64,000 nt of DNA from Microbacterium sp. YJN-G (GTDB taxonomy: Bacteria > Actinomycetota > Actinomycetes > Actinomycetales > Microbacteriaceae): the NCBI RefSeq assembly GCF_015040615.1, contig NZ_CP060402.1, forward strand, positions 496,001 through 560,000, read 5' to 3'. Position numbers and translations under genes: made by a program. Positions 1 to 64,000 of the stretch are shown piece by piece; within the stretch, counting starts at the first letter, position 1, and each line of letters starts with the position of its first letter. The notes under the pieces were generated by a model, which saw nothing but the letters and a program-made list of their open reading frames with translations, was not told where the DNA came from and did no database searches.

Positions 1-279
1 CGCGAACGCGGTGCCGACGATGACCGCCAGCACGGCGGACACCCCCGCGGAGACGAGGCTGTTCAGGCCCGCCTCGAGCACGTCGTCCTGCAGCAGGGCG
101 CCGAGCTGGAAGCTGCCGCTGGCCAGGATGATGATCGCGCCGAGCGGCAGCAGCACGACGAACGCGCACGCCGCCCAGGTGGCGACGGTGAGCGAGCGGA
201 TGCCGTCCAGGCGACGCGCCCCGCCGCGGGCCCGGCCGATGGCCGGACCCGCGACGGGGAGAGCAGAAGCGGATGCCAC
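1..279 (-). CDS. ABC transporter permease, N-terminal part (runs off left edge)
   Basis: Only the first 93 codons are in the window. The GTG start shares a base with the TAG stop of the binding-protein gene upstream (TAGTG), so translation is coupled. After a basic N-terminus (RARGGARR) there is a long hydrophobic segment at about residues 24-44, then a short outer loop, then the start of a second segment. This is the pattern of an FbpB-type permease of an iron or organic-anion importer. The assignment rests mainly on the adjacent binding protein; the substrate cannot be read from this piece. Confidence 0.75.
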   Translation of the reverse strand, partial: MASASALPVAGPAIGRARGGARRLDGIRSLTVATWAACAFVVLLPLGAIIILASGSFQLGALLQDDVLEAGLNSLVSAGVSAVLAVIVGTAFA

Positions 280-1316
280 TACTGGAACAGCGAGCGGAAG
301 GTGTCCACGGCCGCCGGCTGCGAGGCGCGGATCTTCTCGAGGTCGGGGGTGAGGATGGTGATCTCGTCCATCGACGGGGCGCCCTCGGGGGTGCCGACGT
401 CCGAGCGCACCGGCAGGTACGACTGCTCGACGGCCAGGCTCTGGCCGGCCTCGCTCACGAGGAAGTCGACGAACGCCTTCGCCGCCTCGGGCTCCTTCGA
501 GTCGGCGAAGATACCGGCCGGCTGTGAGACGTACGGGACGCCCTCGGTCGGGTACGAGATCGCGATCGGCGAGCCCTGCGCGGCGAGTTCGCGCACGAGG
601 TAGTCGACGACGATGCCCACCGGCTGCGCACCGGTGGCGATGGCCTGCGAGACCGGGCCGTTGCTGTCGGCGATCACGGGCTTGTTGGCGGCCAGCTCCG
701 ACAGCCACTTCTCGCCGAGCTTCGGCTCGTCCAGCCACACGGCGGCGTTGTAGGCGGCCGCACCCGAGACATCCGGGTTCGGCATCACGAGCTTGCCGGC
801 GTAAGCGGCGTCGGTGAGGTCGGACCACGAGGTGGGAGCCTCGGTGACCAGGCTCGTGTTGTACGCGATGACGGTCGGGATGATGCGGGTGCCGACGTAG
901 AAGCCCTCCGCATCGACGACATCCGGGTTGACGCTGTCGATGTCGGCGGGGGTGTACTTCTGCAGCATCCCCTCGGCGGCGTAGTTCTCGAACGTGCCGG
1001 CGTCGGCGGCGAGGAACACGTCGGCCTGCACGCCGCCCGCCTCCTTCTCGGCCGCCACGCGGGTGGTGAGGTCGCCGGTGCCGGCGCGGAAGACCTCGAC
1101 GGTCACCTCGGGGTGCACCTCGTTGAAGGCCGCGACGAGGGCGTCGGCCTTCTCCTGCGGCTCGGACGTGTACAGCGTGATGGTGGCGGCCTCGAGAGCG
1201 GCGCTCTCGGAGGCGGCCGGCTCCTCGGCCGCGGGGGCGGCGGTCGAGCAGCCCGCGAGGACGAGGGCGGCGATGCCGAGCGCGACGGCGCCGGCGGTGG
1301 AACGCAGAACGGACAT
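279..1316 (-). CDS. Extracellular solute-binding lipoprotein (Fe3+/phosphonate-type, AfuA-like)
   Basis: A 345-residue lipoprotein that captures a small solute outside the membrane for the permease encoded next to it. The signal peptide ends in a lipobox (VLAGC, Cys23). The mature chain has the family 1 solute-binding pattern: an opening ITLYTSEPQEKADAL strand-helix, a GTGDLTTRV loop, FYVGTRIIPTVIAYN in the hinge and AYNAAVWLDEP later on. This is typical of the AfuA/FbpA/ThiB/PhnS group. The ATG at 1316 is chosen because AGGAAAATC precedes it and the signal peptide starts there; the frame stays open further upstream without a signal. It follows the metallophosphoesterase gene by 25 bp, so it probably belongs to the phosphatase operon. 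Iron, a phosphonate or a phosphate ester are all possible ligands. Confidence 0.85.
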   Translation of the reverse strand: MSVLRSTAGAVALGIAALVLAGCSTAAPAAEEPAASESAALEAATITLYTSEPQEKADALVAAFNEVHPEVTVEVFRAGTGDLTTRVAAEKEAGGVQADVFLAADAGTFENYAAEGMLQKYTPADIDSVNPDVVDAEGFYVGTRIIPTVIAYNTSLVTEAPTSWSDLTDAAYAGKLVMPNPDVSGAAAYNAAVWLDEPKLGEKWLSELAANKPVIADSNGPVSQAIATGAQPVGIVVDYLVRELAAQGSPIAISYPTEGVPYVSQPAGIFADSKEPEAAKAFVDFLVSEAGQSLAVEQSYLPVRSDVGTPEGAPSMDEITILTPDLEKIRASQPAAVDTFRSLFQ

Positions 1317-1341
1317 GATTTTCCTAACGTGAGGGTGATTA

Positions 1342-2130
1342 TCAGGAGGGAAGGGAAGACGTGAAGAGGGGAGCAGGCGACTCGAGGCCGACGCTTGTGG
1401 CGGTGACGCCCTGCGGCAGCAGGTGCACGAGCGAGAACATCGCCTTGTCATGGCCGCTGACCGTGTCGGGGCCGGCATCCATCACCTGGTGGTAGGCCAG
1501 CGACGGTCCGACGAACACGGGCATCCCGCGCAGGGTGGCGGTCAGCGGGTGGTGGAAGTGCCCGCACAGCACGGCGCGCACATCGGTGCCGGCGATCACT
1601 CCGAGCAGGGATGCGGCGTCGCGCAGCCCCGCCTTGGCGAGCGTCGGAAGCGGGGAGCCCAGCGGCGGGTGATGCAGAGCCACGATCGTGCCGTCGCCGT
1701 GCGGTTCGGAGATCACCGCGGCGAGCCAGGCCAGCTGGGCGGGGCCCAGCTCTCCGGATGCCGAATCGAGCAGCACGATCCGAAGTCCGTCCAGCAGCAC
1801 GACCCGGTGGTGGCCGGCCGCGTGGCCGGGCAGGATGCGGGCGGCATCCGGGTCGTCGTGGTTGCCGAGGGTGGTCAGCACCGGCACGCCGATCTCGTCT
1901 TCGAGCCGCATCAGCGCCTCGGCGAGGGCGGGGTAGACGGCGGCGTGACCGCGCTGGGCGAGGTCGCCGGTGATCACGACCGCCTCGGGGGTGATCGCGG
2001 CGTGCCGCACGTAGTCCGAGACCGCGCGCAGCCGGGCGAAACCGTCGACCGTGCCGTACAGCAGTGTGCCGTCGGTGGCGTGCACATCGCTGATGTGCAG
2101 CACGGTCAGGCGCCCGGTCTCGCGGCTCAT
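1342..2130 (-). CDS. Metallophosphoesterase (CpdA/phosphodiesterase-like)
   Basis: A 262-residue cytosolic calcineurin-like phosphoesterase. The metal-binding motifs are all visible in order: DVH at residues 15-17, GDLAQRGH around Asp56, GNHDD at 89-93, an HH pair in LHHPPLG, and GHFHHPL near the C-terminus. The family hydrolyses phosphodiesters or monoesters with a two-metal centre; CpdA members act on cyclic AMP, but the substrate here is open. The start overlaps the stop of the tyrosine phosphatase gene (ATGA), so the two enzymes are made together, directly upstream of an importer. That suggests they process the imported compound. Confidence 0.88.
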   Translation of the reverse strand: MSRETGRLTVLHISDVHATDGTLLYGTVDGFARLRAVSDYVRHAAITPEAVVITGDLAQRGHAAVYPALAEALMRLEDEIGVPVLTTLGNHDDPDAARILPGHAAGHHRVVLLDGLRIVLLDSASGELGPAQLAWLAAVISEPHGDGTIVALHHPPLGSPLPTLAKAGLRDAASLLGVIAGTDVRAVLCGHFHHPLTATLRGMPVFVGPSLAYHQVMDAGPDTVSGHDKAMFSLVHLLPQGVTATSVGLESPAPLFTSSLPS

Positions 2131-2798
2131 GCCGGCACCCGTGTCTTCGCGTCGAGCAGCCTCAGCTGTGCTTCGCCGAGCCCGTGCGCGCGCAGGTAGG
2201 CGACCGCGCCGCCGAATCCGTCGATGACCTCGAGGGCGTGCAGGATCGCCTCGCGCGGGCTGTCCAGGTGCAGGCGCAGCGCCTCGCGCTGCTCGGAGGT
2301 GGGGAGCGCGGCGGCCACCGTACGGGCGTGCGCCTCGCGCACCGGGCGGACGCGCTGGCCGGAGAGCGCGTAGTCGGCGACGACGGCATCCCGATCCTCG
2401 CCGGCGGCCAGCCGGGCGAGTGCCACCACGAGGCCGGTGCGGTCCTTGCCGGCCGTGCAGTGCACGACGACAGCGCCCTCTGCTTCGGCGATCAGGCCGA
2501 CGGCCTGGGCCAGCGCCGCGCCGCGGCGGCGCAGCAGCGCCTCGTACACGTCCTCCAGGCGGCCGGCCTCGGGGGGAGCCTCACCGTACAGGGCGACGCG
2601 GCGGACCGGGATGCCGTGGGCGGCGGGGGCTGCCTCGGACTCCTCGCGCAGATCCACGATGAGCGAGACGCCGAGTTCGCGCAGCTCTTCGGCTCCGGCA
2701 GCGGTGAGCGCATCGACGGATCCGGTGCGCACGAGCCAGGGGGCGCGGGCGTCGGTGGCCCGTGCGTTGAAGAGCCCGTCGACCTCGATGGCCTGCAT
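2127..2798 (-). CDS. Tyrosine/dual-specificity phosphatase (PTP-like)
   Basis: A 223-residue cysteine phosphatase. The P-loop HCTAGKDRTG carries the catalytic Cys114 and Arg120 of the CX5R signature; the upstream IVDLREESE strand matches the general-acid side of bacterial Y-phosphatases (PF13350-like). GGAGG stands 4 nt before the ATG. It is the first gene of the minus-strand operon phosphatase, metallophosphoesterase, binding protein, permease. A 24-bp dyad lies 23 bp upstream of the start codon (see 2822-2845). Members of this group act on phosphotyrosine or on phosphoinositides and other small phosphoesters; the importer context favours a small-molecule role, which is inference. Confidence 0.86.
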   Translation of the reverse strand: MQAIEVDGLFNARATDARAPWLVRTGSVDALTAAGAEELRELGVSLIVDLREESEAAPAAHGIPVRRVALYGEAPPEAGRLEDVYEALLRRRGAALAQAVGLIAEAEGAVVVHCTAGKDRTGLVVALARLAAGEDRDAVVADYALSGQRVRPVREAHARTVAAALPTSEQREALRLHLDSPREAILHALEVIDGFGGAVAYLRAHGLGEAQLRLLDAKTRVPA

Positions 2799-2821
2799 GG
2801 CGCCTCCGTTACGTTCGTTAC

Positions 2822-2845
2822 ATGTGACGAGAAATCTCGTTACAT
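2822..2845. promoter_or_regulatory. 24-bp dyad, candidate operator of the phosphatase/importer operon
   Basis: Two 11-bp arms flank a central AA: ATGTGACGAGA and TCTCGTTACAT, with one mismatch. The inner 14 bp are perfectly symmetric. On the minus strand further TGTAACGA and CGTAACG half-sites follow towards the phosphatase start. The position, just upstream of the operon and downstream of the RpiR-type regulator gene, suggests it is that regulator's site. Confidence 0.55.
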
Positions 2846-3008
2846 CCCGACGATGGCGCGCGAAGGTGACCGCCGGGTGAACCGGATCGGGCGGTCAGGG
2901 GAACGACGGATGTGCACCAGGAGGTCGAGGTGCGGGCGGCGGTTTCGGGTGGGGTGTGCGGGACGCGCGGGGTGGCGTCAGCCGTCGCTCAGGACGGCGG
3001 CGGCGACG

Positions 3009-3836
3009 TCAGTCGTCGCTCAGCGCGTCGGCGACGGCGTGGCGGATGCCCTCGACGTCGGACTGCGCACTCTCCTCGGCGAGCTGCTCGTGCAGGGCGT
3101 GCAGCACCACCGTGTGCCCGAGCCGGGCGAGGAACGGGTCGACGTCGTGTGCCACCGCGGCGGGGCCGGTCGCGATGGTGGTGTCGGCGAGCCGGCCGAG
3201 CGGCGAGCGCGCATAGCTGGTCACGAGGATGACGTGCGCGCCGTGCTCGGATGCCGCCGTGCACGCGCGCAGCGTCTGCACGTTCGCACCGGAGTAGCTC
3301 AGCGCCAGGCAGACATCGCCCGCGCTGAGCGAGGTGACGGCGAACTGCTGAGCGAGCGGGTCGATCGGCGCCTCGACGGAGCGCCCGCGGGTGCTCAGCC
3401 GCATCGCGAAGTCCTGCAGCGGCGGCCCGGAGAACCCGTTGCCGACCAGCACCACCCGCCGGGCGGCGCGCAGCTCGTCGGCGGCTCGGACGATCAGCTC
3501 GGGATGCACGCTCTCCTGCGCCAGGCGCAGGGCATCCACAGCCTCGTCGAAGGTGTCGCCGTGCACCTCGGCGGTGACCGGGTGCACGAGCGGAGCGGCA
3601 CGGGCGAGCTCGAGGCGCAGGTGCTGGAATCCGCGGAAGCCGAGATTCTGACACGCACGGATCACGGTCGCGGTCGACGTGCCGGCCGCGGCGGCGAGCT
3701 CGGTGGTCGACCAGTCGACGACCTCGACGGGCTGGGCGAGGATGATCTCGGCGACCCGCGTCTCGCTCGGTCCGAGGCTGCGCATCCCGGCGCGCACGCG
3801 GGCGAGCACGGTGATCTCCGGCCGGATCACGGTCAT
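3009..3836 (-). CDS. MurR/RpiR family transcriptional regulator (HTH plus SIS domain)
   Basis: A 275-residue regulator. The N-terminal 80 residues form the RpiR helix-turn-helix (SETRVAEIIL, then STTELAAAAGTSTATVIRAC and GFRGFQHLRLELA). Residues about 125-255 are a SIS sugar-isomerase-like domain (VVLVGNGFSG, LALSYSGANVQTL), which in this family binds a phosphosugar or related phosphorylated ligand. GAGGAG precedes the start. It lies 210 bp upstream of the phosphatase/importer operon on the same strand, with a strong dyad in between, so it probably controls that operon in response to a phosphorylated effector. That link is inference from position. Confidence 0.9.
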   Translation of the reverse strand: MTVIRPEITVLARVRAGMRSLGPSETRVAEIILAQPVEVVDWSTTELAAAAGTSTATVIRACQNLGFRGFQHLRLELARAAPLVHPVTAEVHGDTFDEAVDALRLAQESVHPELIVRAADELRAARRVVLVGNGFSGPPLQDFAMRLSTRGRSVEAPIDPLAQQFAVTSLSAGDVCLALSYSGANVQTLRACTAASEHGAHVILVTSYARSPLGRLADTTIATGPAAVAHDVDPFLARLGHTVVLHALHEQLAEESAQSDVEGIRHAVADALSDD

Positions 3837-3934
3837 TCAGGCTCCTCGCTTTCGTGCACACAGACTAGCGGCCCGACATGTCGCCCCGTCCTCGCACCGC
3901 CTCCCCGCGCCGTGCCCGTCGCCCCCGCCCGTCA

Positions 3935-4009
3935 CCCGCGAGAAACCACATTCCGCATGAGAAACCATGCGTGCCGTGGTTTCTCGCGCGAGAAGTGGTT
4001 TCTCGCGGG
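3935..4009. repeat. Four-arm palindromic element, family C (GAGAAACCAC core)
   Basis: Outer arms CCCGCGAGAAACCAC (3935-3949) and its exact complement (3995-4009) enclose inner arms GAGAAACCA (3959-3967) and TGGTTTCTC (3977-3985). All four arms share one core. It sits at the 3' end of the glycosylase gene and upstream of the RpiR gene. A second copy is at 16835-16899. A terminator role is likely; there is no T-tract. Confidence 0.8.
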
Positions 4010-4075
4010 CGGCACGCAGGGCGGTGGCACGCAGTGCGGCGGCGCGAAGCGCGCGGCGGCGTGAAGCGCGCAGCG

Positions 4076-5023
4076 TCAGCGGCGGCGGTGGTCCTCGGGG
4101 GCGAGGCGGGGGCCGCGGCGCGGCTCGCGGATGCCGGAGGCGAAGATCAGGCGGATGATGCGCTGGCGGTGGCCGGCCCACGGCGCGAGCAGTTCCAGCA
4201 TCCCGTCGTCGTCGGTGCGGCTGCCGGTGAGCGCGTAGCCGACCTCGTGCGCGAGGTGGAAGTCGCCGACGCTGACGGCGTCCGGGTCGCCCAGTGAGCG
4301 GATGCGGGTCTCGGCCGACGTCCACACCCCGATCCCCGGCAGGCTGGTGAGCACGCGGTCGCGGCGGTCGCCATCGGATGCGGCGAGCATCGCGCGCTCG
4401 ATGCTCGCGCCGCGCATCGCGGAGCGGGCGATCGTGCGCGCCTGCGGCGGCTCGACGGCGGCACGGTGGAACTCCCACGACGGGATGCTGCGCCACACCT
4501 CATGTGACGGCGAGGCGAACAGCGGCCGCGGCGTCGGGCCTGGTGCGCGCACCCCGAAGCGGGTGACCAGGTATCGCCATGCGCCGAAGGCCTGCATCCC
4601 GGTGACCTTCTGCTCGATGATTGCGCACGCCAGCGCATCGAAGACGCGATCGGTGCGTGTCATCCGGATGCCGGGATGCCGTCGCGCTGCCTCTTCGAGC
4701 TGCGGATGGCCGATGACGAATCCCGCCGAATCGTCGTCGGCGCCGCACAGGCGGGGCACGCGGTCGAGCGCCTCCGCGGCGCCGGGGCCCCAGGCCGAAG
4801 CACGGACGCCGTCGGTGCCCTGCCTCAGGCAGAGCGTGGCCACGCCCGCATCCGTCCGGAAGGCCATCCAGAGCCGTGGGCCGTCGGCGACCATCGTCGG
4901 ATCCGTGCCGCCGCGGCGCAGCATCCCGACGGTGCGGGCGAGATCGAGCGGATGCGGTGGCCGGTAGACGGACTCGCGCGGGGCCGGAGTGGCCCGCTGT
5001 GCAGCATCCGTCATCAGGGTCAT
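4076..5023 (-). CDS. DNA-3-methyladenine glycosylase-like protein (AlkA/HhH-GPD)
   Basis: A 315-residue base-excision repair enzyme that would remove alkylated purines. The HhH-GPD core is clear: FDALACAIIEQKVTG at residues 128-142, the helix-hairpin-helix LPGIGVWTS at 228-236, and the catalytic Asp254 in VGDFHL. The first 120 residues look like the AlkA N-terminal half, and the overall length fits. A TAGGGT -10 box lies exactly 6 nt before the ATG (5030-5035), so the mRNA is probably leaderless. The gene is flanked on both sides by palindromic elements and appears monocistronic. Confidence 0.85.
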   Translation of the reverse strand: MTLMTDAAQRATPAPRESVYRPPHPLDLARTVGMLRRGGTDPTMVADGPRLWMAFRTDAGVATLCLRQGTDGVRASAWGPGAAEALDRVPRLCGADDDSAGFVIGHPQLEEAARRHPGIRMTRTDRVFDALACAIIEQKVTGMQAFGAWRYLVTRFGVRAPGPTPRPLFASPSHEVWRSIPSWEFHRAAVEPPQARTIARSAMRGASIERAMLAASDGDRRDRVLTSLPGIGVWTSAETRIRSLGDPDAVSVGDFHLAHEVGYALTGSRTDDDGMLELLAPWAGHRQRIIRLIFASGIREPRRGPRLAPEDHRRR

Positions 5024-5094
5024 GGAAGCACCCTACGCGGCGTCGCTGACATCGCCTCCCCGCGCCGGACTCGCGCGCTCTTCCCGGGGAGGAG

Positions 5095-5182
5095 ATTCAT
5101 CGCAGGTAGGCGATTCATCGCAGGTAGGAGGGAATGCGCGGCATCCGTCCTACGTCGGCCGGATCTCCTACGTCCGATGAAG
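5095..5182. repeat. Four-arm palindromic element, family B (GTAGG core), with a tandem duplication
   Basis: The 77-bp core at 5106-5182 matches the two copies at 44021-44098 and 44159-44236: GTAGG, GTAGG, then CCTAC (5149-5153) and CCTAC (5167-5171), with TTCATCG (5114-5120) pairing CGATGAA (5175-5181). The left arm is duplicated as an 18-bp tandem repeat (5095-5112 and 5113-5130, differing at one position). It lies 3' of the winged-helix regulator gene. Confidence 0.78.
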
Positions 5183-5217
5183 CGACAGCCCCGCAGCCCG
5201 AGAAGCGGAAGCCGGAC

Positions 5218-5910
5218 TCAGAAGCGGTCGGGCGAGGGGGTGCCGTGGCCGAAGCGGATGGTGACGTCGGCGTGCCGGTCGAAGCGGTAGCCGACGCCGC
5301 GGACCGTGCGCACGATGTCTTCGTGGCGTCCGAGCTTGGCGCGCAGACGACGCACGTGCACATCGATGGTGCGCTCGCCCGGGGCATCCTCGTCCGAGCT
5401 GGACTGCCACAGGGCCGAGACGAGCTCGGAGCGCTCGATGGTGCGTCCCTCGCGCAGCACCAGGTACTGCAGCAGCTCGAACTCCTTGTACGTGAAGGCG
5501 GCCGACTCGCCGTCGAGCAGCACGCGCTTGCGGGAGATGTCGACGACGACGCCGGCGTCCTCGTCCTGCTCCTCTTCGATGGCGGCGTTCGCGCGGGCGA
5601 TCGCACCGGGCTCGTGCAGGGCGAGACGGACGACGTCCAGGTCGCGGCCGCCCGCGGACTGCGGGGCGAGGGCGACGGTGGCGTGGGTCTCGGCGTTCGG
5701 GGCCAGCTCGGCGAGCGTGCGGCGCAGCGCGTCGACGAGCAGCGGAAGGCTGACACCGGCCTCGGCGGCCTTGATCTCGTCGATGCCGACGTAGAGGGCG
5801 AAGCCACGGGGCGAGCGGATCGACGGCAGGTCAGCGGCGGCGTCGGCGCGGGAGACCACGCGGACGGGGGCGGTGACGGGGCGATCGAGAAGAGCGGCGG
5901 TGTTCGGCAT
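5218..5910 (-). CDS. Winged-helix DNA-binding regulator without a receiver domain
   Basis: A 230-residue protein whose last ~90 residues are an OmpR/PhoB-type winged helix: FTYKEFELLQYLVLREGRTI, then ERTIDVHVRRLRAKLG and the wing IVRTVRGVGYRFD. No phosphoacceptor receiver domain precedes it. The first 130 residues are an unrecognised module (FALYVGIDEIKAAEAG, then LVDALRRTLAEL), so the input signal is unknown. AAGGAC precedes the ATG. The roughly 260-nt leader from the promoter at 6175-6204 contains a short cysteine-rich ORF and two hairpins, which suggests attenuation-type control. Confidence 0.82.
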   Translation of the reverse strand: MPNTAALLDRPVTAPVRVVSRADAAADLPSIRSPRGFALYVGIDEIKAAEAGVSLPLLVDALRRTLAELAPNAETHATVALAPQSAGGRDLDVVRLALHEPGAIARANAAIEEEQDEDAGVVVDISRKRVLLDGESAAFTYKEFELLQYLVLREGRTIERSELVSALWQSSSDEDAPGERTIDVHVRRLRAKLGRHEDIVRTVRGVGYRFDRHADVTIRFGHGTPSPDRF

Positions 5911-5989
5911 GATGATGGTCCTTGGAGGATGCGAGCCGGCGGGCTCGGAATGCGTTGCACGAATGACCGGAATGGGCCGGTGAGGGGGA

Positions 5990-6038
5990 TGAGCGCAGAG
6001 GGTGGGCGCTCAGAGACTCGTCCCCTGAGATGAGGGGA
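5990..6038 (-). promoter_or_regulatory. Two hairpins in the leader between the Cys-rich ORF and the winged-helix gene
   Basis: Reading on the minus strand, TCCCCT (6038-6033) pairs with AGGGGA (6026-6021) around a 6-nt loop, and TGAGCGC (6012-6006) pairs with GCGCTCA (5996-5990) around a 9-nt loop. Both stems are perfect. They lie downstream of the leader ORF stop, where attenuator structures would be expected. Confidence 0.5.
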
Positions 6039-6066
6039 TCAGCGAATCAGCTGGGGTGGTTGCGCC

Positions 6067-6168
6067 TTAGCAACACATTCGGCAACACATGCCAACGCGA
6101 CCGGGCATCATCATCCCGGCAGTCCCGTTCGCCTCCTGGGCGGACATGGGGCGTGCGTTGGTGGTCAT
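6067..6168 (-). CDS. 33-residue leader peptide ending in Cys-Cys-Arg-Met-Cys-Cys
   Basis: A short ORF upstream of the winged-helix gene. The peptide begins MTTNARPM and ends GRVGMCCRMCC. The final codons are TGT TGC CGA ATG TGT TGC TAA, with TGT and CGA rare in such GC-rich DNA. A near-consensus promoter (TTGACA, 18 bp, AATAAT) places the transcription start on the A of the ATG, so the mRNA would be leaderless. An internal ATG-ATG-ATG after AGGAGG could give a 15-residue form instead. Mycobacteria are known to use leaderless polycysteine ORFs as cysteine-sensing attenuators; a similar role is inferred here. A metal-binding peptide is another option. Confidence 0.6.
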   Translation of the reverse strand: MTTNARPMSAQEANGTAGMMMPGRVGMCCRMCC

Positions 6169-6174
6169 GGCGCG

Positions 6175-6204
6175 ATTATTTCCCAACATGACCCGCCATG
6201 TCAA
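6175..6204 (-). promoter_or_regulatory. Strong housekeeping promoter of the leader peptide/winged-helix transcript
   Basis: On the minus strand the -35 TTGACA (6204-6199) and -10 AATAAT (6180-6175) are separated by 18 bp. The start point, 7 nt after the -10, coincides with the ATG at 6168. This is the best consensus promoter seen in the window. Confidence 0.75.
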
Positions 6205-6247
6205 AACGTGTCGGCCGACCCCTCGTCACACGGCGTAACGTGGTCGC

Positions 6248-6556
6248 GTGATTCAGCCTGCATATGCCTCCGGATTCGAGCTGACCGACGAGAAGGACGC
6301 GTCGCGGTACACCCTGACGCGCGACGGCGAGCTGGTCAGCGTGCTCGACTATCGCGACGACGGGCGGACCATCGCCCTGACCCGCGCGTTCACGATCCCC
6401 AAGCACCGCGGCCACGGCTACGCCGCGCACATCGTCGCCGGCGCGGTGGATGACATCGAGGCACGCGGCGACCGCCAGGTGTCGCCGGTGTGCTGGTACG
6501 TCGCCGACTGGTTCGACGCGAACCCCGGCAAGCGCCACCTGCTGCGCCGCGGCTGA
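6248..6556 (+). CDS. Small GNAT-like acetyltransferase (YjdJ/PF14542 type)
   Basis: A 102-residue single-domain protein of the short GCN5-related family. The typical features are RYTLTRDGELVSVLDYR (beta strands), then HRGHGYAAHIV, the acetyl-CoA binding loop, and a final PVCWYVADWFDANP segment. The substrate is unknown; family members are usually annotated only as N-acetyltransferase. TAACGT (6236-6241) lies 6 nt before the GTG start, indicating a leaderless mRNA. The promoter is divergent from that of the Cys-rich leader ORF. Confidence 0.85.
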   Translation: MIQPAYASGFELTDEKDASRYTLTRDGELVSVLDYRDDGRTIALTRAFTIPKHRGHGYAAHIVAGAVDDIEARGDRQVSPVCWYVADWFDANPGKRHLLRRG

Positions 6557-6646
6557 GCCCCGACGCGCTTCCCAGCGCCCTGAGCGACCCAAGGCAGGCG
6601 AACGACGGCACGCCTCGACCGCGATGTCGGAGGCTGTTCGTACCGT

Positions 6647-7882
6647 GTGAGTATGCGAATCCTGCACACCTCCGATTGGCACATCGGCCGCACGTTCCAC
6701 GGGCACTCCACGCTCGCGGCGCTGGCCGAGGTGCTCGTCGCGCTGGTCGCGCAGGTGCGCGAGCACGAGGTCGACGTCGTGATCGTCGCGGGTGACGTGT
6801 TCGACTCCGCCACGCCGGCGGCATCCGCCTACACCCTTCTCGATGAGGCGCTGCTCGCGCTGCACGAGACCGGGGCGACGGTCATCATGACCAGTGGCAA
6901 CCACGACTCCGCCGCGCGGCTGGGCTTCCACTCCCGGCTGCTGCGCGACGGCATCCATGTGCTCACCGATCCGCTCGCGATCACGACGCCGGTCACGGTG
7001 AGTGACGAGCACGGTCCGGTGCACTTCTTCGGCATCCCGTACCTCGAGCCGGCGATCGTCCGCCGGCACTGGACGGATGCCGCGGATGCTCCGGATGCCG
7101 ACGCCGAGACGACGGATGCCGATGAGGAGACGGATGCCGTAGCCGCGCCGCGCCCCGCGCTGCGCACCCAGGCGCAGGTGATGCACCACGCCATGAGCCT
7201 CGTGCGGGAGGGGATGGCGGTCCACCGGGGACGCTCCGTCGCCGTCGCGCACTGCTTCGCCGCCGGCGTGGACGCCACCGCCGGGCTGGAGCGCGAGGTC
7301 CGCCAGGGCGGACTCGACATGGTTCCGCTGGCCTCGTTCGACGGACCCGACTACGTCGCGCTCGGCCACATCCACGGCCGCCAGCAGCTCAGCGACCGGG
7401 TGCGCTACAGCGGCGCACCGCTGCACTACAGCTTCGGCGAGCAGCACAAGGAGCGCGGTTCATGGCTGGTCGACCTCGACGCGTCGGGTCTGGTGAGCAC
7501 GACGTGGCTGGCCCTTCCGGTGCCGCGTCCGCTGGTCACGCTGACCGGCACGCTCGATGAGATCCTCTCCGACGAGAACGCCGCCGCACACGCCGACAGC
7601 TGGGTGTGCGCGGTCTACACCGACGCGGTGCCGCAGCACGAGCCGATGCGCCGGCTGCGCGAGCGGTTCCCGTTCTGCGCGCTCGTGCAACACCAGCCCG
7701 ACGGCGCGGATGCCGTCGATGACCGCTCCTATGCGCAGCGACTGCGCACCGCGGTCACCGACGTCGAGCGGATCGAGGCGTTCCTCGAGCACGTGCGAGC
7801 CGGGCAGGGTGCGACCGAGCGCGAGGCCGAGCTCATCCGCGACGTTCTCGATGACCGCGTGCGCGCCGAGGCGCTCGCCTGA
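6647..7882 (+). CDS. sbcD: Exonuclease SbcCD subunit D
   Basis: A 411-residue nuclease subunit of the Mre11/SbcD family. Metal-binding motifs are DWH (residues 10-12), GDVFDS (Asp50), GNHDS (Asn85-His86) and GHIHGRQ. With SbcC it cuts hairpins and processes DNA ends during replication and double-strand break repair. A GTG at 6647 or the ATG two codons on are possible starts; GGAGG at 6629-6633 favours the GTG. Residues about 142-165 are an Asp/Glu/Thr/Ala-rich insert in which the word GGATGC occurs repeatedly. The stop overlaps the sbcC start (TGATG). Confidence 0.95.
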   Translation: MSMRILHTSDWHIGRTFHGHSTLAALAEVLVALVAQVREHEVDVVIVAGDVFDSATPAASAYTLLDEALLALHETGATVIMTSGNHDSAARLGFHSRLLRDGIHVLTDPLAITTPVTVSDEHGPVHFFGIPYLEPAIVRRHWTDAADAPDADAETTDADEETDAVAAPRPALRTQAQVMHHAMSLVREGMAVHRGRSVAVAHCFAAGVDATAGLEREVRQGGLDMVPLASFDGPDYVALGHIHGRQQLSDRVRYSGAPLHYSFGEQHKERGSWLVDLDASGLVSTTWLALPVPRPLVTLTGTLDEILSDENAAAHADSWVCAVYTDAVPQHEPMRRLRERFPFCALVQHQPDGADAVDDRSYAQRLRTAVTDVERIEAFLEHVRAGQGATEREAELIRDVLDDRVRAEALA

Positions 7883-10800
7883 TGCAGCTGCACCGCCTCG
7901 AGGTCGAGGGCTTCGGGCCGTTCCGCAGTCGCCAGGTCGTCGACTTCGACGCGTTCGGCGACGACGGCATCTTCCTCATCGCCGGACGCACCGGGGCCGG
8001 CAAGTCCAGCATCCTCGATGCCGTGTGCTTCGGGCTCTACGGCGGTGTGCCGCGCTACGACGGCGGTGAGAAGCGTCTGCGCAGCGACCACTGCGAACCC
8101 GACGACGTGACCGAGGTGGTCGTCGAGTTCAGCACGGTCGCCGGCCGCTACCGGGTGACGAGGTCTCCGGCCTACGAGCGCCCGGCCAAGCGCGGCGGCG
8201 GGATGACCACCCAGCAGCCCTCCGCCCTGCTGGAAGAGCTCATCGACGGGGAATGGGCAGGCCGGGCGGCGCGTGTGGTCGACGTCGCCAACGAGCTCGA
8301 CGAGATCCTGCAGCTCAGCCAGGAGCAGTTCCTGCAGGTCATCCTGCTCGCCCAGAACCGGTTCGCCGACTTCCTGCTCGCCGACAGCAAGGAGCGTCAG
8401 GCGCTGCTGCGCCGGCTGTTCGGCACGGTCCGGTTCTCCGACTACCTGTCCCGCTTCGACGAACGCCGCCGCGCGGCCGAGCAGGCCCTCAGCGGACGCC
8501 GCGCGACGGTCGATGCGCGGCTCGACGAAGCCGAGCGGATCGTCGCGGACGCCGAGCTGTGGGGCGAGGATGCCGAGTCCGCGCCCGACACCGCCGAAGA
8601 GCGCATCGATCGGCTGCGCCGCGCGATCAGCCGTGCCGACTACCAGGTCGAGCGGCACAGCACCGAACGTGCGGCCGCCGAGAAACAGCATGCGGCGGCG
8701 GATGCTGCGCTCGCCGAGCTGCGCGAGCAGCGCCAGGGACAGATCGACCGCGACCGCGCCCGAGCCGCCCTGGCCGCGCTGGACGCGCAGGCCGAGGAGA
8801 TGGCGGATGCCGCGTCGCGGCGCGACCGCGGTCGCGCCGCGGAGGCCCTGCGCAGCCTGATCACGGCGGCGAACCGTGCATCGAGCGCAGCGGAGCAGGC
8901 GGCGCGGGCCGAGACGGATGCTCTCGCCGCCGCTGAGGCGGCGGGGGTTCCCGGCTCCGAGTCGCTGAGACCTGATTCCGAGTCGACTCATGCCAGCGAG
9001 CTCCTGCGCACCTGGGCATCCGATCGCACCCGCGAGAGCGGCGCCTGGCAGCGCGCGGCCGAGCTGGAAGCATCCGCCTCCGCACGTGCCACCGAACTGT
9101 CCGCCGCCAAGGCCGCGGCGGACACGGCCACCGAGGTCCTCGCCGCGATCGAATCCGAGCGCGAGACGCTCCCCGACCGGATCACCGCTCTCACCGCCGA
9201 GCGCGACGCCGCTCGCACCGAGGGCGCCCTCGTCGACGCCACGACGCAGACCGTCGCCGCCGCAGAGCAGCGTGCCGCCGGCGTGCTCGACGCCGAACGC
9301 CTCACCGGAGAGCGCGACGCCGCCGCACGGGCGGAGGCCGAGGCGAGCGAGACGCACGCGCGTGCGCAGGCCGAGCTGTCGGCACTGCGCAAGCGCCGGC
9401 TCGACGGCTATGCGGGTGAGCTCGCCGACGCACTGGTCGCGGGCGAGCCCTGCGCGGTGTGCGGGTCGATCGAGCATCCGTCACCCGCCGAGCACGCGGA
9501 CCCCGTCTCGGCCGACGACGTGGCACTGGCCGAGAGCACGCGCGACGCGGCCGCGAACGCCGAGCGCGAAGCCTCTCGCGCCCTCGCAGCAGTCACCGCG
9601 GCGCACGCGGCGGCAATGGAGCGCTCGGGCGGACGCGATGCGGAACAGGCCTCGGACGAGCTCGCACGGGCGCGCGACGCGCAGGCCGCCGCCCTGGCCG
9701 CCGCGGAACGCGCGGAGCGGCTCACCGGCGAACTCGAGACTCTGCGACAGAGCGCGGCGGCCCTCGACGCGCGGCGCACCACGGCATCCGAGTCGCTCCA
9801 CGCGGCGCGCACCGCTCTGTCGCTCATCGAGCAGCGCATCGCTGACACCGACCAGCTGATCGCCGCCTCACGGGGCGACTACGCGACCGTCGCCGAGCGC
9901 GTCGCAGAAGCACGCGAGCAGATCACCGCCGCGACTGCGGCGGCCGACGCCGTCGACCTGCACGATGACGCCGTGCAGCGAGCGGCCGCCGCTCGTACCG
10001 AGCTCGATGAGGCGATCACGGCATCCGAGTTCGACGCGATCAGCGACGCCGAGCAGGCGCTGCTGACCGCCGCCGAGATCGCCGCCCTCGACGCCCGCGT
10101 GACCGCCCACGCGGTCGAGGTGAAGAAGGAGCGCGCGCTGCTGCTCGACCTCGAGCTGCGCGTGCTGCCCGATGAGCCGATCGATCTCGCCCCTGCCGAG
10201 CAGGCGGCGCAGCAGGCCCGAGAGGCCTGGCAGCAGGCGGTCGACGCCGACAGCCGGGCCCGCGGAGTGCAGCAGAGCCTCGTCGCGACCGTCGACTCCG
10301 CGGCTTCCGAGCATGCGGCCTCCGCGGTGGATGCCGAGGAGTTCGAGGTGCTGCGCGCGCTTGCCGACACGCTTGCGGGCCGCGCCGGCAACACCCGCCG
10401 GATGAACCTCGAGACCTTCGTGCTCGCCGCCGAGCTCGAAGAGATCGTCGCCGCCGCGAACCTGCGCCTGCGCGACATGTCCGATGGGCGCTACGAGCTG
10501 CGTCACTCCGATGCGCTCGCCGCGCGCGGTGCGGCATCCGGCCTCGGCATCGTCGTGTTCGACGCCTTCACCGGTCAGACCAGGCCCGCCCGCTCGCTGT
10601 CGGGAGGCGAGACGTTCCTGTCATCGCTGGCCCTCGCGCTCGGCCTCGCCGAGGTCGTCACAGCCCGCGCCGGCGGCATCCGCCTCGACACCCTGTTCAT
10701 CGACGAGGGGTTCGGATCCCTTGACGGCGACACGCTCGAGACCGCGATGCGCACCCTCGATGAGCTGCGCCAGGGCGGGCGCACCGTGGGCGTGATCAGC

Positions 10801-10902
10801 CACGTCGAGGCGATGCAGGAGCAGATCCCCGCTCAGCTCACCGTGCGCGCCCTGCCCGACGGCCCGAGCATCATCGACGCGCCACGGGCACCGCGCGGCT
10901 GA
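7882..10902 (+). CDS. sbcC: Exonuclease SbcCD subunit C (SMC-like ATPase)
   Basis: A 1006-residue Rad50/SbcC ATPase. The N-terminal half-domain has Walker A GRTGAGKSS (residues 35-43) and the Q-loop region QLSQEQFLQV. Long Ala/Glu/Arg-rich coiled coils flank the zinc hook CAVC (Cys524 and Cys527) near the centre. The C-terminal half-domain has the signature LSGGETF (906-912) and Walker B LFIDEGFGSLD. It shares one base with the sbcD stop, so the two subunits are co-translated. The length and layout are complete. Confidence 0.96.
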   Translation: MQLHRLEVEGFGPFRSRQVVDFDAFGDDGIFLIAGRTGAGKSSILDAVCFGLYGGVPRYDGGEKRLRSDHCEPDDVTEVVVEFSTVAGRYRVTRSPAYERPAKRGGGMTTQQPSALLEELIDGEWAGRAARVVDVANELDEILQLSQEQFLQVILLAQNRFADFLLADSKERQALLRRLFGTVRFSDYLSRFDERRRAAEQALSGRRATVDARLDEAERIVADAELWGEDAESAPDTAEERIDRLRRAISRADYQVERHSTERAAAEKQHAAADAALAELREQRQGQIDRDRARAALAALDAQAEEMADAASRRDRGRAAEALRSLITAANRASSAAEQAARAETDALAAAEAAGVPGSESLRPDSESTHASELLRTWASDRTRESGAWQRAAELEASASARATELSAAKAAADTATEVLAAIESERETLPDRITALTAERDAARTEGALVDATTQTVAAAEQRAAGVLDAERLTGERDAAARAEAEASETHARAQAELSALRKRRLDGYAGELADALVAGEPCAVCGSIEHPSPAEHADPVSADDVALAESTRDAAANAEREASRALAAVTAAHAAAMERSGGRDAEQASDELARARDAQAAALAAAERAERLTGELETLRQSAAALDARRTTASESLHAARTALSLIEQRIADTDQLIAASRGDYATVAERVAEAREQITAATAAADAVDLHDDAVQRAAAARTELDEAITASEFDAISDAEQALLTAAEIAALDARVTAHAVEVKKERALLLDLELRVLPDEPIDLAPAEQAAQQAREAWQQAVDADSRARGVQQSLVATVDSAASEHAASAVDAEEFEVLRALADTLAGRAGNTRRMNLETFVLAAELEEIVAAANLRLRDMSDGRYELRHSDALAARGAASGLGIVVFDAFTGQTRPARSLSGGETFLSSLALALGLAEVVTARAGGIRLDTLFIDEGFGSLDGDTLETAMRTLDELRQGGRTVGVISHVEAMQEQIPAQLTVRALPDGPSIIDAPRAPRG

Positions 10903-10914
10903 CTCCGCCACCCG

Positions 10915-10931
10915 CGACCGCCCGGCGGTCG
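10915..10931. terminator. GC hairpin between the convergent sbcC and nucleosidase genes
   Basis: CGACCGC and GCGGTCG, perfect 7-bp arms with a 3-nt spacer, sit in the 61-bp convergent gap. There is no T-run, as is usual in this DNA. It could terminate both transcripts. Confidence 0.45.
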
Positions 10932-10963
10932 TCGGCAGCCCGCGACCGCACCCGCGACCGAGT

Positions 10964-11521
10964 TCAGACGGCGTACTCGCTCCGCATGTGCTCCCACAGC
11001 TTCGCGCTGCACTCCGCGACGACCTCGTCCCACACCTGGGTCGCGCCGTCCTGCGCGCGATCGGACACCACCCGCATCACCCGGATCGGCACGTCGAACT
11101 TCTGCGCCACCCAGATGAACGAGAACGTCTCCATGTCGACCAGCACGCCGCCGAGATCGCGGATCCGCGCCACGGCATCCGCGTCGTCGACGAAGATGTC
11201 GCCCGTCGCGATCGTCACCCCGTCGCGGCCCGTCTCCACGCGCGAGGGCAGCGAGACGTGCCGGCCGATGACGCCGTCGAGGTCCTGCACGTCGTGCTGG
11301 ATCGCGGCGCTGACGTCGTAGATGCCCGACTCCACCGAGTCGTCCACGGCGCCGGCCGTGCCGACGACGACGATCTCCTCGTACTTCGCGGCATCCAGCG
11401 CCCGGGTCAGGCCGTACGCCGCCATGAGCTTTCCGGGCCCGGTGACCAGGCGATCGAAGCCGGGCAGCTCGGCGGGGAAGGCCTGCAGTTCGGATGCGAG
11501 GGCGGCGACGAGAAGTTTCAC
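10964..11521 (-). CDS. 5'-methylthioadenosine/S-adenosylhomocysteine nucleosidase-like protein
   Basis: A 185-residue nucleoside phosphorylase-fold enzyme. The opening [13 protein letters not shown] carries the Glu of MTA/SAH nucleosidases, VVVGTAGAV is the nucleobase-pocket turn, VDMETF contains the ribose-binding Met-Glu pair, and RVVSDRA the catalytic Asp. It is shorter than the ~230-residue family average, with a compact middle, as in many actinobacterial members. It would hydrolyse MTA, SAH or a related nucleoside in methionine salvage. It starts with GTG and is divergent from nadE across a 50-bp gap. Confidence 0.82.
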
Positions 11522-11571
11522 GACTCCATCCTGTCAGGTGGGGGAGACTGGAACCCGACCAAGGAGGCGAC

Positions 11572-12390
11572 ATGAGCATGCAGCAGCGGATCATCGACGA
11601 CCTGGGCGTTCGGCCCGAGATCGACCCGGCAGGAGAGATCGAGAAGCGGATCGGATTCCTCATCGACTATCTGCGCGCCAGCGGCGCCGCCGGTTTCGTG
11701 CTCGGCATCTCGGGCGGGCAGGATTCCACCCTCGCTGGCCGGCTCGCACAGCTCGCTGTCGAGCGCGTCAGGGCGGAGGGCGGCGATGCGACGTTCCTCG
11801 CCGTTCGCCTGCCGTACCGGGTGCAGGCGGATGCCGCGGATGCCGAGGACGCGATCGACTTCGTCGCCGCCGACCGATCGGTCACGATCAACATCGAGCA
11901 CGGCGTGGATGGCCTCGAGCGCGACCTCGAGGAGGGGCTCGGCGGCAGCATCAGCGACTTCAACCGCGGCAACATCAAGGCGCGACTGCGGATGGTGACC
12001 CAATACGCGCTGGGCGGTCACGACCGGCTGCTGGTCATCGGCACCGATCACGCGGCCGAGGCCGTCACCGGCTTCTACACGAAGTTCGGCGATGGGGCTG
12101 CCGACCTGCTGCCGTTGTCCGGGCTCAACAAGCGCCAGGGGCGCGCGGTGCTCAAGCAGCTCGGCGCGCCGAAGCACCTGTACACGAAGGTGCCGACGGC
12201 CGATCTGCTCGACGGCATCCCGGGCCGCCCCGATGAGGACGAGCTCGGGCTCACCTACGAGCAGATCGACGACTATCTCGAGGGGAAGGAGATCGCCCCG
12301 GCGGCGGCGCTGCTGATCGAGGCGAAGTACACCGCATCCCGCCACAAGCGCCACCTGCCGGTGACCCCGGGCGACACCTGGTGGCGCTGA
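11572..12390 (+). CDS. nadE: NH3-dependent NAD+ synthetase
   Basis: A 272-residue enzyme that amidates deamido-NAD with ammonia, the last step of NAD synthesis. The PP-loop SGGQDS is at residues 47-52, with [31 protein letters not shown] and PTADL further on. There is no glutaminase domain, so this is the short ammonia-dependent type. AAGGAGG lies 5 nt before the ATG. It is divergent from the nucleosidase gene. Confidence 0.96.
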
Positions 12391-12484
12391 CACCTGGTGG
12401 CAGCCCTGCGTGCTCGCCGACTCCCGGCGACGGGATGTCTGACCCGGCGGATAGTGTCGGGAGCAGCTGAGGGAAAGGGGCATC

Positions 12485-15400
12485 GTGCGGGTCATCGCAG
12501 CGGAGAACCGGGTCGTCTGGAGTGCCAGCGACCTGAAGCTGGCAGCGGAGTGCGAGTTCGCCTGGGCACGCGCGCTCGATGCCAAGCTCGGCCGCGTCCC
12601 CGCCGTGGAGGAGCCCGAGGACGCGACGCTCGCCCGCGCCGCCCAGCTCGGTGACGTCCACGAGCTGGCCGTGCTCGCCCGCCTCGTCGACGAGCTCGGC
12701 GAGTCCGTCGACGGCGGTGCCGGGGTCGTCACGTTGCCCAAGGTCTCGTCCGCGGATGCCGAGGCACTGGCGACAGCCGCAGCCGACACCGAGCGCGCAC
12801 TGCGCTCGGCAGCATCCGTCGTCTTCCAGGCCGCATTCTCGACCCCCGAATTCGTCGGATTCGCCGACTTCCTGCGCCGTGACACCGACGGCAGCTGGCG
12901 CGTGCAGGACTCAAAGCTGGCGCGCACCGCGCGCGCCACGGCGCTCATGCAGCTGGCGGCATACGTCGACCAGCTCGACCGGCTGGGCGTGCCTCGTTCC
13001 GACGAGGTCGACCTGCTGCTCGGTGACGGCAGCACGAGCACCCACCGCGTCGACGACATCCTGCCACTGTTCCATGTCCGGCGTTCGCGCCTTCGCGCGG
13101 TGATCGCCGATCGGCGCATCGGCGACGGCGCCGCCGGCGAACCGCTCGCCTGGGGAGACGACCGCGGCGACCTGCAGATCACGGCGTGCGGACGGTGCGC
13201 GACCTGCGAGGAGCAGGTGATCGGGCATCGCGACCTGCTCATGGTGGCGCGGATGCGGCCGGTGCAGCGGCAGCGGCTGCGTGCCGCCGGCATCCTCACC
13301 ATCGACGAACTCGCGATCGCCGCCGATGCTCCCGACGGCATGAATGCCGACACGTTCACCGCGCTGCGCGCCCAGGCGCGGCTGCAGGCCGGAGTCGCCC
13401 CGCTGCCGGGCAGCATCCCGCCGTTCGAGCTCGTCTCTCCGCACGCCATCAGCCTGATGCCGCGCCCCAGCCACGGCGACCTGTTCTTCGACTTCGAGGG
13501 CGACCCGCTGCACACCGAGCCGACGGCTCCCGGCGAGAAGAACGAGTGGGGCATCGACTACCTGTTCGGCTGGGTTGACAACGCCGAGCAGTACTCCGCC
13601 CTGTGGGCGCACAGCTTCGCCGACGAGAAGCAGGCGCTGCTCGACTTCCTCGAGTTCGTGAAGCTGCGGCGGCAGACGCACCCCGACCTGCACATCTACC
13701 ACTACGCGCCCTACGAGACCGCGCACCTGTCGGCCATGGCGGCGCGGCACGGCGTCGGCGAGGCCGACGTCGACCGGCTGCTGCGCGAAGGCGTGTTCGT
13801 CGACCTGTACCCGATCGTGCTGCGCTCGGTGCGCGTGGGATCGCGGTCGTACTCGATCAAGAAGCTCGAGCCGCTCTACATGGGCGAAGAGGTACGCACC
13901 AGCGACGTGCAGAAGGGCGACGAGTCGATCGTCCAGTACGTGCACGCGCGTTCGCTGCTCGACGCCGGGAAGGAAGCCGACGCCCAGGGGATCCTCGACG
14001 ACATCGCCGACTACAACCGCTACGACTGCGTCTCCACCCGGCGACTGCGCGACTGGCTGATCGGCCTCGCCAAGCAGGCCGGAGTGCTGCCCGCTCCGCC
14101 CGATGACCCGCAGACCCGGGCCTACGAGCCGTCGCCGCTCAGCCTCGCGCTGCTGGCCGAGGGACAGCAGGCCGTGCAGGCGGGCCGCGACGGAGAGGTC
14201 TTCCGGGTCGCCTCGGCCGCGATCGACTACTTCCCGCGCGAGGCCAAGAGCTTCTGGCAGGGTCACTTCCAGCGGCTGCGCGAACCCGTCTCGATGTGGG
14301 AGTCGACGCGTGACGTGCTGCGCATCGACGCCGGCTCCAGCGCGGTCGCGGAGGACTGGGGGATCGGCGAGGGGCAGCGCACCCAGACCCGGATGCTGCG
14401 GCTGCGCGGCGAGGTCGCTCCCGGCAGCACACTCGGCGTCGGCGGGCGGCCGTTCGCGCTGTACGCGGTGCCGACCCCGTTCGACGTCACCGCGCCGTCG
14501 CGGGTGATCCACGTGCCGCACGAGGTCGAGATCGCCGAGGTGCTCGACGACGGCTATCTCGTGCGCGAGCGCACCGTGCAGGGACAGACCTGGGACGAGC
14601 TGCCCATCGCACTCGCACCGGCGGCACCGCCGAACGTCGCCTCGCAGCAGGGGGCGATCGAGGAGTGGGCCGCGGCCGTGCATCACGCGGCGCCGGGATT
14701 CCCGCAGGATGCCGCATCCGACATCCTGCGCCGGGCGGTGCCGCGCACGCTCTCGGGGCAGCCGCTCCCGCCGGCAGGGGATGACATGGTCGACGCGATC
14801 GTGCGCGGCGTGCTCGATCTCGACCGCAGCTACGTGGCCGTGCAGGGTCCCCCGGGCACGGGCAAGACGTACACCGGATCACAGGTGATCGCGCGACTCG
14901 TGCGTGACCACGGCTTCCGCATCGGGGTGGTCGCGCAGTCGCACGCCATCGTCGAGAACCTGCTCGACCGGGTCGTCGCCGACGGCGTTCCCGCAGCCCA
15001 GGTCGGCAAGGCCCCCAAGAACGGCGACGAGGCCGAACACGCCTACACGCCGCTGCGCAAGGACGGCATGGCCGCGTTCCTCGCCGACCACGCCGAGCAC
15101 GGCGCGGTCGTGGGCGGCACGGCATGGGACTTCAGCAACACCCGCCGCGTCGACCGGGGCGGGCTCGACCTGCTCGTCATCGACGAGGCCGGGCAGTTCT
15201 CGCTCGCCTCGACGATCGCCGTCGCCGCCGGTGCCCAGCGACTGCTGCTGCTGGGTGATCCGCAGCAGCTGCCGCAGGTGAGCCAGGGCACGCATCCCGA
15301 GGCCGTGGACACGTCGGCTCTCGGCTGGGTCATGGACGGCGACTCGGTGATCGACCCGGCCCACGGCTACTTCCTCGCGAAGTCGTGGCGCATGCATCCG

Positions 15401-15985
15401 GAGGTCGCCCGGCCCGTGTCGTGGCTCTCGTACGCGGGGCGGCTGGCATCGGCATCGGGCGCCGAGCGGCGCACCGTCGAGGGCGTCGATCCGGGACTGC
15501 ACGTCGTGCCCGTACGGCATCGCGGCAACGCGACCCAATCGCCCGAGGAGGCGGCGGAGGTCGTGCGCATCGTGCGCGATCTCATCGGCCGGCGGTACGT
15601 CGACGGGATGACGGATGCCGCGCCGCGCCCACTGGCGCAGGACGACATCATCGTCGTCGCGCCCTACAACGCGCAGAAGCAGCTCATCCACGACGAGCTC
15701 GCCGCCGCCGGCTTCGGGGGAGTGGCGGTCGGCACGGTCGACAACTTCCAGGGCAAGGAGGCGGTCGTCTCGATCACCTCGCTCGCGGCATCCAGCGGCC
15801 GTGACGCTCCGCGCGGCCCGGAGTTCCTGCTGCTGCAGAACCGCCTGAACGTCGCGATCTCCCGTGCGATGAGCGTCGCCTACCTCGTGCACTCACCCGC
15901 ACTGCTCGATGACCTGCCGTGGACGCCCGAGGGCGTGGCGCGGCTGAGCGCCTTCGCCCACCTGGTCGGCGCGGACAGTGACTGA
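12485..15985 (+). CDS. TM0106-family RecB-like nuclease fused to a superfamily 1 helicase
   Basis: A 1166-residue two-part enzyme. The N-terminal third is a RecB-like nuclease (VVWSASDLKLAAECEFAWAR, then FADFLRR and VQDSKLAR as the PD-(D/E)xK core). From about residue 335 there is a RNase H-like exonuclease module (FFDFEGDP ... HYAPYE ... YNRYDCVSTRRLRDWL). The C-terminal third is an UvrD/Upf1-type helicase: Walker A QGPPGTGKT near 785, DEAGQFSLA near 900, GDPQQLPQV, and motifs V-VI (TVDNFQGKEA, NVAISRA). The family is expected to act in DNA repair; its exact substrate is not established. GAAAGGGG precedes the GTG start. Confidence 0.9.
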   Translation: MRVIAAENRVVWSASDLKLAAECEFAWARALDAKLGRVPAVEEPEDATLARAAQLGDVHELAVLARLVDELGESVDGGAGVVTLPKVSSADAEALATAAADTERALRSAASVVFQAAFSTPEFVGFADFLRRDTDGSWRVQDSKLARTARATALMQLAAYVDQLDRLGVPRSDEVDLLLGDGSTSTHRVDDILPLFHVRRSRLRAVIADRRIGDGAAGEPLAWGDDRGDLQITACGRCATCEEQVIGHRDLLMVARMRPVQRQRLRAAGILTIDELAIAADAPDGMNADTFTALRAQARLQAGVAPLPGSIPPFELVSPHAISLMPRPSHGDLFFDFEGDPLHTEPTAPGEKNEWGIDYLFGWVDNAEQYSALWAHSFADEKQALLDFLEFVKLRRQTHPDLHIYHYAPYETAHLSAMAARHGVGEADVDRLLREGVFVDLYPIVLRSVRVGSRSYSIKKLEPLYMGEEVRTSDVQKGDESIVQYVHARSLLDAGKEADAQGILDDIADYNRYDCVSTRRLRDWLIGLAKQAGVLPAPPDDPQTRAYEPSPLSLALLAEGQQAVQAGRDGEVFRVASAAIDYFPREAKSFWQGHFQRLREPVSMWESTRDVLRIDAGSSAVAEDWGIGEGQRTQTRMLRLRGEVAPGSTLGVGGRPFALYAVPTPFDVTAPSRVIHVPHEVEIAEVLDDGYLVRERTVQGQTWDELPIALAPAAPPNVASQQGAIEEWAAAVHHAAPGFPQDAASDILRRAVPRTLSGQPLPPAGDDMVDAIVRGVLDLDRSYVAVQGPPGTGKTYTGSQVIARLVRDHGFRIGVVAQSHAIVENLLDRVVADGVPAAQVGKAPKNGDEAEHAYTPLRKDGMAAFLADHAEHGAVVGGTAWDFSNTRRVDRGGLDLLVIDEAGQFSLASTIAVAAGAQRLLLLGDPQQLPQVSQGTHPEAVDTSALGWVMDGDSVIDPAHGYFLAKSWRMHPEVARPVSWLSYAGRLASASGAERRTVEGVDPGLHVVPVRHRGNATQSPEEAAEVVRIVRDLIGRRYVDGMTDAAPRPLAQDDIIVVAPYNAQKQLIHDELAAAGFGGVAVGTVDNFQGKEAVVSITSLAASSGRDAPRGPEFLLLQNRLNVAISRAMSVAYLVHSPALLDDLPWTPEGVARLSAFAHLVGADSD

Positions 15986-16964
15986 GCGCCCGCGCGTGAA
16001 CAGCGAGGTTGCCGGCGTGCACACCGTCGATGACATCATGCGGGCATCCGCGGCCTGGGTCTGGTTCCCGCGCGACAGCGATCAGGTGAAGTCCGAGCTG
16101 CAACTCGTCCGCTACCCGGAACGCTTCGGCGGCGGGGTGCGGGGATCGCAGGTGGAGTCATCTCTTGGTGCCGCGGACGTGCTAGACCATGCCGTCGAGC
16201 GCACCCGCGCCTGGGGCGAGAGCAGGCTGACCTTCTGGACCAACGCCTCGGACAGCCCCGACCTCGAGGGTGAGCTGCGACGCCGGGGCGCGGAGCACAT
16301 CGACACGGTCGCGGTGTTCGCCAGGCCCATCGACGGTCTCTCCGTCGAGGCGCCTCCGCACGTCACGGCCGAGGTCGTGCGCACGCTCGAACAGGTGCGC
16401 GAGGTCGATGCCGTCAACGTGCCGGTCTGGGAGCAGCGTCCGCTCGACGATGAGGGGCTGCAGGAAGAGCTCGCTGAGGTCGTCTCGGGGCTGGAATCGG
16501 GCGAGGGCGCGCGGGTGCTCGCCCGCCTGGACGGCGTCGCCGTCAGCACCGGCGGGTGCACCATCGTCGATGGCTTCGTGCGACTGTGGGGCGCGGCCAC
16601 CCTTCCCGAAGCGCGTGGACGCGGCGCCTACCGCGCGGTGCTCGCCGAGCGACTGCGCGTCGGGGCTGAGCTCGGTGCGACCACGGCCCTCGTGAAGGGT
16701 CGCATCTCCACGTCCGCCCGCATCCTCGCCCGCGCGGGCTTCACGCACATGGCGACGAGCGTGCCTACGTGCTCGAGGTCGCGTAGCGCCGCGCCCGCGG
16801 CATCCGCGTCGCCCGACGCGCCCGCTCCCCGTGTGAGAAACCACTTTTCGCGTGGGAAACCACGGCAGAACGCGTTTCTCGTGCGGAATGTGGTTTCTCG
16901 GCGAATGGGGGCGCGGCGCGGGAGGGCACGCGGGGCGCGTCGCGTGGGTCAGACGGTGCCGTAG
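15978..16964 (+). CDS. GNAT-type acetyltransferase, frameshifted near the C-terminus
   Basis: It starts inside the last codons of the nuclease/helicase gene (8-bp overlap). Residues 1-257 look like a normal acetyltransferase with the acetyl-CoA loop [17 protein letters not shown] and the closing ILARAGFTH. After that the frame gives a low-complexity Arg/Ala/Ser tail of about 70 residues, running through the palindromic element at 16835-16899 and into the 3' end of upp. In the next frame the same DNA reads [11 protein letters not shown] and stops at 16784-16786, the usual end of such enzymes. A one-base deletion at about 16746-16751 explains this. The intact gene would span 15978-16786. Confidence 0.75.
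16835..16899. repeat. Four-arm palindromic element, family C (GAGAAACCAC core), second copy
   Basis: Outer arms GAGAAACCAC (16835-16844) and GTGGTTTCTC (16890-16899) enclose a weaker inner pair, GAAAC (16856-16860) and GTTTC (16874-16878). It lies between the convergent acetyltransferase and upp genes. The core word matches the copy at 3935-4009. Confidence 0.75.
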
Positions 16965-17581
16965 AGGCGGTCGCCTGCGTCGCCGAGTCCGGGCACGATG
17001 TAGCCCTTCTCGTTGAGGCGCTCGTCGAGTGCGCCGAGCACGAGGGTCACGTCGCGGTCGCCGACGAGCTTCTCGATCGCCTCCACACCCTCGGGGGTGC
17101 CGAGCAGGCAGATCGCGGTGACGTCCTTCGCACCGCGGTCGAAGAGGAACTGGATCGCCGCGCCCAGCGAGCCGCCGGTCGCGAGCATCGGGTCGATGGC
17201 GAAGCACTGCCGGTCGCTGAGATCGTCGGGCAGACGCTCGGCGTAGGTGGTGGGCTCGAACGTGGTCTCGTCGCGCACCATGCCCAGGAAGCCGACCTCG
17301 GCCGTGGGGATGAGCTTGACCAGGCCCTCGAGCATCCCGAGCCCGGCGCGCAGGATGGGGACGACGATCGGCCGCGGCTCGGCGATCTTCACGCCGGTCG
17401 TCTTCGTGACGGGCGTCTGGATCTCGATCGGGGTGACCTTCACGTTCCGCGTCGCCTCGTAGGCGAGCAGGGTCACGAGCTCCTCCGTGAGCTGACGGAA
17501 GACCGGCGACGGTGTCTTCTCATCCCGCAGCACCGTGAGCTTGTGAGTGATGAGCGGGTGATCGGCCACATGAACGCGCAT
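16949..17581 (-). CDS. upp: Uracil phosphoribosyltransferase
   Basis: A 210-residue pyrimidine salvage enzyme converting uracil and PRPP to UMP. The N-terminal block [16 protein letters not shown], the hood [10 protein letters not shown] and the PRPP-binding loop DPMLATGGS are all present, and the closing [13 protein letters not shown] is the uracil-binding end. Length is normal. TAGCCT (17588-17593 on the complement) sits 6 nt before the ATG, so the mRNA is probably leaderless. It is divergent from tadA. Confidence 0.97.
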
Positions 17582-17682
17582 GATTACAGGCTACTTCCCA
17601 GTGGCCCGAGCTCGCGCCCCGGCTTCGCGTCGGGCGCGCCACGCGAGAGGATGGGGATGCAGCACGCACGGAGGGACCGACC

Positions 17683-18138
17683 ATGATCAGCGCGTACGAC
17701 GAGCCGATGTGCCGTGCCCTCGTGCTCGCAGCCGAAGCGGGGGTCGCCGGGGATGTGCCGGTCGGTGCAGTCGTGCTCGACCCGGATGGACGGGTGATCG
17801 GCGAGGGGCGAAACCTGCGCGAGGTCACTCACGATCCGACCGGTCACGCCGAGATCGTCGCGCTGCGCGCCGCCGCCGAAGCGCACGGCGGCTGGAACCT
17901 CGAAGACCACACCCTCGTCGTCACGCTCGAGCCGTGCGTGATGTGCGCCGGCGCGATCCTGCAGGCTCGCATCGGCCGAGTGGTCTTCGGGGCCTGGGAT
18001 GACAAGGCCGGTGCGGCGGGATCCATGTACGACCTGCTGCGCGACCGGCGGCTGCCGTACCGCGCCGAGGTGGTCGGCGGCATCCGCACCGAAGAGGCGA
18101 CCGCCCTGCTGCGCGACTTCTTCGAGTCCCGGCGCTGA
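17683..18138 (+). CDS. tadA: tRNA adenosine(34) deaminase
   Basis: A 151-residue zinc deaminase that makes inosine at the wobble position of tRNA-Arg. The metal site is complete: HAE (His55, Glu57) and PCVMC (Cys85, Cys88), with the family sequence EPCVMCAGAI. FGAWDDKAGAAGS and a C-terminal TALLRDFFESRR helix are typical of TadA rather than of free-nucleoside deaminases. GGAGGG precedes the ATG by 7 nt. Confidence 0.93.
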   Translation: MISAYDEPMCRALVLAAEAGVAGDVPVGAVVLDPDGRVIGEGRNLREVTHDPTGHAEIVALRAAAEAHGGWNLEDHTLVVTLEPCVMCAGAILQARIGRVVFGAWDDKAGAAGSMYDLLRDRRLPYRAEVVGGIRTEEATALLRDFFESRR

Positions 18139-18153
18139 GCGCGCCCACCGCGT

Positions 18154-18210
18154 TCGCGGGTCCCGAATGGCGGGCTCGCGACCCCGCAGGTCGCCACATG
18201 GGACCCGCGA
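18154..18210. repeat. Nested palindromic element, family D (TCGCGGGTCCC core)
   Basis: Outer arms TCGCGGGTCCC (18154-18164) and GGGACCCGCGA (18200-18210) are exact complements. Inside are TGGCG (18168-18172) with CGCCA (18192-18196), and GCGACC (18178-18183) with GGTCGC (18189-18194). It fills the convergent gap between tadA and the DUF1023 gene, and probably ends both transcripts. Confidence 0.7.
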
Positions 18211-18227
18211 GGACGAAGCTGCGGGAC

Positions 18228-19118
18228 TCAGCGCGCCGCGACGGCGGCATCCGCGAGTCGCGCGACCATCGTGAGGTACCCCTGCGCGTGTTCGTCGTAG
18301 TACCCGATGTGACGGATGCCGCGGTCGTCGACCGACGTCTGCGAGGAGTGTCCTTCGACGGCCAGGCCGACGACGGTGCTCCCGTCGATGCCTGGCGCCT
18401 CGCCGCCGTCGCACTCGTACACGACCACCCCGCGGATGTCGCGCGGATCGAGCGGATGCTGTCCCAGCCGTCCGAGTGGGGCGATGCTGTCGTTCGCGCC
18501 CTCGGTCGCGTACATCACCAGCTCACCGCGCGCGATGGCATCGGCCATCGCGACACCGGCGGCGTGCGTGACCCCCGCCGAGGCGATCGAGAAGGCGGTG
18601 TGCACGTCGTCGCCGATGCCCATCGCGAACAGCTCGCCGAGCAGGGTCGACGAGTACGAGTAGGCGGCGACCGCGATGTGCGCACGGGCGTTGCGCAGCT
18701 GCATGCGGTCGATGTCCACCGCGAGGCGTGCGGCCCCGACCGTGGCGTTCCTGGTCGCCAGCGCCGAGGTGTGGGTTCCCGAATCCCACGCGAACCACGC
18801 GACGGTCGCCACGTTGCGCGGCTCGCCCCGTGCGACACACGAGCGGATGATGTCGACGCAGAGCCGCTGCGCGGCATCCGCCCATTCCGGGAACAGCGTG
18901 AGGTCGGTCTCGATGCCGTGCAGCACGTAGACGACGAGGTCGGCGGCCGCCAGGTCGCCGAACGCGACGACGGCGTGTGGTCCCGGCGCCGCCATCGTGA
19001 ACGACTCCAGGTGCGCCTGGGAATCCTTCTCCAGCACGGTCAGCACGTTGCGCAGCTGCTGCTCGGTGAGCGGCGGCAGGTCGCCGCGCGCCAGCTCGGC
19101 GCGCAGATCATCGATCAT
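18228..19118 (-). CDS. DUF1023 alpha/beta-hydrolase
   Basis: A 296-residue protein of the actinobacterial DUF1023 (PF06259) hydrolase family. The nucleophile elbow is AYSYSS (Ser154), where most relatives have GHSYGS. An acidic loop (YECDGGEAPGIDG) and the closing VEGHSSQTS supply the likely Asp and His. No signal peptide is visible. The substrate is unknown; relatives are often annotated as esterases or left uncharacterised. It follows the CDF transporter gene by 8 bp, so the two form an operon. Confidence 0.75.
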   Translation of the reverse strand: MIDDLRAELARGDLPPLTEQQLRNVLTVLEKDSQAHLESFTMAAPGPHAVVAFGDLAAADLVVYVLHGIETDLTLFPEWADAAQRLCVDIIRSCVARGEPRNVATVAWFAWDSGTHTSALATRNATVGAARLAVDIDRMQLRNARAHIAVAAYSYSSTLLGELFAMGIGDDVHTAFSIASAGVTHAAGVAMADAIARGELVMYATEGANDSIAPLGRLGQHPLDPRDIRGVVVYECDGGEAPGIDGSTVVGLAVEGHSSQTSVDDRGIRHIGYYDEHAQGYLTMVARLADAAVAAR

Positions 19119-19126
19119 CGCGTGGG

Positions 19127-20098
19127 TCAGTCGGAGGACTTGAAGACGAACGCATCCGTCGACGGCTCGGGGTCGAGCGCCGGACGGTAGATGTCGGGCT
19201 CGAGATAGACCACCCGGGCGGCGGGGACGGCAGCGCGGATGCGGCGCTCGATCGCGTCGATGTCGGATGCCGCATCACGCACCGACTTGTCGGCGGTGAG
19301 CGCGATCTTCGCCGCCACCATCAGCTCGTCGGGGCCCAGGTAGAGCGTCTTGATGTGGATGAGCTTCTCGACTTCGGGTCCGCCGGAGATCGCGTCGACG
19401 ACGCGGTCGAAGTCGGCGCGGCTGGCGCCCTCGCCGACGAGCAGGCTCTTGGTCTCGTAGCCGAGCACGAGGGCGATCAGGATGAGCAGCAGACCGATCA
19501 GCAGGGTGCCGATGGCGTCGAAGACCGGGTCGCCGGTGATGACGCTGAGCCCGACGCCGAAGAGGGCGAAGACGAGGCCGGTCAGGGCCCCGGTGTCCTC
19601 GAGCAGCACGACGGGAAGCTCGGGCGCCTTGGAGTGCCGTACGAAGGCGATCCAGGACTGACCGGGCTCGCGCACCTTGTTGCTCTCCTGGATGGCGGTG
19701 CGCAGCGAGAACGACTCGAGCACGATCGCGATGACGAGCACGGCGATCGGCAGCCACCACCAGGTGTGGTCGAGCTCGTGCGGGTCGATGAGCTTCTGCA
19801 CGCCCTCGTAGACCGCGAACAGGCCACCGAGCGAGAACAGCACGATCGAGACGACGAAGGCCGAGACGTAGCGCTCGCGGCCGTAGCCGAACGGGTGGTC
19901 GCGGTCGGCCTCCCGGCGGGCGCGGCGTCCGCCGAGCAGAAGCAGCAGCTGGTTGCCCGAGTCTGCGACCGAGTGGATCGCCTCGGCGAGCATCGACGCC
20001 GAACCCGAGAGCGCCCACGCGATGAACTTCGCCACGGCGATGCCCATGTTCGCCAGGAATGCCGCGATGATCGCCTTGCTGCCACCGGATGCGCTCAT
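19127..20098 (-). CDS. Cation diffusion facilitator (CDF) family transporter
   Basis: A 323-residue metal-cation/proton antiporter, SLC30A9-like. Six membrane segments are visible, with the metal-site motif HSVAD in the second and LLEDTGAL in the fifth. The cytosolic loop DHPFGYGRERYVSAF is the family signature, and a C-terminal ferredoxin-like domain follows. The metal (Zn, Fe or Mn) cannot be read off. TAGACT (20105-20110 on the complement) is 6 nt before the ATG, so the mRNA is probably leaderless. It is divergent from proC and leads into the DUF1023 gene. Confidence 0.92.
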   Translation of the reverse strand: MSASGGSKAIIAAFLANMGIAVAKFIAWALSGSASMLAEAIHSVADSGNQLLLLLGGRRARREADRDHPFGYGRERYVSAFVVSIVLFSLGGLFAVYEGVQKLIDPHELDHTWWWLPIAVLVIAIVLESFSLRTAIQESNKVREPGQSWIAFVRHSKAPELPVVLLEDTGALTGLVFALFGVGLSVITGDPVFDAIGTLLIGLLLILIALVLGYETKSLLVGEGASRADFDRVVDAISGGPEVEKLIHIKTLYLGPDELMVAAKIALTADKSVRDAASDIDAIERRIRAAVPAARVVYLEPDIYRPALDPEPSTDAFVFKSSD

Positions 20099-20176
20099 GG
20101 CACGAGTCTACGTCGCGCTCCCCGTCCGGTCGGAGTACGCGGCCGGGGCGACCCGGGCGGCTCGTAGGATGGCGGC

Positions 20177-21016
20177 ATGGTCGACTCGCTTCCCTCCCTC
20201 GCATTCCTCGGCGCCGGCTCGATGGGCGGTGCGGTCCTGCAGGGGGTCGTCGCCTCGGGCGTGCCGGTCGAGGGCGGCATCACCGCCACGAACCGCACGC
20301 GCGAGAAGGCCGATGCGCTGGCGTCGCTGCCCGGCGTGACGAGCATCGCCCTCGAGGAGAACCCGGCGGGGAACACGGATGCCGTGGCCACGGCGCGAAT
20401 CGTGCTCGTGGGCGTCAAGCCGGCGATGGTGCCGGATCTGCTCCGCGAGATCGCCCCCGTGCTGCGCGACGACGCGATCGTCGTGAGCCTCGCCGCCGGA
20501 GTCAGCCTCGCGACCTTCGCGGATGCCCTCGGCGCGGACGCGCACACCGTCCGCTCGATGCCGAACACCCCGGCGACGGTCGGACGGGCCCTCACCGGAA
20601 TCGCCGCCGGACCCGCAGCCACCGCGGAGGACATGGCGCTGGTGCGTGCGCTGTTCGAAACCGTCGGCGCAGTCATCGAGATGCCGGAATCGCAGATCGA
20701 TCACCTCGGCACCGTCTCGGGTTCCGGTCCTGCCTATGTGTTCCTGCTCATCGAGGAACTCACGAAGGTCGCGGTGGGGATGGGATTCTCGGATGCCGAT
20801 GCCCGCCTCATGACCGCGCAGACGTTCATCGGTGCGGCCGCGCTGCTCGAGGCATCCGGCGAGGACCCGGCCGAGCTGCGCCGGCGCGTCACGAGCCCCA
20901 AGGGCACGACCGAGCGTGCGATCGCGGTGATGCAGGAGGCGCGCCTGGATGACATGTTCGCCCGTGCGACCGCTGCCGCGCTGGCCCGCTCGAAGGAGCT
21001 CGCCGCCGGCGCCTGA
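20177..21016 (+). CDS. proC: Pyrroline-5-carboxylate reductase
   Basis: A 279-residue enzyme for the last step of proline synthesis, using NAD(P)H. The dinucleotide-binding loop GAGSMGG is at residues 12-18, VSLAAGVS and RSMPNTPATVG follow, and the conserved GSGPAYVF segment and the C-terminal TSPKGTTERAI close the active site. TAGGAT (20165-20170) lies 6 nt before the ATG, another leaderless start. It is monocistronic. Confidence 0.96.
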   Translation: MVDSLPSLAFLGAGSMGGAVLQGVVASGVPVEGGITATNRTREKADALASLPGVTSIALEENPAGNTDAVATARIVLVGVKPAMVPDLLREIAPVLRDDAIVVSLAAGVSLATFADALGADAHTVRSMPNTPATVGRALTGIAAGPAATAEDMALVRALFETVGAVIEMPESQIDHLGTVSGSGPAYVFLLIEELTKVAVGMGFSDADARLMTAQTFIGAAALLEASGEDPAELRRRVTSPKGTTERAIAVMQEARLDDMFARATAAALARSKELAAGA

Positions 21017-21022
21017 CCTCTT

Positions 21023-21151
21023 GGGTCCCTGAGGCTCTCGAAGGGCCGATCCTCGACAACCCGCCCGTGGGTCCCTGAGGCTGTCGAAGGGTGGGTGCTT
21101 CGAGAGCCTCAGCAACCCAGCTTCTTGGGTCCCTGAGGCTCTCGAAGGGCC
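21023..21151. repeat. Array of four units, family F (GGGTCCCTGAGGCTCTCGAAGGG)
   Basis: Direct copies lie at 21023-21047, 21069-21091 and 21127-21151. One inverted partial copy (CTTCGAGAGCCTCAG) is at 21098-21112 and can pair with either neighbour. The array fills the convergent gap between proC and the hydrolase gene. Similar GGGTCCCTGAG words are, from memory, common in intergenic DNA of Microbacteriaceae. Confidence 0.75.
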
Positions 21152-21171
21152 CCAAACCACGACAACCGAGC

Positions 21172-22236
21172 TCACCGAATGTGCGCGACCACCGCGTTGC
21201 AGAAGTCGTCGACGCGCTCGAGGTGAGGGGAGTGGCCCACGCCCTCCCAGTTGAGCTCCGTGACCCTGCCGCCGGCGGCGGCGTACGCGTCGAGCACGTC
21301 GCGCGTCTGCGACACCATCTCCTGCGCGGGCGCCACGTCCGCACCCGGCCACCCGGGGATCACTCCCAGCGCACCGAGGTGATTGAGGTCGAAGAACGAC
21401 GCGTCCGAGACGATGGCATCCGCGGTGCCGTGTACCCACAGCACCGGAGGCTTCTCGGCGAGATCGACGATGCCTGCCGCATTGAAGTACCGCGGCGCCA
21501 TGGTGTTCAGGATGCCGCTGCCGCCGGCGGCGAAGCCCGGCCAGCTCTCGCTGGCGACGGAGTCGCCGGGGTAGCCGCCCTCGTCGGTCGAGGTGGTGAG
21601 CATGGATGCCACCCAGACATCCTCGTGCGGGGACGAGTACCCCTCGGAGACGTAACTCGAGCGGAAGACGTTGCGCGGCGAGGTGGCGGCCTCGGCCGAA
21701 GTGTCGCCGTCACGCAGTCGCTGGATGAAGTCGGGATTCGCGCCGCCCCCGCCGCATCCGGCATCGTCGTCGGTGAGACGCGATCCGTCACGGCGGGTGC
21801 CGCCGAACCCGTACGGCGAGACCGGCGCCTGCAGGGTCAGGGTGAGCACGGGGTGGTCGAGGGCGTACTGCATCACCACGCCGCCACCCATCGACCAGCC
21901 GACCAGATGTGCGGTCGGGATGCCGAGTTCGGCGAGCACCGACGCGACGTCGTCGCTGTAGTCCCGCAGGCCGCGGGTGGCGTCCACCGGCAGGTGCTCG
22001 CTGCCCCCGAAACCGCGCAGGTCGACCGCGAGCACTCTGAGGTCGTCGGGCAGGGCGAGCATCGCCTCCTGCCACAGCAGCGCCGAGGAGACGTTGCCGT
22101 GCACGAGCACGACGGTGCGCTCGGGCACGGCATCCGTGTCGTCGCCGGTGCGTTCGAGCACGTGCGCGGCGAGCCGTGGCGTGCGGACGATGCGCGCGGT
22201 GATGCCGTCGAAGAGCAGGGAGTCGGGGGTGGTCAT
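21172..22236 (-). CDS. Alpha/beta-hydrolase
   Basis: A 354-residue hydrolase. VVLVHGNVSSALLW forms the oxyanion region, GWSMGGG the nucleophile elbow, PPVLWVHGTADAIVS the Asp loop and GVGHSPHLE the catalytic His. The fold is that of 2-hydroxymuconate hydrolase/haloperoxidase-like enzymes, with a long lid of about 100 residues containing a glycine-rich stretch (DDDAGCGGGG). The substrate is unknown. AAGGAA precedes the ATG at 22236. It lies 104 bp downstream of the potassium uptake genes and appears to be separate. Confidence 0.88.
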   Translation of the reverse strand: MTTPDSLLFDGITARIVRTPRLAAHVLERTGDDTDAVPERTVVLVHGNVSSALLWQEAMLALPDDLRVLAVDLRGFGGSEHLPVDATRGLRDYSDDVASVLAELGIPTAHLVGWSMGGGVVMQYALDHPVLTLTLQAPVSPYGFGGTRRDGSRLTDDDAGCGGGGANPDFIQRLRDGDTSAEAATSPRNVFRSSYVSEGYSSPHEDVWVASMLTTSTDEGGYPGDSVASESWPGFAAGGSGILNTMAPRYFNAAGIVDLAEKPPVLWVHGTADAIVSDASFFDLNHLGALGVIPGWPGADVAPAQEMVSQTRDVLDAYAAAGGRVTELNWEGVGHSPHLERVDDFCNAVVAHIR

Positions 22237-22340
22237 GGCCGTTCCTTCGCGCCTGGACGCGACCTCGACGTCGCGTGCTGAGCACGACTCTAACGCGACT
22301 CCGCGCGAATGTGAATCAGCTTTCAGGTTAAGGGCCCGCG

Positions 22341-23012
22341 TCAGCGGTCGAGGCTGGCGAAGCGCTCGATGTCGCTGTTCGTGCCCGAGACGATGATGAG
22401 GTCGTGGTTGGTGACGACGGTGTTCGCCTCTGCGTAGCGGAACGGCTTGCCGGGGCTCTTCACGCCGACGACGGTGACCTTGTACTTCGTCCGCACGCCC
22501 GATTCGTTCAGTCCCACGCCTCGGATGAACTTCGGCGGGTACATCTTCGCCAGCACGAAGTCGTCGTCGAAGCGGATGAAGTCGAGCATCCGGCCGCTGA
22601 CCAGGTGCGCCACGCGCTCGCCGGCCTCGCGCTCGGGGTAGATGACGTGGTTCGCCCCCACGCGGGCCAGGATCTTGCCGTGCGACTGCGACACGGCCTT
22701 GGCCCAGATCTGCGGCACCTTCAGATCGACGAGGTTGGCGGTGATGAGCACCGACGCCTCGATCAGCGAGCCGACGGCGACCACGGCGACCTGGAAGTCC
22801 TGGGCGCCGATCTGACGCAGCGCGTCGATGTTCCTGGCATCCGCCTGCACGGTGTGCGTGACGCGCTCGGACCACTTCTGCACGAGGCCGAGGTCCTCGT
22901 CGATCGCGAGCACCTCGCGGTCGAGCCGATCGAGCTCTCCGGCGCAGGCGGCGCCGAAGCGTCCGAGTCCGATCACGAGAACCGGCGCGTCGCCGCGAAC
23001 CATCTCAACCAA
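22341..23012 (-). CDS. Potassium uptake regulatory subunit (TrkA/KtrA family)
   Basis: A 223-residue cytosolic RCK protein that gates the membrane subunit encoded just upstream. The N-terminal Rossmann domain binds nucleotide (VIGLGRFGAACAGEL at residues 13-27, with the acidic strand end LAIDED). From about residue 145 a TrkA-C domain follows. This single RCK-N/RCK-C layout is that of KtrA/KtrC. The start overlaps the transporter stop by 8 bp, so expression is coupled. Confidence 0.9.
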   Translation of the reverse strand: MVEMVRGDAPVLVIGLGRFGAACAGELDRLDREVLAIDEDLGLVQKWSERVTHTVQADARNIDALRQIGAQDFQVAVVAVGSLIEASVLITANLVDLKVPQIWAKAVSQSHGKILARVGANHVIYPEREAGERVAHLVSGRMLDFIRFDDDFVLAKMYPPKFIRGVGLNESGVRTKYKVTVVGVKSPGKPFRYAEANTVVTNHDLIIVSGTNSDIERFASLDR

Positions 23013-24435
23013 CGATCGGCCTTTCCACGGGCAGCGAATAGAGCTGCGAACGGGACGTCGCGGCGACCGCCGCGGCGAGTGTCACTGTACCAACGCGCCC
23101 CATGAAGATAGTCAGCGCGAGCAGGTACGAGCCGGAGTCGGGCAGTTGCTCGGTGACGCCCGAGCTGAGGCCCACCGTGCCGAAGGCCGAGATCACATCG
23201 AACAGCACCTCGACGACGGGGAACTTGGTCAGCTGGGTGATCGCGATCGTGGAGATCGCGACGATCGTCGCACCCCACGCCACGACCGACAGCGCGACGC
23301 GCTGCACGTCCGAGGGGATGCGGCGCCCGAAGGCCTCGACCGATTGACGCCCCTTCGCCTCCGACCAGACGGCGATGGCGAGCACGGCGAGGGTGGTCAC
23401 CTTGATGCCGCCGGCGGTGGATGCCGAACCGCCGCCGACGAACATGAGCATGCACGCCACGAGCATCGACGAGCCGTTCAGGTCGGAGATGTCGATGACG
23501 CTGAAGCCGCCGGAGCGTGTCATCGCCGACAGGAAGAACGCCTGCACCGTCGTGTCGACGGCATCCATCGATCCGAACGTGCGGGGGTTGTCGTACTCCA
23601 GCAGCAGGAACACCGCGGCGCCGGCGAAGAACAGCAGGATGGTCGTCACGAGGGTGAGCTTGGAGTGCAGCGACCAGCGCTTCACGTGCCACACGTGCTT
23701 GGCGAGCGTGTAGATGACGGGGAAGCCGATGCTTCCCAGGAAGACGCCGGCCATCAGCAGGAAGAGCACGAGGTAGTCGTCGCCGAAGACGGCGACGCCG
23801 CCGTCGTTGGGGGCGAACCCGGTGTTCGTGAACGCCATCGCGGCGAAGTAGGGTGCCTCCCACAGTGCCGAGAAGGGATCGACGCCCGCCATCACCAGTG
23901 CCGGGTAGAGCAGCACGGCGAGGGAGCCCTCGATGATGAGGGCCGAGAAGGCGACCGTCGTCAGCAGCTGGCCGACCTCGCCGAGCCGCACGGTCTGGCT
24001 TTCGTTGACCACGCCGCCGTGGGCGCGCAGCGGGTTGGTGTCGCCGGCGGCCATGAGCTTGGCGCTCAGTCCCAGGCGCTTGGAGATCACCAGTCCCATG
24101 AGCGAGGCGAGCGTGAGCACGCCCAACCCGCCGATGTTCACGCCGATGAAGATGACGACCTGGCCGAACCCCGACCAGTGCGTGCTCATGTCGACGGTGG
24201 CGAGTCCGGTGACGCAGATCGTCGAGACCGCCGTGAACAATGCGTCGCTGAGGGGCGTGACCGTGCGGGATACCGAAGAGATCGGCAGCGATAGCAAGCC
24301 GGTGAACACCAGGATGAGGGTGGCGAACACGACGATCGCGAAGCGCGAAGGCGACGAGGTGACGACGTGCTTGATCCGCTTGGCGACCAGGCCCACCGGG
24401 GTGCGCTGAGAGGATGCCGACATGGTGCCCGACAT
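23005..24435 (-). CDS. Potassium transporter membrane subunit (TrkH/KtrB family)
   Basis: A 476-residue K+ channel-like protein. Four P-loop repeats are recognisable by their filter turns: STICVTGLAT, AFTNTGFAPN, MTRSGGFSV and AFGTVGLSSG, each between hydrophobic helices. The ATG at 24435 is preferred over an earlier in-frame ATG because AGGAGGGG stands 6 nt before it and no earlier segment is conserved. With the RCK subunit downstream it forms a KtrAB-type uptake system for osmotic adaptation. Confidence 0.92.
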   Translation of the reverse strand: MSGTMSASSQRTPVGLVAKRIKHVVTSSPSRFAIVVFATLILVFTGLLSLPISSVSRTVTPLSDALFTAVSTICVTGLATVDMSTHWSGFGQVVIFIGVNIGGLGVLTLASLMGLVISKRLGLSAKLMAAGDTNPLRAHGGVVNESQTVRLGEVGQLLTTVAFSALIIEGSLAVLLYPALVMAGVDPFSALWEAPYFAAMAFTNTGFAPNDGGVAVFGDDYLVLFLLMAGVFLGSIGFPVIYTLAKHVWHVKRWSLHSKLTLVTTILLFFAGAAVFLLLEYDNPRTFGSMDAVDTTVQAFFLSAMTRSGGFSVIDISDLNGSSMLVACMLMFVGGGSASTAGGIKVTTLAVLAIAVWSEAKGRQSVEAFGRRIPSDVQRVALSVVAWGATIVAISTIAITQLTKFPVVEVLFDVISAFGTVGLSSGVTEQLPDSGSYLLALTIFMGRVGTVTLAAAVAATSRSQLYSLPVERPIVG

Positions 24436-24548
24436 CGATCCCCCTCCTGCTGTGCATGCGACGGCCGTTGCCGGATCTCCGCAATCGTACTCCGTGCGCA
24501 GGGTCGCCATGCTAGGCGACTCACCCGGGCGCCGACTACCCTGATGGC

Positions 24549-24959
24549 ATGACCGACATCTTCGATGTGATCGCGGACGGCACGAGGCGCGACATCCTCC
24601 AGCTGCTGCTCAGCCGCTCCAGCGAGAGCGATGCCGGCACCAGCGTCACCGAGATCGTGAGCGAGCTGGGCGTGAGCCAGCCGACCGTGTCGAAGCATCT
24701 CAAGGTGCTGCGGGAGGCCGAACTGGTCACCGTGCGCGAAGACGGTCAGCGCCGTTTCTACAGCCTCGCCGTCGAGCCGCTGGAGGTCGTCGACGACTGG
24801 CTGGTGCCGTTCCTCGTCGACGCCTACGGCGATCAGGCCCCGCAGATCACCCTTCCTGCGGCCCCGCTGCCAGACAGTGCCGCGCACGCGGCCGAGGTGG
24901 TCGGCCGCGCCGCGGCATCCGCCAAGCACGCGGTGGCGAGCGCGTTCAAGCGCCGCTGA
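24549..24959 (+). CDS. ArsR-family winged-helix regulator
   Basis: A 136-residue repressor. The HTH is SVTEIVSELGVSQPTVSKHLKVLREA, followed by the wing LVTVREDGQRRFYSL. No metal-binding cysteines are present, so it is closer to SdpR-type regulators than to metal sensors. The C-terminal 40 residues are Ala-rich. TACCCT (24537-24542) is 6 nt before the ATG, so the mRNA is probably leaderless. It is divergent from the potassium genes; whether it controls them is not visible. Confidence 0.88.
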   Translation: MTDIFDVIADGTRRDILQLLLSRSSESDAGTSVTEIVSELGVSQPTVSKHLKVLREAELVTVREDGQRRFYSLAVEPLEVVDDWLVPFLVDAYGDQAPQITLPAAPLPDSAAHAAEVVGRAAASAKHAVASAFKRR

Positions 24960-24980
24960 GCGTCACCGCCGCGCCGCCCC

Positions 24981-25511
24981 TCACCGCCGAGCCGCCTTGC
25001 GGCGGAACAGCCACGCGCCCCAGACCGCGGCGATCACGAGGATCAGCACGCACCACAGGACGGCCAGGATCGGCTCGCTGTCGACGGACGTTCCCATCAG
25101 CAGTGCCCGGATGCTCTCGACGATCGGCGTGATCGGCTGGTGCTCGACCACCGGCTGCAGCCACTCCGGCATGCTCACCACCGGCACGAACGCGCTCGAG
25201 AGGTACGGCAGGAACAGCAGGACGAAGCCGTACCCGTTGGCGCCCTCGGGCGAGCCGGCGGCGAGTCCGATCGCGGCGAAGAGATACGTGATCGTGAGGA
25301 TGTAGAGCGCGATCAGTGCGGCCGTCAGCATCCAGTCTCCGAACGTGGCCGTCGGCCGGAAGCCGACCAGCACGCCGACGCCGATCACGACGGCGGTCGC
25401 GACGATGTTGCGCAGCAGGCTCGCCACGACGTGGCCGGTCAGCACGGCGTCCGCGCGCAGCGGCATGGTGCGGAACCGGTCGATGATGCCGGTGCGCATG
25501 TCGTTGGCGAC
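24981..25511 (-). pseudogene. ABC-2 type (DrrB-like) permease remnant, N-terminal part deleted
   Basis: The C-terminal ~175 residues of a daunorubicin-resistance-like membrane protein. Homology starts abruptly at VANDMRTGIIDRFRTMPL, a motif normally about 80-100 residues into the protein. The remaining four to five membrane segments and the motif PYLSSAFVPVVSMPEWLQ are intact. An in-frame ATG (25499) exists, but the protein would lack its first membrane helices. No partner ATPase gene is present. At 25511 the sequence switches to the remnant of an oppositely oriented TetR gene, consistent with one internal deletion. Confidence 0.75.
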
Positions 25512-26020
25512 GTGCCGGACTCGAGGCGCTCTCCGAGACCCCGCTCTCCGAGAACGAGCGGCTGGCCGTCGCGCTCGCCGCGAGCGGTCACGCCCGGTGG
25601 TACGGGATGGTGGTGGCCGGGTACGCCGAGCAGGCGCGCACGCGGGGTCTGAGTCCCGACGAGATCTCGGCCGAGGAGGCCGCGCTGTTCGATCGCGTCG
25701 TCACCGGCGACGAGTTCCCCCACCTTCGCAGGGCTGTCGATGCGGGGGTGTTCACGGCTCCCGACGACCCGTTCCGCTTTGCGATCGAGCGGCTGCTCGA
25801 CGGTGTCGCGATGTACATCGACGCGCTCGACCGGGGTGAGGAGCACGCGGCCGCGCACGACTGGATCGGTGTCGAGCCGGCCGAGCTCTCGGACGACAGG
25901 AAGCTGCGCGAGGCGCAGAAGGCGGTGCGGGATGCCGAGAAGGCGCTGCGCGCCGCGCGCAAGGCCGAGCGTCAGGCGCATCGCGAGGCCGCCGACCGCG
26001 CGGCACGCGCACGTCCCTGA
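25511..26020 (+). pseudogene. TetR-family regulator remnant, DNA-binding domain deleted
   Basis: The frame from about 25511 reads AGLEALSETPLSENERLAVA, then HARWYGMVVAGYAEQAR, and later FTAPDDPFRFAIERLLDGVA, which is the ligand-binding half of a TetR repressor. The helix-turn-helix domain is missing. An ATG at 25607 would give a 137-residue stump. The tail is a charged KAVRDAEKALRAARKAERQ helix. Divergent TetR/DrrA/DrrB clusters are common; here the middle of such a cluster appears to be lost. Confidence 0.72.
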
Positions 26021-26073
26021 CGCGCGGCAGTCCGGTGTGCGAGGAGTCCCAGGACTCACATCAGTCACAGCGG

Positions 26074-26103
26074 TTTACAGGTGTCGCACCTACCCCATAG
26101 AGT
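26074..26103 (+). promoter_or_regulatory. Promoter of the excisionase-like HTH gene
   Basis: TTTACA (26074-26079), an 18-bp spacer and TAGAGT (26098-26103). The start site would lie about 20 nt before the AGAAAGGGG ribosome binding site. Confidence 0.55.
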
Positions 26104-26130
26104 GTGCATCAGCAGAAAGGGGTACGTGGG

Positions 26131-26322
26131 ATGCCCGATGTTCAAGACGTTCGATTCCTGACGGTGGCGGAGGTCGCCGAGCTGATGCGCGTGTCGAAGA
26201 TGACCGTGTACCGGCTGGTGCATGCCGGTGAGCTGCCCGCGATCCGGTTCGGTCGCAGCTATCGCGTGCCCGAGTCGGCGGTCGCCGAGGCGCTGAACCG
26301 GCCCATCGCCGACGTCGGCTGA
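26131..26322 (+). CDS. Excisionase-like small HTH DNA-binding protein (Rv0500A type)
   Basis: A 63-residue MerR-like winged helix: FLTVAEVAELMRVSKMTVYR is the HTH, and LPAIRFGRSYRVPESAV is the wing. In actinobacteria this gene is conserved immediately before the tiny bS22 ribosomal protein gene, as here, so it is a chromosomal regulator rather than a phage excisionase. AGAAAGGGG precedes the ATG. Confidence 0.88.
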   Translation: MPDVQDVRFLTVAEVAELMRVSKMTVYRLVHAGELPAIRFGRSYRVPESAVAEALNRPIADVG

Positions 26323-26334
26323 TCCGAGCGCGCG

Positions 26335-26364
26335 TTCAGGGTGGGCCCGACGGTTTGCTAGAAT
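26335..26364 (+). promoter_or_regulatory. Promoter of the bS22 gene
   Basis: TTCAGG (26335-26340), 18 bp, TAGAAT (26359-26364). The start codon is about 70 nt downstream, so the tiny gene has a leader out of proportion to its size. Confidence 0.45.
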
Positions 26365-26441
26365 CGTCGGAGGCATTTTTCCGTGCCCGTACCCGGGTGC
26401 CCGCCTTCGTGGCATCCAGCCCCTGACTTAGTGAGGTTTCC

Positions 26442-26540
26442 GTGGGTTCAGTCATCAAGAAGCGCCGCAAGCGCATGGCGAAGAAGAAGCACCGCAAGCT
26501 GCTTCGCAAGACTCGCCACCAGCGCCGCAACAAGAAGTAA
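26442..26540 (+). CDS. Small ribosomal subunit protein bS22 (AURKAIP1/COX24 domain)
   Basis: A 32-residue, extremely basic protein (MGSVIKKRRKRMAKKKHRKL, then RKTRHQRRNKK). It matches the actinobacterial bS22 protein seen in mycobacterial 30S structures and the mitochondrial AURKAIP1/COX24 domain. It starts with GTG, preceded by GTGAGG. Its neighbour upstream is the excisionase-like HTH gene, the conserved arrangement. It is easily missed because of its length. Confidence 0.93.
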   Translation: MGSVIKKRRKRMAKKKHRKLLRKTRHQRRNKK

Positions 26541-26612
26541 GCGGCACGACACTGAGCGCCTCCCGACCGGGCCTGTTCCCGTCGACGGGGGCGCTTCGTG
26601 TCTCGCTGCCAC

Positions 26613-26687
26613 GGATGCCGGAGCACCCCAGGAACACGGATGCCGGAGCACCCCAGGAACACCGATGCCGGAGCACCCCACGAAAGG
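26613..26687 (+). repeat. 25-bp tandem repeat, about 2.7 copies
   Basis: The unit GGATGCCGGAGCACCCCAGG plus AACAC occurs exactly at 26613-26637 and 26638-26662, and in degenerate form at 26663-26687. It ends 6 bp before the rhodanese start codon and supplies the sequence leading into its AAAGGGAG ribosome binding site. Confidence 0.85.
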
Positions 26688-26693
26688 GAGTCC

Positions 26694-26987
26694 ATGAAAT
26701 CGATCGACATCGCCCAGCTCGCCGCCCGTGAGGGCGTGCCGCTCATCGACGTCCGCGAGCGCGATGAGTACGCCTCCGGTCGCGTCCCCGGTGCGGTGAA
26801 CATCCCGCTGTCCGAGCTCGGTGACCGGCTCGAAGAGCTGCCGGGCGAGGCGTTCGACGTGATCTGCCTGCTGGGCGGGCGGTCGGCGCGCGCCGTGCAG
26901 GCGCTCGAGTCCCGCGGCTACGACGTCACCAACGTCGAGGGCGGCACCGACGCGTGGATCGCCCAGGGGCATCCGGTCGAGAAGTGA
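26694..26987 (+). CDS. Single-domain rhodanese-like protein
   Basis: A 97-residue sulfurtransferase domain. The active-site loop is CLLGGRS (Cys58 to Arg63-Ser64), and the opening LIDVRERDEYASGRVPGAVN is the family signature. It can carry a persulfide on Cys58. AAAGGGAG precedes the ATG. It is the first of three genes overlapping by 4 bp each (rhodanese, glutaredoxin, Dabb), so the products are made together, perhaps for sulfur or thiol chemistry. Confidence 0.92.
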   Translation: MKSIDIAQLAAREGVPLIDVRERDEYASGRVPGAVNIPLSELGDRLEELPGEAFDVICLLGGRSARAVQALESRGYDVTNVEGGTDAWIAQGHPVEK

Positions 26988-27271
26988 CCACAGTCACCCT
27001 CATCGGCAAGCCCGACTGCCACCTCTGCGAGGTCGCGAGCGAGATCGTCGACGTCGTCGTCGCCGAACTGCCGGATGCTGCCGCGGAGCGGCTCGAGATC
27101 ATCGAGCAGTCGATCAACGACGATCCCGCACTGTACGAGCTGTGGTGGGAGAAGATCCCCGTGGTCCTGATCGACGGCGAGCTGCACGCGCACTGGCGCG
27201 TCACCCCCGACCGCCTGCGCAGCGCGCTCGAAGACGCCCTCAGTGCTGCCCCGGACAAGGAGAATCAGTGA
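26984..27271 (+). CDS. Glutaredoxin-family protein (DUF836 type)
   Basis: A 95-residue thioredoxin-fold protein with the redox pair CHLC (Cys12, Cys15) in TLIGKPDCHLCE, and the cis-Pro turn IPVVLIDGE. The GTG start overlaps the rhodanese stop (GTGA). It is equivalent in position to the glutaredoxin gene that follows Rv0500B at some distance in M. tuberculosis. It may reduce a protein or mycothiol disulfide; the partner is unknown. Confidence 0.9.
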   Translation: MTTVTLIGKPDCHLCEVASEIVDVVVAELPDAAAERLEIIEQSINDDPALYELWWEKIPVVLIDGELHAHWRVTPDRLRSALEDALSAAPDKENQ

Positions 27272-27567
27272 TCCGTCACGTCGTAAGCTGGAAGCTCGCC
27301 GAAGAGGATGCCGCGCTGCGCGGCGAGCAGGCCGCAGAGGTCGCCCGCCGGCTCAACGCGCTGATGGGCGTGGTGCCCGAGCTGCGCACGGTCTCGGCCG
27401 GCGCGAACGTCGCGCACCCCGACATCAACTGGGACGTCACCCTCGTCGCCGACGTGGATTCCCTCGAGGCGCTCGAGGCCTACCAGGTGCATCCGGCGCA
27501 CAAGGAGGTCGGAGCATACATTCGCTCCGTGGTCGCATCCCGGGTCGCCGTCGACTTCGAGATCTGA
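27268..27567 (+). CDS. Dabb-family stress-responsive alpha/beta-barrel protein
   Basis: A 99-residue ferredoxin-like domain (PF07876). The pattern IRHVVSWKL at the start, ALMGVVPELRTVSAGANV in the middle and AYQVHPAHKEVGAYI at the end is characteristic. Such proteins form dimeric barrels with a small-ligand pocket; no function is established. GTGA overlap with the glutaredoxin gene. Confidence 0.88.
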   Translation: MIRHVVSWKLAEEDAALRGEQAAEVARRLNALMGVVPELRTVSAGANVAHPDINWDVTLVADVDSLEALEAYQVHPAHKEVGAYIRSVVASRVAVDFEI

Positions 27568-27588
27568 ATCCGTCGCAATACAACCGTG

Positions 27589-27609
27589 ACCACCGGTCAT
27601 CCAGGTGGT
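27589..27609 (+). terminator. Hairpin after the rhodanese-glutaredoxin-Dabb operon
   Basis: ACCACC (27589-27594) and GGTGGT (27604-27609) around a 9-nt loop, followed by TGTTCC. The position 21 bp after the last stop fits a terminator. Confidence 0.4.
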
Positions 27610-27618
27610 TGTTCCATG

Positions 27619-27647
27619 TCGCCGTCATCGTGTCAAGATGATGGCGA
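27619..27647. promoter_or_regulatory. Imperfect dyad upstream of the amino-acid ABC importer
   Basis: TCGCCGTCATC (27619-27629) and GATGATGGCGA (27637-27647), 11-bp arms with one mismatch around a 7-bp centre, 40 bp before the binding-protein start. It may be an operator or part of the leader RNA. Confidence 0.45.
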
Positions 27648-27687
27648 ACCCGTTCCCAGGGCAGATGCCCGTCACGCAGGAGTGATC

Positions 27688-28515
27688 ATGAATCGTCGTC
27701 CTCTTCTCATCGGTGCGGCCATCGCCGCCACCGCAGTCCTCGCCCTCACCGGATGCGCCGGCAACCCTGCATCCGATGGCGACGGTGGTGACGGCGGCGA
27801 CGCACCCTCCGGTCCCGACTACGGTCTGGTCACCGAGGGCACGCTGACCGCGTGCTCGGACGTGCCCTACCCGCCCTTCGAGTTCGAGGACTCGTCGACC
27901 GAGACCGGCTACTCGGGCTTCGACATCGAGCTGCTCGGCGCGATCGCCGACAAGCTCGGCCTCGAGCTGGCCGTGCAGGACGTCAACTTCGACGCCCTCC
28001 AGTCGGGCACCGTGCTGCTCGCCGGTGACTGCGACCTCGGCGCCTCGGCCATGACCATCACCGAGGAGCGCAAGGCCAACATCGACTTCTCCGAGCCGTA
28101 CTACGACTCGCTGCAGTCACTGCTGGTGCGCGTCGACTCGGGCATCGAGAGCATCGACGACCTCGACGGCAAGAACGTCGGCGTGCAGCAGGGCACCACC
28201 GGTGAGAACTACGCGACCGAGAACGCCACGGGCGCGACCCTGGTGCAGTACCCCTCCGACGGCGAGCTGTGGCCGGCGATGCAGGCGGGGCAGATCGACG
28301 CGATCCTGCAGGACCAGCCGGTGAACCTCGAGCACGAGAAGGCCGACGACGCGTACAAGATCGTCGAGGAGTACGACACCGACGAGTCGTACGGCTTCGC
28401 CTTCGCCAAGGGTGAGAAGGTCGAGCTGCGCGACGCGATCGACGGCGCTCTGCAGGAGCTGCGCGACAGCGGCGACTACGACACGCTCTACGACAAGTAC
28501 TTCAGCGCGAACTGA
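27688..28515 (+). CDS. Amino-acid ABC transporter substrate-binding lipoprotein
   Basis: A 275-residue family 3 binding protein. The lipobox is ALTGC (Cys23), followed by a Gly/Asp-rich linker. The ligand domain has CSDVPYPPFEFED, YSGFDIELLGAIADKLGL, the Thr/Glu pair of AMTITEERKANIDFSEPYYDS and the closing hinge VGVQQGTTG. These are typical of polar amino acid binding proteins (glutamine, glutamate, cystine group). AGGAG lies 5 nt before the ATG. It is followed by a permease and an ATPase gene in one operon. Confidence 0.92.
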   Translation: MNRRPLLIGAAIAATAVLALTGCAGNPASDGDGGDGGDAPSGPDYGLVTEGTLTACSDVPYPPFEFEDSSTETGYSGFDIELLGAIADKLGLELAVQDVNFDALQSGTVLLAGDCDLGASAMTITEERKANIDFSEPYYDSLQSLLVRVDSGIESIDDLDGKNVGVQQGTTGENYATENATGATLVQYPSDGELWPAMQAGQIDAILQDQPVNLEHEKADDAYKIVEEYDTDESYGFAFAKGEKVELRDAIDGALQELRDSGDYDTLYDKYFSAN

Positions 28516-28546
28516 CCGCCGCAGGCGGGTGGGAAGGATCTCCACG

Positions 28547-29338
28547 ATGGCGCTGAAGCGCAGCACCCGGAACCGGGCGTACCGGTATTCCATGTACGCC
28601 CTGTTCATCGGGGTGGTCGTCTGGGCCGTCCTCGCGACGGACTGGCCGCGGATCGCACGGCAGTTCTTCAATGCCGAGGTCGCGGCGAAGATGTTCCCGG
28701 GCATCATCACCACGGCTCTGGTGAACACGCTGCTGTTCACCCTGATCGGCTTCCTCGGCGGACTGCTGCTCGGCATCCTGTTCGCCCTGATGAAGCTGTC
28801 GGTCATCGGGCCGTTCCGCTGGTTCGCGACCGCGTGGATCGAGCTGTTCCGTGGCCTTCCCGCCCTGCTGACCATCTTCGCGGTGGCGTTCATGCTGCCG
28901 ATCGCGCTCGGGATCAAGATCCCCGGCGGCCCCGCCGGTGCGGGGCTGCTGGGGCTGATCCTGGTCGCCTCGGCCTACATGGCCGAGGTGATCCGCGCCG
29001 GCATCCAGGCGGTGCCGAAGGGGCAGGCCGAGGCCGCCCGGTCGCTGGGCATGTCGCCGATGAAGACGATGTTCTGGATCATCCTCCCGCAGGGCTTCCG
29101 CATCATCATTCCGCCGATGACGAACGAGTTCGTCCTGCTGCTGAAGGACACCTCGCTGCTGTTCATCGCGGGTGTGACGATCCAGACCAAGGAGCTGACG
29201 AACTTCGCCCGTGACGCATCGACGGCCAACGCCAACGCGACTCCGCTGGTGATGGCGGCCCTGCTGTACCTCCTCGTGACCATCCCGCTGACGCGGGTGG
29301 TCGCGTGGCTCGAACGACGAATGGCGAAGCAGCGATGA
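28547..29338 (+). CDS. Amino-acid ABC transporter permease (HisM/GlnP family)
   Basis: A 263-residue inner-membrane protein with about five membrane segments. The family motif region is present: [19 protein letters not shown], then [20 protein letters not shown] with the ATPase-contacting EAA loop, and [29 protein letters not shown] precedes the ATG. One permease gene suggests a homodimer. Confidence 0.93.
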
Positions 29339-30090
29339 GCACGGATCTGATCGACGTCCACGCCCCCGCCATCGAGGTGCGGGGCCTGGTGAAGACCTTC
29401 GGCGACAACGAGGTGCTCAAGGGCATCGACCTCACCGTCACCGCGGGCGAGGTGGTCTGCGTGATCGGGCCGTCCGGCTCGGGCAAGTCCACCCTGCTGC
29501 GCTCAGTGAACCTGCTCGAAGAGCCGACCGGCGGCAGCATCCTGATCGAGGGGATCGACATCACCGACCCCGAGACCGAGATCGACCGCGTCCGCACTCG
29601 CATCGGGATGGTCTTCCAGAGCTTCAACCTGTTCCCGCACCTCACGGTGCTCGGCAACCTCACCATCGCGCAGCGCCGCGTGAAGAAGCGCTCGAAGGAC
29701 GAGGCCGAGCGCGTCGCCCGCGAGATGCTCGGCCGCGTGGGGCTGAGCGAGAAGGCGGATGCCTACCCGAGCCACCTCTCCGGCGGACAGCAGCAGCGCG
29801 TCGCCATCGCGCGGGCGCTGTGCATGAACCCCGACATGATGCTCTTCGACGAGCCCACGTCGGCGCTGGACCCCGAGCTGGTCGGCGAGGTGCTGCAGGT
29901 GATGCGCAGCCTGGCCGACGAGGGCATGACGATGCTCGTCGTCACGCACGAGATGGGCTTCGCCCGCGAGGTCGGCTCGCGCCTGATCTTCATGGACGGC
30001 GGGCACATCCTCGAGCAGGGCGACCCGCGTCAGGTGCTGGCGAACCCGCAGCATCCGCGCACGCAGGACTTCCTCTCCCGCGTGCTCTGA
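29335..30090 (+). CDS. Amino-acid ABC transporter ATP-binding protein (GlnQ family)
   Basis: A 251-residue ATPase. Walker [10 protein letters not shown] (residues 45-53), Q-loop [10 protein letters not shown], signature [15 protein letters not shown], Walker [13 protein letters not shown] and the switch [11 protein letters not shown] are all canonical. The start overlaps the permease stop (ATGA). The operon ends at a 49-bp convergent gap facing the next ABC system. Confidence 0.95.
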
Positions 30091-30139
30091 TCCGCACGGA
30101 CATCGACGCCTGCGTCGTATCCGGGGCGGGTCCCGCCGC

Positions 30140-31231
30140 TCAGTCGCGCGGCCGCGCCGCGACAGGCTCGGCCAGCAGGCGCAGGCCGACGACGTCGCCG
30201 AAGGCGGGCCGGATGCCGGGTGCATGCTGCACGGTGACCCGCTCGCCGGCCTCGGTGCGCACGACCGTGCGGCGCATGCTGCCCAGGAACGTCGACTCCT
30301 CGACGATGCCGGTGGCGACGGCATCCGCCTCCGCCGCGAAGTGCACGTTCTCGGGCCGCAGATACACGTCGACCGGACCGTCCGCCGGCGTCTGCAGCGG
30401 CAGTCGCTGCCCCCACACGGTGACGTGGCCGCCGTCGGCGACCCCGGCGACGAGGCTTGAGAGGCCGACGAAGCCGGCCACGGATGCCGTCGCCGGCGCG
30501 CCGTACAGCTCCTCGGGCGTGTCGATCTGCTCGATGCGGCCCGAGTTCATCACCGCGATGCGGTCGGAGACGGCCAGCGCCTCCTCCTGGTCGTGCGTGA
30601 CGAACACGGTCGTGATGCCCAGGCGCAGCTGCAGGCGGCGGATCTCGTCGCGCAGCTGCACGCGCACCTTCGCGTCCAGCGCCGAGAGCGGCTCGTCCAG
30701 CAGCAGCACCTTCGGTTCGGTCACCAGGGCGCGGGCCAGGGCCACGCGCTGCTGCTGCCCGCCGGAGAGCTGGTGCGGGAACTTCTCTGAGTGCTCCGCG
30801 AGCCCGACCAGGGCGAGGGCGTCGAGGGCGCGCCTGGCAGCCTCAGCCCGGCCGACGCCGCGGCGCCGCAGCCCGAAGGCGGTGTTGTCGGTGATGCGCA
30901 GGTGCGGGAACAGCGAGTACGACTGGAACACCATGCCGATGTCGCGGCGGTTGGTGGGCACGTGCGACACATCGGCGCCGCCGAGCAGCACGGTGCCCTC
31001 GTCGGCATCCTCGAGACCGGCCAGCACCCGTAGCAGAGTGGTCTTGCCGCATCCGGAGGGGCCGAGCAGCGAGACGAACTCACCGGGGGCGATGTCGAGA
31101 TCGATGCCGTGCAGCACGCGCGTGCCGCCGTACGACTTGACGATGCCGCCGAGCTCGACGCGGGTGCCCTCGCCGGCCTCGGCGAGCAGCAGGTTGTCCT
31201 TCGTGGCCGGCAGTGCCTGGTCGGTGGTCAT
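30140..31231 (-). CDS. ABC transporter ATP-binding protein (PotA/FbpC type, with TOBE domain)
   Basis: A 363-residue ATPase. Walker A GPSGCGKTT (57-65), signature [15 protein letters not shown] and Walker B LLLDEPLSALD are complete. After residue ~260 a TOBE-like regulatory domain follows (DVYLRPENVHFAAEAD). It energises uptake through the two permeases encoded upstream. The start overlaps the permease stop by 4 bp. The group includes iron, polyamine, sulfate and 2-aminoethylphosphonate importers. Confidence 0.92.
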   Translation of the reverse strand: MTTDQALPATKDNLLLAEAGEGTRVELGGIVKSYGGTRVLHGIDLDIAPGEFVSLLGPSGCGKTTLLRVLAGLEDADEGTVLLGGADVSHVPTNRRDIGMVFQSYSLFPHLRITDNTAFGLRRRGVGRAEAARRALDALALVGLAEHSEKFPHQLSGGQQQRVALARALVTEPKVLLLDEPLSALDAKVRVQLRDEIRRLQLRLGITTVFVTHDQEEALAVSDRIAVMNSGRIEQIDTPEELYGAPATASVAGFVGLSSLVAGVADGGHVTVWGQRLPLQTPADGPVDVYLRPENVHFAAEADAVATGIVEESTFLGSMRRTVVRTEAGERVTVQHAPGIRPAFGDVVGLRLLAEPVAARPRD

Positions 31232-32025
31232 GATTCGGCCTTTCCTGAGCGATCGCGCGCCGCCCGCCCGATGGCGAGCAGCAGCACGAAGCAGAACGCC
31301 AGCGCCAGAAGCGTGAAGATGGCGGGCGCGTACGGGTCCTGCTTCTGCACGACGACGAGGGCGGTCTGAAGCACCTGACGGTTCAGCAGCGACGCGATGG
31401 TGAACTCGCCGAGCACGACGGCGATGGAGATGAGCGAGGCGGCGAGCAGCCCCTGGCGCAGGTTCGGGGCCAGCACCCGCAGCACGACCGTGGGCCAGCT
31501 CGCGCCGAGCGAGCGTGCCGCCTCACTGAGGGTGCGCATGTCGACGGCATCCATCGACGCCTGGATCGATCGGTACGCGAACGGCAGCACGGTGACGCCG
31601 TAGGCGAAGGCGAGCGTCCAGGTGCCGGTGCCGAAGGTGCGCCCGACCTGCAGGTAGATCGGCGCCAGGCCGACCACGAGCACGATCGCCGGGATCGAGA
31701 TGGGCAGCAGCACCACGAACTCGAAGATCGGCTTGAGCCGCGGGAACCGCAGGTTCACCAGGATCATCGTCGGTGCCAGCAGGAACAGCACGATCGCGAC
31801 GGTGACGATCGACAGCTGCAGCGAGTTGCCCAGGCCCGTCCAGATCGGACGCAGCACCTGTGCCTGAGCGGGGTCGGCGAGGGCGGCCCAGTGGATGCCG
31901 CTCAGCCCGCCGGCCGGATCGCGCAGCGTGTACAGCAGCGTCGAGACGAGCGGAATGGCGAACAGGCCGCCGACCAGGATGCCGATGACCCAGCGGGTGG
32001 TGCGCGAGGGGGCGATGCGGTTCAT
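31228..32025 (-). CDS. ABC transporter permease (second membrane subunit)
   Basis: A 265-residue permease with about six membrane segments. The EAA-loop equivalent is MRTLSEAARSLGASWPTVVLRVLAPNLRQG. The ATG at 32025 overlaps the stop of the first permease (ATGA); the frame is open further upstream, but the coupling and the N-terminal helix support this start. It is the PotC/PhnV-like subunit of the importer. Confidence 0.9.
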   Translation of the reverse strand: MNRIAPSRTTRWVIGILVGGLFAIPLVSTLLYTLRDPAGGLSGIHWAALADPAQAQVLRPIWTGLGNSLQLSIVTVAIVLFLLAPTMILVNLRFPRLKPIFEFVVLLPISIPAIVLVVGLAPIYLQVGRTFGTGTWTLAFAYGVTVLPFAYRSIQASMDAVDMRTLSEAARSLGASWPTVVLRVLAPNLRQGLLAASLISIAVVLGEFTIASLLNRQVLQTALVVVQKQDPYAPAIFTLLALAFCFVLLLAIGRAARDRSGKAES

Positions 32026-32936
32026 ACCCGCCACCTCGCCGCCCGCCGCTGCACCAGCGAGTAGAGCCACATGACTACGCCGACGACGACGATCATGCCG
32101 AAGGCGAGGGCCCCGGCGAGGTTCTCGCGGCCCAGCACGGTCTCGCTCGTGAGAGCCGCACGGATCTGCAGCGGCACGATCTGCGAGCCCTGGCTGGCGA
32201 GCGCGGCGGCGGTCGCATACGACGAGAACGCGTTCGCGAACAGCAGCAGGAAGCTCGCCAGGAACGAGGGGGCGAGCACCGGGAAGCCGATGCGCAGCCA
32301 GAAGCTGGCGCGCGTGCCGCCGAGGGTGAGGTTCGCCTCGGCCCACTGCGGTCGCAGCGCGGTGAGTGCGGGCAGGAAGGTGATCACCATCAGCGGCACC
32401 TGGAAGTAGATGTAGGGCAGGATCAGCCCCGGCACCTCGTAGATCCACGGGCCGGTGGCGAAGATATCGACGCCGAGCGAGTCGCGCAGCAGCACCGTGA
32501 TCACTCCCTGCAGGCCCATCGTGGCGATGAACGCGAAGGCGAGCATGACGCCGCCGAACTGGGCGAGCACGCCCGCGGCGGCCTCGACAGTGGTGCGGAT
32601 GGCGCCGTCGGGCCGCAGACCGAGCAGCGCGTAGCAGACGGCGGCGCCGACCACCGCGCCGACCACGGCCGTGAGCAGCGAGATCCAGGCCGAGTTCCAG
32701 AACGTGGCGATGATGACGGGATCGGCGAGGGCCGACAGGTTGGTCCAGGTGAAGGCGCCCTCGCTGTCGAACAGGCCCGACAGCAGGGCGAGCGCTGTCG
32801 GCAGGGCGAGGAACAGCAGCACGTACGCGGCGAACGGCACGAGGCCGAGACCGGCGAGCAGCTCCCTCGAGGAGACGGCGCGCCGGGCCGGAGCGATGCG
32901 CTCCGACCCGACGCGTGCGAGTTCGACGGCGGTCAC
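32022..32936 (-). CDS. ABC transporter permease (first membrane subunit)
   Basis: A 304-residue permease with six or seven membrane segments (for example FAAYVLLFLALPTALALLSG near the start). The EAA loop is LTLGGTRASFWLRIGFPVLAPSF. The GTG start overlaps the stop of the binding-protein gene (GTGA). It is the PotB/PhnU-like subunit and pairs with the permease downstream. Confidence 0.9.
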   Translation of the reverse strand: MTAVELARVGSERIAPARRAVSSRELLAGLGLVPFAAYVLLFLALPTALALLSGLFDSEGAFTWTNLSALADPVIIATFWNSAWISLLTAVVGAVVGAAVCYALLGLRPDGAIRTTVEAAAGVLAQFGGVMLAFAFIATMGLQGVITVLLRDSLGVDIFATGPWIYEVPGLILPYIYFQVPLMVITFLPALTALRPQWAEANLTLGGTRASFWLRIGFPVLAPSFLASFLLLFANAFSSYATAAALASQGSQIVPLQIRAALTSETVLGRENLAGALAFGMIVVVGVVMWLYSLVQRRAARWRV

Positions 32937-34072
32937 CGAACCGCCGCGGCCCACTTCTCGCCGAGCAGGGTGCCGGCGGCGGTGCTCTGCTTCTCGGTCG
33001 GGACGACGGTCTCGGCCGGTGCCTCGGGGAGTGCCGCGGCCAGCTCGGTGTCGATGGTGCCGGCCTCGATCATGGCCTCCATGCGAACGGGGCGGGCGCC
33101 GCCCTTCAGCCACAGGTTCTGCACCTCGTCGCTGTAGAGGAACTCCTGCCACAGACGAGCCGCGGCCGGGTTCGGGGCGTCCTTGTTGATCGCCTGGTTG
33201 TAGTACGCGGCGTAGCCGACGCCGTCGAACACGACGACCTCCCAGTTCGGGTTGGCGGCCTTGTGGGCGGCGTTGAGGTAGTCCCAGTCGAAGACGACCG
33301 GAGTCTCGCCGCTCGTGACCGTCGCGGTGGTGACGTCGACCTTCAGCAGGTTGCCCGACTTCTGCAGGTCGGAGAAGAAATCGATGCCGGCCTGGTAGTC
33401 GTCCAGCTCCCCGCCGGACTGCACGGTGGCCAGGCCCACGGCGCCGAAGGCGGCGCCGGCCTGCGTGGGGTCGCCGTTCAGCGCGACCGAGGCCTTGTAG
33501 TCGGCGCCCTTGAGGTCGTCGAGCGAGGCGGGGGCCGGGTACTTCGACGAGTCGTAGCCCACGGACATGTATCCGCCGTAGTCGCCGACGAACAGGCCGG
33601 TGGGCTCCTTAAGGGCATCCGGGATCTCGTCCCAGGTCTGCACCTTGTAGGGGGCGAAGACGTCGGTGCTCTGCAGCGCGACGGTCAGGCCCAGGTCGAA
33701 CACGTCGGGGGCCGTGTCGAGGCCCTCGTTGGTCTCGGCCGCCTTGATCTCATCGGCGCTGGACACATCCGGCGACTGCTCGTTGACGGTGATCTCGGGG
33801 TAGCGCTCTGCGAACAGGTCGAGGATCTCGCCGTAGTTGGCCCAGTCGCGGGGGAGGGCGATGACGTTGAGCTGGCCCTCCTCCTTCGCGGCGGCCTCGA
33901 GGTCGGCGAAGGTGCCGAAGTCGCTGACCGAGGTCGCGGTCGCTGCGTCGGCCGCGCCGTCGCCCGAGCCGCCTGCGGCGGGAGCGCCTGCGCAGGAGGT
34001 GAGCAGCAGAGCCGCGGTGGTCGCGAGGGCGATGCCGGCGCCCAGGCGCGCGCGGCGGGGGATGATTGCCAT
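32933..34072 (-). CDS. Solute-binding lipoprotein of an iron/polyamine/phosphonate-type importer
   Basis: A 379-residue lipoprotein; lipobox LLTSC (Cys27), then a Gly/Ala/Asp linker. The mature chain has LNVIALPRDWANYGEILDLF, VFDLGLTVALQSTDVFAPYK and TPVVFDWDYLNAAHK, which fits the spermidine/Fe3+/2-aminoethylphosphonate group of family 1 binding proteins. GAGAGG before the ATG is part of a 12-bp stem (see 34074-34124). It is first in the operon binding protein, permease, permease, ATPase. Confidence 0.88.
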   Translation of the reverse strand: MAIIPRRARLGAGIALATTAALLLTSCAGAPAAGGSGDGAADAATATSVSDFGTFADLEAAAKEEGQLNVIALPRDWANYGEILDLFAERYPEITVNEQSPDVSSADEIKAAETNEGLDTAPDVFDLGLTVALQSTDVFAPYKVQTWDEIPDALKEPTGLFVGDYGGYMSVGYDSSKYPAPASLDDLKGADYKASVALNGDPTQAGAAFGAVGLATVQSGGELDDYQAGIDFFSDLQKSGNLLKVDVTTATVTSGETPVVFDWDYLNAAHKAANPNWEVVVFDGVGYAAYYNQAINKDAPNPAAARLWQEFLYSDEVQNLWLKGGARPVRMEAMIEAGTIDTELAAALPEAPAETVVPTEKQSTAAGTLLGEKWAAAVR

Positions 34073-34073
34073 G

Positions 34074-34124
34074 AGTTTCCTCTCGGGAGTCCGGCCGATG
34101 GCCGAGTCGGGACGAGAGGAAACT
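34074..34124 (-). promoter_or_regulatory. Leader hairpin that pairs the ribosome binding site of the binding-protein gene
   Basis: On the minus strand AGTTTCCTCTCG (34124-34113) is perfectly complementary to CGAGAGGAAACT (34085-34074). The second arm contains the Shine-Dalgarno sequence AGAGG and ends one base before the ATG. An inner CGGCC/GGCCG pair extends the structure. Folding would hide the ribosome binding site, so it may be a translational switch. No match to a known riboswitch class is apparent to me. Confidence 0.6.
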
Positions 34125-34169
34125 ACGGCCCGCCGGTTACCCGGCAGGGCGGCGGCGGTGAACGCCGGG

Positions 34170-34709
34170 TTACGAAGTCATGACACCGGATGCCGTGGCC
34201 GGTGGCACCGCGTACTTGAAGCCCCGGTGCGACCCGGCGAAGCCGAGGTTCTCGTAGAAGCGGTGCGCGTCGACGCGCGCGGCATCCGAGGTCAGCTGCA
34301 CGAGCGTCGCACCCAGTGCCGGGGCGGCGACGTCGGTGACCCACCGCATCATCGCCGAGCCGATCCCGGCGGAGCGCAGGCCGCTGCGCACCCGCACCGC
34401 CTCGACGAGCAGCCGGCGCGCGCCGCGTCGCGCCATGCCCGGGATCAGGGTGAGCTGGAAGGTGGCGACGACGACGCCGTCGCGCTCGGCAACGAGCAGG
34501 TCGTTCATCGGATCGGCGAGGATCTCGTCGAGCCCGGCGCGGTACAGCGGCTCGTCCTCGGCGCTGGCGCGGTCGCCGCGGGATGCGCTGATGGGGTCGT
34601 CGGCGAGCAGGGCGATGAGCGCTTCGGCGTCGGCGCGGGTCGCACGGCGCAGCGTGACCTCGCCGGTGCGGGACGGGAGCGGATGCGGCAGCGGCAGCTG
34701 ATCGAGCAT
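34170..34709 (-). CDS. GNAT-family N-acetyltransferase
   Basis: A 179-residue single-domain acetyltransferase. The opening VTLRRATRADAEALIALLADD, the strand VVATFQLTLIP, the acetyl-CoA loop VRSGLRSAGIGSAMMRWV and the closing AHRFYENLGFAGSHRGFK are typical. The substrate is unknown. A CAGACT box 6 nt before the ATG suggests a leaderless mRNA. It is divergent from the TauE gene. Confidence 0.88.
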   Translation of the reverse strand: MLDQLPLPHPLPSRTGEVTLRRATRADAEALIALLADDPISASRGDRASAEDEPLYRAGLDEILADPMNDLLVAERDGVVVATFQLTLIPGMARRGARRLLVEAVRVRSGLRSAGIGSAMMRWVTDVAAPALGATLVQLTSDAARVDAHRFYENLGFAGSHRGFKYAVPPATASGVMTS

Positions 34710-34730
34710 GCCCCCAGTCTGGCACCCGCC

Positions 34731-34775
34731 GTTCTGGCGTCGTGCGTTCTGGCATCCGAGGTTCTGGCATTCTGA
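34731..34775 (+). repeat. 15-bp tandem repeat, three copies, running into the TauE promoter
   Basis: Units at 34731-34745, 34746-34760 and 34761-34775 all begin GTTCTGGC and share the 8-bp head. The third unit contains CATTCT (34768-34773), which is placed as the -10 box of the downstream gene. Confidence 0.65.
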
Positions 34776-34781
34776 GTGGTG

Positions 34782-35600
34782 ATGGACATCGGAGCACTCC
34801 TCGGACTCGAACAGCTCACCTGGGGCGTGCTCGTGCTCGTCATCATCGCCGCCTTCGCCGCCGGCTGGATCGACGCCGTCGTCGGAGGAGGCGGACTGCT
34901 GCAGCTGCCCGCGCTGCTGCTTATCCCCGGCATCGCGCCCGTGCAGGCGCTGGCGACCAACAAGCTCGCATCCGTGTTCGGCACCGCGACGAGCAGCGTC
35001 ACCTACTACCGGCGGGCGAAGCCCGACATCCGCACGGCGCTGCCGATGGCGGGAATCGCCCTGGCCGGGTCCTTCGGCGGGGCGGCGGTGGCCACCGTGC
35101 TGCCTGCTGCGGCGTTCAAGCCGATCATCGTCGTCGCGCTGCTGATCGTGGCGGCGATCACGGTGTTCCGCCCGGCGATGGGGCAGGTCATGAAGCTGCG
35201 CTTCACCGGCCACCGACACCACATCACGGCCGGGGCGGCGGGGCTGGTGATCGGCTTCTACGACGGGCTGATCGGCCCGGGCACCGGGACGTTCCTCGTC
35301 ATCACCCTCGTGGCGCTGATGGGCTACGACTTCCTGCAGTCCAGCGCCAAGGCGAAGATCGTGAACCTCGCGACCAACGCGGGCGCGCTGCTGCTGTTCA
35401 TCCCGCACGGTGCGGTGCTGTGGCTGCTGGGCGGCATCCTGGCCGTCGCGAACGTCGCCGGCAGCTATCTGGGGTCGCGGATGGCGATCTCGCGCGGATC
35501 CCGGTTCATCCGCTGGGTCTTCCTGATCGTCGTGGTGCTGCTGATCGGCAAGCTCGGCTTCGACGTGTGGAACGAGAACGTCGCCCCCGCCCTCCCCTGA
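34782..35600 (+). CDS. TauE/SafE (TSUP) family membrane transporter
   Basis: A 272-residue protein with about eight membrane segments. The family motifs GWIDAVVGGGGLLQLPALLL and, in the second repeat, GFYDGLIGPGTGTFL are clear, with ATNKLASVFGTATS between. TSUP proteins export or import sulfonates, sulfite or other small anions; the substrate is open. GTG codons at 34776 and 34779 also precede the ATG in frame. The -10-like CATTCT at 34768-34773 would start the mRNA at about the second GTG. Confidence 0.88.
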   Translation: MDIGALLGLEQLTWGVLVLVIIAAFAAGWIDAVVGGGGLLQLPALLLIPGIAPVQALATNKLASVFGTATSSVTYYRRAKPDIRTALPMAGIALAGSFGGAAVATVLPAAAFKPIIVVALLIVAAITVFRPAMGQVMKLRFTGHRHHITAGAAGLVIGFYDGLIGPGTGTFLVITLVALMGYDFLQSSAKAKIVNLATNAGALLLFIPHGAVLWLLGGILAVANVAGSYLGSRMAISRGSRFIRWVFLIVVVLLIGKLGFDVWNENVAPALP

Positions 35601-35605
35601 CCCTC

Positions 35606-35691
35606 CCGCCGAAACCCCTCATGAATGTCGAAACCCCTCGTGATTCGCGCAGATCCTGAGGGGTCTGGGCAACCACGAGGGGTTTCGGCGG
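35606..35691. repeat. Four-arm palindromic element, family A (CCGCCGAAACCCCTC core)
   Basis: 86 bp. Outer arms CCGCCGAAACCCCTC (35606-35620) and its exact complement (35677-35691); inner arms ACCCCTC (35633-35639) and GAGGGGT (35658-35664). It fills the convergent gap between the TauE and aspS genes. Relatives are at 46362-46446, 48101-48186 and 53506-53593. Confidence 0.82.
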
Positions 35692-35704
35692 TAGTGACGG
35701 GGGG

Positions 35705-37492
35705 TCAGCGCTCTGCGGACTCGGGCTCGGGAGCGGCGTCGACGCCGGCCTCGGCGCGCTGCTCCGGGGTGATCGGGGCGGGAGCCTCGGTCAGCGGGTC
35801 GAAGCCGTTGCCCGACTTCGGGAACGCGATGACCTCGCGGATCGACTCGGTCTTGGTCAGGTGCTGCATGACGCGGTCCATGCCCAGCGCGATTCCGCCG
35901 TGCGGGGGAGCACCGAACTTGAACGCCTCGAGCAGGAAGCCGAACTTGTCCTCGGCCTGCTCCTCGCTGATGCCCATCACCTCGAAGACGCGCTTCTGCA
36001 CGTCCTCGCGGTGGATGCGGATCGAGCCGCCACCCAGCTCGGAGCCGTTGCAGACGATGTCGTACGCGTAGGCCAGGGCGGATCCCGGATCGGTGTCGAA
36101 GGTGTCCTCGAACTCGGGCTTCGGTCCGGTGAACGCGTGGTGCACGGCCGTCCAGGCGCCGGCTCCGACCGCCACATCACCGGATGCCACGGCATCCGAC
36201 GCCGGCTCGAACATCGGGGCGTCGACGACCCAGGTGAACGCGAACACGTTCGGGTCGAGCAGCTCGAGGCGGCGGCCGATCTCGACGCGCGCGGCGCCGA
36301 GCAGCGCGCGGCTGGCCTTCGTCTCACCGGCGGCGAAGAAGGCGCAGTCGCCGGGCTTTGCGCCCACGAGCTCGGCAAGACCCGCCTGCTCGGCCTCGGA
36401 GAGGTTCTTCGCGACCGGTCCGCCGAGAGTTCCGTCCTCGTTGAAGAGCACGTAGGCAAGACCGCGGGCACCGCGCTGCTTGGCCCAGTCCTGCCAGGCG
36501 TCCAGCGTCTTGCGCGGCTGCGAGGCGCCGCCGGGCATGATGACCGCGCCGACGTACTCCGACTGGAACACCCGGAACGGGGTGTCCCTGAAGTAGTCGG
36601 TGACCTCGCTGAGCTCCAGGCCGAAGCGCAGGTCGGGCTTGTCGGAGCCGTACTTCGCCATCGCGTCGGCGTAGGTGATCCGCGGCAGCGGCGTCTGCAC
36701 GTCGACGTCGATGGTCTTCCACATCGCGACGATGAGCGACTCCATCATCTCGATGACGTCCTCCTGCTCGACGAAGCTCATCTCGATGTCGAGCTGCGTG
36801 AACTCAGGCTGACGGTCGGCGCGGAAGTCCTCGTCGCGGTAGCAGCGCGCGATCTGGAAGTACTTCTCCACACCGCCGACCATCAGCAGCTGCTTGAACA
36901 GCTGCGGCGACTGCGGCAGCGCGTACCAGCTGCCCGGGTGCAGGCGCGCCGGCACGAGGAAGTCGCGGGCGCCCTCGGGTGTGGAGCGGGTCAGCGTCGG
37001 GGTCTCGACCTCGACGAAGTCGCGCTGGTGCAGCTCGTCGCGGATCGCCTTGTAGACGTCCGAGCGCAGGCGCATCGCCGCGGCCGGGGCCGGACGGCGC
37101 AGGTCGAGGTAGCGGTGCTTGAGGCGCACCTCTTCGCCGATCGGGTCGGACTCGGCCAGACCGCTGGAGACCTGGAAGGGCAGCGGCGCCGACTCGTTCA
37201 GCACCGTCACGACGCTGGCGATGAGCTCGACCTCGCCGGTGGGCAGGTTCGGGTTCTCGTTGCCGGCGGGCCGGCGCGAGACCTCACCGGTCACCTGGAG
37301 CACGAACTCGCTGCGCAGCGGGTGCGCCACCTCTTCGTCGCGGATGACCACCTGAGCGATGCCGGATGCATCGCGAAGATCGATGAACGCGACGCCTCCG
37401 TGATCGCGGCGACGATCGACCCAGCCCGAGAGGGTGACGGTCTGACCGATGTGCTCGGCTCGCAGCGAGCCTGCCGTGTGTGTGCGAAGCAC
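35705..37492 (-). CDS. aspS: Aspartate--tRNA ligase (possibly Asp/Asn non-discriminating)
   Basis: A 595-residue class II synthetase charging tRNA-Asp. The N-terminal OB-fold anticodon domain ([20 protein letters not shown]) precedes the catalytic core with motif 2 [19 protein letters not shown] and motif 3 [14 protein letters not shown] bacterial GAD insertion separates the motifs. The C-terminal ~25 residues are Glu/Ala-rich. Many actinobacterial enzymes also charge tRNA-Asn; this cannot be decided here. It starts with GTG after GAAGGA; a TAGACT -10 box is at 37533-37538 on the complement. Confidence 0.97.
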
Positions 37493-37629
37493 GGAGGATT
37501 CCTTCTGATCGGGGAATATGGGACCCGCCCAGTCTACGGGGAGGGCGATGAGCGCCCGCCGCCCGCCGGCGGCATCCCGGGCCCTCCCCCATGCGCGGCG
37601 GGGGAGGGCGCCTGGCTAGACTCGCGGGC

Positions 37630-38253
37630 ATGGTCGCTTCCCGCCTGCATCTCGTCCGCCACGGTGAAGTGCACAACCCGCTGCGGGTGCTCTACGGCCG
37701 GCTCCCCGGCTATCACCTCAGCGAGACCGGACACCAGATGGCGCAGGCGGCGGCCGCGCATGTGGCATCCCTCGGTCGCCCCGTGACCGGCCTGCGCTGC
37801 TCTCCGCTGGAGCGCGCCCAGGAGTCGGCCGAGCCCTTCGCCGAGCGCTTCGGACTCACCGCCGAACTCGACGCGCGCATCATCGAGCCGACGAACGTGT
37901 TCGAGGGCCGGCGCATGTCGCGGGCGCTGCGCGACCCGCGCAACTGGTGGCATCTGCGGCGCCCGTCGCTGCCCAGCTGGGGAGAGGCGTACCGTTCGAT
38001 CGCCGACCGCGTGCAGGAGGCGATGGACGAGGCCTGGGATGCCGCGGACGACGGCGACGTCGTCTTCGTCTCGCACCAGGCGCCGATCTGGATCACGCAT
38101 CTGGCGATCGCGGGGCTGCCGCTGCGGCACGACCCGCGCACCCGCCGCTGCGCCCTGTCGAGCGTCACGAGCTTCGAGCGCGTGGGCGACGTGTGGCGCG
38201 AGGTCGACTACGCCGAGCCGGCCGCCGCCGGCATCGACCTCGGCGCGGTCTGA
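37630..38253 (+). CDS. Histidine phosphatase family protein (phosphoglycerate mutase-like)
   Basis: A 207-residue phosphatase of the RHG family. The catalytic LVRHGEVHNP (Arg10-His11-Gly12), the LRCSPLERAQESAEPFA segment and the second His in VFVSHQAPIW are all in place. It is equivalent to the gene that precedes the cytochrome c maturation operon in mycobacteria (Rv0525), although here a flavoenzyme/MerR pair intervenes. TAGACT (37617-37622) lies 7 nt before the ATG, a leaderless start. Confidence 0.92.
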   Translation: MVASRLHLVRHGEVHNPLRVLYGRLPGYHLSETGHQMAQAAAAHVASLGRPVTGLRCSPLERAQESAEPFAERFGLTAELDARIIEPTNVFEGRRMSRALRDPRNWWHLRRPSLPSWGEAYRSIADRVQEAMDEAWDAADDGDVVFVSHQAPIWITHLAIAGLPLRHDPRTRRCALSSVTSFERVGDVWREVDYAEPAAAGIDLGAV

Positions 38254-38291
38254 GCGGTCCGGCGCGCGGCCGGAAAGCACAGAACAGAACA

Positions 38292-38348
38292 GAGCGGATG
38301 CCGTGGGCCACGGCATCCGCTCCGTCGTTCGGGCGCCTCGAGGCGCCC
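38292..38348. terminator. Two strong palindromes in the convergent gap after the histidine phosphatase gene
   Basis: GAGCGGATGCCGTG (38292-38305) and CACGGCATCCGCTC (38309-38322) are perfect 14-bp arms with a 3-nt loop. GGGCGCCTC and GAGGCGCCC (38331-38348) form a second perfect 18-bp palindrome. Together they probably end both convergent transcripts. Confidence 0.65.
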
Positions 38349-38354
38349 TGCCCG

Positions 38355-39245
38355 TCACGCCATCGCGAGCTCCTGCACGATGCCGGCCGCGGCCAGCTGA
38401 CCCGCAGCCGCGGCGATGGTGACCGCGGCCATGATGCCGGGGACAGCCGCCCGGTGTGCCAGGTCGCCCGCCGCCGAGACGCCCGGAAGCGACGTGCGGC
38501 CGAATTCGTCGATCTCGATGGCACCGCTGGGCAGCATCCGCAGGCCGAGCTGCTCGGGGAACGGCGCACGCTGACGCGTCGTGCCGTTCGTGACGAACAG
38601 CGCCCCCACGTCGACCTCGCCGCCAGCGCTCACCCGTACGCCGTCGTCGTGCGCGGCCACCGCTGTCACCGGTGCTGAGTGCACGTCCGCGCCGAGCTCC
38701 TCGAGGGCCGAACGGGCCTGGGCGTCGAGCTCGCCGCCGTCGAAGACGGTGAGCGAGCCGACGATGGGGCGCAGCATCCGCACGAGATGCTCGGCGCGGC
38801 CGCCGCCGAGCACTCCGACCCGGCGTCCGGCGAATTCGTGGCCGTCGCAGAACGGGCAGGTGAACGCCCGCAGTCCCCACAGCTCGGCGAGGCCGGGAAC
38901 GGCGGGCAGGTCATCCGCCATTCCGGTCGCCAGCAGCACCCGCGGGGCGTGCTCGGTCGTGCCGTCGGCGAACCGCACGGCGAAGCCGTCGTCCGCAGGA
39001 GAGACGGCGGTGACCGATCCCTCGCGCAGGGTGATCGTCTCGTAGGCGGCCAGCTGGGCGCGGGCGGTCGCGCGGAACTCGGCCGGGGGAGTGCCGTCGT
39101 TGGCGACCACGTTGTGCATATGCAGCACGGGTCCGTTGCGGTACTCGCCGGAATCGACGACCAGGGCGGTGCGGTGCATCCGTCCGAGGGTGAGGGCTGC
39201 CTGCAGGCCTGCGGGGCCTGCGCCGATGATGATGACGTCGCGCAT
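38355..39245 (-). CDS. Thioredoxin reductase-like FAD-dependent oxidoreductase
   Basis: A 296-residue flavoenzyme. The FAD-binding GAGPAGLQAA is at residues 8-17, the redox pair CPFC (Cys130, Cys133) in FTCPFCDGHEF, the NAD(P)H-binding VGVLGGGRAE near 145 and the C-terminal FAD contact GVSAAGDL near 255. The size and CxxC placement are those of low-molecular-weight thioredoxin reductases, but the second nucleotide motif is atypical, so another disulfide substrate is possible. Divergent from a MerR gene with a 24-bp dyad between, so that regulator probably controls it. Confidence 0.85.
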   Translation of the reverse strand: MRDVIIIGAGPAGLQAALTLGRMHRTALVVDSGEYRNGPVLHMHNVVANDGTPPAEFRATARAQLAAYETITLREGSVTAVSPADDGFAVRFADGTTEHAPRVLLATGMADDLPAVPGLAELWGLRAFTCPFCDGHEFAGRRVGVLGGGRAEHLVRMLRPIVGSLTVFDGGELDAQARSALEELGADVHSAPVTAVAAHDDGVRVSAGGEVDVGALFVTNGTTRQRAPFPEQLGLRMLPSGAIEIDEFGRTSLPGVSAAGDLAHRAAVPGIMAAVTIAAAAGQLAAAGIVQELAMA

Positions 39246-39291
39246 CTGTCGTCCTCCTGAGGTGTTCGCACTTGCGTTCTCCGTCAGTGTG

Positions 39292-39315
39292 TGACTTCAT
39301 GTCAACATGAAGTCA
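39292..39315. promoter_or_regulatory. Perfect 24-bp palindrome between the flavoenzyme and MerR genes
   Basis: TGACTTCATGT (39292-39302), CA, ACATGAAGTCA (39305-39315). The MerR start codon lies inside the right arm. It is the likely MerR operator and would cover both divergent promoters. Confidence 0.7.
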
Positions 39316-39732
39316 AGTGCTGAGCGTCCCTGGTCCGTCGGAGAGGTCGCCGAGCGGTTCTCCCTGCCCACGAACGTGCTGCGCCACTGGGAGTCGGTGG
39401 GGCTGCTCGCCCCCGAGCGGGATGCCGCCGGCCGGCGCCGCTACGGGCGCGACGACGTCGTCAGGGTGGCGGTGATCGTCCGCAGCAAGGATGCCGGGAT
39501 GAGCCTCGACCAGATCGCCCATCTGCTCGAGCGCGACATGTCGGGCAGGCACCGCGTGCTTCAGGCGCACATCGACGACCTCGACCGGCGGATGGCCGAG
39601 ATGCGCCGGTCGAAGGCGATGACCGAGCATGCGCTGAACTGCTCCGCACACGACATCTCCACCTGCCCGCGGTTCCGCGCCGCGCTCTCGGACGTGCTCG
39701 GCGAGTTCCCCGACCTGCAGACCGCGGGGTGA
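39307..39732 (+). CDS. MerR-family transcriptional regulator
   Basis: A 141-residue regulator. The HTH and wing are SVGEVAERFSLPTNVLRHWE and RDAAGRRRYGRDDV. A dimerisation helix follows, and the C-terminal part holds Cys112 and Cys120 (NCSAHDISTC), which could sense thiol oxidation or a metal. The ATG is inside its presumed operator, implying little or no 5' leader and autoregulation. Its divergent partner is a thioredoxin reductase-like enzyme, consistent with a redox response; this is inference. Confidence 0.87.
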   Translation: MKSSAERPWSVGEVAERFSLPTNVLRHWESVGLLAPERDAAGRRRYGRDDVVRVAVIVRSKDAGMSLDQIAHLLERDMSGRHRVLQAHIDDLDRRMAEMRRSKAMTEHALNCSAHDISTCPRFRAALSDVLGEFPDLQTAG

Positions 39733-39821
39733 TGCAAACGCCCGACGGCGGCCCCCGGCCGCGCTTCTCGCGCCTCCGCCCTTCCGGCTCACCCATAGGA
39801 TCCCGTGCATACACTGACAAC

Positions 39822-40472
39822 GTGCCTCTCGCGTCGACGGTTCCATCTGTCCGCAGCGGGCGCTCTTCCCGCAGCATCCGATCCCGGCGTGCTGCCAGTG
39901 CAGCGCTCGCCGCGGTGCTCGCCGTCGGCCTGAGCGCATGCGCCCCCGACCCCGCCACCGAGGCCTTCCTCAACGGCGAGGAGAAGGCGTACACCACCGC
40001 CGACTTCCGCGTCGTCGAGATCCCCGCCGAAAAGCGCGGTGAGCCGGTCGTCTTCGGCGGCGTCACCGAGGACGGCGAGAAGTTCTCGAGCCAGGACATC
40101 GCCGGCGACGTCGCCGTCGTGAACTTCTGGTACGCCGGCTGCGGCCCGTGCCGCCTCGAGGCCCCCGATCTCGAAGCCGTCTGGCAGAAGCACCAGCCCG
40201 ACGACGTCGCCTTCATCGGCGTGAACATCTACGACCAGGCCGACACCGCCAAGGCCTTCGCCGAGAACTACGGCATCACCTACCCGAGCCTGATGGACGC
40301 CGACACCGGCGAGGCCAAGCTCGCCTTCGCGCAGGTCACCCCGATCCAGGCGCCGCCGACCACCCTCGTGCTCGACCGGCAGGGCCGGGTCGCCGCCCGC
40401 ATCATCGGCCCGATCGACGGCACCTCGATCCTGTCGACCCTGATCCAGGACGCACTCGAGGAGAAGGCGTGA
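39822..40472 (+). CDS. TlpA/ResA-family thiol-disulfide lipoprotein
   Basis: A 216-residue membrane-anchored thioredoxin-like protein. The signal peptide ends in a lipobox LSAC (Cys40 counted from the GTG). The active site is WYAGCGPC (Cys107, Cys110), and PTTLVLDRQGRV carries the cis-Pro loop. It reduces apocytochrome c cysteines outside the membrane, with electrons passed by CcdA. The GTG at 39822 is chosen because TACACT (39810-39815) sits 6 nt before it, a leaderless start, and because the signal peptide follows. First gene of the four-gene cytochrome c maturation operon. Confidence 0.9.
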   Translation: MPLASTVPSVRSGRSSRSIRSRRAASAALAAVLAVGLSACAPDPATEAFLNGEEKAYTTADFRVVEIPAEKRGEPVVFGGVTEDGEKFSSQDIAGDVAVVNFWYAGCGPCRLEAPDLEAVWQKHQPDDVAFIGVNIYDQADTAKAFAENYGITYPSLMDADTGEAKLAFAQVTPIQAPPTTLVLDRQGRVAARIIGPIDGTSILSTLIQDALEEKA

Positions 40473-41239
40473 CCCCGGATGCCGTGATCGGGGCCGGCGC
40501 GCTCTGGCTCGCCATCCCGCTCGCGCTCGCCGCCGGCCTCGTCTCGTTCCTCTCGCCCTGCATCCTTCCGCTCGTTCCCGGGTACCTCGGGTTCATCGGC
40601 GGCGCCGCCGGCGCCTCCGCCGGTGCCCCGGCGTCGGGTTCCGCGGCTCGTGTCCGCACCGACCGGCGGCGGATGCTGCTGGGGGTGCTGCTGTTCATCG
40701 CCGGGTTCACGGTCGTCTTCGTCGCCTACACGGTGGTCGGCGGCGCGGCATCCGTCTTCTTCCTGGAGTGGGGCGAGCTGATCACCCGCATCCTCGGGGC
40801 GGTCGTGATCGCGATGGGGCTCGTGTTCCTCGGCTTCTTCGGGTTCGCGCAGCGGCAGTACAAGCTGCAGGTGAACTCCACCACCGGGCTCGTGGGTGCG
40901 CCGCTGCTGGGCATCACCCTCGCGATCGGCTGGGCGCCGTGCACAGGTCCGACCCTGGGCGCGATCATCAGCGTCGGCTGGACGCTGGGCGACCCGTGGC
41001 GGGCAGCGCTGCTGGGCGTCGCCTACTCGCTCGGCCTCGGCATCCCGTTCCTCCTGGTGGCCCTCGGCTTCGGCTGGGCGACCAGCGCGACGGCGTTCAT
41101 GCGCCGCCACATCCGCACCGTCAACATCATCGGCGGTGCGCTGCTGATCATCCTCGGCCTGCTGATGGTGACCGGGGTGTGGACCCAGATCATGTCGAGA
41201 CTGACGGCGGTGATGAGCAGTGTCATCCTCCCGCTCTGA
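40469..41239 (+). CDS. ccdA: Cytochrome c biogenesis protein CcdA
   Basis: A 256-residue membrane protein with six segments that carries electrons across the membrane from cytosolic thioredoxin. The two redox cysteines are Cys31 (LVSFLSPCILPLVPGYL) and Cys158 (LAIGWAPCTGPTLG). The GTG start overlaps the TlpA stop (GTGA). Confidence 0.93.
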   Translation: MTPDAVIGAGALWLAIPLALAAGLVSFLSPCILPLVPGYLGFIGGAAGASAGAPASGSAARVRTDRRRMLLGVLLFIAGFTVVFVAYTVVGGAASVFFLEWGELITRILGAVVIAMGLVFLGFFGFAQRQYKLQVNSTTGLVGAPLLGITLAIGWAPCTGPTLGAIISVGWTLGDPWRAALLGVAYSLGLGIPFLLVALGFGWATSATAFMRRHIRTVNIIGGALLIILGLLMVTGVWTQIMSRLTAVMSSVILPL

Positions 41240-42965
41240 CGGCACCCGCATCGAGCAGGACGGCGCGTCCGCGGCATCCGACCCGCTGCGCCCCGCCGAC
41301 CACGTCGATTCCGTCCGCTCGCGCGACGACGAGATCAACCAGCCCAGGCTCGGCCTCGTCGGCTGGCTGCGCTGGGGCTGGCGGCAGCTGACCTCGATGC
41401 GCGTGGCGCTGGTGCTGCTGCTCATCCTGGCGATCGCCGCGATACCGGGGTCGATCTTCCCCCAGCGGATGGCCGACCCGAACGGCGTCATCCAGTACCG
41501 CACCGACAACCCCGACCTGTTCCCGATCCTCGACGATCTGAGCATGTTCGACGTGTACTCGTCGCCGTGGTTCTCGGCCATCTACCTGCTGCTGTTCGTG
41601 TCGCTGATCGGCTGCATCATCCCGCGCATCAAGCACCACCTGAAGGCCCTGCGTGCGCAGCCGCCGCGCACGCCCGTGCGGCTGGCGCGCCTCGAGGATC
41701 ACCGCGAGACCACGCGCGAGGGGTCGGATGCCGATGCCGAGGCGGCCGTCGACGCCGCGCAGAAGCAGCTCAAAGCACTCGGCTACCGCGTCGCACGCTA
41801 CGACACCGCCGCGGGCCGCGGCCGAGGCGCCACCTGGTCGGTGTCGGCCGAGCGCGGCTACTGGCGCGAGACCGGCAACCTGCTCTTCCACATCTCGCTC
41901 GTGGGCGTGCTCGTCACCGTCGGCATCGGCGGCAGCTTCGCCTACACCGGGCAGAAGGTGGTCATCGAGGGCAAGTCGTTCGTGAACACCCTGCTCGACT
42001 ACAACTCGATCAACCGCGGCCGCTTCGTCGCCGACGACGCCCTGCAGCCGTACGCGCTGACCCTGGACTCGTTCGACATCACCTACGAGGACTTCGGTAC
42101 GCCCGGCGCCGGCCAGGCGGGCAACTTCAAGGCCAACCTCACGGTGCGCGAGCCCGACGGCTCGACCCGCAAGGGCGACGTCGAGGTGAACCACCCGCTG
42201 GATGTCGGCGGCGACAAGGTCTACCTGCTCGGCAACGGCTACGCCCCCACCATCACGGTGCGCAACGCCGAGGGCGTGCAGGTGCTCAGCCAGCCGGTCG
42301 AGTTCCTGCCGCAGGACAGCAACATGAGCTCACTGGGCGTCGTGAAGATCCCCGACGGGATGCCCAAGCAGCTCGGCCTGATCGGCTTCTTCTACCCGAC
42401 CGCCGTCAAGCTCGACACCGGGGCGTTCGCCTCGGCGCACGGCGCGGTGGCCATCCCGCTGCTCACCCTCGACGTCTACCAGGGCGACTTGGGCATCGAC
42501 GGCGGGCGGCCCGTCTCGGTCTACCAGCTCGACACCGAGGACATGACCAAGCTCAACGGGCGCGGCACCGACGTGGAGTCGATCCAGCTGCAGCCCGGCG
42601 AGACCGCCGATCTGCCCAACGGCCTGGGCACCGTCACGTTCGAGAACGAGGCGCCGGCTGGCGCGACCGACTTCACTCAGTCGGTCAAGCGCTACGTGTC
42701 GCTGCAGATCCACCACGACGCCTCCGCCGTGTGGGTGCTCGTGTTCGCGCTGCTCGCCCTGGGCGGTCTGGGCCTGGCCCTGTTCGTGCCGCGCCGGCGC
42801 ATGTGGGTCAAGGCCACGGCATCCGATGACACCATCCACCTGGAGTACGCTGGCCTCGCGCGCGGCGAGGATCCGACTCTGGCCGCCGCCGTGGACGATC
42901 TCGTCCGCGGGCACGAGCGGCTGCTCGATGCGGCCGCGACGCGGCGCCCCGTGAAGGAGGCATGA
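41220..42965 (+). CDS. resB: Cytochrome c biogenesis protein ResB
   Basis: A 581-residue membrane protein of the system II heme-ligation complex. Early membrane segments (ALVLLLILAIAAIPGSIFPQ, then FSAIYLLLFVSLIGCIIPR), a third near residue 225, a large extracytoplasmic domain of about 250 residues, and a last membrane segment near 505-525 give the expected topology. The GTG start overlaps the ccdA stop by 20 bp. The Ala/Asp-rich N-terminal 40 residues are poorly conserved. Confidence 0.92.
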   Translation: MSSSRSDGTRIEQDGASAASDPLRPADHVDSVRSRDDEINQPRLGLVGWLRWGWRQLTSMRVALVLLLILAIAAIPGSIFPQRMADPNGVIQYRTDNPDLFPILDDLSMFDVYSSPWFSAIYLLLFVSLIGCIIPRIKHHLKALRAQPPRTPVRLARLEDHRETTREGSDADAEAAVDAAQKQLKALGYRVARYDTAAGRGRGATWSVSAERGYWRETGNLLFHISLVGVLVTVGIGGSFAYTGQKVVIEGKSFVNTLLDYNSINRGRFVADDALQPYALTLDSFDITYEDFGTPGAGQAGNFKANLTVREPDGSTRKGDVEVNHPLDVGGDKVYLLGNGYAPTITVRNAEGVQVLSQPVEFLPQDSNMSSLGVVKIPDGMPKQLGLIGFFYPTAVKLDTGAFASAHGAVAIPLLTLDVYQGDLGIDGGRPVSVYQLDTEDMTKLNGRGTDVESIQLQPGETADLPNGLGTVTFENEAPAGATDFTQSVKRYVSLQIHHDASAVWVLVFALLALGGLGLALFVPRRRMWVKATASDDTIHLEYAGLARGEDPTLAAAVDDLVRGHERLLDAAATRRPVKEA

Positions 42966-42966
42966 C

Positions 42967-43962
42967 ATGCCCGACCTCGATTCCATCTCGATCCTGACGC
43001 TGTGGACGGCGATCGCCGTCTACGCCGGCGCCTTCATCGCCTACGCGTTCGACCTCGCGAAGCGGTCGAGCTCGACGGCGGTGGGTGCGAGGGTGCTGGT
43101 CGCCGCCGGGGGCGGCGAGGTCGGTGGTGGTGCGGGTGGTGCGGATGCTGTCGACATCGCCGCTCCCGCCGATGCCCAGGATGCTGCTGCGAAGCCGCGG
43201 TACGTGCTCGCCCGCATCGGCACCTCGCTGATGGTGCTGGGCTGGCTCTTCCACCTGGTCGCGACCCTCACCCGCGGCTTCGCCGCCGGACGCGTGCCGT
43301 GGGCGAACCTGTACGAGTTCGCGATGATCGGCACGCTGCTGATCGGGCTCGTCTACCTGATCATGCTCACCCGCATCGACCTGCGCTTCCTGGGGACCTT
43401 CATCGCCGGCCTCGTGCTGGTGCTGCTGGGAGCCGCCGCGGCGAACTTCTACGTCGAGGTCACCCCGCTCGTCGACCCGCTGAAGTCGGTCTGGCTCGTG
43501 ATCCACGTCTTCGTGGCCTCGCTCTCGGTGGGCGTGTTCGCGCTCGCCTTCGCGCTGTCGACCATGCAGCTGCTGCAGTCGCGCCGCGAGCGTCGCCTGG
43601 CCGAGGGCATCGAGAACCCCGGGCCCGGCTTCCTTCGCACGCTGCCCAGCGCGCTGCACATGGAGAACCTCGCGTACCGCTTCGCGGTGGTCGGCTTCAT
43701 CTTCTGGACCTTCACGCTCATCGCCGGTTCGATCTGGGCGCAGGACGCCTGGGGCCGCTACTGGGGCTTCGACGTCAAGGAGACCTGGACGTTCATCATC
43801 TGGGTGCTCTACGCCGGCTACATCCACGCCCGCTCGACGCGTGGCTGGCGCGGCACCCCGTCGGCCTGGCTGTCGATCACCGGCTTTGCGGCCGTGATCT
43901 TCAACTTCACGATCGTCAACGTCTTCTTCAAGGGCCTGCACGCCTACTCCGGCCTCAGCTGA
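42967..43962 (+). CDS. ccsB: Cytochrome c biogenesis protein CcsB/CcsA (ResC)
   Basis: A 331-residue membrane protein that delivers heme for attachment. The tryptophan-rich heme-binding WWD-type segment is WGRYWGFDVKETWTFIIWVL, with flanking histidines in HLVATLTR, VIHVFVASL and YIHARSTRGW. A Gly/Ala/Asp-rich loop of about 30 residues (near 40-72) is an insertion relative to shorter relatives. It starts 1 bp after the resB stop and ends the operon at a convergent junction. Confidence 0.93.
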   Translation: MPDLDSISILTLWTAIAVYAGAFIAYAFDLAKRSSSTAVGARVLVAAGGGEVGGGAGGADAVDIAAPADAQDAAAKPRYVLARIGTSLMVLGWLFHLVATLTRGFAAGRVPWANLYEFAMIGTLLIGLVYLIMLTRIDLRFLGTFIAGLVLVLLGAAAANFYVEVTPLVDPLKSVWLVIHVFVASLSVGVFALAFALSTMQLLQSRRERRLAEGIENPGPGFLRTLPSALHMENLAYRFAVVGFIFWTFTLIAGSIWAQDAWGRYWGFDVKETWTFIIWVLYAGYIHARSTRGWRGTPSAWLSITGFAAVIFNFTIVNVFFKGLHAYSGLS

Positions 43963-44020
43963 AGCGCGCGCGGTCTCTGAGTTCTCGCCGGGCGTTGGCC
44001 CGTCGCCTGTTCGCACGCAC

Positions 44021-44098
44021 GTAGGCGATCCACCCGGCGTAGGACGCATGCCGCGCGTTCCGTCCTACCCCCGTGCTTTCTCCTACCTCCGGTGAATG
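44021..44098. repeat. Four-arm palindromic element, family B (GTAGG core), copy 2
   Basis: 78 bp: GTAGG (44021-44025), GTAGGACG (44039-44046) pairing CGTCCTAC (44061-44068), and CCTAC (44082-44086). It aligns without gaps to the copy at 44159-44236 and lies in the convergent gap after ccsB. Confidence 0.8.
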
Positions 44099-44158
44099 CT
44101 CGGTCCGGCTCCGGATGCTGCCCGGATGCTGGATCCCTCGGATGCCGGTCGCACGAGC

Positions 44159-44236
44159 GTAGGTGATTCACCCGGCGTAGGACGCAGGTCGCAGGATTCG
44201 TCCTACGCCCGCGCTTTCTCCTACGCCGGGTGAATG
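44159..44236. repeat. Four-arm palindromic element, family B (GTAGG core), copy 3
   Basis: 78 bp. ATTCACCCGGCGTAG (44166-44180) is perfectly complementary to 44221-44235, and GCGTAGGACG (44176-44185) to CGTCCTACGC (44199-44208). The two pairings share bases, so alternative folds exist. It lies 60 bp from copy 2, at the 3' end of the YhgE/Pip gene. Confidence 0.82.
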
Positions 44237-44255
44237 CGCGCCACGGCACACAGCG

Positions 44256-46301
44256 CTACGCGGCCGCCAGCACAGCCTTCGCGCTGGTCGTGCGGCGGGC
44301 GGTGACGGCGAGTGTCGCCGCGCCCAGCGACAGCACGGCCCACACGATCAGGCCGGCGGCGGCGGCTCCGTTCGGGGCGATCAGCCCGCTCACCGCCGGC
44401 GCGGTCGGCATCGCGGCGCCGAGACCAGCCAGCCAGCCGGGAATCGTCGAGATGATCCCGGTCGCGAGCGCGATGACGCCGACCAGCGCGCTGATCCAGC
44501 GTCCGATCCCGCCCAGCACCGCGACCAGCGCCTGGTTGATGGCGGCGAACGCGACCCCGGCGAGCACGGCGAACCCGGCGAAGCCCCACCAGGCGGCGGC
44601 GTCGTACGTGGCGACGATCTGCACGATCAGCGCGACCAGCACGCCCTGGCCGGCACCGAGCGCCGCGGCCGGCCAGAATCCGCGCAGCACCATGCCCATC
44701 GACGACCGGCGCGATGTGAGCGCGCTGCCGGGCACCGCGCGCAGCGCGATGAACGAGGCCAGGGCGCCGAACCACAGCACCACGGCGGTGAGCAGCGGAA
44801 TGGCGGTCGGCCCGAACATGGCATCCGATTCCGACGACGACGCGACCGGATCGGCGATGACGGACGCCAGCGACGTGGACTGCGCCTCGTCGAACGAGGG
44901 CAGCGAGGTCGAGGCGGTCTTCAGCCCGTCGGCGAGTTCGCCGGTGCCGGAGGCCAGGGTGTCGAGCCCCGTCGCCAGCTCACCCGCACCGTCGCCCAGC
45001 GCGGTGATGCCATCGCCGAGCTGCGTGGCACCGGATGACAGCGCATCGGCACCGGATGCCGACTGCGCGACACCGTCGGCCAGCTGGCCGAGTCCACCGC
45101 CGAGCTGCGTGGCTGCGGTGCCGGCGGTGCGCAGCTGCTCGGCGATCGCCTTGGGAGCTGCGACGCTGAGCTGCGTCAGCCCGTCGGCGGTGCCGGCGGC
45201 GGCCTGCGCGGCAGGCCCTGCGTACTGGGCGGCCGCTGCGGCGGCCTGCGCGGCCTGCGACGACGGCTCGACCAGCGCGTTCGCGGTGCCGGCGGCCTGA
45301 TCCAGCTGGCCGCAGAACTCCGGGGTGGCGGCGCGATCGCACTGCGCGGCGAGGGCCGCGAGCTGCTGCGAGAGCCCGCCGATGCCCTGCTGCACACCTG
45401 CGGTCGCCTGCTTGGCCCCGTCGGCGGCCTGCTGCACGCCGGCGGTGGCCTGCTTGGCCCCGTTGGCCGCGTCGAGCAGCTGCTGCGGTACGATCCCGTC
45501 GCGCTCGAGGGCGGCCGCACCGGCGGTGAGCCCCTGTCCGAGCTGGGTGGCCCCGGCACCGGCCTCACGCGACTTCGACGCGATCGTGTCCAGACCGCCC
45601 GAGAGCGCGCCCGCGCCGTCAGCCAGACCGCCCGCACCGTCGGCGAGCTTCGAGGCGCCGCCCGGCAGCTCACCCGCGCCGTCGGCGGCGCTGCGTGCGC
45701 CATCGGCGAGCTGCGACGCCCCGTCGGCGGCATCCGAGATCTGATCCCCGATGGTCTTGAATCCGATCAGCACGTTGCCGACCGTCGCCTCGCTGAGCAT
45801 GGTTCCCATGGTCGAAGCCGCGACCGTCGCGATCTGATTCGTGATGAGGTCGTCCGCGACCCGGCCGTCCGGCGGGGTCGTCACCGTGATCTCGGCCTGC
45901 TCGGCGGTGCCTTCGCCGTCCTTCAGCGCGGCGCCGGCCGAGGTCGCGTCGGCCGAGAACGACTTCGGGATCGTCACGACCGCCCGGTACTCGCCGTCGG
46001 CGAGTCCCTCGGCCGCGTCGTCCTCGTTCGAGATGACCCAGGTGAGGTTCGAGTCGAAGTCGTCGGAGCCCTCGACCAGCCCGGCGGCGAGCTGACGCCC
46101 GAGCGGCGTGTACTGCCCGTCGATGGTCACCGGCTTGTCGAGGTTCACGACGGCCGCGGTCATCGAGTCGAGCCGGTCGGTGGGGTTCTGCAGCGCGGTC
46201 ACGAGGATGCCGCCGATCAGGGCGGGCAGCAGCAGCACCCCGCCGAGGGTCAGCCAGGTGATCGGCCGGCGCGAGCGCGCGCGTTCGATGGGAAGGGTCA
46301 C
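44256..46301 (-). CDS. YhgE/Pip family membrane protein (ABC-2-like)
   Basis: A 681-residue protein. One N-terminal membrane segment (LTLGGVLLLPALIGGILVTA) is followed by about 430 outer residues, including long coiled-coil-like heptads of the type LADGAGGLADGAGAL, and then five or six C-terminal membrane segments with the ABC-2 permease pattern. Families of this type include phage-infection proteins and exporters paired with MMPL or ABC partners. The start overlaps the MMPL stop by 4 bp, so both are made together and probably form one export system under the divergent TetR regulator. Confidence 0.88.
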   Translation of the reverse strand: MTLPIERARSRRPITWLTLGGVLLLPALIGGILVTALQNPTDRLDSMTAAVVNLDKPVTIDGQYTPLGRQLAAGLVEGSDDFDSNLTWVISNEDDAAEGLADGEYRAVVTIPKSFSADATSAGAALKDGEGTAEQAEITVTTPPDGRVADDLITNQIATVAASTMGTMLSEATVGNVLIGFKTIGDQISDAADGASQLADGARSAADGAGELPGGASKLADGAGGLADGAGALSGGLDTIASKSREAGAGATQLGQGLTAGAAALERDGIVPQQLLDAANGAKQATAGVQQAADGAKQATAGVQQGIGGLSQQLAALAAQCDRAATPEFCGQLDQAAGTANALVEPSSQAAQAAAAAAQYAGPAAQAAAGTADGLTQLSVAAPKAIAEQLRTAGTAATQLGGGLGQLADGVAQSASGADALSSGATQLGDGITALGDGAGELATGLDTLASGTGELADGLKTASTSLPSFDEAQSTSLASVIADPVASSSESDAMFGPTAIPLLTAVVLWFGALASFIALRAVPGSALTSRRSSMGMVLRGFWPAAALGAGQGVLVALIVQIVATYDAAAWWGFAGFAVLAGVAFAAINQALVAVLGGIGRWISALVGVIALATGIISTIPGWLAGLGAAMPTAPAVSGLIAPNGAAAAGLIVWAVLSLGAATLAVTARRTTSAKAVLAAA

Positions 46302-49255
46302 TTCGTCTCACTCCGTTCGCTCAGTACATCGCATGCGTTCACCTCGGAGTCGGTTGCCGGTCGCCGAGACCCCGTGTTCGCGTCGACACCCCGTGCTGCG
46401 GACGTCTGCAGTCGGGGGTCTGGACGAGAGGTGGGGGTGTCGGGGGAAGAGAGATCGACGAGGGATGCCGCCGGGCGGCCGGCATCCCTCAGCACGGCGT
46501 GCGCGGCGGCGGGGTCGACCGCGGTCACGAATACGGCGACATCGCGGCCGGCGTCGCGCAGGCGGGCGGCGAGCTGGTCGCGCTCGGATGCTGTGAGCCG
46601 GTCGACGCCGTCGAGCACGACCAGTCCGGTGCGACCGCGCAGCGCCTCGGTGGTCTGCGCCGCGGCATCCGGCTCTCCGAGCAGGACGACGCCGACGTGC
46701 GCACGCACCCACACCGCCCGCCCGGGCAGCAGGTGGCCGGCGACGCGCAGCATCCCGGAGTCCGGCTTGACCCTGCCCGCGACGGCGAGCGACAGAGCGC
46801 GCAGGGCGCGCGGCGTCGCGCCGGTGACGACGAGGCTGCCGCCGGGTGCGAGACGCAGATGAGCGTCCCGGATGCCGGCCGCGTCGATCACCAGATCGTC
46901 CGCGGCGAGCACGCTGTCATCGCCCGGCCAGCCGGCCAGCGTCCGCTCGCGCTCGACGGCCTCGCCCTCGATGTCGACGTGCGGAAGGATGCGCTCGAGC
47001 CAGCGGGGGATGCGCCAGGCGCGGTCGCCCAGGATGGTCATCACCGCGGGGATCAGCGTCATCCGCACGAGGAACGCGTCGATCACGATGCCGGCGGCCA
47101 AGCCCAGGGCGATGGGCTTGAGCGAGGAGTCGCCCTCGGGCACGAATGCGACGAACACGGCGAACATGATGAGCGCTGCGGCGGTGACCACGCGGGCGCT
47201 GCCGGCGAAGCCGGAGCGCACCGCCTCGACTGCTGCCTCGCGACCCGAGCCAACGGCGTGCACGAAGTCCTCGCGCATCCGCGAGACGAGGAACACCTGG
47301 TAGTCCATGGCCAGGCCGAACAGCACGCCCATCAGCACAATCGGCATGAAGCTGATGATCGGTCCGGTGCGGGCGACGTGCAGGGCATCGGCGAACCAGC
47401 CCCATTCGAACACGGCGGCCACGACGCCGAAGGCGGCGACGATCGAGAGCAGGTAGCCGGCCGCGGCGGTGATCGGCACCCAGATCGAGCGGAACACGAT
47501 CGCGAGCAGGATGAGCGAGAGACCGATCACGAAGACGCCGAACGGCAGCAGCGCCGCGCCCAGCTGATCGGAGATGTCGATCGCGACGGCCGTGAAGCCG
47601 GTCACCTTCAGGTCGATGCCGTACTCGTCCAGCCACTGGTCGTGGTGCGCGCGCAACTCGCGGACGAGGTCACTGGTCGCCGGGTCGTCGGGGGCGGTCT
47701 CGGGGATGATCTGCACGATGCCGGTGTCGGCGGTCTCGTTCGGGGTGGCCAGGGCGACCTCGCGCACACCGGGGATCTTCTCGACCTCGTCGCCGAGATC
47801 CTGCATGAGGTTCAGCGGGTCGGTCGAGGTCACGATGGTGCCGGTGAGGATCAGCGGACCGTTGAAGCCGGGGCCGAACTCCTCGGCGGTGAGGTCGTAG
47901 CTGACTCGCGCCTCCGAGCCCTTCGGCAGCACGCCGGCGTTGGGCAGCGCGAGGTTCAGGCTCAGGGCGGGCACGGCGACGATCCCCAGCCCCAGCACGA
48001 CGGCGATCGTCACGAGCACGGGCCGCTTCGTCACCCCGTCGACCCAGCGCCGGGAGGCGCTGCGGCGCGGTGCGCGCGCAGCATCCTTCCCCTCCACCTG
48101 CCGCCGAGACCCCTCATGATCGTCGAGACCCCTCGCTGCTGACGTTGCTGCGGAGGGGTCTCGTCGCTGCGTGGGGGTCTCGGCGGAGGAGGATGCGGAG
48201 GAGGCGGAGCGGGAGCGCGAGCGGCGCGGACGCCCCGCCACGCGGCCCTTCATGAATCCGAGCAGCGCCGGGGTGAGGGTGACGGCGATCGCGACGGCGA
48301 TCGCGACGGCGACGGATGCGGCGATGCCCATCGTCGTCAGGAACGGGATGCCGGCGAAGCCGAGGCCGATCAGGGCGATCAGCACCGTGATCCCGGCGAA
48401 CACGACCGCCGACCCGGCGGTGCCCACGGCCCGGGAGGCGGACTCCTCGGGGGCGACGCCGTCGCGCACCTGATCCTGGTGCCTGGCGACGATGAACAGC
48501 GCATAGTCGATGCCGACCGCAAGCCCCAGCATGAGCGCGAGCAGCGGGGTCGTCGACGAGACGGTCGCGAACGCCGTGGCGGCGAAGATGCCCGCCATCG
48601 AGATGCCCACTCCGAGCACGGCCGTCAGCAGGGGGAGCCCTGCGACGACGAACGAGCGGAACGTGACGATCAGTACGAGCAGGGCGATCAGCAGGCCGAC
48701 CGCCTCGGTGATCGTGACCGTCGGGATCGACATGGCGAACAGGTCGCCGCCGAGCGCGGTCTGCGAGCCCTCGGGCAGCTGCGCGCCGAGTTCGTCGACC
48801 GCGGTCTGCAGCTCGGTCTTCACGCTGTCGGACACGTCGCTGGCCTGGCCGTCGAACTGCAGCCGCACGATCGCGGCGGTCTGCTCTTCGTTGATCATGC
48901 CGTCGATGTTCTCGTCGAACGGCGAGGTGACGGCGAGGACGCTGTCGTCGAGGTCGGCCAGCTCGTCGACGGCCTTCTCGATGTCGTCGCGGTAGACCTC
49001 GTCGGTGATGTCGTCACCCGGTGCGGCCACGACGATGAACTGCGCGTTCGTGCCGCTCACCTGCGGGAATGTGCGCTCGAGCTGCTCGAGACCCGCCTGC
49101 GACTCGGTGCCGGGGATCGTGAAGGTGTTGTCCGTTCCCGCGCCGAGAGCGACGGCGCCGCCACCGGCGACTCCCAGGACGATCAGCCACGAGACGAGCA
49201 CGCGCCAGGGGTGCCGGAACGACCAGCGTCCGAGGGTGGACAGGAGTGTGGACAC
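46298..49255 (-). CDS. MMPL-family exporter with a degenerate ABC-ATPase-like C-terminal domain and two in-frame palindromic elements
   Basis: A 985-residue RND-type lipid or drug exporter. Both RND halves are present: helices around 15-340 with LGLAVGIDYALFIVARHQDQ, and around 415-750 with GVLFGLAMDYQVFLVSRMRE. The inter-half loop (about 345-410) is enlarged; residues 357-385 are encoded by a palindromic element. Residues about 780-930 resemble an ABC nucleotide-binding domain with a ruined Walker A (VVTGATPRALRAL) and a Walker B-like strand (LVVLDGVDRLTASERDQLA). Residues 937-965 come from a second element. GGAGG precedes the GTG start. Confidence 0.85.
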   Translation of the reverse strand: MSTLLSTLGRWSFRHPWRVLVSWLIVLGVAGGGAVALGAGTDNTFTIPGTESQAGLEQLERTFPQVSGTNAQFIVVAAPGDDITDEVYRDDIEKAVDELADLDDSVLAVTSPFDENIDGMINEEQTAAIVRLQFDGQASDVSDSVKTELQTAVDELGAQLPEGSQTALGGDLFAMSIPTVTITEAVGLLIALLVLIVTFRSFVVAGLPLLTAVLGVGISMAGIFAATAFATVSSTTPLLALMLGLAVGIDYALFIVARHQDQVRDGVAPEESASRAVGTAGSAVVFAGITVLIALIGLGFAGIPFLTTMGIAASVAVAIAVAIAVTLTPALLGFMKGRVAGRPRRSRSRSASSASSSAETPTQRRDPSAATSAARGLDDHEGSRRQVEGKDAARAPRRSASRRWVDGVTKRPVLVTIAVVLGLGIVAVPALSLNLALPNAGVLPKGSEARVSYDLTAEEFGPGFNGPLILTGTIVTSTDPLNLMQDLGDEVEKIPGVREVALATPNETADTGIVQIIPETAPDDPATSDLVRELRAHHDQWLDEYGIDLKVTGFTAVAIDISDQLGAALLPFGVFVIGLSLILLAIVFRSIWVPITAAAGYLLSIVAAFGVVAAVFEWGWFADALHVARTGPIISFMPIVLMGVLFGLAMDYQVFLVSRMREDFVHAVGSGREAAVEAVRSGFAGSARVVTAAALIMFAVFVAFVPEGDSSLKPIALGLAAGIVIDAFLVRMTLIPAVMTILGDRAWRIPRWLERILPHVDIEGEAVERERTLAGWPGDDSVLAADDLVIDAAGIRDAHLRLAPGGSLVVTGATPRALRALSLAVAGRVKPDSGMLRVAGHLLPGRAVWVRAHVGVVLLGEPDAAAQTTEALRGRTGLVVLDGVDRLTASERDQLAARLRDAGRDVAVFVTAVDPAAAHAVLRDAGRPAASLVDLSSPDTPTSRPDPRLQTSAARGVDANTGSRRPATDSEVNACDVLSERSETK
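46362..46446. repeat. Palindromic element, family A, inside the MMPL coding region (C-terminal copy)
   Basis: 85 bp. AGACCCC (46367-46373) pairs with GGGGTCT (46415-46421) and GACACCCC (46385-46392) with GGGGTGTC (46434-46441). The arms are interleaved rather than nested. Read on the minus strand it encodes PDTPTSR-PDP, then TSAARGVD and TGSRR, closely similar to the peptide from the copy at 48101-48186. Confidence 0.72.
48101..48186. repeat. Palindromic element, family A, inside the MMPL coding region (loop copy)
   Basis: 86 bp, the same length as the intergenic copy at 35606-35691 and alignable to it end to end. Outer arms CCGCCGAGACCCC (48101-48113) and 48174-48186; inner arms CGAGACCCCTC (48124-48134) and GAGGGGTCTCG (48153-48163), both exact. 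It encodes ETPTQRRDP, then TSAARGLD and EGSRR in the cytosolic loop between the RND halves. Confidence 0.85.
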
Positions 49256-49276
49256 GCGGTTCCTCCGGCTGAGTTC

Positions 49277-49309
49277 GATACACGAACGTATTCAATACGT
49301 GGATGTATC
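49277..49309. promoter_or_regulatory. 33-bp dyad between the divergent MMPL and TetR genes
   Basis: GATACA, CGA, ACGTATT, a central C, AATACGT, GGA, TGTATC. Two pairs of half-sites are symmetric around 49293. The AT content stands out from the surrounding DNA. The TetR-type regulator encoded at 49396 is the obvious ligand. Confidence 0.72.
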
Positions 49310-49395
49310 GTAAAACAGATCCGGGGCCGGATGCTGTGCGCAGGATGTGAACATGAAGCGACGGCCGCATGAAAGAGTGGGGTCGAGGAGGAACG

Positions 49396-50013
49396 ATGTC
49401 GACACCAGCGACGCGAAGCCGCGAGAACACCCGAGCGCGCCTGCTGGACGCCGCCGCCCAGGTGTTCGCCGAGGTGGGCCTCGAGGGCGCCACCGTCGAG
49501 GCGGTCTGTGAGCGCGCCGGCTTCACCCGCGGCGCGTTCTACTCCAACTTCGAATCGAAGGACGAGCTGTTCCTCGCCCTCGCCGGGGCCGTGGCGGACG
49601 CGCGTCTGAATGCGGTCCGCGAGCGAGTCGCGGCGCTCGCAGCGGACGGCGCCTTCACCGACTGCGACCCTGCCGTGCTCGTGCGCCGGGTGATCGACTC
49701 GGTCGGCGATGACCGCCTGGGGGTCATGCTGCACAGCGAGATCCGCATCCGCGCGCTGCGCGACCCGGCTTCCGGGGCGGCCTACCTCGCCAAAGAGGAG
49801 GAGATGCTCGAGAGCATCACCGAGATCGTCCGAGGAATCGTCGATTCGGGCGCCATCTCGCTGCGCATGGAGCCCGAGCCCGTGGCGCGGCTGCTCATGA
49901 TCGTCTGGGAGGGCATGACCGTACGCGGCGCCATGGCCGGTGACGACGATGCGCGGCTGCGGGATGCCAGCGGCGAGGCGCTCGGGCGCCTCGTCGAAGC
50001 ACTCATGGTCTGA
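49396..50013 (+). CDS. TetR-family transcriptional regulator
   Basis: A 205-residue repressor. The HTH is ATVEAVCERAGFTRGAFYSNFESKDELF; the rest is the helical ligand domain. GAGGAACG precedes the ATG at 49396. Divergent from the MMPL/YhgE operon with a 33-bp dyad in the gap, so it very probably represses that exporter and itself. The ligand is unknown. Confidence 0.92.
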   Translation: MSTPATRSRENTRARLLDAAAQVFAEVGLEGATVEAVCERAGFTRGAFYSNFESKDELFLALAGAVADARLNAVRERVAALAADGAFTDCDPAVLVRRVIDSVGDDRLGVMLHSEIRIRALRDPASGAAYLAKEEEMLESITEIVRGIVDSGAISLRMEPEPVARLLMIVWEGMTVRGAMAGDDDARLRDASGEALGRLVEALMV

Positions 50014-50062
50014 GGTTGCGACGGCGGGCGCGCTGGGCGGCGCGCTCGACGGTGCGGCGGCG

Positions 50063-50078
50063 CCGGGGCGCGCCCCGG
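50063..50078. terminator. Perfect 16-bp GC palindrome between convergent tetR and menC
   Basis: CCGGGGCG and CGCCCCGG with no spacer. It lies in the 67-bp convergent gap and may end both transcripts. Confidence 0.4.
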
Positions 50079-50080
50079 AC

Positions 50081-51061
50081 TCAGTCGCTCTCGGCAAGCA
50101 GCGCGTGGCAGCGCTCGAGCCGCTCGAGCCACCACTGCCGGCGTTCGGCGGATGCGGCAAGGCGGTCCAGCGCCGCGGCATCCGGAGTCACCCGGGCGAC
50201 GGACACCGTGCCGCCGGCCGGGCGCGCATCGGCGACGTCGTCGGCGAAGAGCGAGGCGGTGCCGAGTCCGCAATCGTGGTCGAGTTCGGGGAGGGATGCC
50301 GCCAGCGCGGCGCCCTGCGCCAGGCCGACGCCGGTGTCGAGGGCGCTGGAGACCACGGCCGGCAGGCCAGCCTCGGCGACGATCGCGAGGGCGCGGCGAA
50401 CCCCGCCCAGTGGCTGCGCCTTGATCACGAGCAAGTCGGCTGCGCCCGCTCGGGCCACAGCCAGCGGATCGGCTGCCTTGCGCACGCTCTCGTCGGCGGC
50501 GATCGGGATGCCCATGTAAGCGACCCTGCGTCGCAGCTCGGCCAGCTCGGGAACGCTCGCGCACGGCTGCTCGGCGTACTCCAGGTCGAACTCGGCCAGC
50601 GCGTGGATGGCGTGCTCGGCCTCGTCGACGTTCCATCCGCCGTTCGCATCCACCCGGATGCGGCCCTCGGGCCCCATCGCCTCGCGTATCGCGCGCACCC
50701 GGGCGACGTCGTCGGCGAGCCGCTGGCCGCGCTCGGCGACCTTCACCTTGGCAGTGCGGCATCCGTCGAACCGGGCGAGCACCTCGGCCACCCGCGACGC
50801 CTCGACGGCCGGGATCGTCGCGTTCACCGGGATCCGCTCGCGCCGCGGCGCGGGCTGCAGGCGCCACGCGAAGTCGATCGCCGCGGCCAGCCAGGTGGCA
50901 GCCTCGCCGTCGTCGTACTCGGTGAACGGCGAGAACTCGGCCCAGCCCTGCGGACCCTCGAACAGCACAGCCTCGCGGGTGTCGACGCCACGGAAGCGGG
51001 TATTCATCGGCAGGGCGACCACTCGGGCGGTGTCGACCAGTTCGGCGAGCGTCGGCGTCAT
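50081..51061 (-). CDS. menC: o-Succinylbenzoate synthase
   Basis: A 326-residue enolase-superfamily enzyme of menaquinone synthesis that dehydrates SHCHC to o-succinylbenzoate. The catalytic KVK (Lys105 and Lys107), metal ligands in RVDANGGW (Asp138), YAEQP (Glu164) and AADES (Asp190), and the second base Lys214 in IKAQPLGG are all visible. A CATGAT box 6 nt before the ATG suggests a leaderless mRNA. menB and menE lie 3.3 kb away on the other strand. Confidence 0.93.
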   Translation of the reverse strand: MTPTLAELVDTARVVALPMNTRFRGVDTREAVLFEGPQGWAEFSPFTEYDDGEAATWLAAAIDFAWRLQPAPRRERIPVNATIPAVEASRVAEVLARFDGCRTAKVKVAERGQRLADDVARVRAIREAMGPEGRIRVDANGGWNVDEAEHAIHALAEFDLEYAEQPCASVPELAELRRRVAYMGIPIAADESVRKAADPLAVARAGAADLLVIKAQPLGGVRRALAIVAEAGLPAVVSSALDTGVGLAQGAALAASLPELDHDCGLGTASLFADDVADARPAGGTVSVARVTPDAAALDRLAASAERRQWWLERLERCHALLAESD

Positions 51062-51096
51062 GCGTCCATCATGCCGCCACGCGCTGCTTCGCCGCG

Positions 51097-52119
51097 TCAG
51101 GGCGCGAGGCGCTCCTGCAGTTCGGCCATGCGTGCCGACGCGACGAAGCCCAGGCGCCGGTTGACCTCGAGCATGTGCGTGTTCGACTCGGCGTTGAACG
51201 TGTGGATCCGCGGCGGCACGGGGGAGTGCCGCTGCAGCATCCGCAGGTTCTCGAGCTTCACGCGCAGTCCCAGCCGGTGCCCGCGATCCTCGCGGCGCAC
51301 CAGCGTGCCCCACTGGTAGGCGTTGCCGTCGTCGCCCGAGACGACGACCTGCGTGTAGGCCGCGATGCGACCGTCGGATGCCAGCGCCACCGTGCCGAAC
51401 GAGGTGCGGCCCTGCGTCCGCTGGAGTTCCTCGTCGGCGCGGTGGTCGGCCACGTCGGCGTTCGAGGCCTCCAGGTCGAGGTCGCCGGTGGGCGCCTCGG
51501 TGTCGAGGAGCGCGTCGAGGGCGGCCCACTCCGCGACGAACTCCTCGGGCACGGGGCCCACCCAGCTGCGCAGCTCGTATCCGGTGGCCGGGGCCTGGGC
51601 GAGCAGGTCGCCGACGACGGCGTCGGCGACGGGCAGGTCGAGCCGGTTCTGCAGGTCTCCGAGGGCGATCTCGTAGCCGTGCCGGCGGGCGAACTCGCGG
51701 TTCGCCGCGCCCGCACCGTCGGCGGGGAGCGACGCCGGCCAGTAGATGTCGGCGCGCATGGTGCTGCGTCCCGCCCGCCTCGCCTCGGCTTCGAGGTGCG
51801 CCAGCAGGGCGGAGCCGATGCCGGTGCGGCGATGCTGCGGCGGCACGTTCACGCCGATCCCGGCGATGTGCAGGTTGTCTTTGAGAGACAGCGCGAGCGA
51901 GCAGGCGCCGACGACCTCGCCGTCGCGCCGCGCAACGAACGCGTGCCGCTCGGTGGTCGCCGATTCCTGCAGCAGCTCGGCACGACTCTCCTGGTGCGAC
52001 CAGATCAGGGCGTCATCGCCCAGGTCGGCGCGGCGGGCGGCTGCATAGGCGTCCCACCAGGCGTCGTACTCTCCGTCGTCCGACGGGTCGACGCGGCGGA
52101 TCTCGAGGCGGGAGGTCAT
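51097..52119 (-). CDS. Tandem-domain GNAT acetyltransferase
   Basis: A 340-residue protein with two acetyltransferase domains. The first (about 5-160) has a complete acetyl-CoA loop (GVNVPPQHRRTGIGSALLAHL). The second (about 175-335) keeps the fold (YQWGTLVRREDRGHRLGLRVKLENL) and the closing NRRLGFVASARMAELQERL. Relatives include mycothiol synthase-like tandem GNATs, but the substrate is unknown. TATCCT (52126-52131 on the complement) is 6 nt before the ATG, so the mRNA is probably leaderless. Confidence 0.88.
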   Translation of the reverse strand: MTSRLEIRRVDPSDDGEYDAWWDAYAAARRADLGDDALIWSHQESRAELLQESATTERHAFVARRDGEVVGACSLALSLKDNLHIAGIGVNVPPQHRRTGIGSALLAHLEAEARRAGRSTMRADIYWPASLPADGAGAANREFARRHGYEIALGDLQNRLDLPVADAVVGDLLAQAPATGYELRSWVGPVPEEFVAEWAALDALLDTEAPTGDLDLEASNADVADHRADEELQRTQGRTSFGTVALASDGRIAAYTQVVVSGDDGNAYQWGTLVRREDRGHRLGLRVKLENLRMLQRHSPVPPRIHTFNAESNTHMLEVNRRLGFVASARMAELQERLAP

Positions 52120-52160
52120 CGCGCCAGGATACGGGCAATCAGATCCACAATGATGAGCCA

Positions 52161-52190
52161 TTGACAATAGTGTGCAACGCACAATACAGT
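52161..52190 (+). promoter_or_regulatory. Promoter with embedded dyad, PadR/HAAS operon
   Basis: TTGACA (52161-52166), 18 bp, TACAGT (52185-52190); transcription would start on or next to the ATG at 52198. Between the boxes is TGTGC-AAC-GCACA, a perfect dyad well placed for repression by the PadR protein itself. Confidence 0.68.
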
Positions 52191-52197
52191 GACGGAC

Positions 52198-52530
52198 ATG
52201 AGCGATACCGAGTTCGACGGACACCTGCAGGAACTGCGGCGCGGCACGATCGTGCTCGCCAGCCTGCAGCTGCTGCGCACACCCGGGTACGGCTACGGCC
52301 TGCTCGAGCAGCTCGCGTCGGCGGGATTCCCGACCGATGCGAACACGCTCTACCCGCTGCTGCGCCGACTCGAGAAGCAGGGCTTCCTTGAGAGTGAGTG
52401 GAACACCGACGAGGCACGTCCGCGCAAGTTCTACCGCACCTCCGAGGCGGGCATCCGCCTCTCCACCACCTTGACCCAGGAGGTCGCCGCCATCGCCGCG
52501 GCGACCGCCGCCCTCACCGACGGAGAGTGA
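52198..52530 (+). CDS. PadR-family transcriptional regulator
   Basis: A 110-residue winged-helix repressor. GTIVLASLQLLRTPGYGYGL and TDANTLYPLLRRLEKQGFLE are the PadR signatures, and the wing is RPRKFYRTSEAG. The consensus promoter puts the start of the mRNA at this ATG; an in-frame GTG three codons earlier is less likely. The partner gene starts 1 bp after the stop. Confidence 0.92.
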   Translation: MSDTEFDGHLQELRRGTIVLASLQLLRTPGYGYGLLEQLASAGFPTDANTLYPLLRRLEKQGFLESEWNTDEARPRKFYRTSEAGIRLSTTLTQEVAAIAAATAALTDGE

Positions 52531-52531
52531 G

Positions 52532-53473
52532 ATGACCGCCACACTGACCGACCGCTACATCGCCGCGACCATCCGCAGCCTGCCCCCGCAGCTGCAGTCC
52601 GAGGTGCGCGACGAGCTGCAGGCCTCCATCGCGGATGCCATCGACGCGCGCGCCGAGCGCGGCCAGTCGCACGATGACGCTGAGCACGCGGTACTCACCG
52701 AACTCGGCGACCCGAGCGTGCTCGCCGCCGGCTACGCCGACCGTCCGCTGCACCTGATCGGACCGAAGTACTTCCTCACCTGGTGGCGGCTGCTGAAGCT
52801 GCTCATGGCCATCGTTCCCGCGTGCGCCTTCGGCGGCGTCGTCATCGCGCAGGCACTGACCGGCGCGGGCATCGGAGAGATCATCGGCGAGGGCATCGCG
52901 ATCGCCCTGTCGGTGGCCATGCACATCGCCTTCTGGGTGACGCTGATCTTCGTCGTCCTCGAGCGCACCGGCGCCGACACCGGTGTGCGGTGGAGCGTCG
53001 ACCAGCTGCCGGACGAGAGGCACCCGGGCACCGGTCGCGCCGACCTCATCGCGTCGCTCGTCATGCTCGCGATCTTCGTCGGCGCGCTGTTCTGGGATCG
53101 CTTCCGCGGATTCGCGTTCCTGCAGGGCGAGTGGCTGCCCGTCATGAACCCCGACCTGTGGCCGTGGGGGATCGGTGCGCTGCTCGTGCTCATGGCGGCC
53201 GAGGCCGCGCTCGCCATCGTCGTGTACGCGCACGGCCGGTGGACCTCGGCGCTGGCCTGGGGGAACATCGCCCTCGCCGTGATCTTCGTCAGCCTGGGCC
53301 TCACCGCCCTCGCGCGCGGAGAGCTGTTCAACCCCGAGTTCGTCACTCTGCTCGCCGAGAACGGCGTGAACGACGCTGCGCGAACCGTGCTCGCAGTGCT
53401 CACCGGACTGGGCATCGCCGCCGTCGCGATCGGCGACGGCATCGACGGCTGGCGCAAGGCCCGCCGCGCCTAG
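52532..53473 (+). CDS. HAAS-domain integral membrane protein
   Basis: A 313-residue protein. The first ~80 residues are a HAAS/permease-prefix module (YIAATIRSLPPQLQSEVRDEL, then DAEHAVLTELGDPSVLAAGY), which commonly pairs with PadR regulators. About six or seven membrane segments follow. The HAAS-PadR pairing suggests a membrane sensor or a regulator of an export or envelope-stress function; nothing more specific can be said. Confidence 0.82.
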   Translation: MTATLTDRYIAATIRSLPPQLQSEVRDELQASIADAIDARAERGQSHDDAEHAVLTELGDPSVLAAGYADRPLHLIGPKYFLTWWRLLKLLMAIVPACAFGGVVIAQALTGAGIGEIIGEGIAIALSVAMHIAFWVTLIFVVLERTGADTGVRWSVDQLPDERHPGTGRADLIASLVMLAIFVGALFWDRFRGFAFLQGEWLPVMNPDLWPWGIGALLVLMAAEAALAIVVYAHGRWTSALAWGNIALAVIFVSLGLTALARGELFNPEFVTLLAENGVNDAARTVLAVLTGLGIAAVAIGDGIDGWRKARRA

Positions 53474-53505
53474 CGCGCCGCCCTAGCGCATCCCCCATCA
53501 CCACA

Positions 53506-53593
53506 CCCGCCGAAACCCCTCAGGGCTGCCGATACCCCTCGTGAATTGCGCGATTCACGAGGGGTATCGGCAATCAGGAGGGGTTTCGGCGGG
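53506..53593. repeat. Four-arm palindromic element, family A, most perfect copy
   Basis: 88 bp. Outer arms of 16 bp (53506-53521 and 53578-53593) and inner arms of 20 bp (53527-53546 and 53553-53572) are both exact, with a 6-nt loop. It lies between the convergent HAAS and cyclophilin genes and should form a very stable hairpin in either transcript. Confidence 0.87.
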
Positions 53594-53600
53594 TAGGCGA

Positions 53601-54305
53601 TCAGTTGGTGACGGACTCGATCGTCACGGGCGACTTCGGCTGGCCGTCGGGACCGCCGGATGCCGTGCCCGCGGCGGCGATGCCGGCGACGACCGCCGTG
53701 CTCGCCTCGTCGAGCTGACCGAAGACGGTGTACGCGGGCGGCAGCGAGGTGTCGGCGTAGACGATGAAGAACTGCGAGCCGTTCGTGTCGGGCCCGGCGT
53801 TGGCCATCGCCAGGGTGCCGGCGTCGTAGGTCTCGGAGCCGCTCAGCTCGTCGGGGAACGAGTAGCCGGGGCCGCCCCGGCCGGATGCTGTCGGGTCACC
53901 GCACTGCAGCACGAAGATGCCCGCGGTGGTGAGACGGTGGCAGGTCGTGCCGTCGAAGTAGCCCTGGTCCGCGAGCGACAGGAAGCTGTTGACCGTGCAC
54001 GGCGCCGAGTCCGCGTCGAGGGTGACGGTCAGGTCGCCGGCGCTGGTCGCGATGGTCGCGGGCACCTCGCCGGTGGCCTTCGGCTCGGCCGGCGGAGCGT
54101 CGACAGGACGCGACGCCGGGCGTCCGCCGGCGGAGTAGACGCATTCGCCGGATGCCGTGGACTGCGGCGCCGCAGCCGACGCGTCCTGAGTCTCCTGTGG
54201 GGCATCCGGGGTGGAGGCGCAGCCGGCGAGGGCCAGAGCACCCGCCGCGCTCAGCGCGAGCAGGATGCGACGGACACGGGACGGGGTGATCAGAGGCATG
54301 CGCAC
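53601..54305 (-). CDS. Lipoprotein peptidyl-prolyl isomerase (cyclophilin type)
   Basis: A 234-residue secreted folding catalyst. Lipobox ALAGC (Cys29 from the GTG), then an Ala/Pro/Asp linker of about 60 residues and a cyclophilin domain with YFDGTTCHRLTTAGIFVLQC, GYSFPDEL and SQFFIVYADTSLP. The usual FHR of the active site is CHR, and two further Cys are present, a form common in actinobacteria. The GTG at 54305 is chosen because TACGAT lies exactly 6 nt before it (leaderless); the ATG two codons on is the alternative. Confidence 0.87.
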   Translation of the reverse strand: MRMPLITPSRVRRILLALSAAGALALAGCASTPDAPQETQDASAAAPQSTASGECVYSAGGRPASRPVDAPPAEPKATGEVPATIATSAGDLTVTLDADSAPCTVNSFLSLADQGYFDGTTCHRLTTAGIFVLQCGDPTASGRGGPGYSFPDELSGSETYDAGTLAMANAGPDTNGSQFFIVYADTSLPPAYTVFGQLDEASTAVVAGIAAAGTASGGPDGQPKSPVTIESVTN

Positions 54306-54387
54306 CCGACGATCGTACGCGAGGCCCGCACGGCATCCGTCCCGCGGCATCCCGTACTCCCGTACCCACCGGAATAGGCTGGATGCC

Positions 54388-55299
<912 letters not shown>

Positions 55300-55340
55300 G
55301 CTTGCCGGGGGTCGGGGCGAGAGGCTGGAGGAGGGGCGTG

Positions 55341-56471
55341 ATGCGACTGCATCCGATCGGCGGGGGTGACGCGCGGGCGGTCCGCGATGCGCTGCCCGCC
55401 GCGCTGGCGGGCGAGCGGGCACTCGCGCTCGGGTTCACGCCGGCGCCGGATGACGAGGTGCCGGAGGGCACCGCGGTCGTGATCGCGACGTCCGGCTCAT
55501 CGGGCGTGCCCAAGCGCGTGGTGATCAGTGCCTCGGCGCTGCGCGCCAGCGCTGAGGCCACGGCCGCGCGCCTCGGGCAGGGCCGCTGGATCCTCACGCT
55601 GCCTGCAGGCTACGTCGCGGGGCTGCAGGTGCTCGTGCGCTCCCTCCTGGCGGGGACCTCGCCGGTGGTCATGGAGGGCCGGTTCACGGCGGACGCGTTC
55701 GTCGCGGCGACCCGCGAAGCCGGAGGCGCGGGCCTGTACACCTCGCTGGTCCCCGCGCAGCTCGCGACCCTCGTCGACGCGGCCGGCGACAGCGAGGTGC
55801 TCGCCGCGCTGCGCGCGCATCGTGCGATCCTCGTCGGCGGGCAGGCGCTCTCGGACGGCATCCGGATGCGTGCCGCCGAGCTGCGTGTGCCGCTCGTGCA
55901 CACCTATGGCTCGAGCGAGACCAGCGGCGGCTGCGTATACGACGGCGTGCCGCTCGACGGCGTCGCAGTGCGCCGATCCGGGGATGAGCTGCTCATCAGC
56001 GGCCCCACCCTCGCCGACGGATACCTCGGCGATGACGCGCTGACCGCACGGGCCTTCGAGACCGACGAGCAGGGCGTGCGCTGGTATCGCACCGGCGACC
56101 GGGGCGCCATCCACGATGCTGTCGTCGAGGTGCACGGGCGGCTCGACAACGTGATCGTCTCGGGCGGCATCAACATCTCGCTCGACCGCGTCGAGCGGGT
56201 CGTGCGCAGCGTGCCCGGCCTCGAGCAGGCGGTCGTGCTCGGGATGCCGGACGAACGCTGGGGTGAGGCGCCGATCATCTTCGTGGCTCGCGGTGAGCGC
56301 AACGGTGACGACCTTCTCGACGAGGCCCGCGCGAGGGTCACCGCCGAGATCGGCAAGCACGCGCGCCCGGCGCAGCTGGAAGAGGCGCCCGAGCTGCCCC
56401 TGCTGGCATCGGGCAAACCCGACCGCGAGCTGCTGCGCCGGATGATCCACGAGGTGCCCCCGCCGGGATGA
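55341..56471 (+). CDS. menE: o-Succinylbenzoate--CoA ligase
   Basis: A 376-residue AMP-forming ligase, short for the family as is usual for actinobacterial MenE. The P-loop VIATSGSSGVPKRVV, the YGSSETSGGC motif, the WYRTGDRG hinge and the C-terminal lysine in LLASGKPDRELLRR are present. It makes the CoA thioester that MenB cyclises. GGAGGAGG precedes the ATG. Confidence 0.93.
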   Translation: MRLHPIGGGDARAVRDALPAALAGERALALGFTPAPDDEVPEGTAVVIATSGSSGVPKRVVISASALRASAEATAARLGQGRWILTLPAGYVAGLQVLVRSLLAGTSPVVMEGRFTADAFVAATREAGGAGLYTSLVPAQLATLVDAAGDSEVLAALRAHRAILVGGQALSDGIRMRAAELRVPLVHTYGSSETSGGCVYDGVPLDGVAVRRSGDELLISGPTLADGYLGDDALTARAFETDEQGVRWYRTGDRGAIHDAVVEVHGRLDNVIVSGGINISLDRVERVVRSVPGLEQAVVLGMPDERWGEAPIIFVARGERNGDDLLDEARARVTAEIGKHARPAQLEEAPELPLLASGKPDRELLRRMIHEVPPPG

Positions 56472-56573
56472 CACCCCGCCCCGGCCCCCTGCGCACCGAC
56501 CGAACCCCGTCGGGAACCAGGTCTCCGGACTCATGGCGCAGCCCAGGCCAGGCACTGCGGCATACTGACGCGC

Positions 56574-57365
56574 ATGGCCGTCTACACGCATGGGCACCAC
56601 GCCTCGGTGCTGCGCTCGCACAACAACCGCTCCATCGCGAACTCGGCGGCTTACCTCGAACCGCTTCTGACGGCTGACGCGCACCTGCTCGACGTGGGGG
56701 CGGGTCCGGGCACGATCACGGTCGACTTCGCCTCCCGGGTCTCCCGCGTCACGGCGACCGAGATCGACGCGGATGCCCTCCGCCTGTCGCAGAGCCTCGC
56801 GGCCGATCAGGGCGTGGACAACATCGACTTCGCCGTCGAGGACGTGCACGCGCTGAGCTTCGCCGACGACACCTTCGACATCGTGCATGCACACCAGGTG
56901 CTGCAGCACGTCGGCGACCCCGTGCAGGCGCTGCGCGAGATGCGCCGGGTCACCAAGCCCGGCGGCATCGTCGCCGCGCGCGACTCCGACTACGCCGGCT
57001 TCATCTGGTTCCCCGTGCTGCCCGAACTCGACGAGTGGCTGCGGCTGTACCGCGAGGCGGCCCGCGCGAACGGCGGCGAGCCCGATGCCGGGCGGCGCCT
57101 GCTCGGCTGGGCACGGGCCGCGGGTTTCACCGACGTCACCGTCACGGCATCCACCTGGTGCTACGCGACGCCGGCCGAGCGCGAATGGTGGGGCGGCATG
57201 TGGGCCGACCGCATCCTGGGCTCCGCCCTCGCGCACCAGCTCGAGCGCGACGGGTTCGCCACCCGCACCCAGCTGCAGGACATCAGCGACGCCTGGCGTC
57301 GCTGGGCGGATGACGGCGACGGCTGGTTCCTCGTGCCGCACGGCGAGATCCTCTGCCGCGCCTGA
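56574..57365 (+). CDS. Class I SAM-dependent methyltransferase
   Basis: A 263-residue enzyme of the UbiE/methyltransf-11 type. SAM motif I is LLDVGAGPGTITVDFA, followed by ATEIDADALRLS, then VEDVHALSFADDTFDIVHAH and LREMRRVTKPGGIVAAR. The substrate is not clear; being next to menB/menE invites a quinone role, but the C-terminal half is not that of MenG/UbiE, so this is only a suggestion. A CATACT box is 7 nt before the ATG. Confidence 0.88.
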   Translation: MAVYTHGHHASVLRSHNNRSIANSAAYLEPLLTADAHLLDVGAGPGTITVDFASRVSRVTATEIDADALRLSQSLAADQGVDNIDFAVEDVHALSFADDTFDIVHAHQVLQHVGDPVQALREMRRVTKPGGIVAARDSDYAGFIWFPVLPELDEWLRLYREAARANGGEPDAGRRLLGWARAAGFTDVTVTASTWCYATPAEREWWGGMWADRILGSALAHQLERDGFATRTQLQDISDAWRRWADDGDGWFLVPHGEILCRA

Positions 57366-57439
57366 CCGGCGCCCGCCACACGCCCGGATACATCTGCAGG
57401 CGGATGCCGCCGGGCCGCCCGGTCGCCTAGCGTAGGGGA

Positions 57440-58627
57440 GTGATCCGGCCCCTGAAGACCCACCAGCTCGTCCTCGACATCATCGGGGCGTTCCTGGGCC
57501 TGGTCATCACCCTGCCGCTGAGCATGCTCCTGCTCGCCACGCCGTCGCTCACCTGGCTGTCCGACCTGCGGGTCGAGATCGTGCACCACGTCGTGGTGGC
57601 GCTGATCATGTGGAGCGCCGCCGCCATCGCGCGGCTCTCACCGCCGATCGCCCTCGCGATCGCCTGGGCGGGCGCGGTGGTGCAGATGGCGGGCGGGATG
57701 CTGCCCTCGCCGGCGAACGTCGCCATCTTCGTCGTGCTGTTCGCCTCGGCCGCCTGGGGAAGCACCCGCCTGCTGTGGATCGGCGGCGCGTCGTCCCTGG
57801 GCGGCGGCGGCATCGCCGGGCTGTACGTCGCCGTCATCGAATGGGGATCGCTGGTCGTCGACGAGCAGTTCCCCGTGCGCGTGCTGGCGTTCGGCTCGCT
57901 GGTCGGCGCGGTCGTCATCCTCTCACTGGCCATGTCGTGGGGTGCCGGGCTGCTGTGGCGGGTCGTGCTGCGCAGTCGCGCCACCCGCGAGGCGCAGCTG
58001 CAGGCCGAAGCCGTCGCCGCCGAGGAGCAGGAGCGGGTGCGCATCGCGCGCGACATGCACGACATCGTCGCGCACTCGCTGGCGGTGGTGATCGCGCAGT
58101 CCGACGGCGCCCGCTACGCGGCGGCCGCCTCGCCCGAGCTCGCGCAGGAGGCCCTCGGCACGATCGCGCAGACGGCGCGCGCGGCGCTCTCGGACGTGCG
58201 GATGCTGCTCACGCAGCTGCGTCACCGTCAGGGCGACGGACCCCAGCCGACGCTCGCCGACCTCGAGGCGTTGTTCGCGCAGGTGCGCGCGGCGGGCATC
58301 GAGCCCCGCGTGACCGTCGACCCCACCCCGCCGGGCGAGCCGCCCGGGGTGATCCAGCTGGCCGTGTACCGCATCCTGCAGGAGGCGCTCACCAACGCGC
58401 TGCGTCACGGAGAGGGCGACGTCGACGTGCGGATGTCGTGGTTCGCCGAGCGCGCCGACATCGAGGTGCGCAACCGCGTCGCAGCATCCGCCGGTTCCGG
58501 GGCCGGTCACGGACTGGTCGGGATGCGTGAGCGAGCGCAGCTCGTCGGCGGCACGTTCTCGGCCGTCCGCGACGGCGCGTGGTTCGTCGTGCGGGCCTCG
58601 CTGCCCGTGCACGCCGGTCAGCGGTAA
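57440..58627 (+). CDS. Sensor histidine kinase (NarL-type, HisKA_3)
   Basis: A 395-residue membrane kinase. Five or so membrane segments occupy residues 10-180, followed by a short linker, the HisKA_3 dimerisation helix with phosphoacceptor His207 (RIARDMHDIVAHSL) and a HATPase domain (EALTNALRHGEG, then GHGLVGMRER). No separate sensor domain is visible, so the signal is probably read in the membrane. TAGCGT (57428-57433) is 6 nt before the GTG start. The cognate regulator follows after 66 bp. Confidence 0.92.
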   Translation: MIRPLKTHQLVLDIIGAFLGLVITLPLSMLLLATPSLTWLSDLRVEIVHHVVVALIMWSAAAIARLSPPIALAIAWAGAVVQMAGGMLPSPANVAIFVVLFASAAWGSTRLLWIGGASSLGGGGIAGLYVAVIEWGSLVVDEQFPVRVLAFGSLVGAVVILSLAMSWGAGLLWRVVLRSRATREAQLQAEAVAAEEQERVRIARDMHDIVAHSLAVVIAQSDGARYAAAASPELAQEALGTIAQTARAALSDVRMLLTQLRHRQGDGPQPTLADLEALFAQVRAAGIEPRVTVDPTPPGEPPGVIQLAVYRILQEALTNALRHGEGDVDVRMSWFAERADIEVRNRVAASAGSGAGHGLVGMRERAQLVGGTFSAVRDGAWFVVRASLPVHAGQR

Positions 58628-58693
58628 TGCCGCGCGGGACGGTCGCCGCGAGCGGCGAAGATGGAAGCAGCCGGGACGAACCAGGAGGTGACG

Positions 58694-59329
58694 ATGATCA
58701 GAGTCGTGCTCGTCGATGACCAGGCGCTGTTCCGCGCCGGCGTCCGGATGCTGGTGTCGTCGCAGCCCGACATGGACGTGGTCGGCGAGGCCGGCGACGG
58801 CCAGGAGGCGCTCGAGGTCGTCGCACGCACCCGCCCCGACGTGGTGCTGATGGACATCCGGATGCCGGTCATGGACGGTCTGACCGCCACGGCCGAGCTG
58901 CTGGCCCGCCCCCACGCACCCCGGATCGTCATGCTCACGACGTTCGACCTCGACGAGGCCGCGGCGCGTGCCATCCAGCAGGGCGCCAGCGGGTTCCTGC
59001 TCAAGGATGCCGACCCCGAGTTCCTGCTCGCCGCGATCCGCACCGTGGACTCCGGCTCGAGCGTGATCGCGGCATCCGCGACCCGCGAGCTGTTCGCGCA
59101 CTTCACCTCCGAGACCAAGCCGGTGCCCGCCGCGTACGCCGACCTCACCGACCGCGAGCGCGAGATCTTCGCGCTCGCCGCCCGCGGCCTGTCGAACTCC
59201 GAGATCGCGGCGCGCGAGTACCTCAGTGAGGCGACCGTGAAGACGCACATCAGCCGCATCCTCGCCAAGCTGGCCCTGCGCGACCGGGTGCAGCTGGTCG
59301 TGTTCGCCTTCGAGCACGGGCTCGCCTGA
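58694..59329 (+). CDS. NarL/LuxR-type response regulator
   Basis: A 211-residue regulator: receiver with phosphoacceptor Asp54 (VLMDIRMPVMDG) and conserved Lys in GFLLKDAD, then a LuxR HTH (LTDREREIFALAARGLSNSE, then LSEATVKTHISRILAKL). AGGAGG precedes the ATG. It is partner to the kinase upstream; target genes are unknown. Confidence 0.93.
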   Translation: MIRVVLVDDQALFRAGVRMLVSSQPDMDVVGEAGDGQEALEVVARTRPDVVLMDIRMPVMDGLTATAELLARPHAPRIVMLTTFDLDEAAARAIQQGASGFLLKDADPEFLLAAIRTVDSGSSVIAASATRELFAHFTSETKPVPAAYADLTDREREIFALAARGLSNSEIAAREYLSEATVKTHISRILAKLALRDRVQLVVFAFEHGLA

Positions 59330-59361
59330 CGCTACGGACGGCATCCGGCGCCCCGGGCCCC

Positions 59362-59442
59362 GCCCCGATCTGCTGAGCCCGCCCCGATCTGCTGACGTTC
59401 CTGCCCGATTCCTCCGCAGAACGGGTCAACGTCAGCAGATCG
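59362..59442. repeat. Palindromic element, family E (CGATCTGCTGACGTT core)
   Basis: CGATCTGCTGACGTT (59385-59399) and its exact complement (59428-59442) form the main stem, with CCCG/CGGG inside (59404-59407, 59422-59425). A second direct copy of the left arm, CGATCTGCTGA, precedes it within 59362-59376. It sits between the two convergent response-regulator genes. Confidence 0.75.
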
Positions 59443-59457
59443 TGCACCGGATGCCGC

Positions 59458-60078
59458 TCAGATGAGCCCGGTCTCCTGGGCGACGTGCACCGCACGGGAG
59501 CGGCTGTCGACGCCGAGCTTGGTGAGGATGTGGGCGATGTGGCTCTTCACGGTCGCCTCGGTCACGAACAGGGCCCGCGCGATCTCCTTGTTCGACGCGC
59601 CGGTCGCGAGCTGGCGCAGCACGTCGATCTCGCGCGTGGTGAGCCGGGGCAGGGGGTTGCGCATTCCGCGCAGCACCCGGGTGGCGAGCTCGGGACCGAG
59701 CACGACGTCGCCGGCGGCGGCACGCCGGATGCCGTCGGCGATCGCATCGGGGGCGACTTCCTTGAGCAGGTATCCGGCGGCTCCGGCCTCGATCGCGCCG
59801 AGGATCTCGGCATCGCGGTCGAAGGTGGTCAGGATCAGCACGGCAGGCGGATGCTCGAGGGCGCGCAGCGCCGCAGTCGTCTGGATGCCGTCGATGCCGG
59901 CACCCAGGCGCAGGTCGCACAGCACGACATCGGGTTCCAGGTGGGCGGCGAGGGTGATCGCCTCTTCGCCGGTCGCGGCTTCGCCCACGACGCGCAGGCT
60001 GTCGCCGTCGTCGAGGACGGTGCGCAGGCCGCTGCGCACCACGGGGTGGTCGTCGACCAGAAGGACGGTGATGCTCAC
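59458..60078 (-). CDS. NarL/LuxR-type response regulator (second system)
   Basis: A 206-residue regulator with receiver Asp55 (VVLCDLRLGAGIDG), Lys in GYLLKEVA, and a LuxR HTH (LTTREIDVLRQLATGASNKE, then VTEATVKSHIAHIL). The GTG start overlaps the kinase stop by 4 bp. It belongs to the MMPL-kinase-regulator operon on the minus strand. Confidence 0.93.
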   Translation of the reverse strand: MSITVLLVDDHPVVRSGLRTVLDDGDSLRVVGEAATGEEAITLAAHLEPDVVLCDLRLGAGIDGIQTTAALRALEHPPAVLILTTFDRDAEILGAIEAGAAGYLLKEVAPDAIADGIRRAAAGDVVLGPELATRVLRGMRNPLPRLTTREIDVLRQLATGASNKEIARALFVTEATVKSHIAHILTKLGVDSRSRAVHVAQETGLI

Positions 60079-61370
60079 GAGATCTCCTCAGTGGTGCTGC
60101 CGCGGGGGCCGTTCGGCGAGGCGGGGCTGTCGGGGTGGATCGGCAGGTGCGCCGAGATGGCGGTTCCCTCGCCCGGCGTGCTCTCGATGTCGAGGCCGCC
60201 GCCGAGCTCACGCAGCCGGGCACGCATGAATCGCAGGCCGTAGCTCGACCCGGTCGCCTCGCCGCGCCGCTCCCACCCGGAGACGTCGAACCCGGCGCCG
60301 TCGTCGATGAGATCCAGGCGCACGCTGTCCTCGGCATCGATCAGGCTCATCACGATGTGCGTCGCGCCCGCGTGCAGCCGCACGTTGGCGATCGCCGACT
60401 GCGCCGTGCGCAGCAGCGCGACCTCGACCTCGGTGGGCAGCTGCGGCAGCGAGTCGTCGACGTGCAGCTCGACCTGCAGGCCGGTCTCGTCACGCGCCCG
60501 GTCGAGCATGCGCTGCAGCGCCGGGGCGAGGGCGCCGTTCTCGAGCTCGGCAGGGGCGAGCGCGGCCACGATGCGCCGCACGTCGGCGAGGCTGTCGGTG
60601 GCGAGTGTCTCGAGCTGTGCGAACGCGCGGCTCGTGACCGGATCGTGCTCGCGTGCGGTCTCGGCGTGGGCGAGCAGCCGGATCGACGACAGCGACTGGG
60701 CCACGGTGTCGTGGATGTCGCGTGACAGCCGGGTGCGCTCGGCGATCACGCCCGAATGCCGCTGCGCATGGGCGAGTTCCTCCTGCAACTCGGACATCTC
60801 GCTCTGGGCGCGGGTCAGCGAGGCGACCAGGCGCTCACGCTCGGCAGCGTCGCGCAGCAGCTGCAGGTATCCGCGCGAGATGCCGAATGCGAACACGCCG
60901 CCGATCAGTGGCCCGAACACGTTGGCATAGCTGGTGGTGCCGTGGTGCAGGATCGGGGCAGTGATCACGATCGTCAGCACGATCAGCGAGAAGAGCAGCC
61001 CCCAGGGAAGGCGCAGCAGGTGCCCGGCGAGCAGCCAGAGCAGGAACGCCAGCCAGACGAACTCGGCCGAGACTGCGACGGCGGCGACCCAGACCAGGGC
61101 GAACCCGATCAGCCACCAGACGATGACCGTGCGCGAGCGGGACTTCGACGGCAGGATCGCGCCGGCGGTATGCCAAGCCAGGATGGCGAGGCCGGTGATC
61201 ACCGCGACGATGATCGGTGTGCCGTCGCCGATCGCGCGGATCACTCCGATCGCGGTGAGGACGACGGCCATGAGGTGCTGCCCCACCTCCATGGCACGAA
61301 CGGTGAGGCCGGCCGGAGCCGGCCCCACCGCGTCGTCAGCGTGCGTCAAGGGCGAGTTCACGAGACTCAT
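60075..61370 (-). CDS. Sensor histidine kinase (second system)
   Basis: A 431-residue membrane kinase. Six membrane segments lie between residues 30 and 165, then a coiled coil, the HisKA_3 helix with His220 (TRLSRDIHDTVAQSL) and a HATPase domain (TAQSAIANVRLHAGA, DDGAGFDVSGW, YGLRFMRARLRELGG). The ATG overlaps the MMPL coding region by 35 bp, so the start may be a little further in. Its location downstream of an exporter suggests that it senses a membrane-active compound or envelope stress; this is inference. Confidence 0.9.
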   Translation of the reverse strand: MSLVNSPLTHADDAVGPAPAGLTVRAMEVGQHLMAVVLTAIGVIRAIGDGTPIIVAVITGLAILAWHTAGAILPSKSRSRTVIVWWLIGFALVWVAAVAVSAEFVWLAFLLWLLAGHLLRLPWGLLFSLIVLTIVITAPILHHGTTSYANVFGPLIGGVFAFGISRGYLQLLRDAAERERLVASLTRAQSEMSELQEELAHAQRHSGVIAERTRLSRDIHDTVAQSLSSIRLLAHAETAREHDPVTSRAFAQLETLATDSLADVRRIVAALAPAELENGALAPALQRMLDRARDETGLQVELHVDDSLPQLPTEVEVALLRTAQSAIANVRLHAGATHIVMSLIDAEDSVRLDLIDDGAGFDVSGWERRGEATGSSYGLRFMRARLRELGGGLDIESTPGEGTAISAHLPIHPDSPASPNGPRGSTTEEIS

Positions 61371-63462
61371 GCGCCCATTCTCCGCCCTCGGCTCCGCCGC
61401 CCTCGTGGTTGGCGGACCCGTGGCGGCGTCGCGGCCACCAGATGCGGTCGCCCATCAGAGCGAAGATGGCCGGCACGGTCACGGTGCGCACCACCAGCGT
61501 GTCGACGATCACGCCGACCCCGACGATCAGGCCGAGCTGGCCGAGGGTCACCAGTGGCAGCACGCCCAGCGCGGCGAAGACCGCGGCGAGCACGATGCCG
61601 GCGCTGGTGATCACACCGCCGGTGTGCGCGACCGCCTGCACCATGCCGCGGGCCGTGCCGAGCCGGTCGGCCTCGGTGCGGGCCCGGTGCACGAGGAAGA
61701 TCGTGTAGTCGATGCCCAGGGCGACCAGGAAGAGGAAGGCGAGCAGAGGCACCTGCAGGTCGAGCGCGGGCTGGTCCAGCACCACCCGGCTCAGCCAGGC
61801 CCCGGCACCGATCGCCGCGATCGCACTGGCGAGGTTGACGGCCAGCAGCAGGATGGGAGCCACGAGTGAGCGCAGCAGCACCAGCAGCACCAGGAAGCTG
61901 ACGGCGAGCACCAGCGGTGCGATCAGCAGCAGGTCCTGCTCGTTGCCGTCCCGGGCGTCGAGGTCGGTGGCGACGGCACCGCCGACGACGGCATCCGCTC
62001 CCGGCACCGCGTGCACGATGTCGCGCAGGTCGGTGATCTGAGCCAGACTCTCGGTCGTGCTCGGGGCATACTCGCTGGTGACCATGATCTTGGTCAGGGC
62101 GCCGTCATCGGTCTCGCCGACCGGGTTGGCGCGCACCACGCCCTCGGCATCCTGCACGGCCTCGACGACCTCCGCCGCGTGGTCGCTGTCGGCGACGATC
62201 AGGATCGGCTGCGCCTCGCCGGCCGGGAAGTGATCCGAGAGCACCTCGAGCCCGACGGCGGATTCGGACTGCACGCGGAACTTGTCCAGCTGGTCGAGTC
62301 CGACCGACGTGCCGAACAGGCCGGTCGCCATCACGGCGAGCAGCGCGAGCCCCCCGAGCAGCCCCATGACGGGGCGGCGCACGACGCTCTGAGCGATCGC
62401 CCGCCAGGCGCGACCCTGCGCGCGCTCGGCTCCAGGGCGCGGCACGAACGGCCAGAACACGCCTCGGCCGCACACGGCGAGGAACGGCGGCAGCACGAAC
62501 AGCACCGCGGCCAGAGCGATCAGCAGGCCGATCGCCGACGAGATGCCCAGACCGTGCGTGCCGGGGATCACGGCGAGCGCCAGGGTGAGCAGGGCGAGCA
62601 CGACGGTGACGTTCGAGGCGACGATCGCGGGGACCGTGCGACGCCACGCCGTGCTCAGCGCCTCGCGATGATCGTCGGCGCGCAGCAGCTCCTCGCGGTA
62701 CCGCGAGATCAGCAGCAGGGCGTAGTTGGTGCCGGCGCCGAAGACCAGCACGCTGATGATCCCGCCGTCGAACTGCAGCTCCCACTGCGAGGCGGCCGCG
62801 GCCGTCATGCGCCCGGCAAGGCCATCGGCCAGCGCGACGACGCTGAGGGGGATCAGCCACAGCACGGGGGAGCGGTAGGTGATGATGAGCAGCACGGCGA
62901 CGATGAGGATGGTCACGAGCAGCAGGGTCAGGTCGGCGCCCTCGAAGGATGCCGCGATGTCGGCGCCGAACGCCGGACCACCCGTGACCTGCAGCTGCAG
63001 ACCGTCGGGGGCATGATCGGCGATCTCGGCGCGCAGATCCTTCAGCACCTCCGCGTTCTCGGTGTTGATCGCACTCGTCTCGATCGGGGTGACCAGCACG
63101 GCGGCCTCGCCGTCGTCGCTGACCAGGGGGCCGGAGGTGGTGGCATCCGACCCCTCGTCGAGCACCGGCACGAGCGCCGAGAGCTCCGACAGGTCGGCGT
63201 CGGTGAGCTCGGCCCCGTCATCACGGGAGGCGACGACCAGCACCGACTGCCGGTCGGCATCCGGGAACTGCTGCAGCAGCTCGGCGACCTGCGTCGACTC
63301 GGCACCGGCCGGTGCCTGTGCGCTGCTGTCGGGGGCCTTCGCGCTGCCGAACAGCCCGAACAGGGCGAGCATCGCGATGAGGCCGATCGCGAGCGCCACC
63401 CAGGCGCCGCGTCGAGAGGTGAGCTTGTCTGAGAAGCGAGGGCGAACAGAGGTCTGGGGCAT
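61336..63462 (-). CDS. MMPL/RND-family transporter
   Basis: A 708-residue exporter with two RND halves. The proton-relay helices are VLVFGAGTNYALLLISRYRE and LVALGIDYTIFLVHRARTE, each followed by further membrane segments, and large outer loops lie after the first and seventh helices. It has no palindromic insert and no ATPase-like tail, unlike the MMPL gene at 46298. The ATG at 63462 fits the first helix; the frame is open upstream. It heads an operon with a kinase and a response regulator. Confidence 0.9.
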   Translation of the reverse strand: MPQTSVRPRFSDKLTSRRGAWVALAIGLIAMLALFGLFGSAKAPDSSAQAPAGAESTQVAELLQQFPDADRQSVLVVASRDDGAELTDADLSELSALVPVLDEGSDATTSGPLVSDDGEAAVLVTPIETSAINTENAEVLKDLRAEIADHAPDGLQLQVTGGPAFGADIAASFEGADLTLLLVTILIVAVLLIITYRSPVLWLIPLSVVALADGLAGRMTAAAASQWELQFDGGIISVLVFGAGTNYALLLISRYREELLRADDHREALSTAWRRTVPAIVASNVTVVLALLTLALAVIPGTHGLGISSAIGLLIALAAVLFVLPPFLAVCGRGVFWPFVPRPGAERAQGRAWRAIAQSVVRRPVMGLLGGLALLAVMATGLFGTSVGLDQLDKFRVQSESAVGLEVLSDHFPAGEAQPILIVADSDHAAEVVEAVQDAEGVVRANPVGETDDGALTKIMVTSEYAPSTTESLAQITDLRDIVHAVPGADAVVGGAVATDLDARDGNEQDLLLIAPLVLAVSFLVLLVLLRSLVAPILLLAVNLASAIAAIGAGAWLSRVVLDQPALDLQVPLLAFLFLVALGIDYTIFLVHRARTEADRLGTARGMVQAVAHTGGVITSAGIVLAAVFAALGVLPLVTLGQLGLIVGVGVIVDTLVVRTVTVPAIFALMGDRIWWPRRRHGSANHEGGGAEGGEWAHESRELALDAR

Positions 63463-63517
63463 GACATCAAGCCCACCAGGCGGGCCGTTCCGCGGCATCG
63501 GGAAGGAGGGTGGAACT

Positions 63518-63562
63518 GTTCTCGTCCGAAAGGATGAGAACGCCGGGATCATCCTCCCGGCG
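63518..63562. promoter_or_regulatory. Two adjacent inverted repeats between divergent MMPL and ABC genes
   Basis: GAGAAC (63536-63541) answers GTTCTC (63518-63523); with the flanks, GTTCTCGTCC and GGATGAGAAC pair around GAAA with a single mismatch (a G-U pair in RNA). It shares one base with CGCCGGGA (63541-63548) and TCCCGGCG (63555-63562), a perfect 8-bp dyad. Either may be an operator for the divergent promoters. Confidence 0.5.
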
Positions 63563-63622
63563 TACGCGGATGCATCGCCGGGCCGATGCGCGGTGACGGA
63601 TGCGGAAAATAGCGTCGAAGCC

Positions 63623-64000
63623 ATGGAGATCATGACTTCGGACCTCGGCCTCGCCGCTCGCGTCCAGCACCTCACGAAGACCTACGGTTCGGGCGCGGCC
63701 GGCGTGCGCGCCCTCGACGACATCAGCGTCGGCATCCGCCGCGGCCAGTTCACCGCGATCATGGGTCCCTCGGGTTCGGGCAAGTCGACGCTCATGCACA
63801 TCATGGCCGGGCTCGACGCCCCGACCGAGGGCCGCGCCTGGATCGGCGACACCGACATCACCGGCCTCAGCGACATCGAGCTGACCGTGCTGCGCCGGCG
63901 CCGGGTGGGATTCATCTTCCAGGCGTTCAACCTGGTGCCCACGCTCGACGCGATCGGCAACATCCTGCTGCCGTTCGAGCTCGACGGCCGCCGTCCCAGC
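63623..64000 (+). CDS. ABC transporter ATP-binding protein, MacB/LolD type (cut by right edge)
   Basis: The first 126 codons of an ATPase. Walker [10 protein letters not shown] is at residues 48-56; the segment RRRRVGFIFQAFNLVPTL is the Q-loop typical of MacB/LolD exporters, which pair with FtsX-like permeases. TAGCGT (63610-63615) lies 7 nt before the ATG, a leaderless start. It is divergent from the MMPL-kinase-regulator operon and may be a target of it. Confidence 0.92.
   Translation, partial: MEIMTSDLGLAARVQHLTKTYGSGAAGVRALDDISVGIRRGQFTAIMGPSGSGKSTLMHIMAGLDAPTEGRAWIGDTDITGLSDIELTVLRRRRVGFIFQAFNLVPTLDAIGNILLPFELDGRRPS

Follow-up and report, generated by a model that had tools for sequence, protein, structure and literature searches.

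The systems closest to the repeats described here are the REP sequences, which are known at gene ends and within genes and are known to flank RAYT genes (PMC3733652, PMC3116915); in REPINs a GTAG or CGTC tag stands beside each palindrome (PMC3733652). Palindromic repeats read in frame have already been published for other bacteria, and the Rickettsia palindromic elements (RPE-1 and others) are known for residing in genes (PMC3733652). Two protein families also enter the comparison: genuine AbiEi, of the AbiE type IV toxin-antitoxin system, binds 11-bp inverted repeats (PMC3985639), and MTES_1575 has been described as a Vsr-type REase (PMC3710099). The repeats analysed here resemble the REPIN/RAYT systems in being short dispersed palindromes near gene ends, mainly intergenic, with several families to a genome and each tied to a gene that it flanks (PMC3116915, PMC3733652). 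They differ from them both in the build of the palindrome arm and in the partner gene, which encodes an AbiEi-like and Vsr/REase-like protein in a genome that has no Y1 transposase.

The window, that is, the whole stretch of DNA analysed, comprises 64,000 nucleotides of the genome of Microbacterium sp. YJN-G (NZ_CP060402.1, positions 496,001 to 560,000). Within it, the gene of an MMPL-family exporter of 985 amino acids (46298-49255, minus strand; Pfam MMPL E=3.8e-77) holds two in-frame copies of a palindromic repeat that we call family A. The first (48102-48185, minus strand) lies in the loop between the two MMPL halves and is read as ETPTQRRDP...ARGLD...GSRR, its translation containing SSAETPTQRRDPSAATSAARGLDDHEGSRRQ; the second (46362-46445, minus strand) lies near the C-terminus and is read on the same strand and in the same frame as DTPTSRPDP...ARGVD...GSRR, containing SSPDTPTSRPDPRLQTSAARGVDANTGSRRP. 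The original prediction of two palindromes in this gene, on one strand and in one frame with matching translations, agrees both with the sequence, whose translation keeps the reading frame open across the two blocks, and with a motif-blind finder that looks for four 11-mers, two direct at 16-22 nt spacing and two inverted. Folded as single-stranded DNA, the loop copy gives z=-8.2. The C-terminal copy gives z=-2.0, with 9 of 200 shuffles folding equally well, and so is decayed; the four-part palindrome finder detects it only at a laxer threshold (score 52/66). The flanks of the loop copy are C-rich and G-rich, like those of the dispersed copies of the family.

The family A element is an 84-bp palindrome with four 11-bp motifs at 0, 19, 47 and 66. 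The motif CGAAACCCCTC occupies the first two positions and its inverse the last two, around a centre that is conserved among 43 copies. Each arm consists of two direct copies of the 11-bp motif at 19-nt spacing, and in this the element differs from REPINs. A search of the own genome for CGARACCCCTC-N8-CGARACCCCTC with at most 3 mismatches returned 43 forward and 43 reverse half-element matches, whereas the reversed control returned 0 and 1. From these come 43 complete, well-conserved elements that align without gaps across the 3.62 Mb genome, a set from which the forward match at 630556 was left out as chance and in which one element is known by its reverse half alone; the C-terminal MMPL copy exceeds the 3-mismatch limit and stands outside it. 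The proposal that this is a dispersed palindromic element is borne out by that set. An intergenic copy between convergent genes, predicted at 35606-35691, was placed at 35607-35690 (finder 35610-35687; fold z=-5.0). A fourth copy in the window, absent from the original list, was detected by the motif-blind finder at 53508-53591 (finder 53509-53590); it is also intergenic and has the strongest fold of the four (z=-12.6). Base pairing is maintained across the family, with 60 double-sided compensatory cells compared to 26.9 +/- 3.7 in shuffled versions (0/500) and 10-23 in slid versions. Rfam returned 0 matches in the window, and a known RNA family was discarded as the identity of the element on this ground.

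Gene positions around the 43 copies were obtained with a home-made codon-usage gene caller rather than a published tool. By these calls, the neighbouring genes are convergent for 23 copies, codirectional for 16 (8+8) and divergent for one; one further copy has no called right-hand neighbour. The other two fall inside called genes, one being the MMPL loop copy and the second a case of probable over-extended start; several more overlap called gene ends, which were judged to be start or stop effects of the caller. A stop codon precedes most copies, in many cases by no more than tens of bases. The 30-nt flanks read towards the element have fractions of 0.50 C and 0.19 G (86 flanks), versus 0.37 and 0.35 in 88 control windows (p~1e-19). 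The original prediction had further likened the element to those of Rickettsia, as an invader of reading frames. This likeness holds for the MMPL gene, where the palindrome is open in frame within its host twice over, but not for the family at large: whereas the Rickettsia elements are noted for their residence in genes, the genome-wide count of in-frame intragenic copies gave only one of the 43 strong copies judged to lie wholly within a real gene, to which one decayed copy can be added, both of them in MMPL. Frame invasion is therefore not habitual, and is ruled out as the main behaviour of family A.

MMPL orthologues were aligned for clean presence or absence of the two blocks (80 orthologues and the window protein, 81 rows), and such differences were found. 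The family A loop block is present in two rows, the window protein and L072, and 79 of the 80 orthologues are without it, including L070 and L071, the nearest rows to the window MMPL on a quick tree. Because L072 falls in a separate part of this tree from the window protein and the nearest rows lack the block, at least two changes are needed to account for it. A C-terminal block or remnant of similar kind and frame occurs in nine of the 81 rows (the window, L069, L072, L073, L081, L083, L089, L108 and L128); the C-terminal alignment was inspected for 60 of the 81 rows and the palindrome finder was run on all 80 orthologue loci. Between L089 and its sister L093 there is an in-frame difference of 75 nt at the C-terminal site. 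Since the empty row, L093, retains one motif there, deletion is as likely as insertion at this pair. In L140, from Agromyces, the finder matches a palindrome in the MMPL loop with a different core, GCGGATGCC (score 55/66).

Elsewhere in the same genome, two family A copies bracket the gene G000:C1:1215477-1216454, at about 30 nt and 110 nt from its ends, in a 1.27-kb unit with one called gene between its palindromes. In the encoded protein, of about 326 amino acids, an AbiEi-like DNA-binding region (residues ~20-170) precedes a C-terminal region that is Vsr/REase-like. Residues 22-169 are matched by AbiEi profiles, with PADLOC E-values of 1.2e-11 and 2.6e-10. Pfam matches at E<=1 in 114 relatives comprise AbiEi_4 (47), AbiEi_1 (16), REase_MTES_1575 (6) and DUF559 (4), the Vsr/REase-type matches being weak (best E 0.028 for REase_MTES_1575). 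Besides these weak profile matches, the likeness to Vsr-fold nucleases (DUF559/REase_MTES_1575) lies in residues of the E...D...ExD...K type, which rank with the best conserved positions in the protein. In the alignment of 61 proteins, E216 is identical in 60/60, D248 in 60/61, E259 in 60/61, D261 in 61/61 and K265 in 60/61, and R287 has at most one exception among 60-61. No relative in the PDB was found by sequence. On these sequence features we take the protein to be a putative wHTH region joined to a Vsr/REase-like region. The resemblance to AbiE resides in the wHTH region, which is AbiEi-like by profile; the unit differs in that no AbiEii toxin partner lies between its palindromes and in that a nuclease-like region is fused on.

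Relatives of this protein number 1095 at E<=1e-3 among 7995 scored, and of the best 120 of the 1095, nearly every one whose source is named comes from Microbacterium, several being called AbiEi-type regulators. Identity as a plasmid or phage gene was rejected, as plasmids returned three weak matches (29.5-31% identity, Tsukamurella) and phages none. The own genome has no match to PF01797, the Y1 tyrosine transposase, in a search whose control was positive in 5 of 14 known genomes; RAYT/IS200 mobilisation in this genome was accordingly set aside.

The partner-gene family is carried by 33 of 39 Microbacterium genomes at E<=1e-10. From 77 listed genes (78 rows, two of them halves of one gene), 61 were examined and 16 weaker ones left out. 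Within 700 nt of the 61 genes the finder detected 68 four-motif palindromes in 83,477 bp (0.81 per kb), compared to 7 in 527,036 bp (0.013 per kb) at distances above 1500 nt, where locus L201 is included twice; the density near the genes is thus about 61 times higher. Palindromes adjoin 41 of the 61 genes, 22 of them on both sides, and 20 have none at the threshold used. On rereading, four of the 68 (L213, L215 twice and L219) were judged to be simple tandem or GC-rich repeats; their removal leaves 64 palindromes, 39 genes and 21 two-sided cases. Sequence reversal preserves palindrome symmetry and is hence unsuitable as a control for the finder, for which the far flanks and Markov sequence were used instead; at equal threshold the latter gave 0 palindromes in 347,670 bp and 0 in 137,679 bp. 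The two flanks of a single gene have a core similarity of 0.93, versus 0.56 when permuted (0/10,000), in 23 genes that include one palindrome overlapping a gene end and the L215 gene. Across 41 genes, core similarity rises with protein identity (r=0.44, compared to at most 0.20 when permuted, 0/5,000), a correlation that is compatible with co-evolution and shared descent alike.

Other four-motif families are seen in the window and in related genomes, with spacing mostly of 19 and also of 18 and 20. A second family in the window, with core GCGAGAAACC and 19-nt spacing, has a copy at 3937-4007 and a degenerate one at 16833-16901 (finder score 48/66 at lax threshold), with 15 half-element matches in the own genome. 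A third, with core CGTAGG and spacing 18, is represented by three copies, at 5100-5177 and, between convergent genes, at 44016-44091 and 44154-44229; no partner gene emerged for it. The single copy of CGATCTGCTGA at 59366-59442 possibly marks a fourth. The gene G000:C1:2586963-2587778 was considered as the GCGAGAAACC partner and rejected, as its flanks bear a related but different core, CACGAGACTT; these flanks are visible only at laxer thresholds, and the gene is counted among the 20 of 61 without a palindrome.

Cores are alike within the dispersed family of a genome and different between genes. Dispersed copies were counted in the 39 genomes as half-element matches, of which there are up to two per element and which include the gene flanks. 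Family A half-elements number 81 in the own genome (G000), 7 in G014 and at most 2 in the others, the reversed control giving 1-2 in five genomes. The core CGCATAAACGC is abundant in G006 (36), G007 (60) and G027 (43), and among the 39 genomes it was found beside a gene only in these three, as a one-letter variant in G006. In G009 there are 7 matches, for which no matching gene flank was found, and in the other 35 genomes at most 2. As predicted, CGAGATGACCC occurs in G006 (10) and G027 (9), where 4 and 4 are the gene's own flanks, and at most once elsewhere except in G024, whose 5 matches were unpredicted and have no matching gene flank that could be found. The GCGAGAAACC core is present in 10 of the 39 genomes (G033 26, G034 16, G000 15, G037 11, G004 8, G030 7, G036 4, G018 4, G025 3 and G016 1). 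It flanks a gene in G034 and G036; the coordinates add G004, where matches at 1621070 and 1622187 surround a gene at 1621169 that is among the 16 left out; in the remaining genomes with this core, including G033 with the most matches as well as G037, G030 and G000, no gene flanked by it was seen. The correspondence is imperfect: core-rich genomes carry the matching gene for three of the four cores tested, and the fourth, GCGAGAAACC, is mixed.

Comparison of the interval between map and a dsbA-like gene (the map-dsbA interval) in 26 Microbacterium genomes reveals filled and empty sites. In 18 genomes the interval measures -1 to 169 bp and is palindrome-free. In five (G000, G036, G034, G013 and G037) it measures 1340-1594 bp and is filled by the gene and palindromes, with one palindrome at each gene end except in G034, where one was detected; the finder threshold here was 0.72, versus 0.78 in the pairing survey, the lower value being needed for the G000 pair. 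The other three (G015, G031 and G010) have 9-33 bp between map and dsbA and a partner-family gene 371-450 bp from infA instead. Matches to infA numbered 37, of which the 30 with loci were inspected; in G012, G004, G037 and G018 neither map nor a partner gene lay within reach, and G037 was then read from a longer stretch. More generally, partner-family genes with different cores occupy shared neighbourhoods in different species and in both orientations. Inspection by eye showed G-rich tracts after the right-hand palindrome at the five filled sites, and none at the four empty ones set beside them.

The 22 two-sided units range in length from 1199 to 1423 bp, the upper value coming from the doubtful L215 unit. 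The occurrence of short non-autonomous copies alongside a longer coding unit recalls MITEs. The difference is in the ends, which are four-motif palindromes rather than simple terminal inverted repeats. When empty and filled sites were compared by eye, the flanks were too diverged for a target-site duplication to be read.

Beyond Microbacterium, the partner-protein family is present at E<=1e-10 in 115 of 149 genomes and 55 of 64 genera of the order. From the many loci listed in this order-wide survey 30 were read, and 14 of them carry palindromes, the own gene included. Outside Microbacterium the figure is 9 of 24; six of these loci have two palindromes, one on or near each gene end, and the single palindrome of L267 is doubtful, its motif being palindromic by itself.

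The pairing of a repeat family with its own nuclease-like gene is well supported by these observations. The MMPL blocks are probably in-frame insertions of a short non-autonomous mobile element, belonging to what would be a REPIN/RAYT-like system run by an unrelated nuclease-like protein. With somewhat less assurance, we favour a new class of bacterial mobile element in which an AbiEi-type/Vsr-type gene between four-motif palindromes is the autonomous unit and gives rise to the solo, non-autonomous palindromes. Co-evolution of motif and protein would yield several independent families per genome, and host proteins would occasionally gain peptides in frame, as in MMPL. The full-length form would likely consist of palindrome, one gene and palindrome, over ~1.2-1.4 kb. 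Our best inference is that the partner protein binds and cuts DNA and moves the element: its N-terminal region would bind the 11-bp motifs of its own family, its nuclease region would nick or cut at the palindrome, and the palindrome ends would be copied or moved to new sites. Landing would usually occur just past a stop codon, where a hairpin may be least harmful, and rarely within a reading frame at a place that tolerates it, as would have happened twice in MMPL. Our verdict is that a repeat family with a nuclease-like gene of its own has produced the in-frame MMPL copies as rare by-products.

An alternative that we regard as unlikely casts the AbiEi-like protein as a regulator with binding sites on both sides of its own gene; the dispersed copies would then constitute its regulon or transcription roadblocks at gene ends, and the nuclease-like region would be a relic or have another role. 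Genuine AbiEi does repress its own promoter via 11-bp inverted repeats (PMC3985639), and a roadblock at the 3' ends, where most copies lie, could halt read-through. An operator, however, does not account well for sites on both sides of the gene, for just one of 43 copies between divergent genes, or for whole palindrome-gene-palindrome units that are present or absent at one site and lie in both orientations relative to shared neighbours; it also leaves the nuclease-type residues among the most conserved of the protein.

It would be more surprising still if an IS110-like or RAYT-like enzyme mobilised the element in trans, with the AbiEi/Vsr gene as hitch-hiking cargo or an immunity gene. Insertion sequences reportedly target REP sequences (PMC1525189), which counts in favour of such an enzyme, as does a candidate IS110-type transposase gene, identified by eye, that in L045 is separated from the family A unit by 42 nt. 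Against it stand the lack of a Y1 (RAYT/IS200) transposase in the own genome and the specificity of the association, since palindromes adjoin 41 of 61 genes of a single family and the core follows that protein. The least probable reading takes the copies for host sequences, either bidirectional transcription terminators or hairpins at mRNA 3' ends, that selection or gene conversion has multiplied and that lie near the gene only incidentally. It is consistent with their position soon after stop codons, with C-rich, G-poor flanks as expected of a Rho-type site and with the maintained hairpin pairing, but it leaves unexplained why cores are shared within a genome and differ between genomes, the ~61-fold enrichment beside one gene family and the correlation of core with protein. 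Terminator function may nevertheless be the reason that copies of a mobile element are tolerated.

To our knowledge, RAYTs are the only known case of palindromic repeats paired with a dedicated gene. In the open-access literature, a scope outside which lie most subscription journals and bioRxiv, no link of DUF559, AbiEi or Vsr to palindromic repeats was found among the papers listed. If the mobile-element reading is right, the strategy of a repeat with its dedicated gene arose more than once, via an unrelated protein family, and tens of natural protein-motif pairs, given by the matched cores, make DNA recognition by this family directly testable. The MMPL exporter would be an example of such an element adding a peptide to its host protein. 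The same reading would suggest a function for many orphan actinobacterial 'AbiEi antitoxin' and Vsr-like genes that are annotated as toxin-antitoxin or hypothetical, and would account for a part of the hairpins that stand unannotated at the ends of actinobacterial genes.

The region spanning map, dsbA and infA is a hotspot: different members of the AbiEi-like and nuclease-like gene family, associated with palindromes of different cores, are found there in different species and in both orientations (loci L223, L234, L240, L186, L193, L208, L239 and L190). In L186 and L193, long G-rich tracts (e.g. GGGTGGGTGGGTGGG) lie immediately outside the palindrome at the right end of the unit, and their sequence resembles that of quadruplex motifs. 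At a further locus, L220 (G027:C2:77306-77839), a member of this gene family is accompanied on one side by three consecutive CGCATAAACGC palindromes. A gene near the family A unit in the Microbacterium sp. YJN-G genome (L045:3316-4389, corresponding to G000:C1 1216688-1217761) is located 42 nt beyond the unit and, judged by eye, looks like an IS110-type transposase.

A four-motif family with a CGTAGG core and 18-nt spacing is represented in the window at 5100-5177, 44016-44091 and 44154-44229, the latter two forming a tandem pair between convergent genes, and is also present in the relatives' locus L071. A partner gene was sought for the family of these window copies and none was found.

In the window (46298-46340) and in the orthologous locus L072, a further short insert of about 33 nt separates the end of the MMPL exporter gene from the start of the next gene. 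The insert appends ...CDVLSERSETK to the protein, similar to the SEQSETK C-terminus of the L107 orthologue. In Agromyces terreus, the MMPL loop that carries a family A element in the window contains a four-motif match with another core (GCGGATGCC; L140:6079-6153), which could be a chance occurrence, as our impression is that GGATGCC is frequent in these genomes. At the MMPL C-terminus of the sister pair L089 and L093, the row lacking the block retains one motif (GTCGACGCCCCC), which hints either at collapse between motifs or at insertion into a motif-like target.
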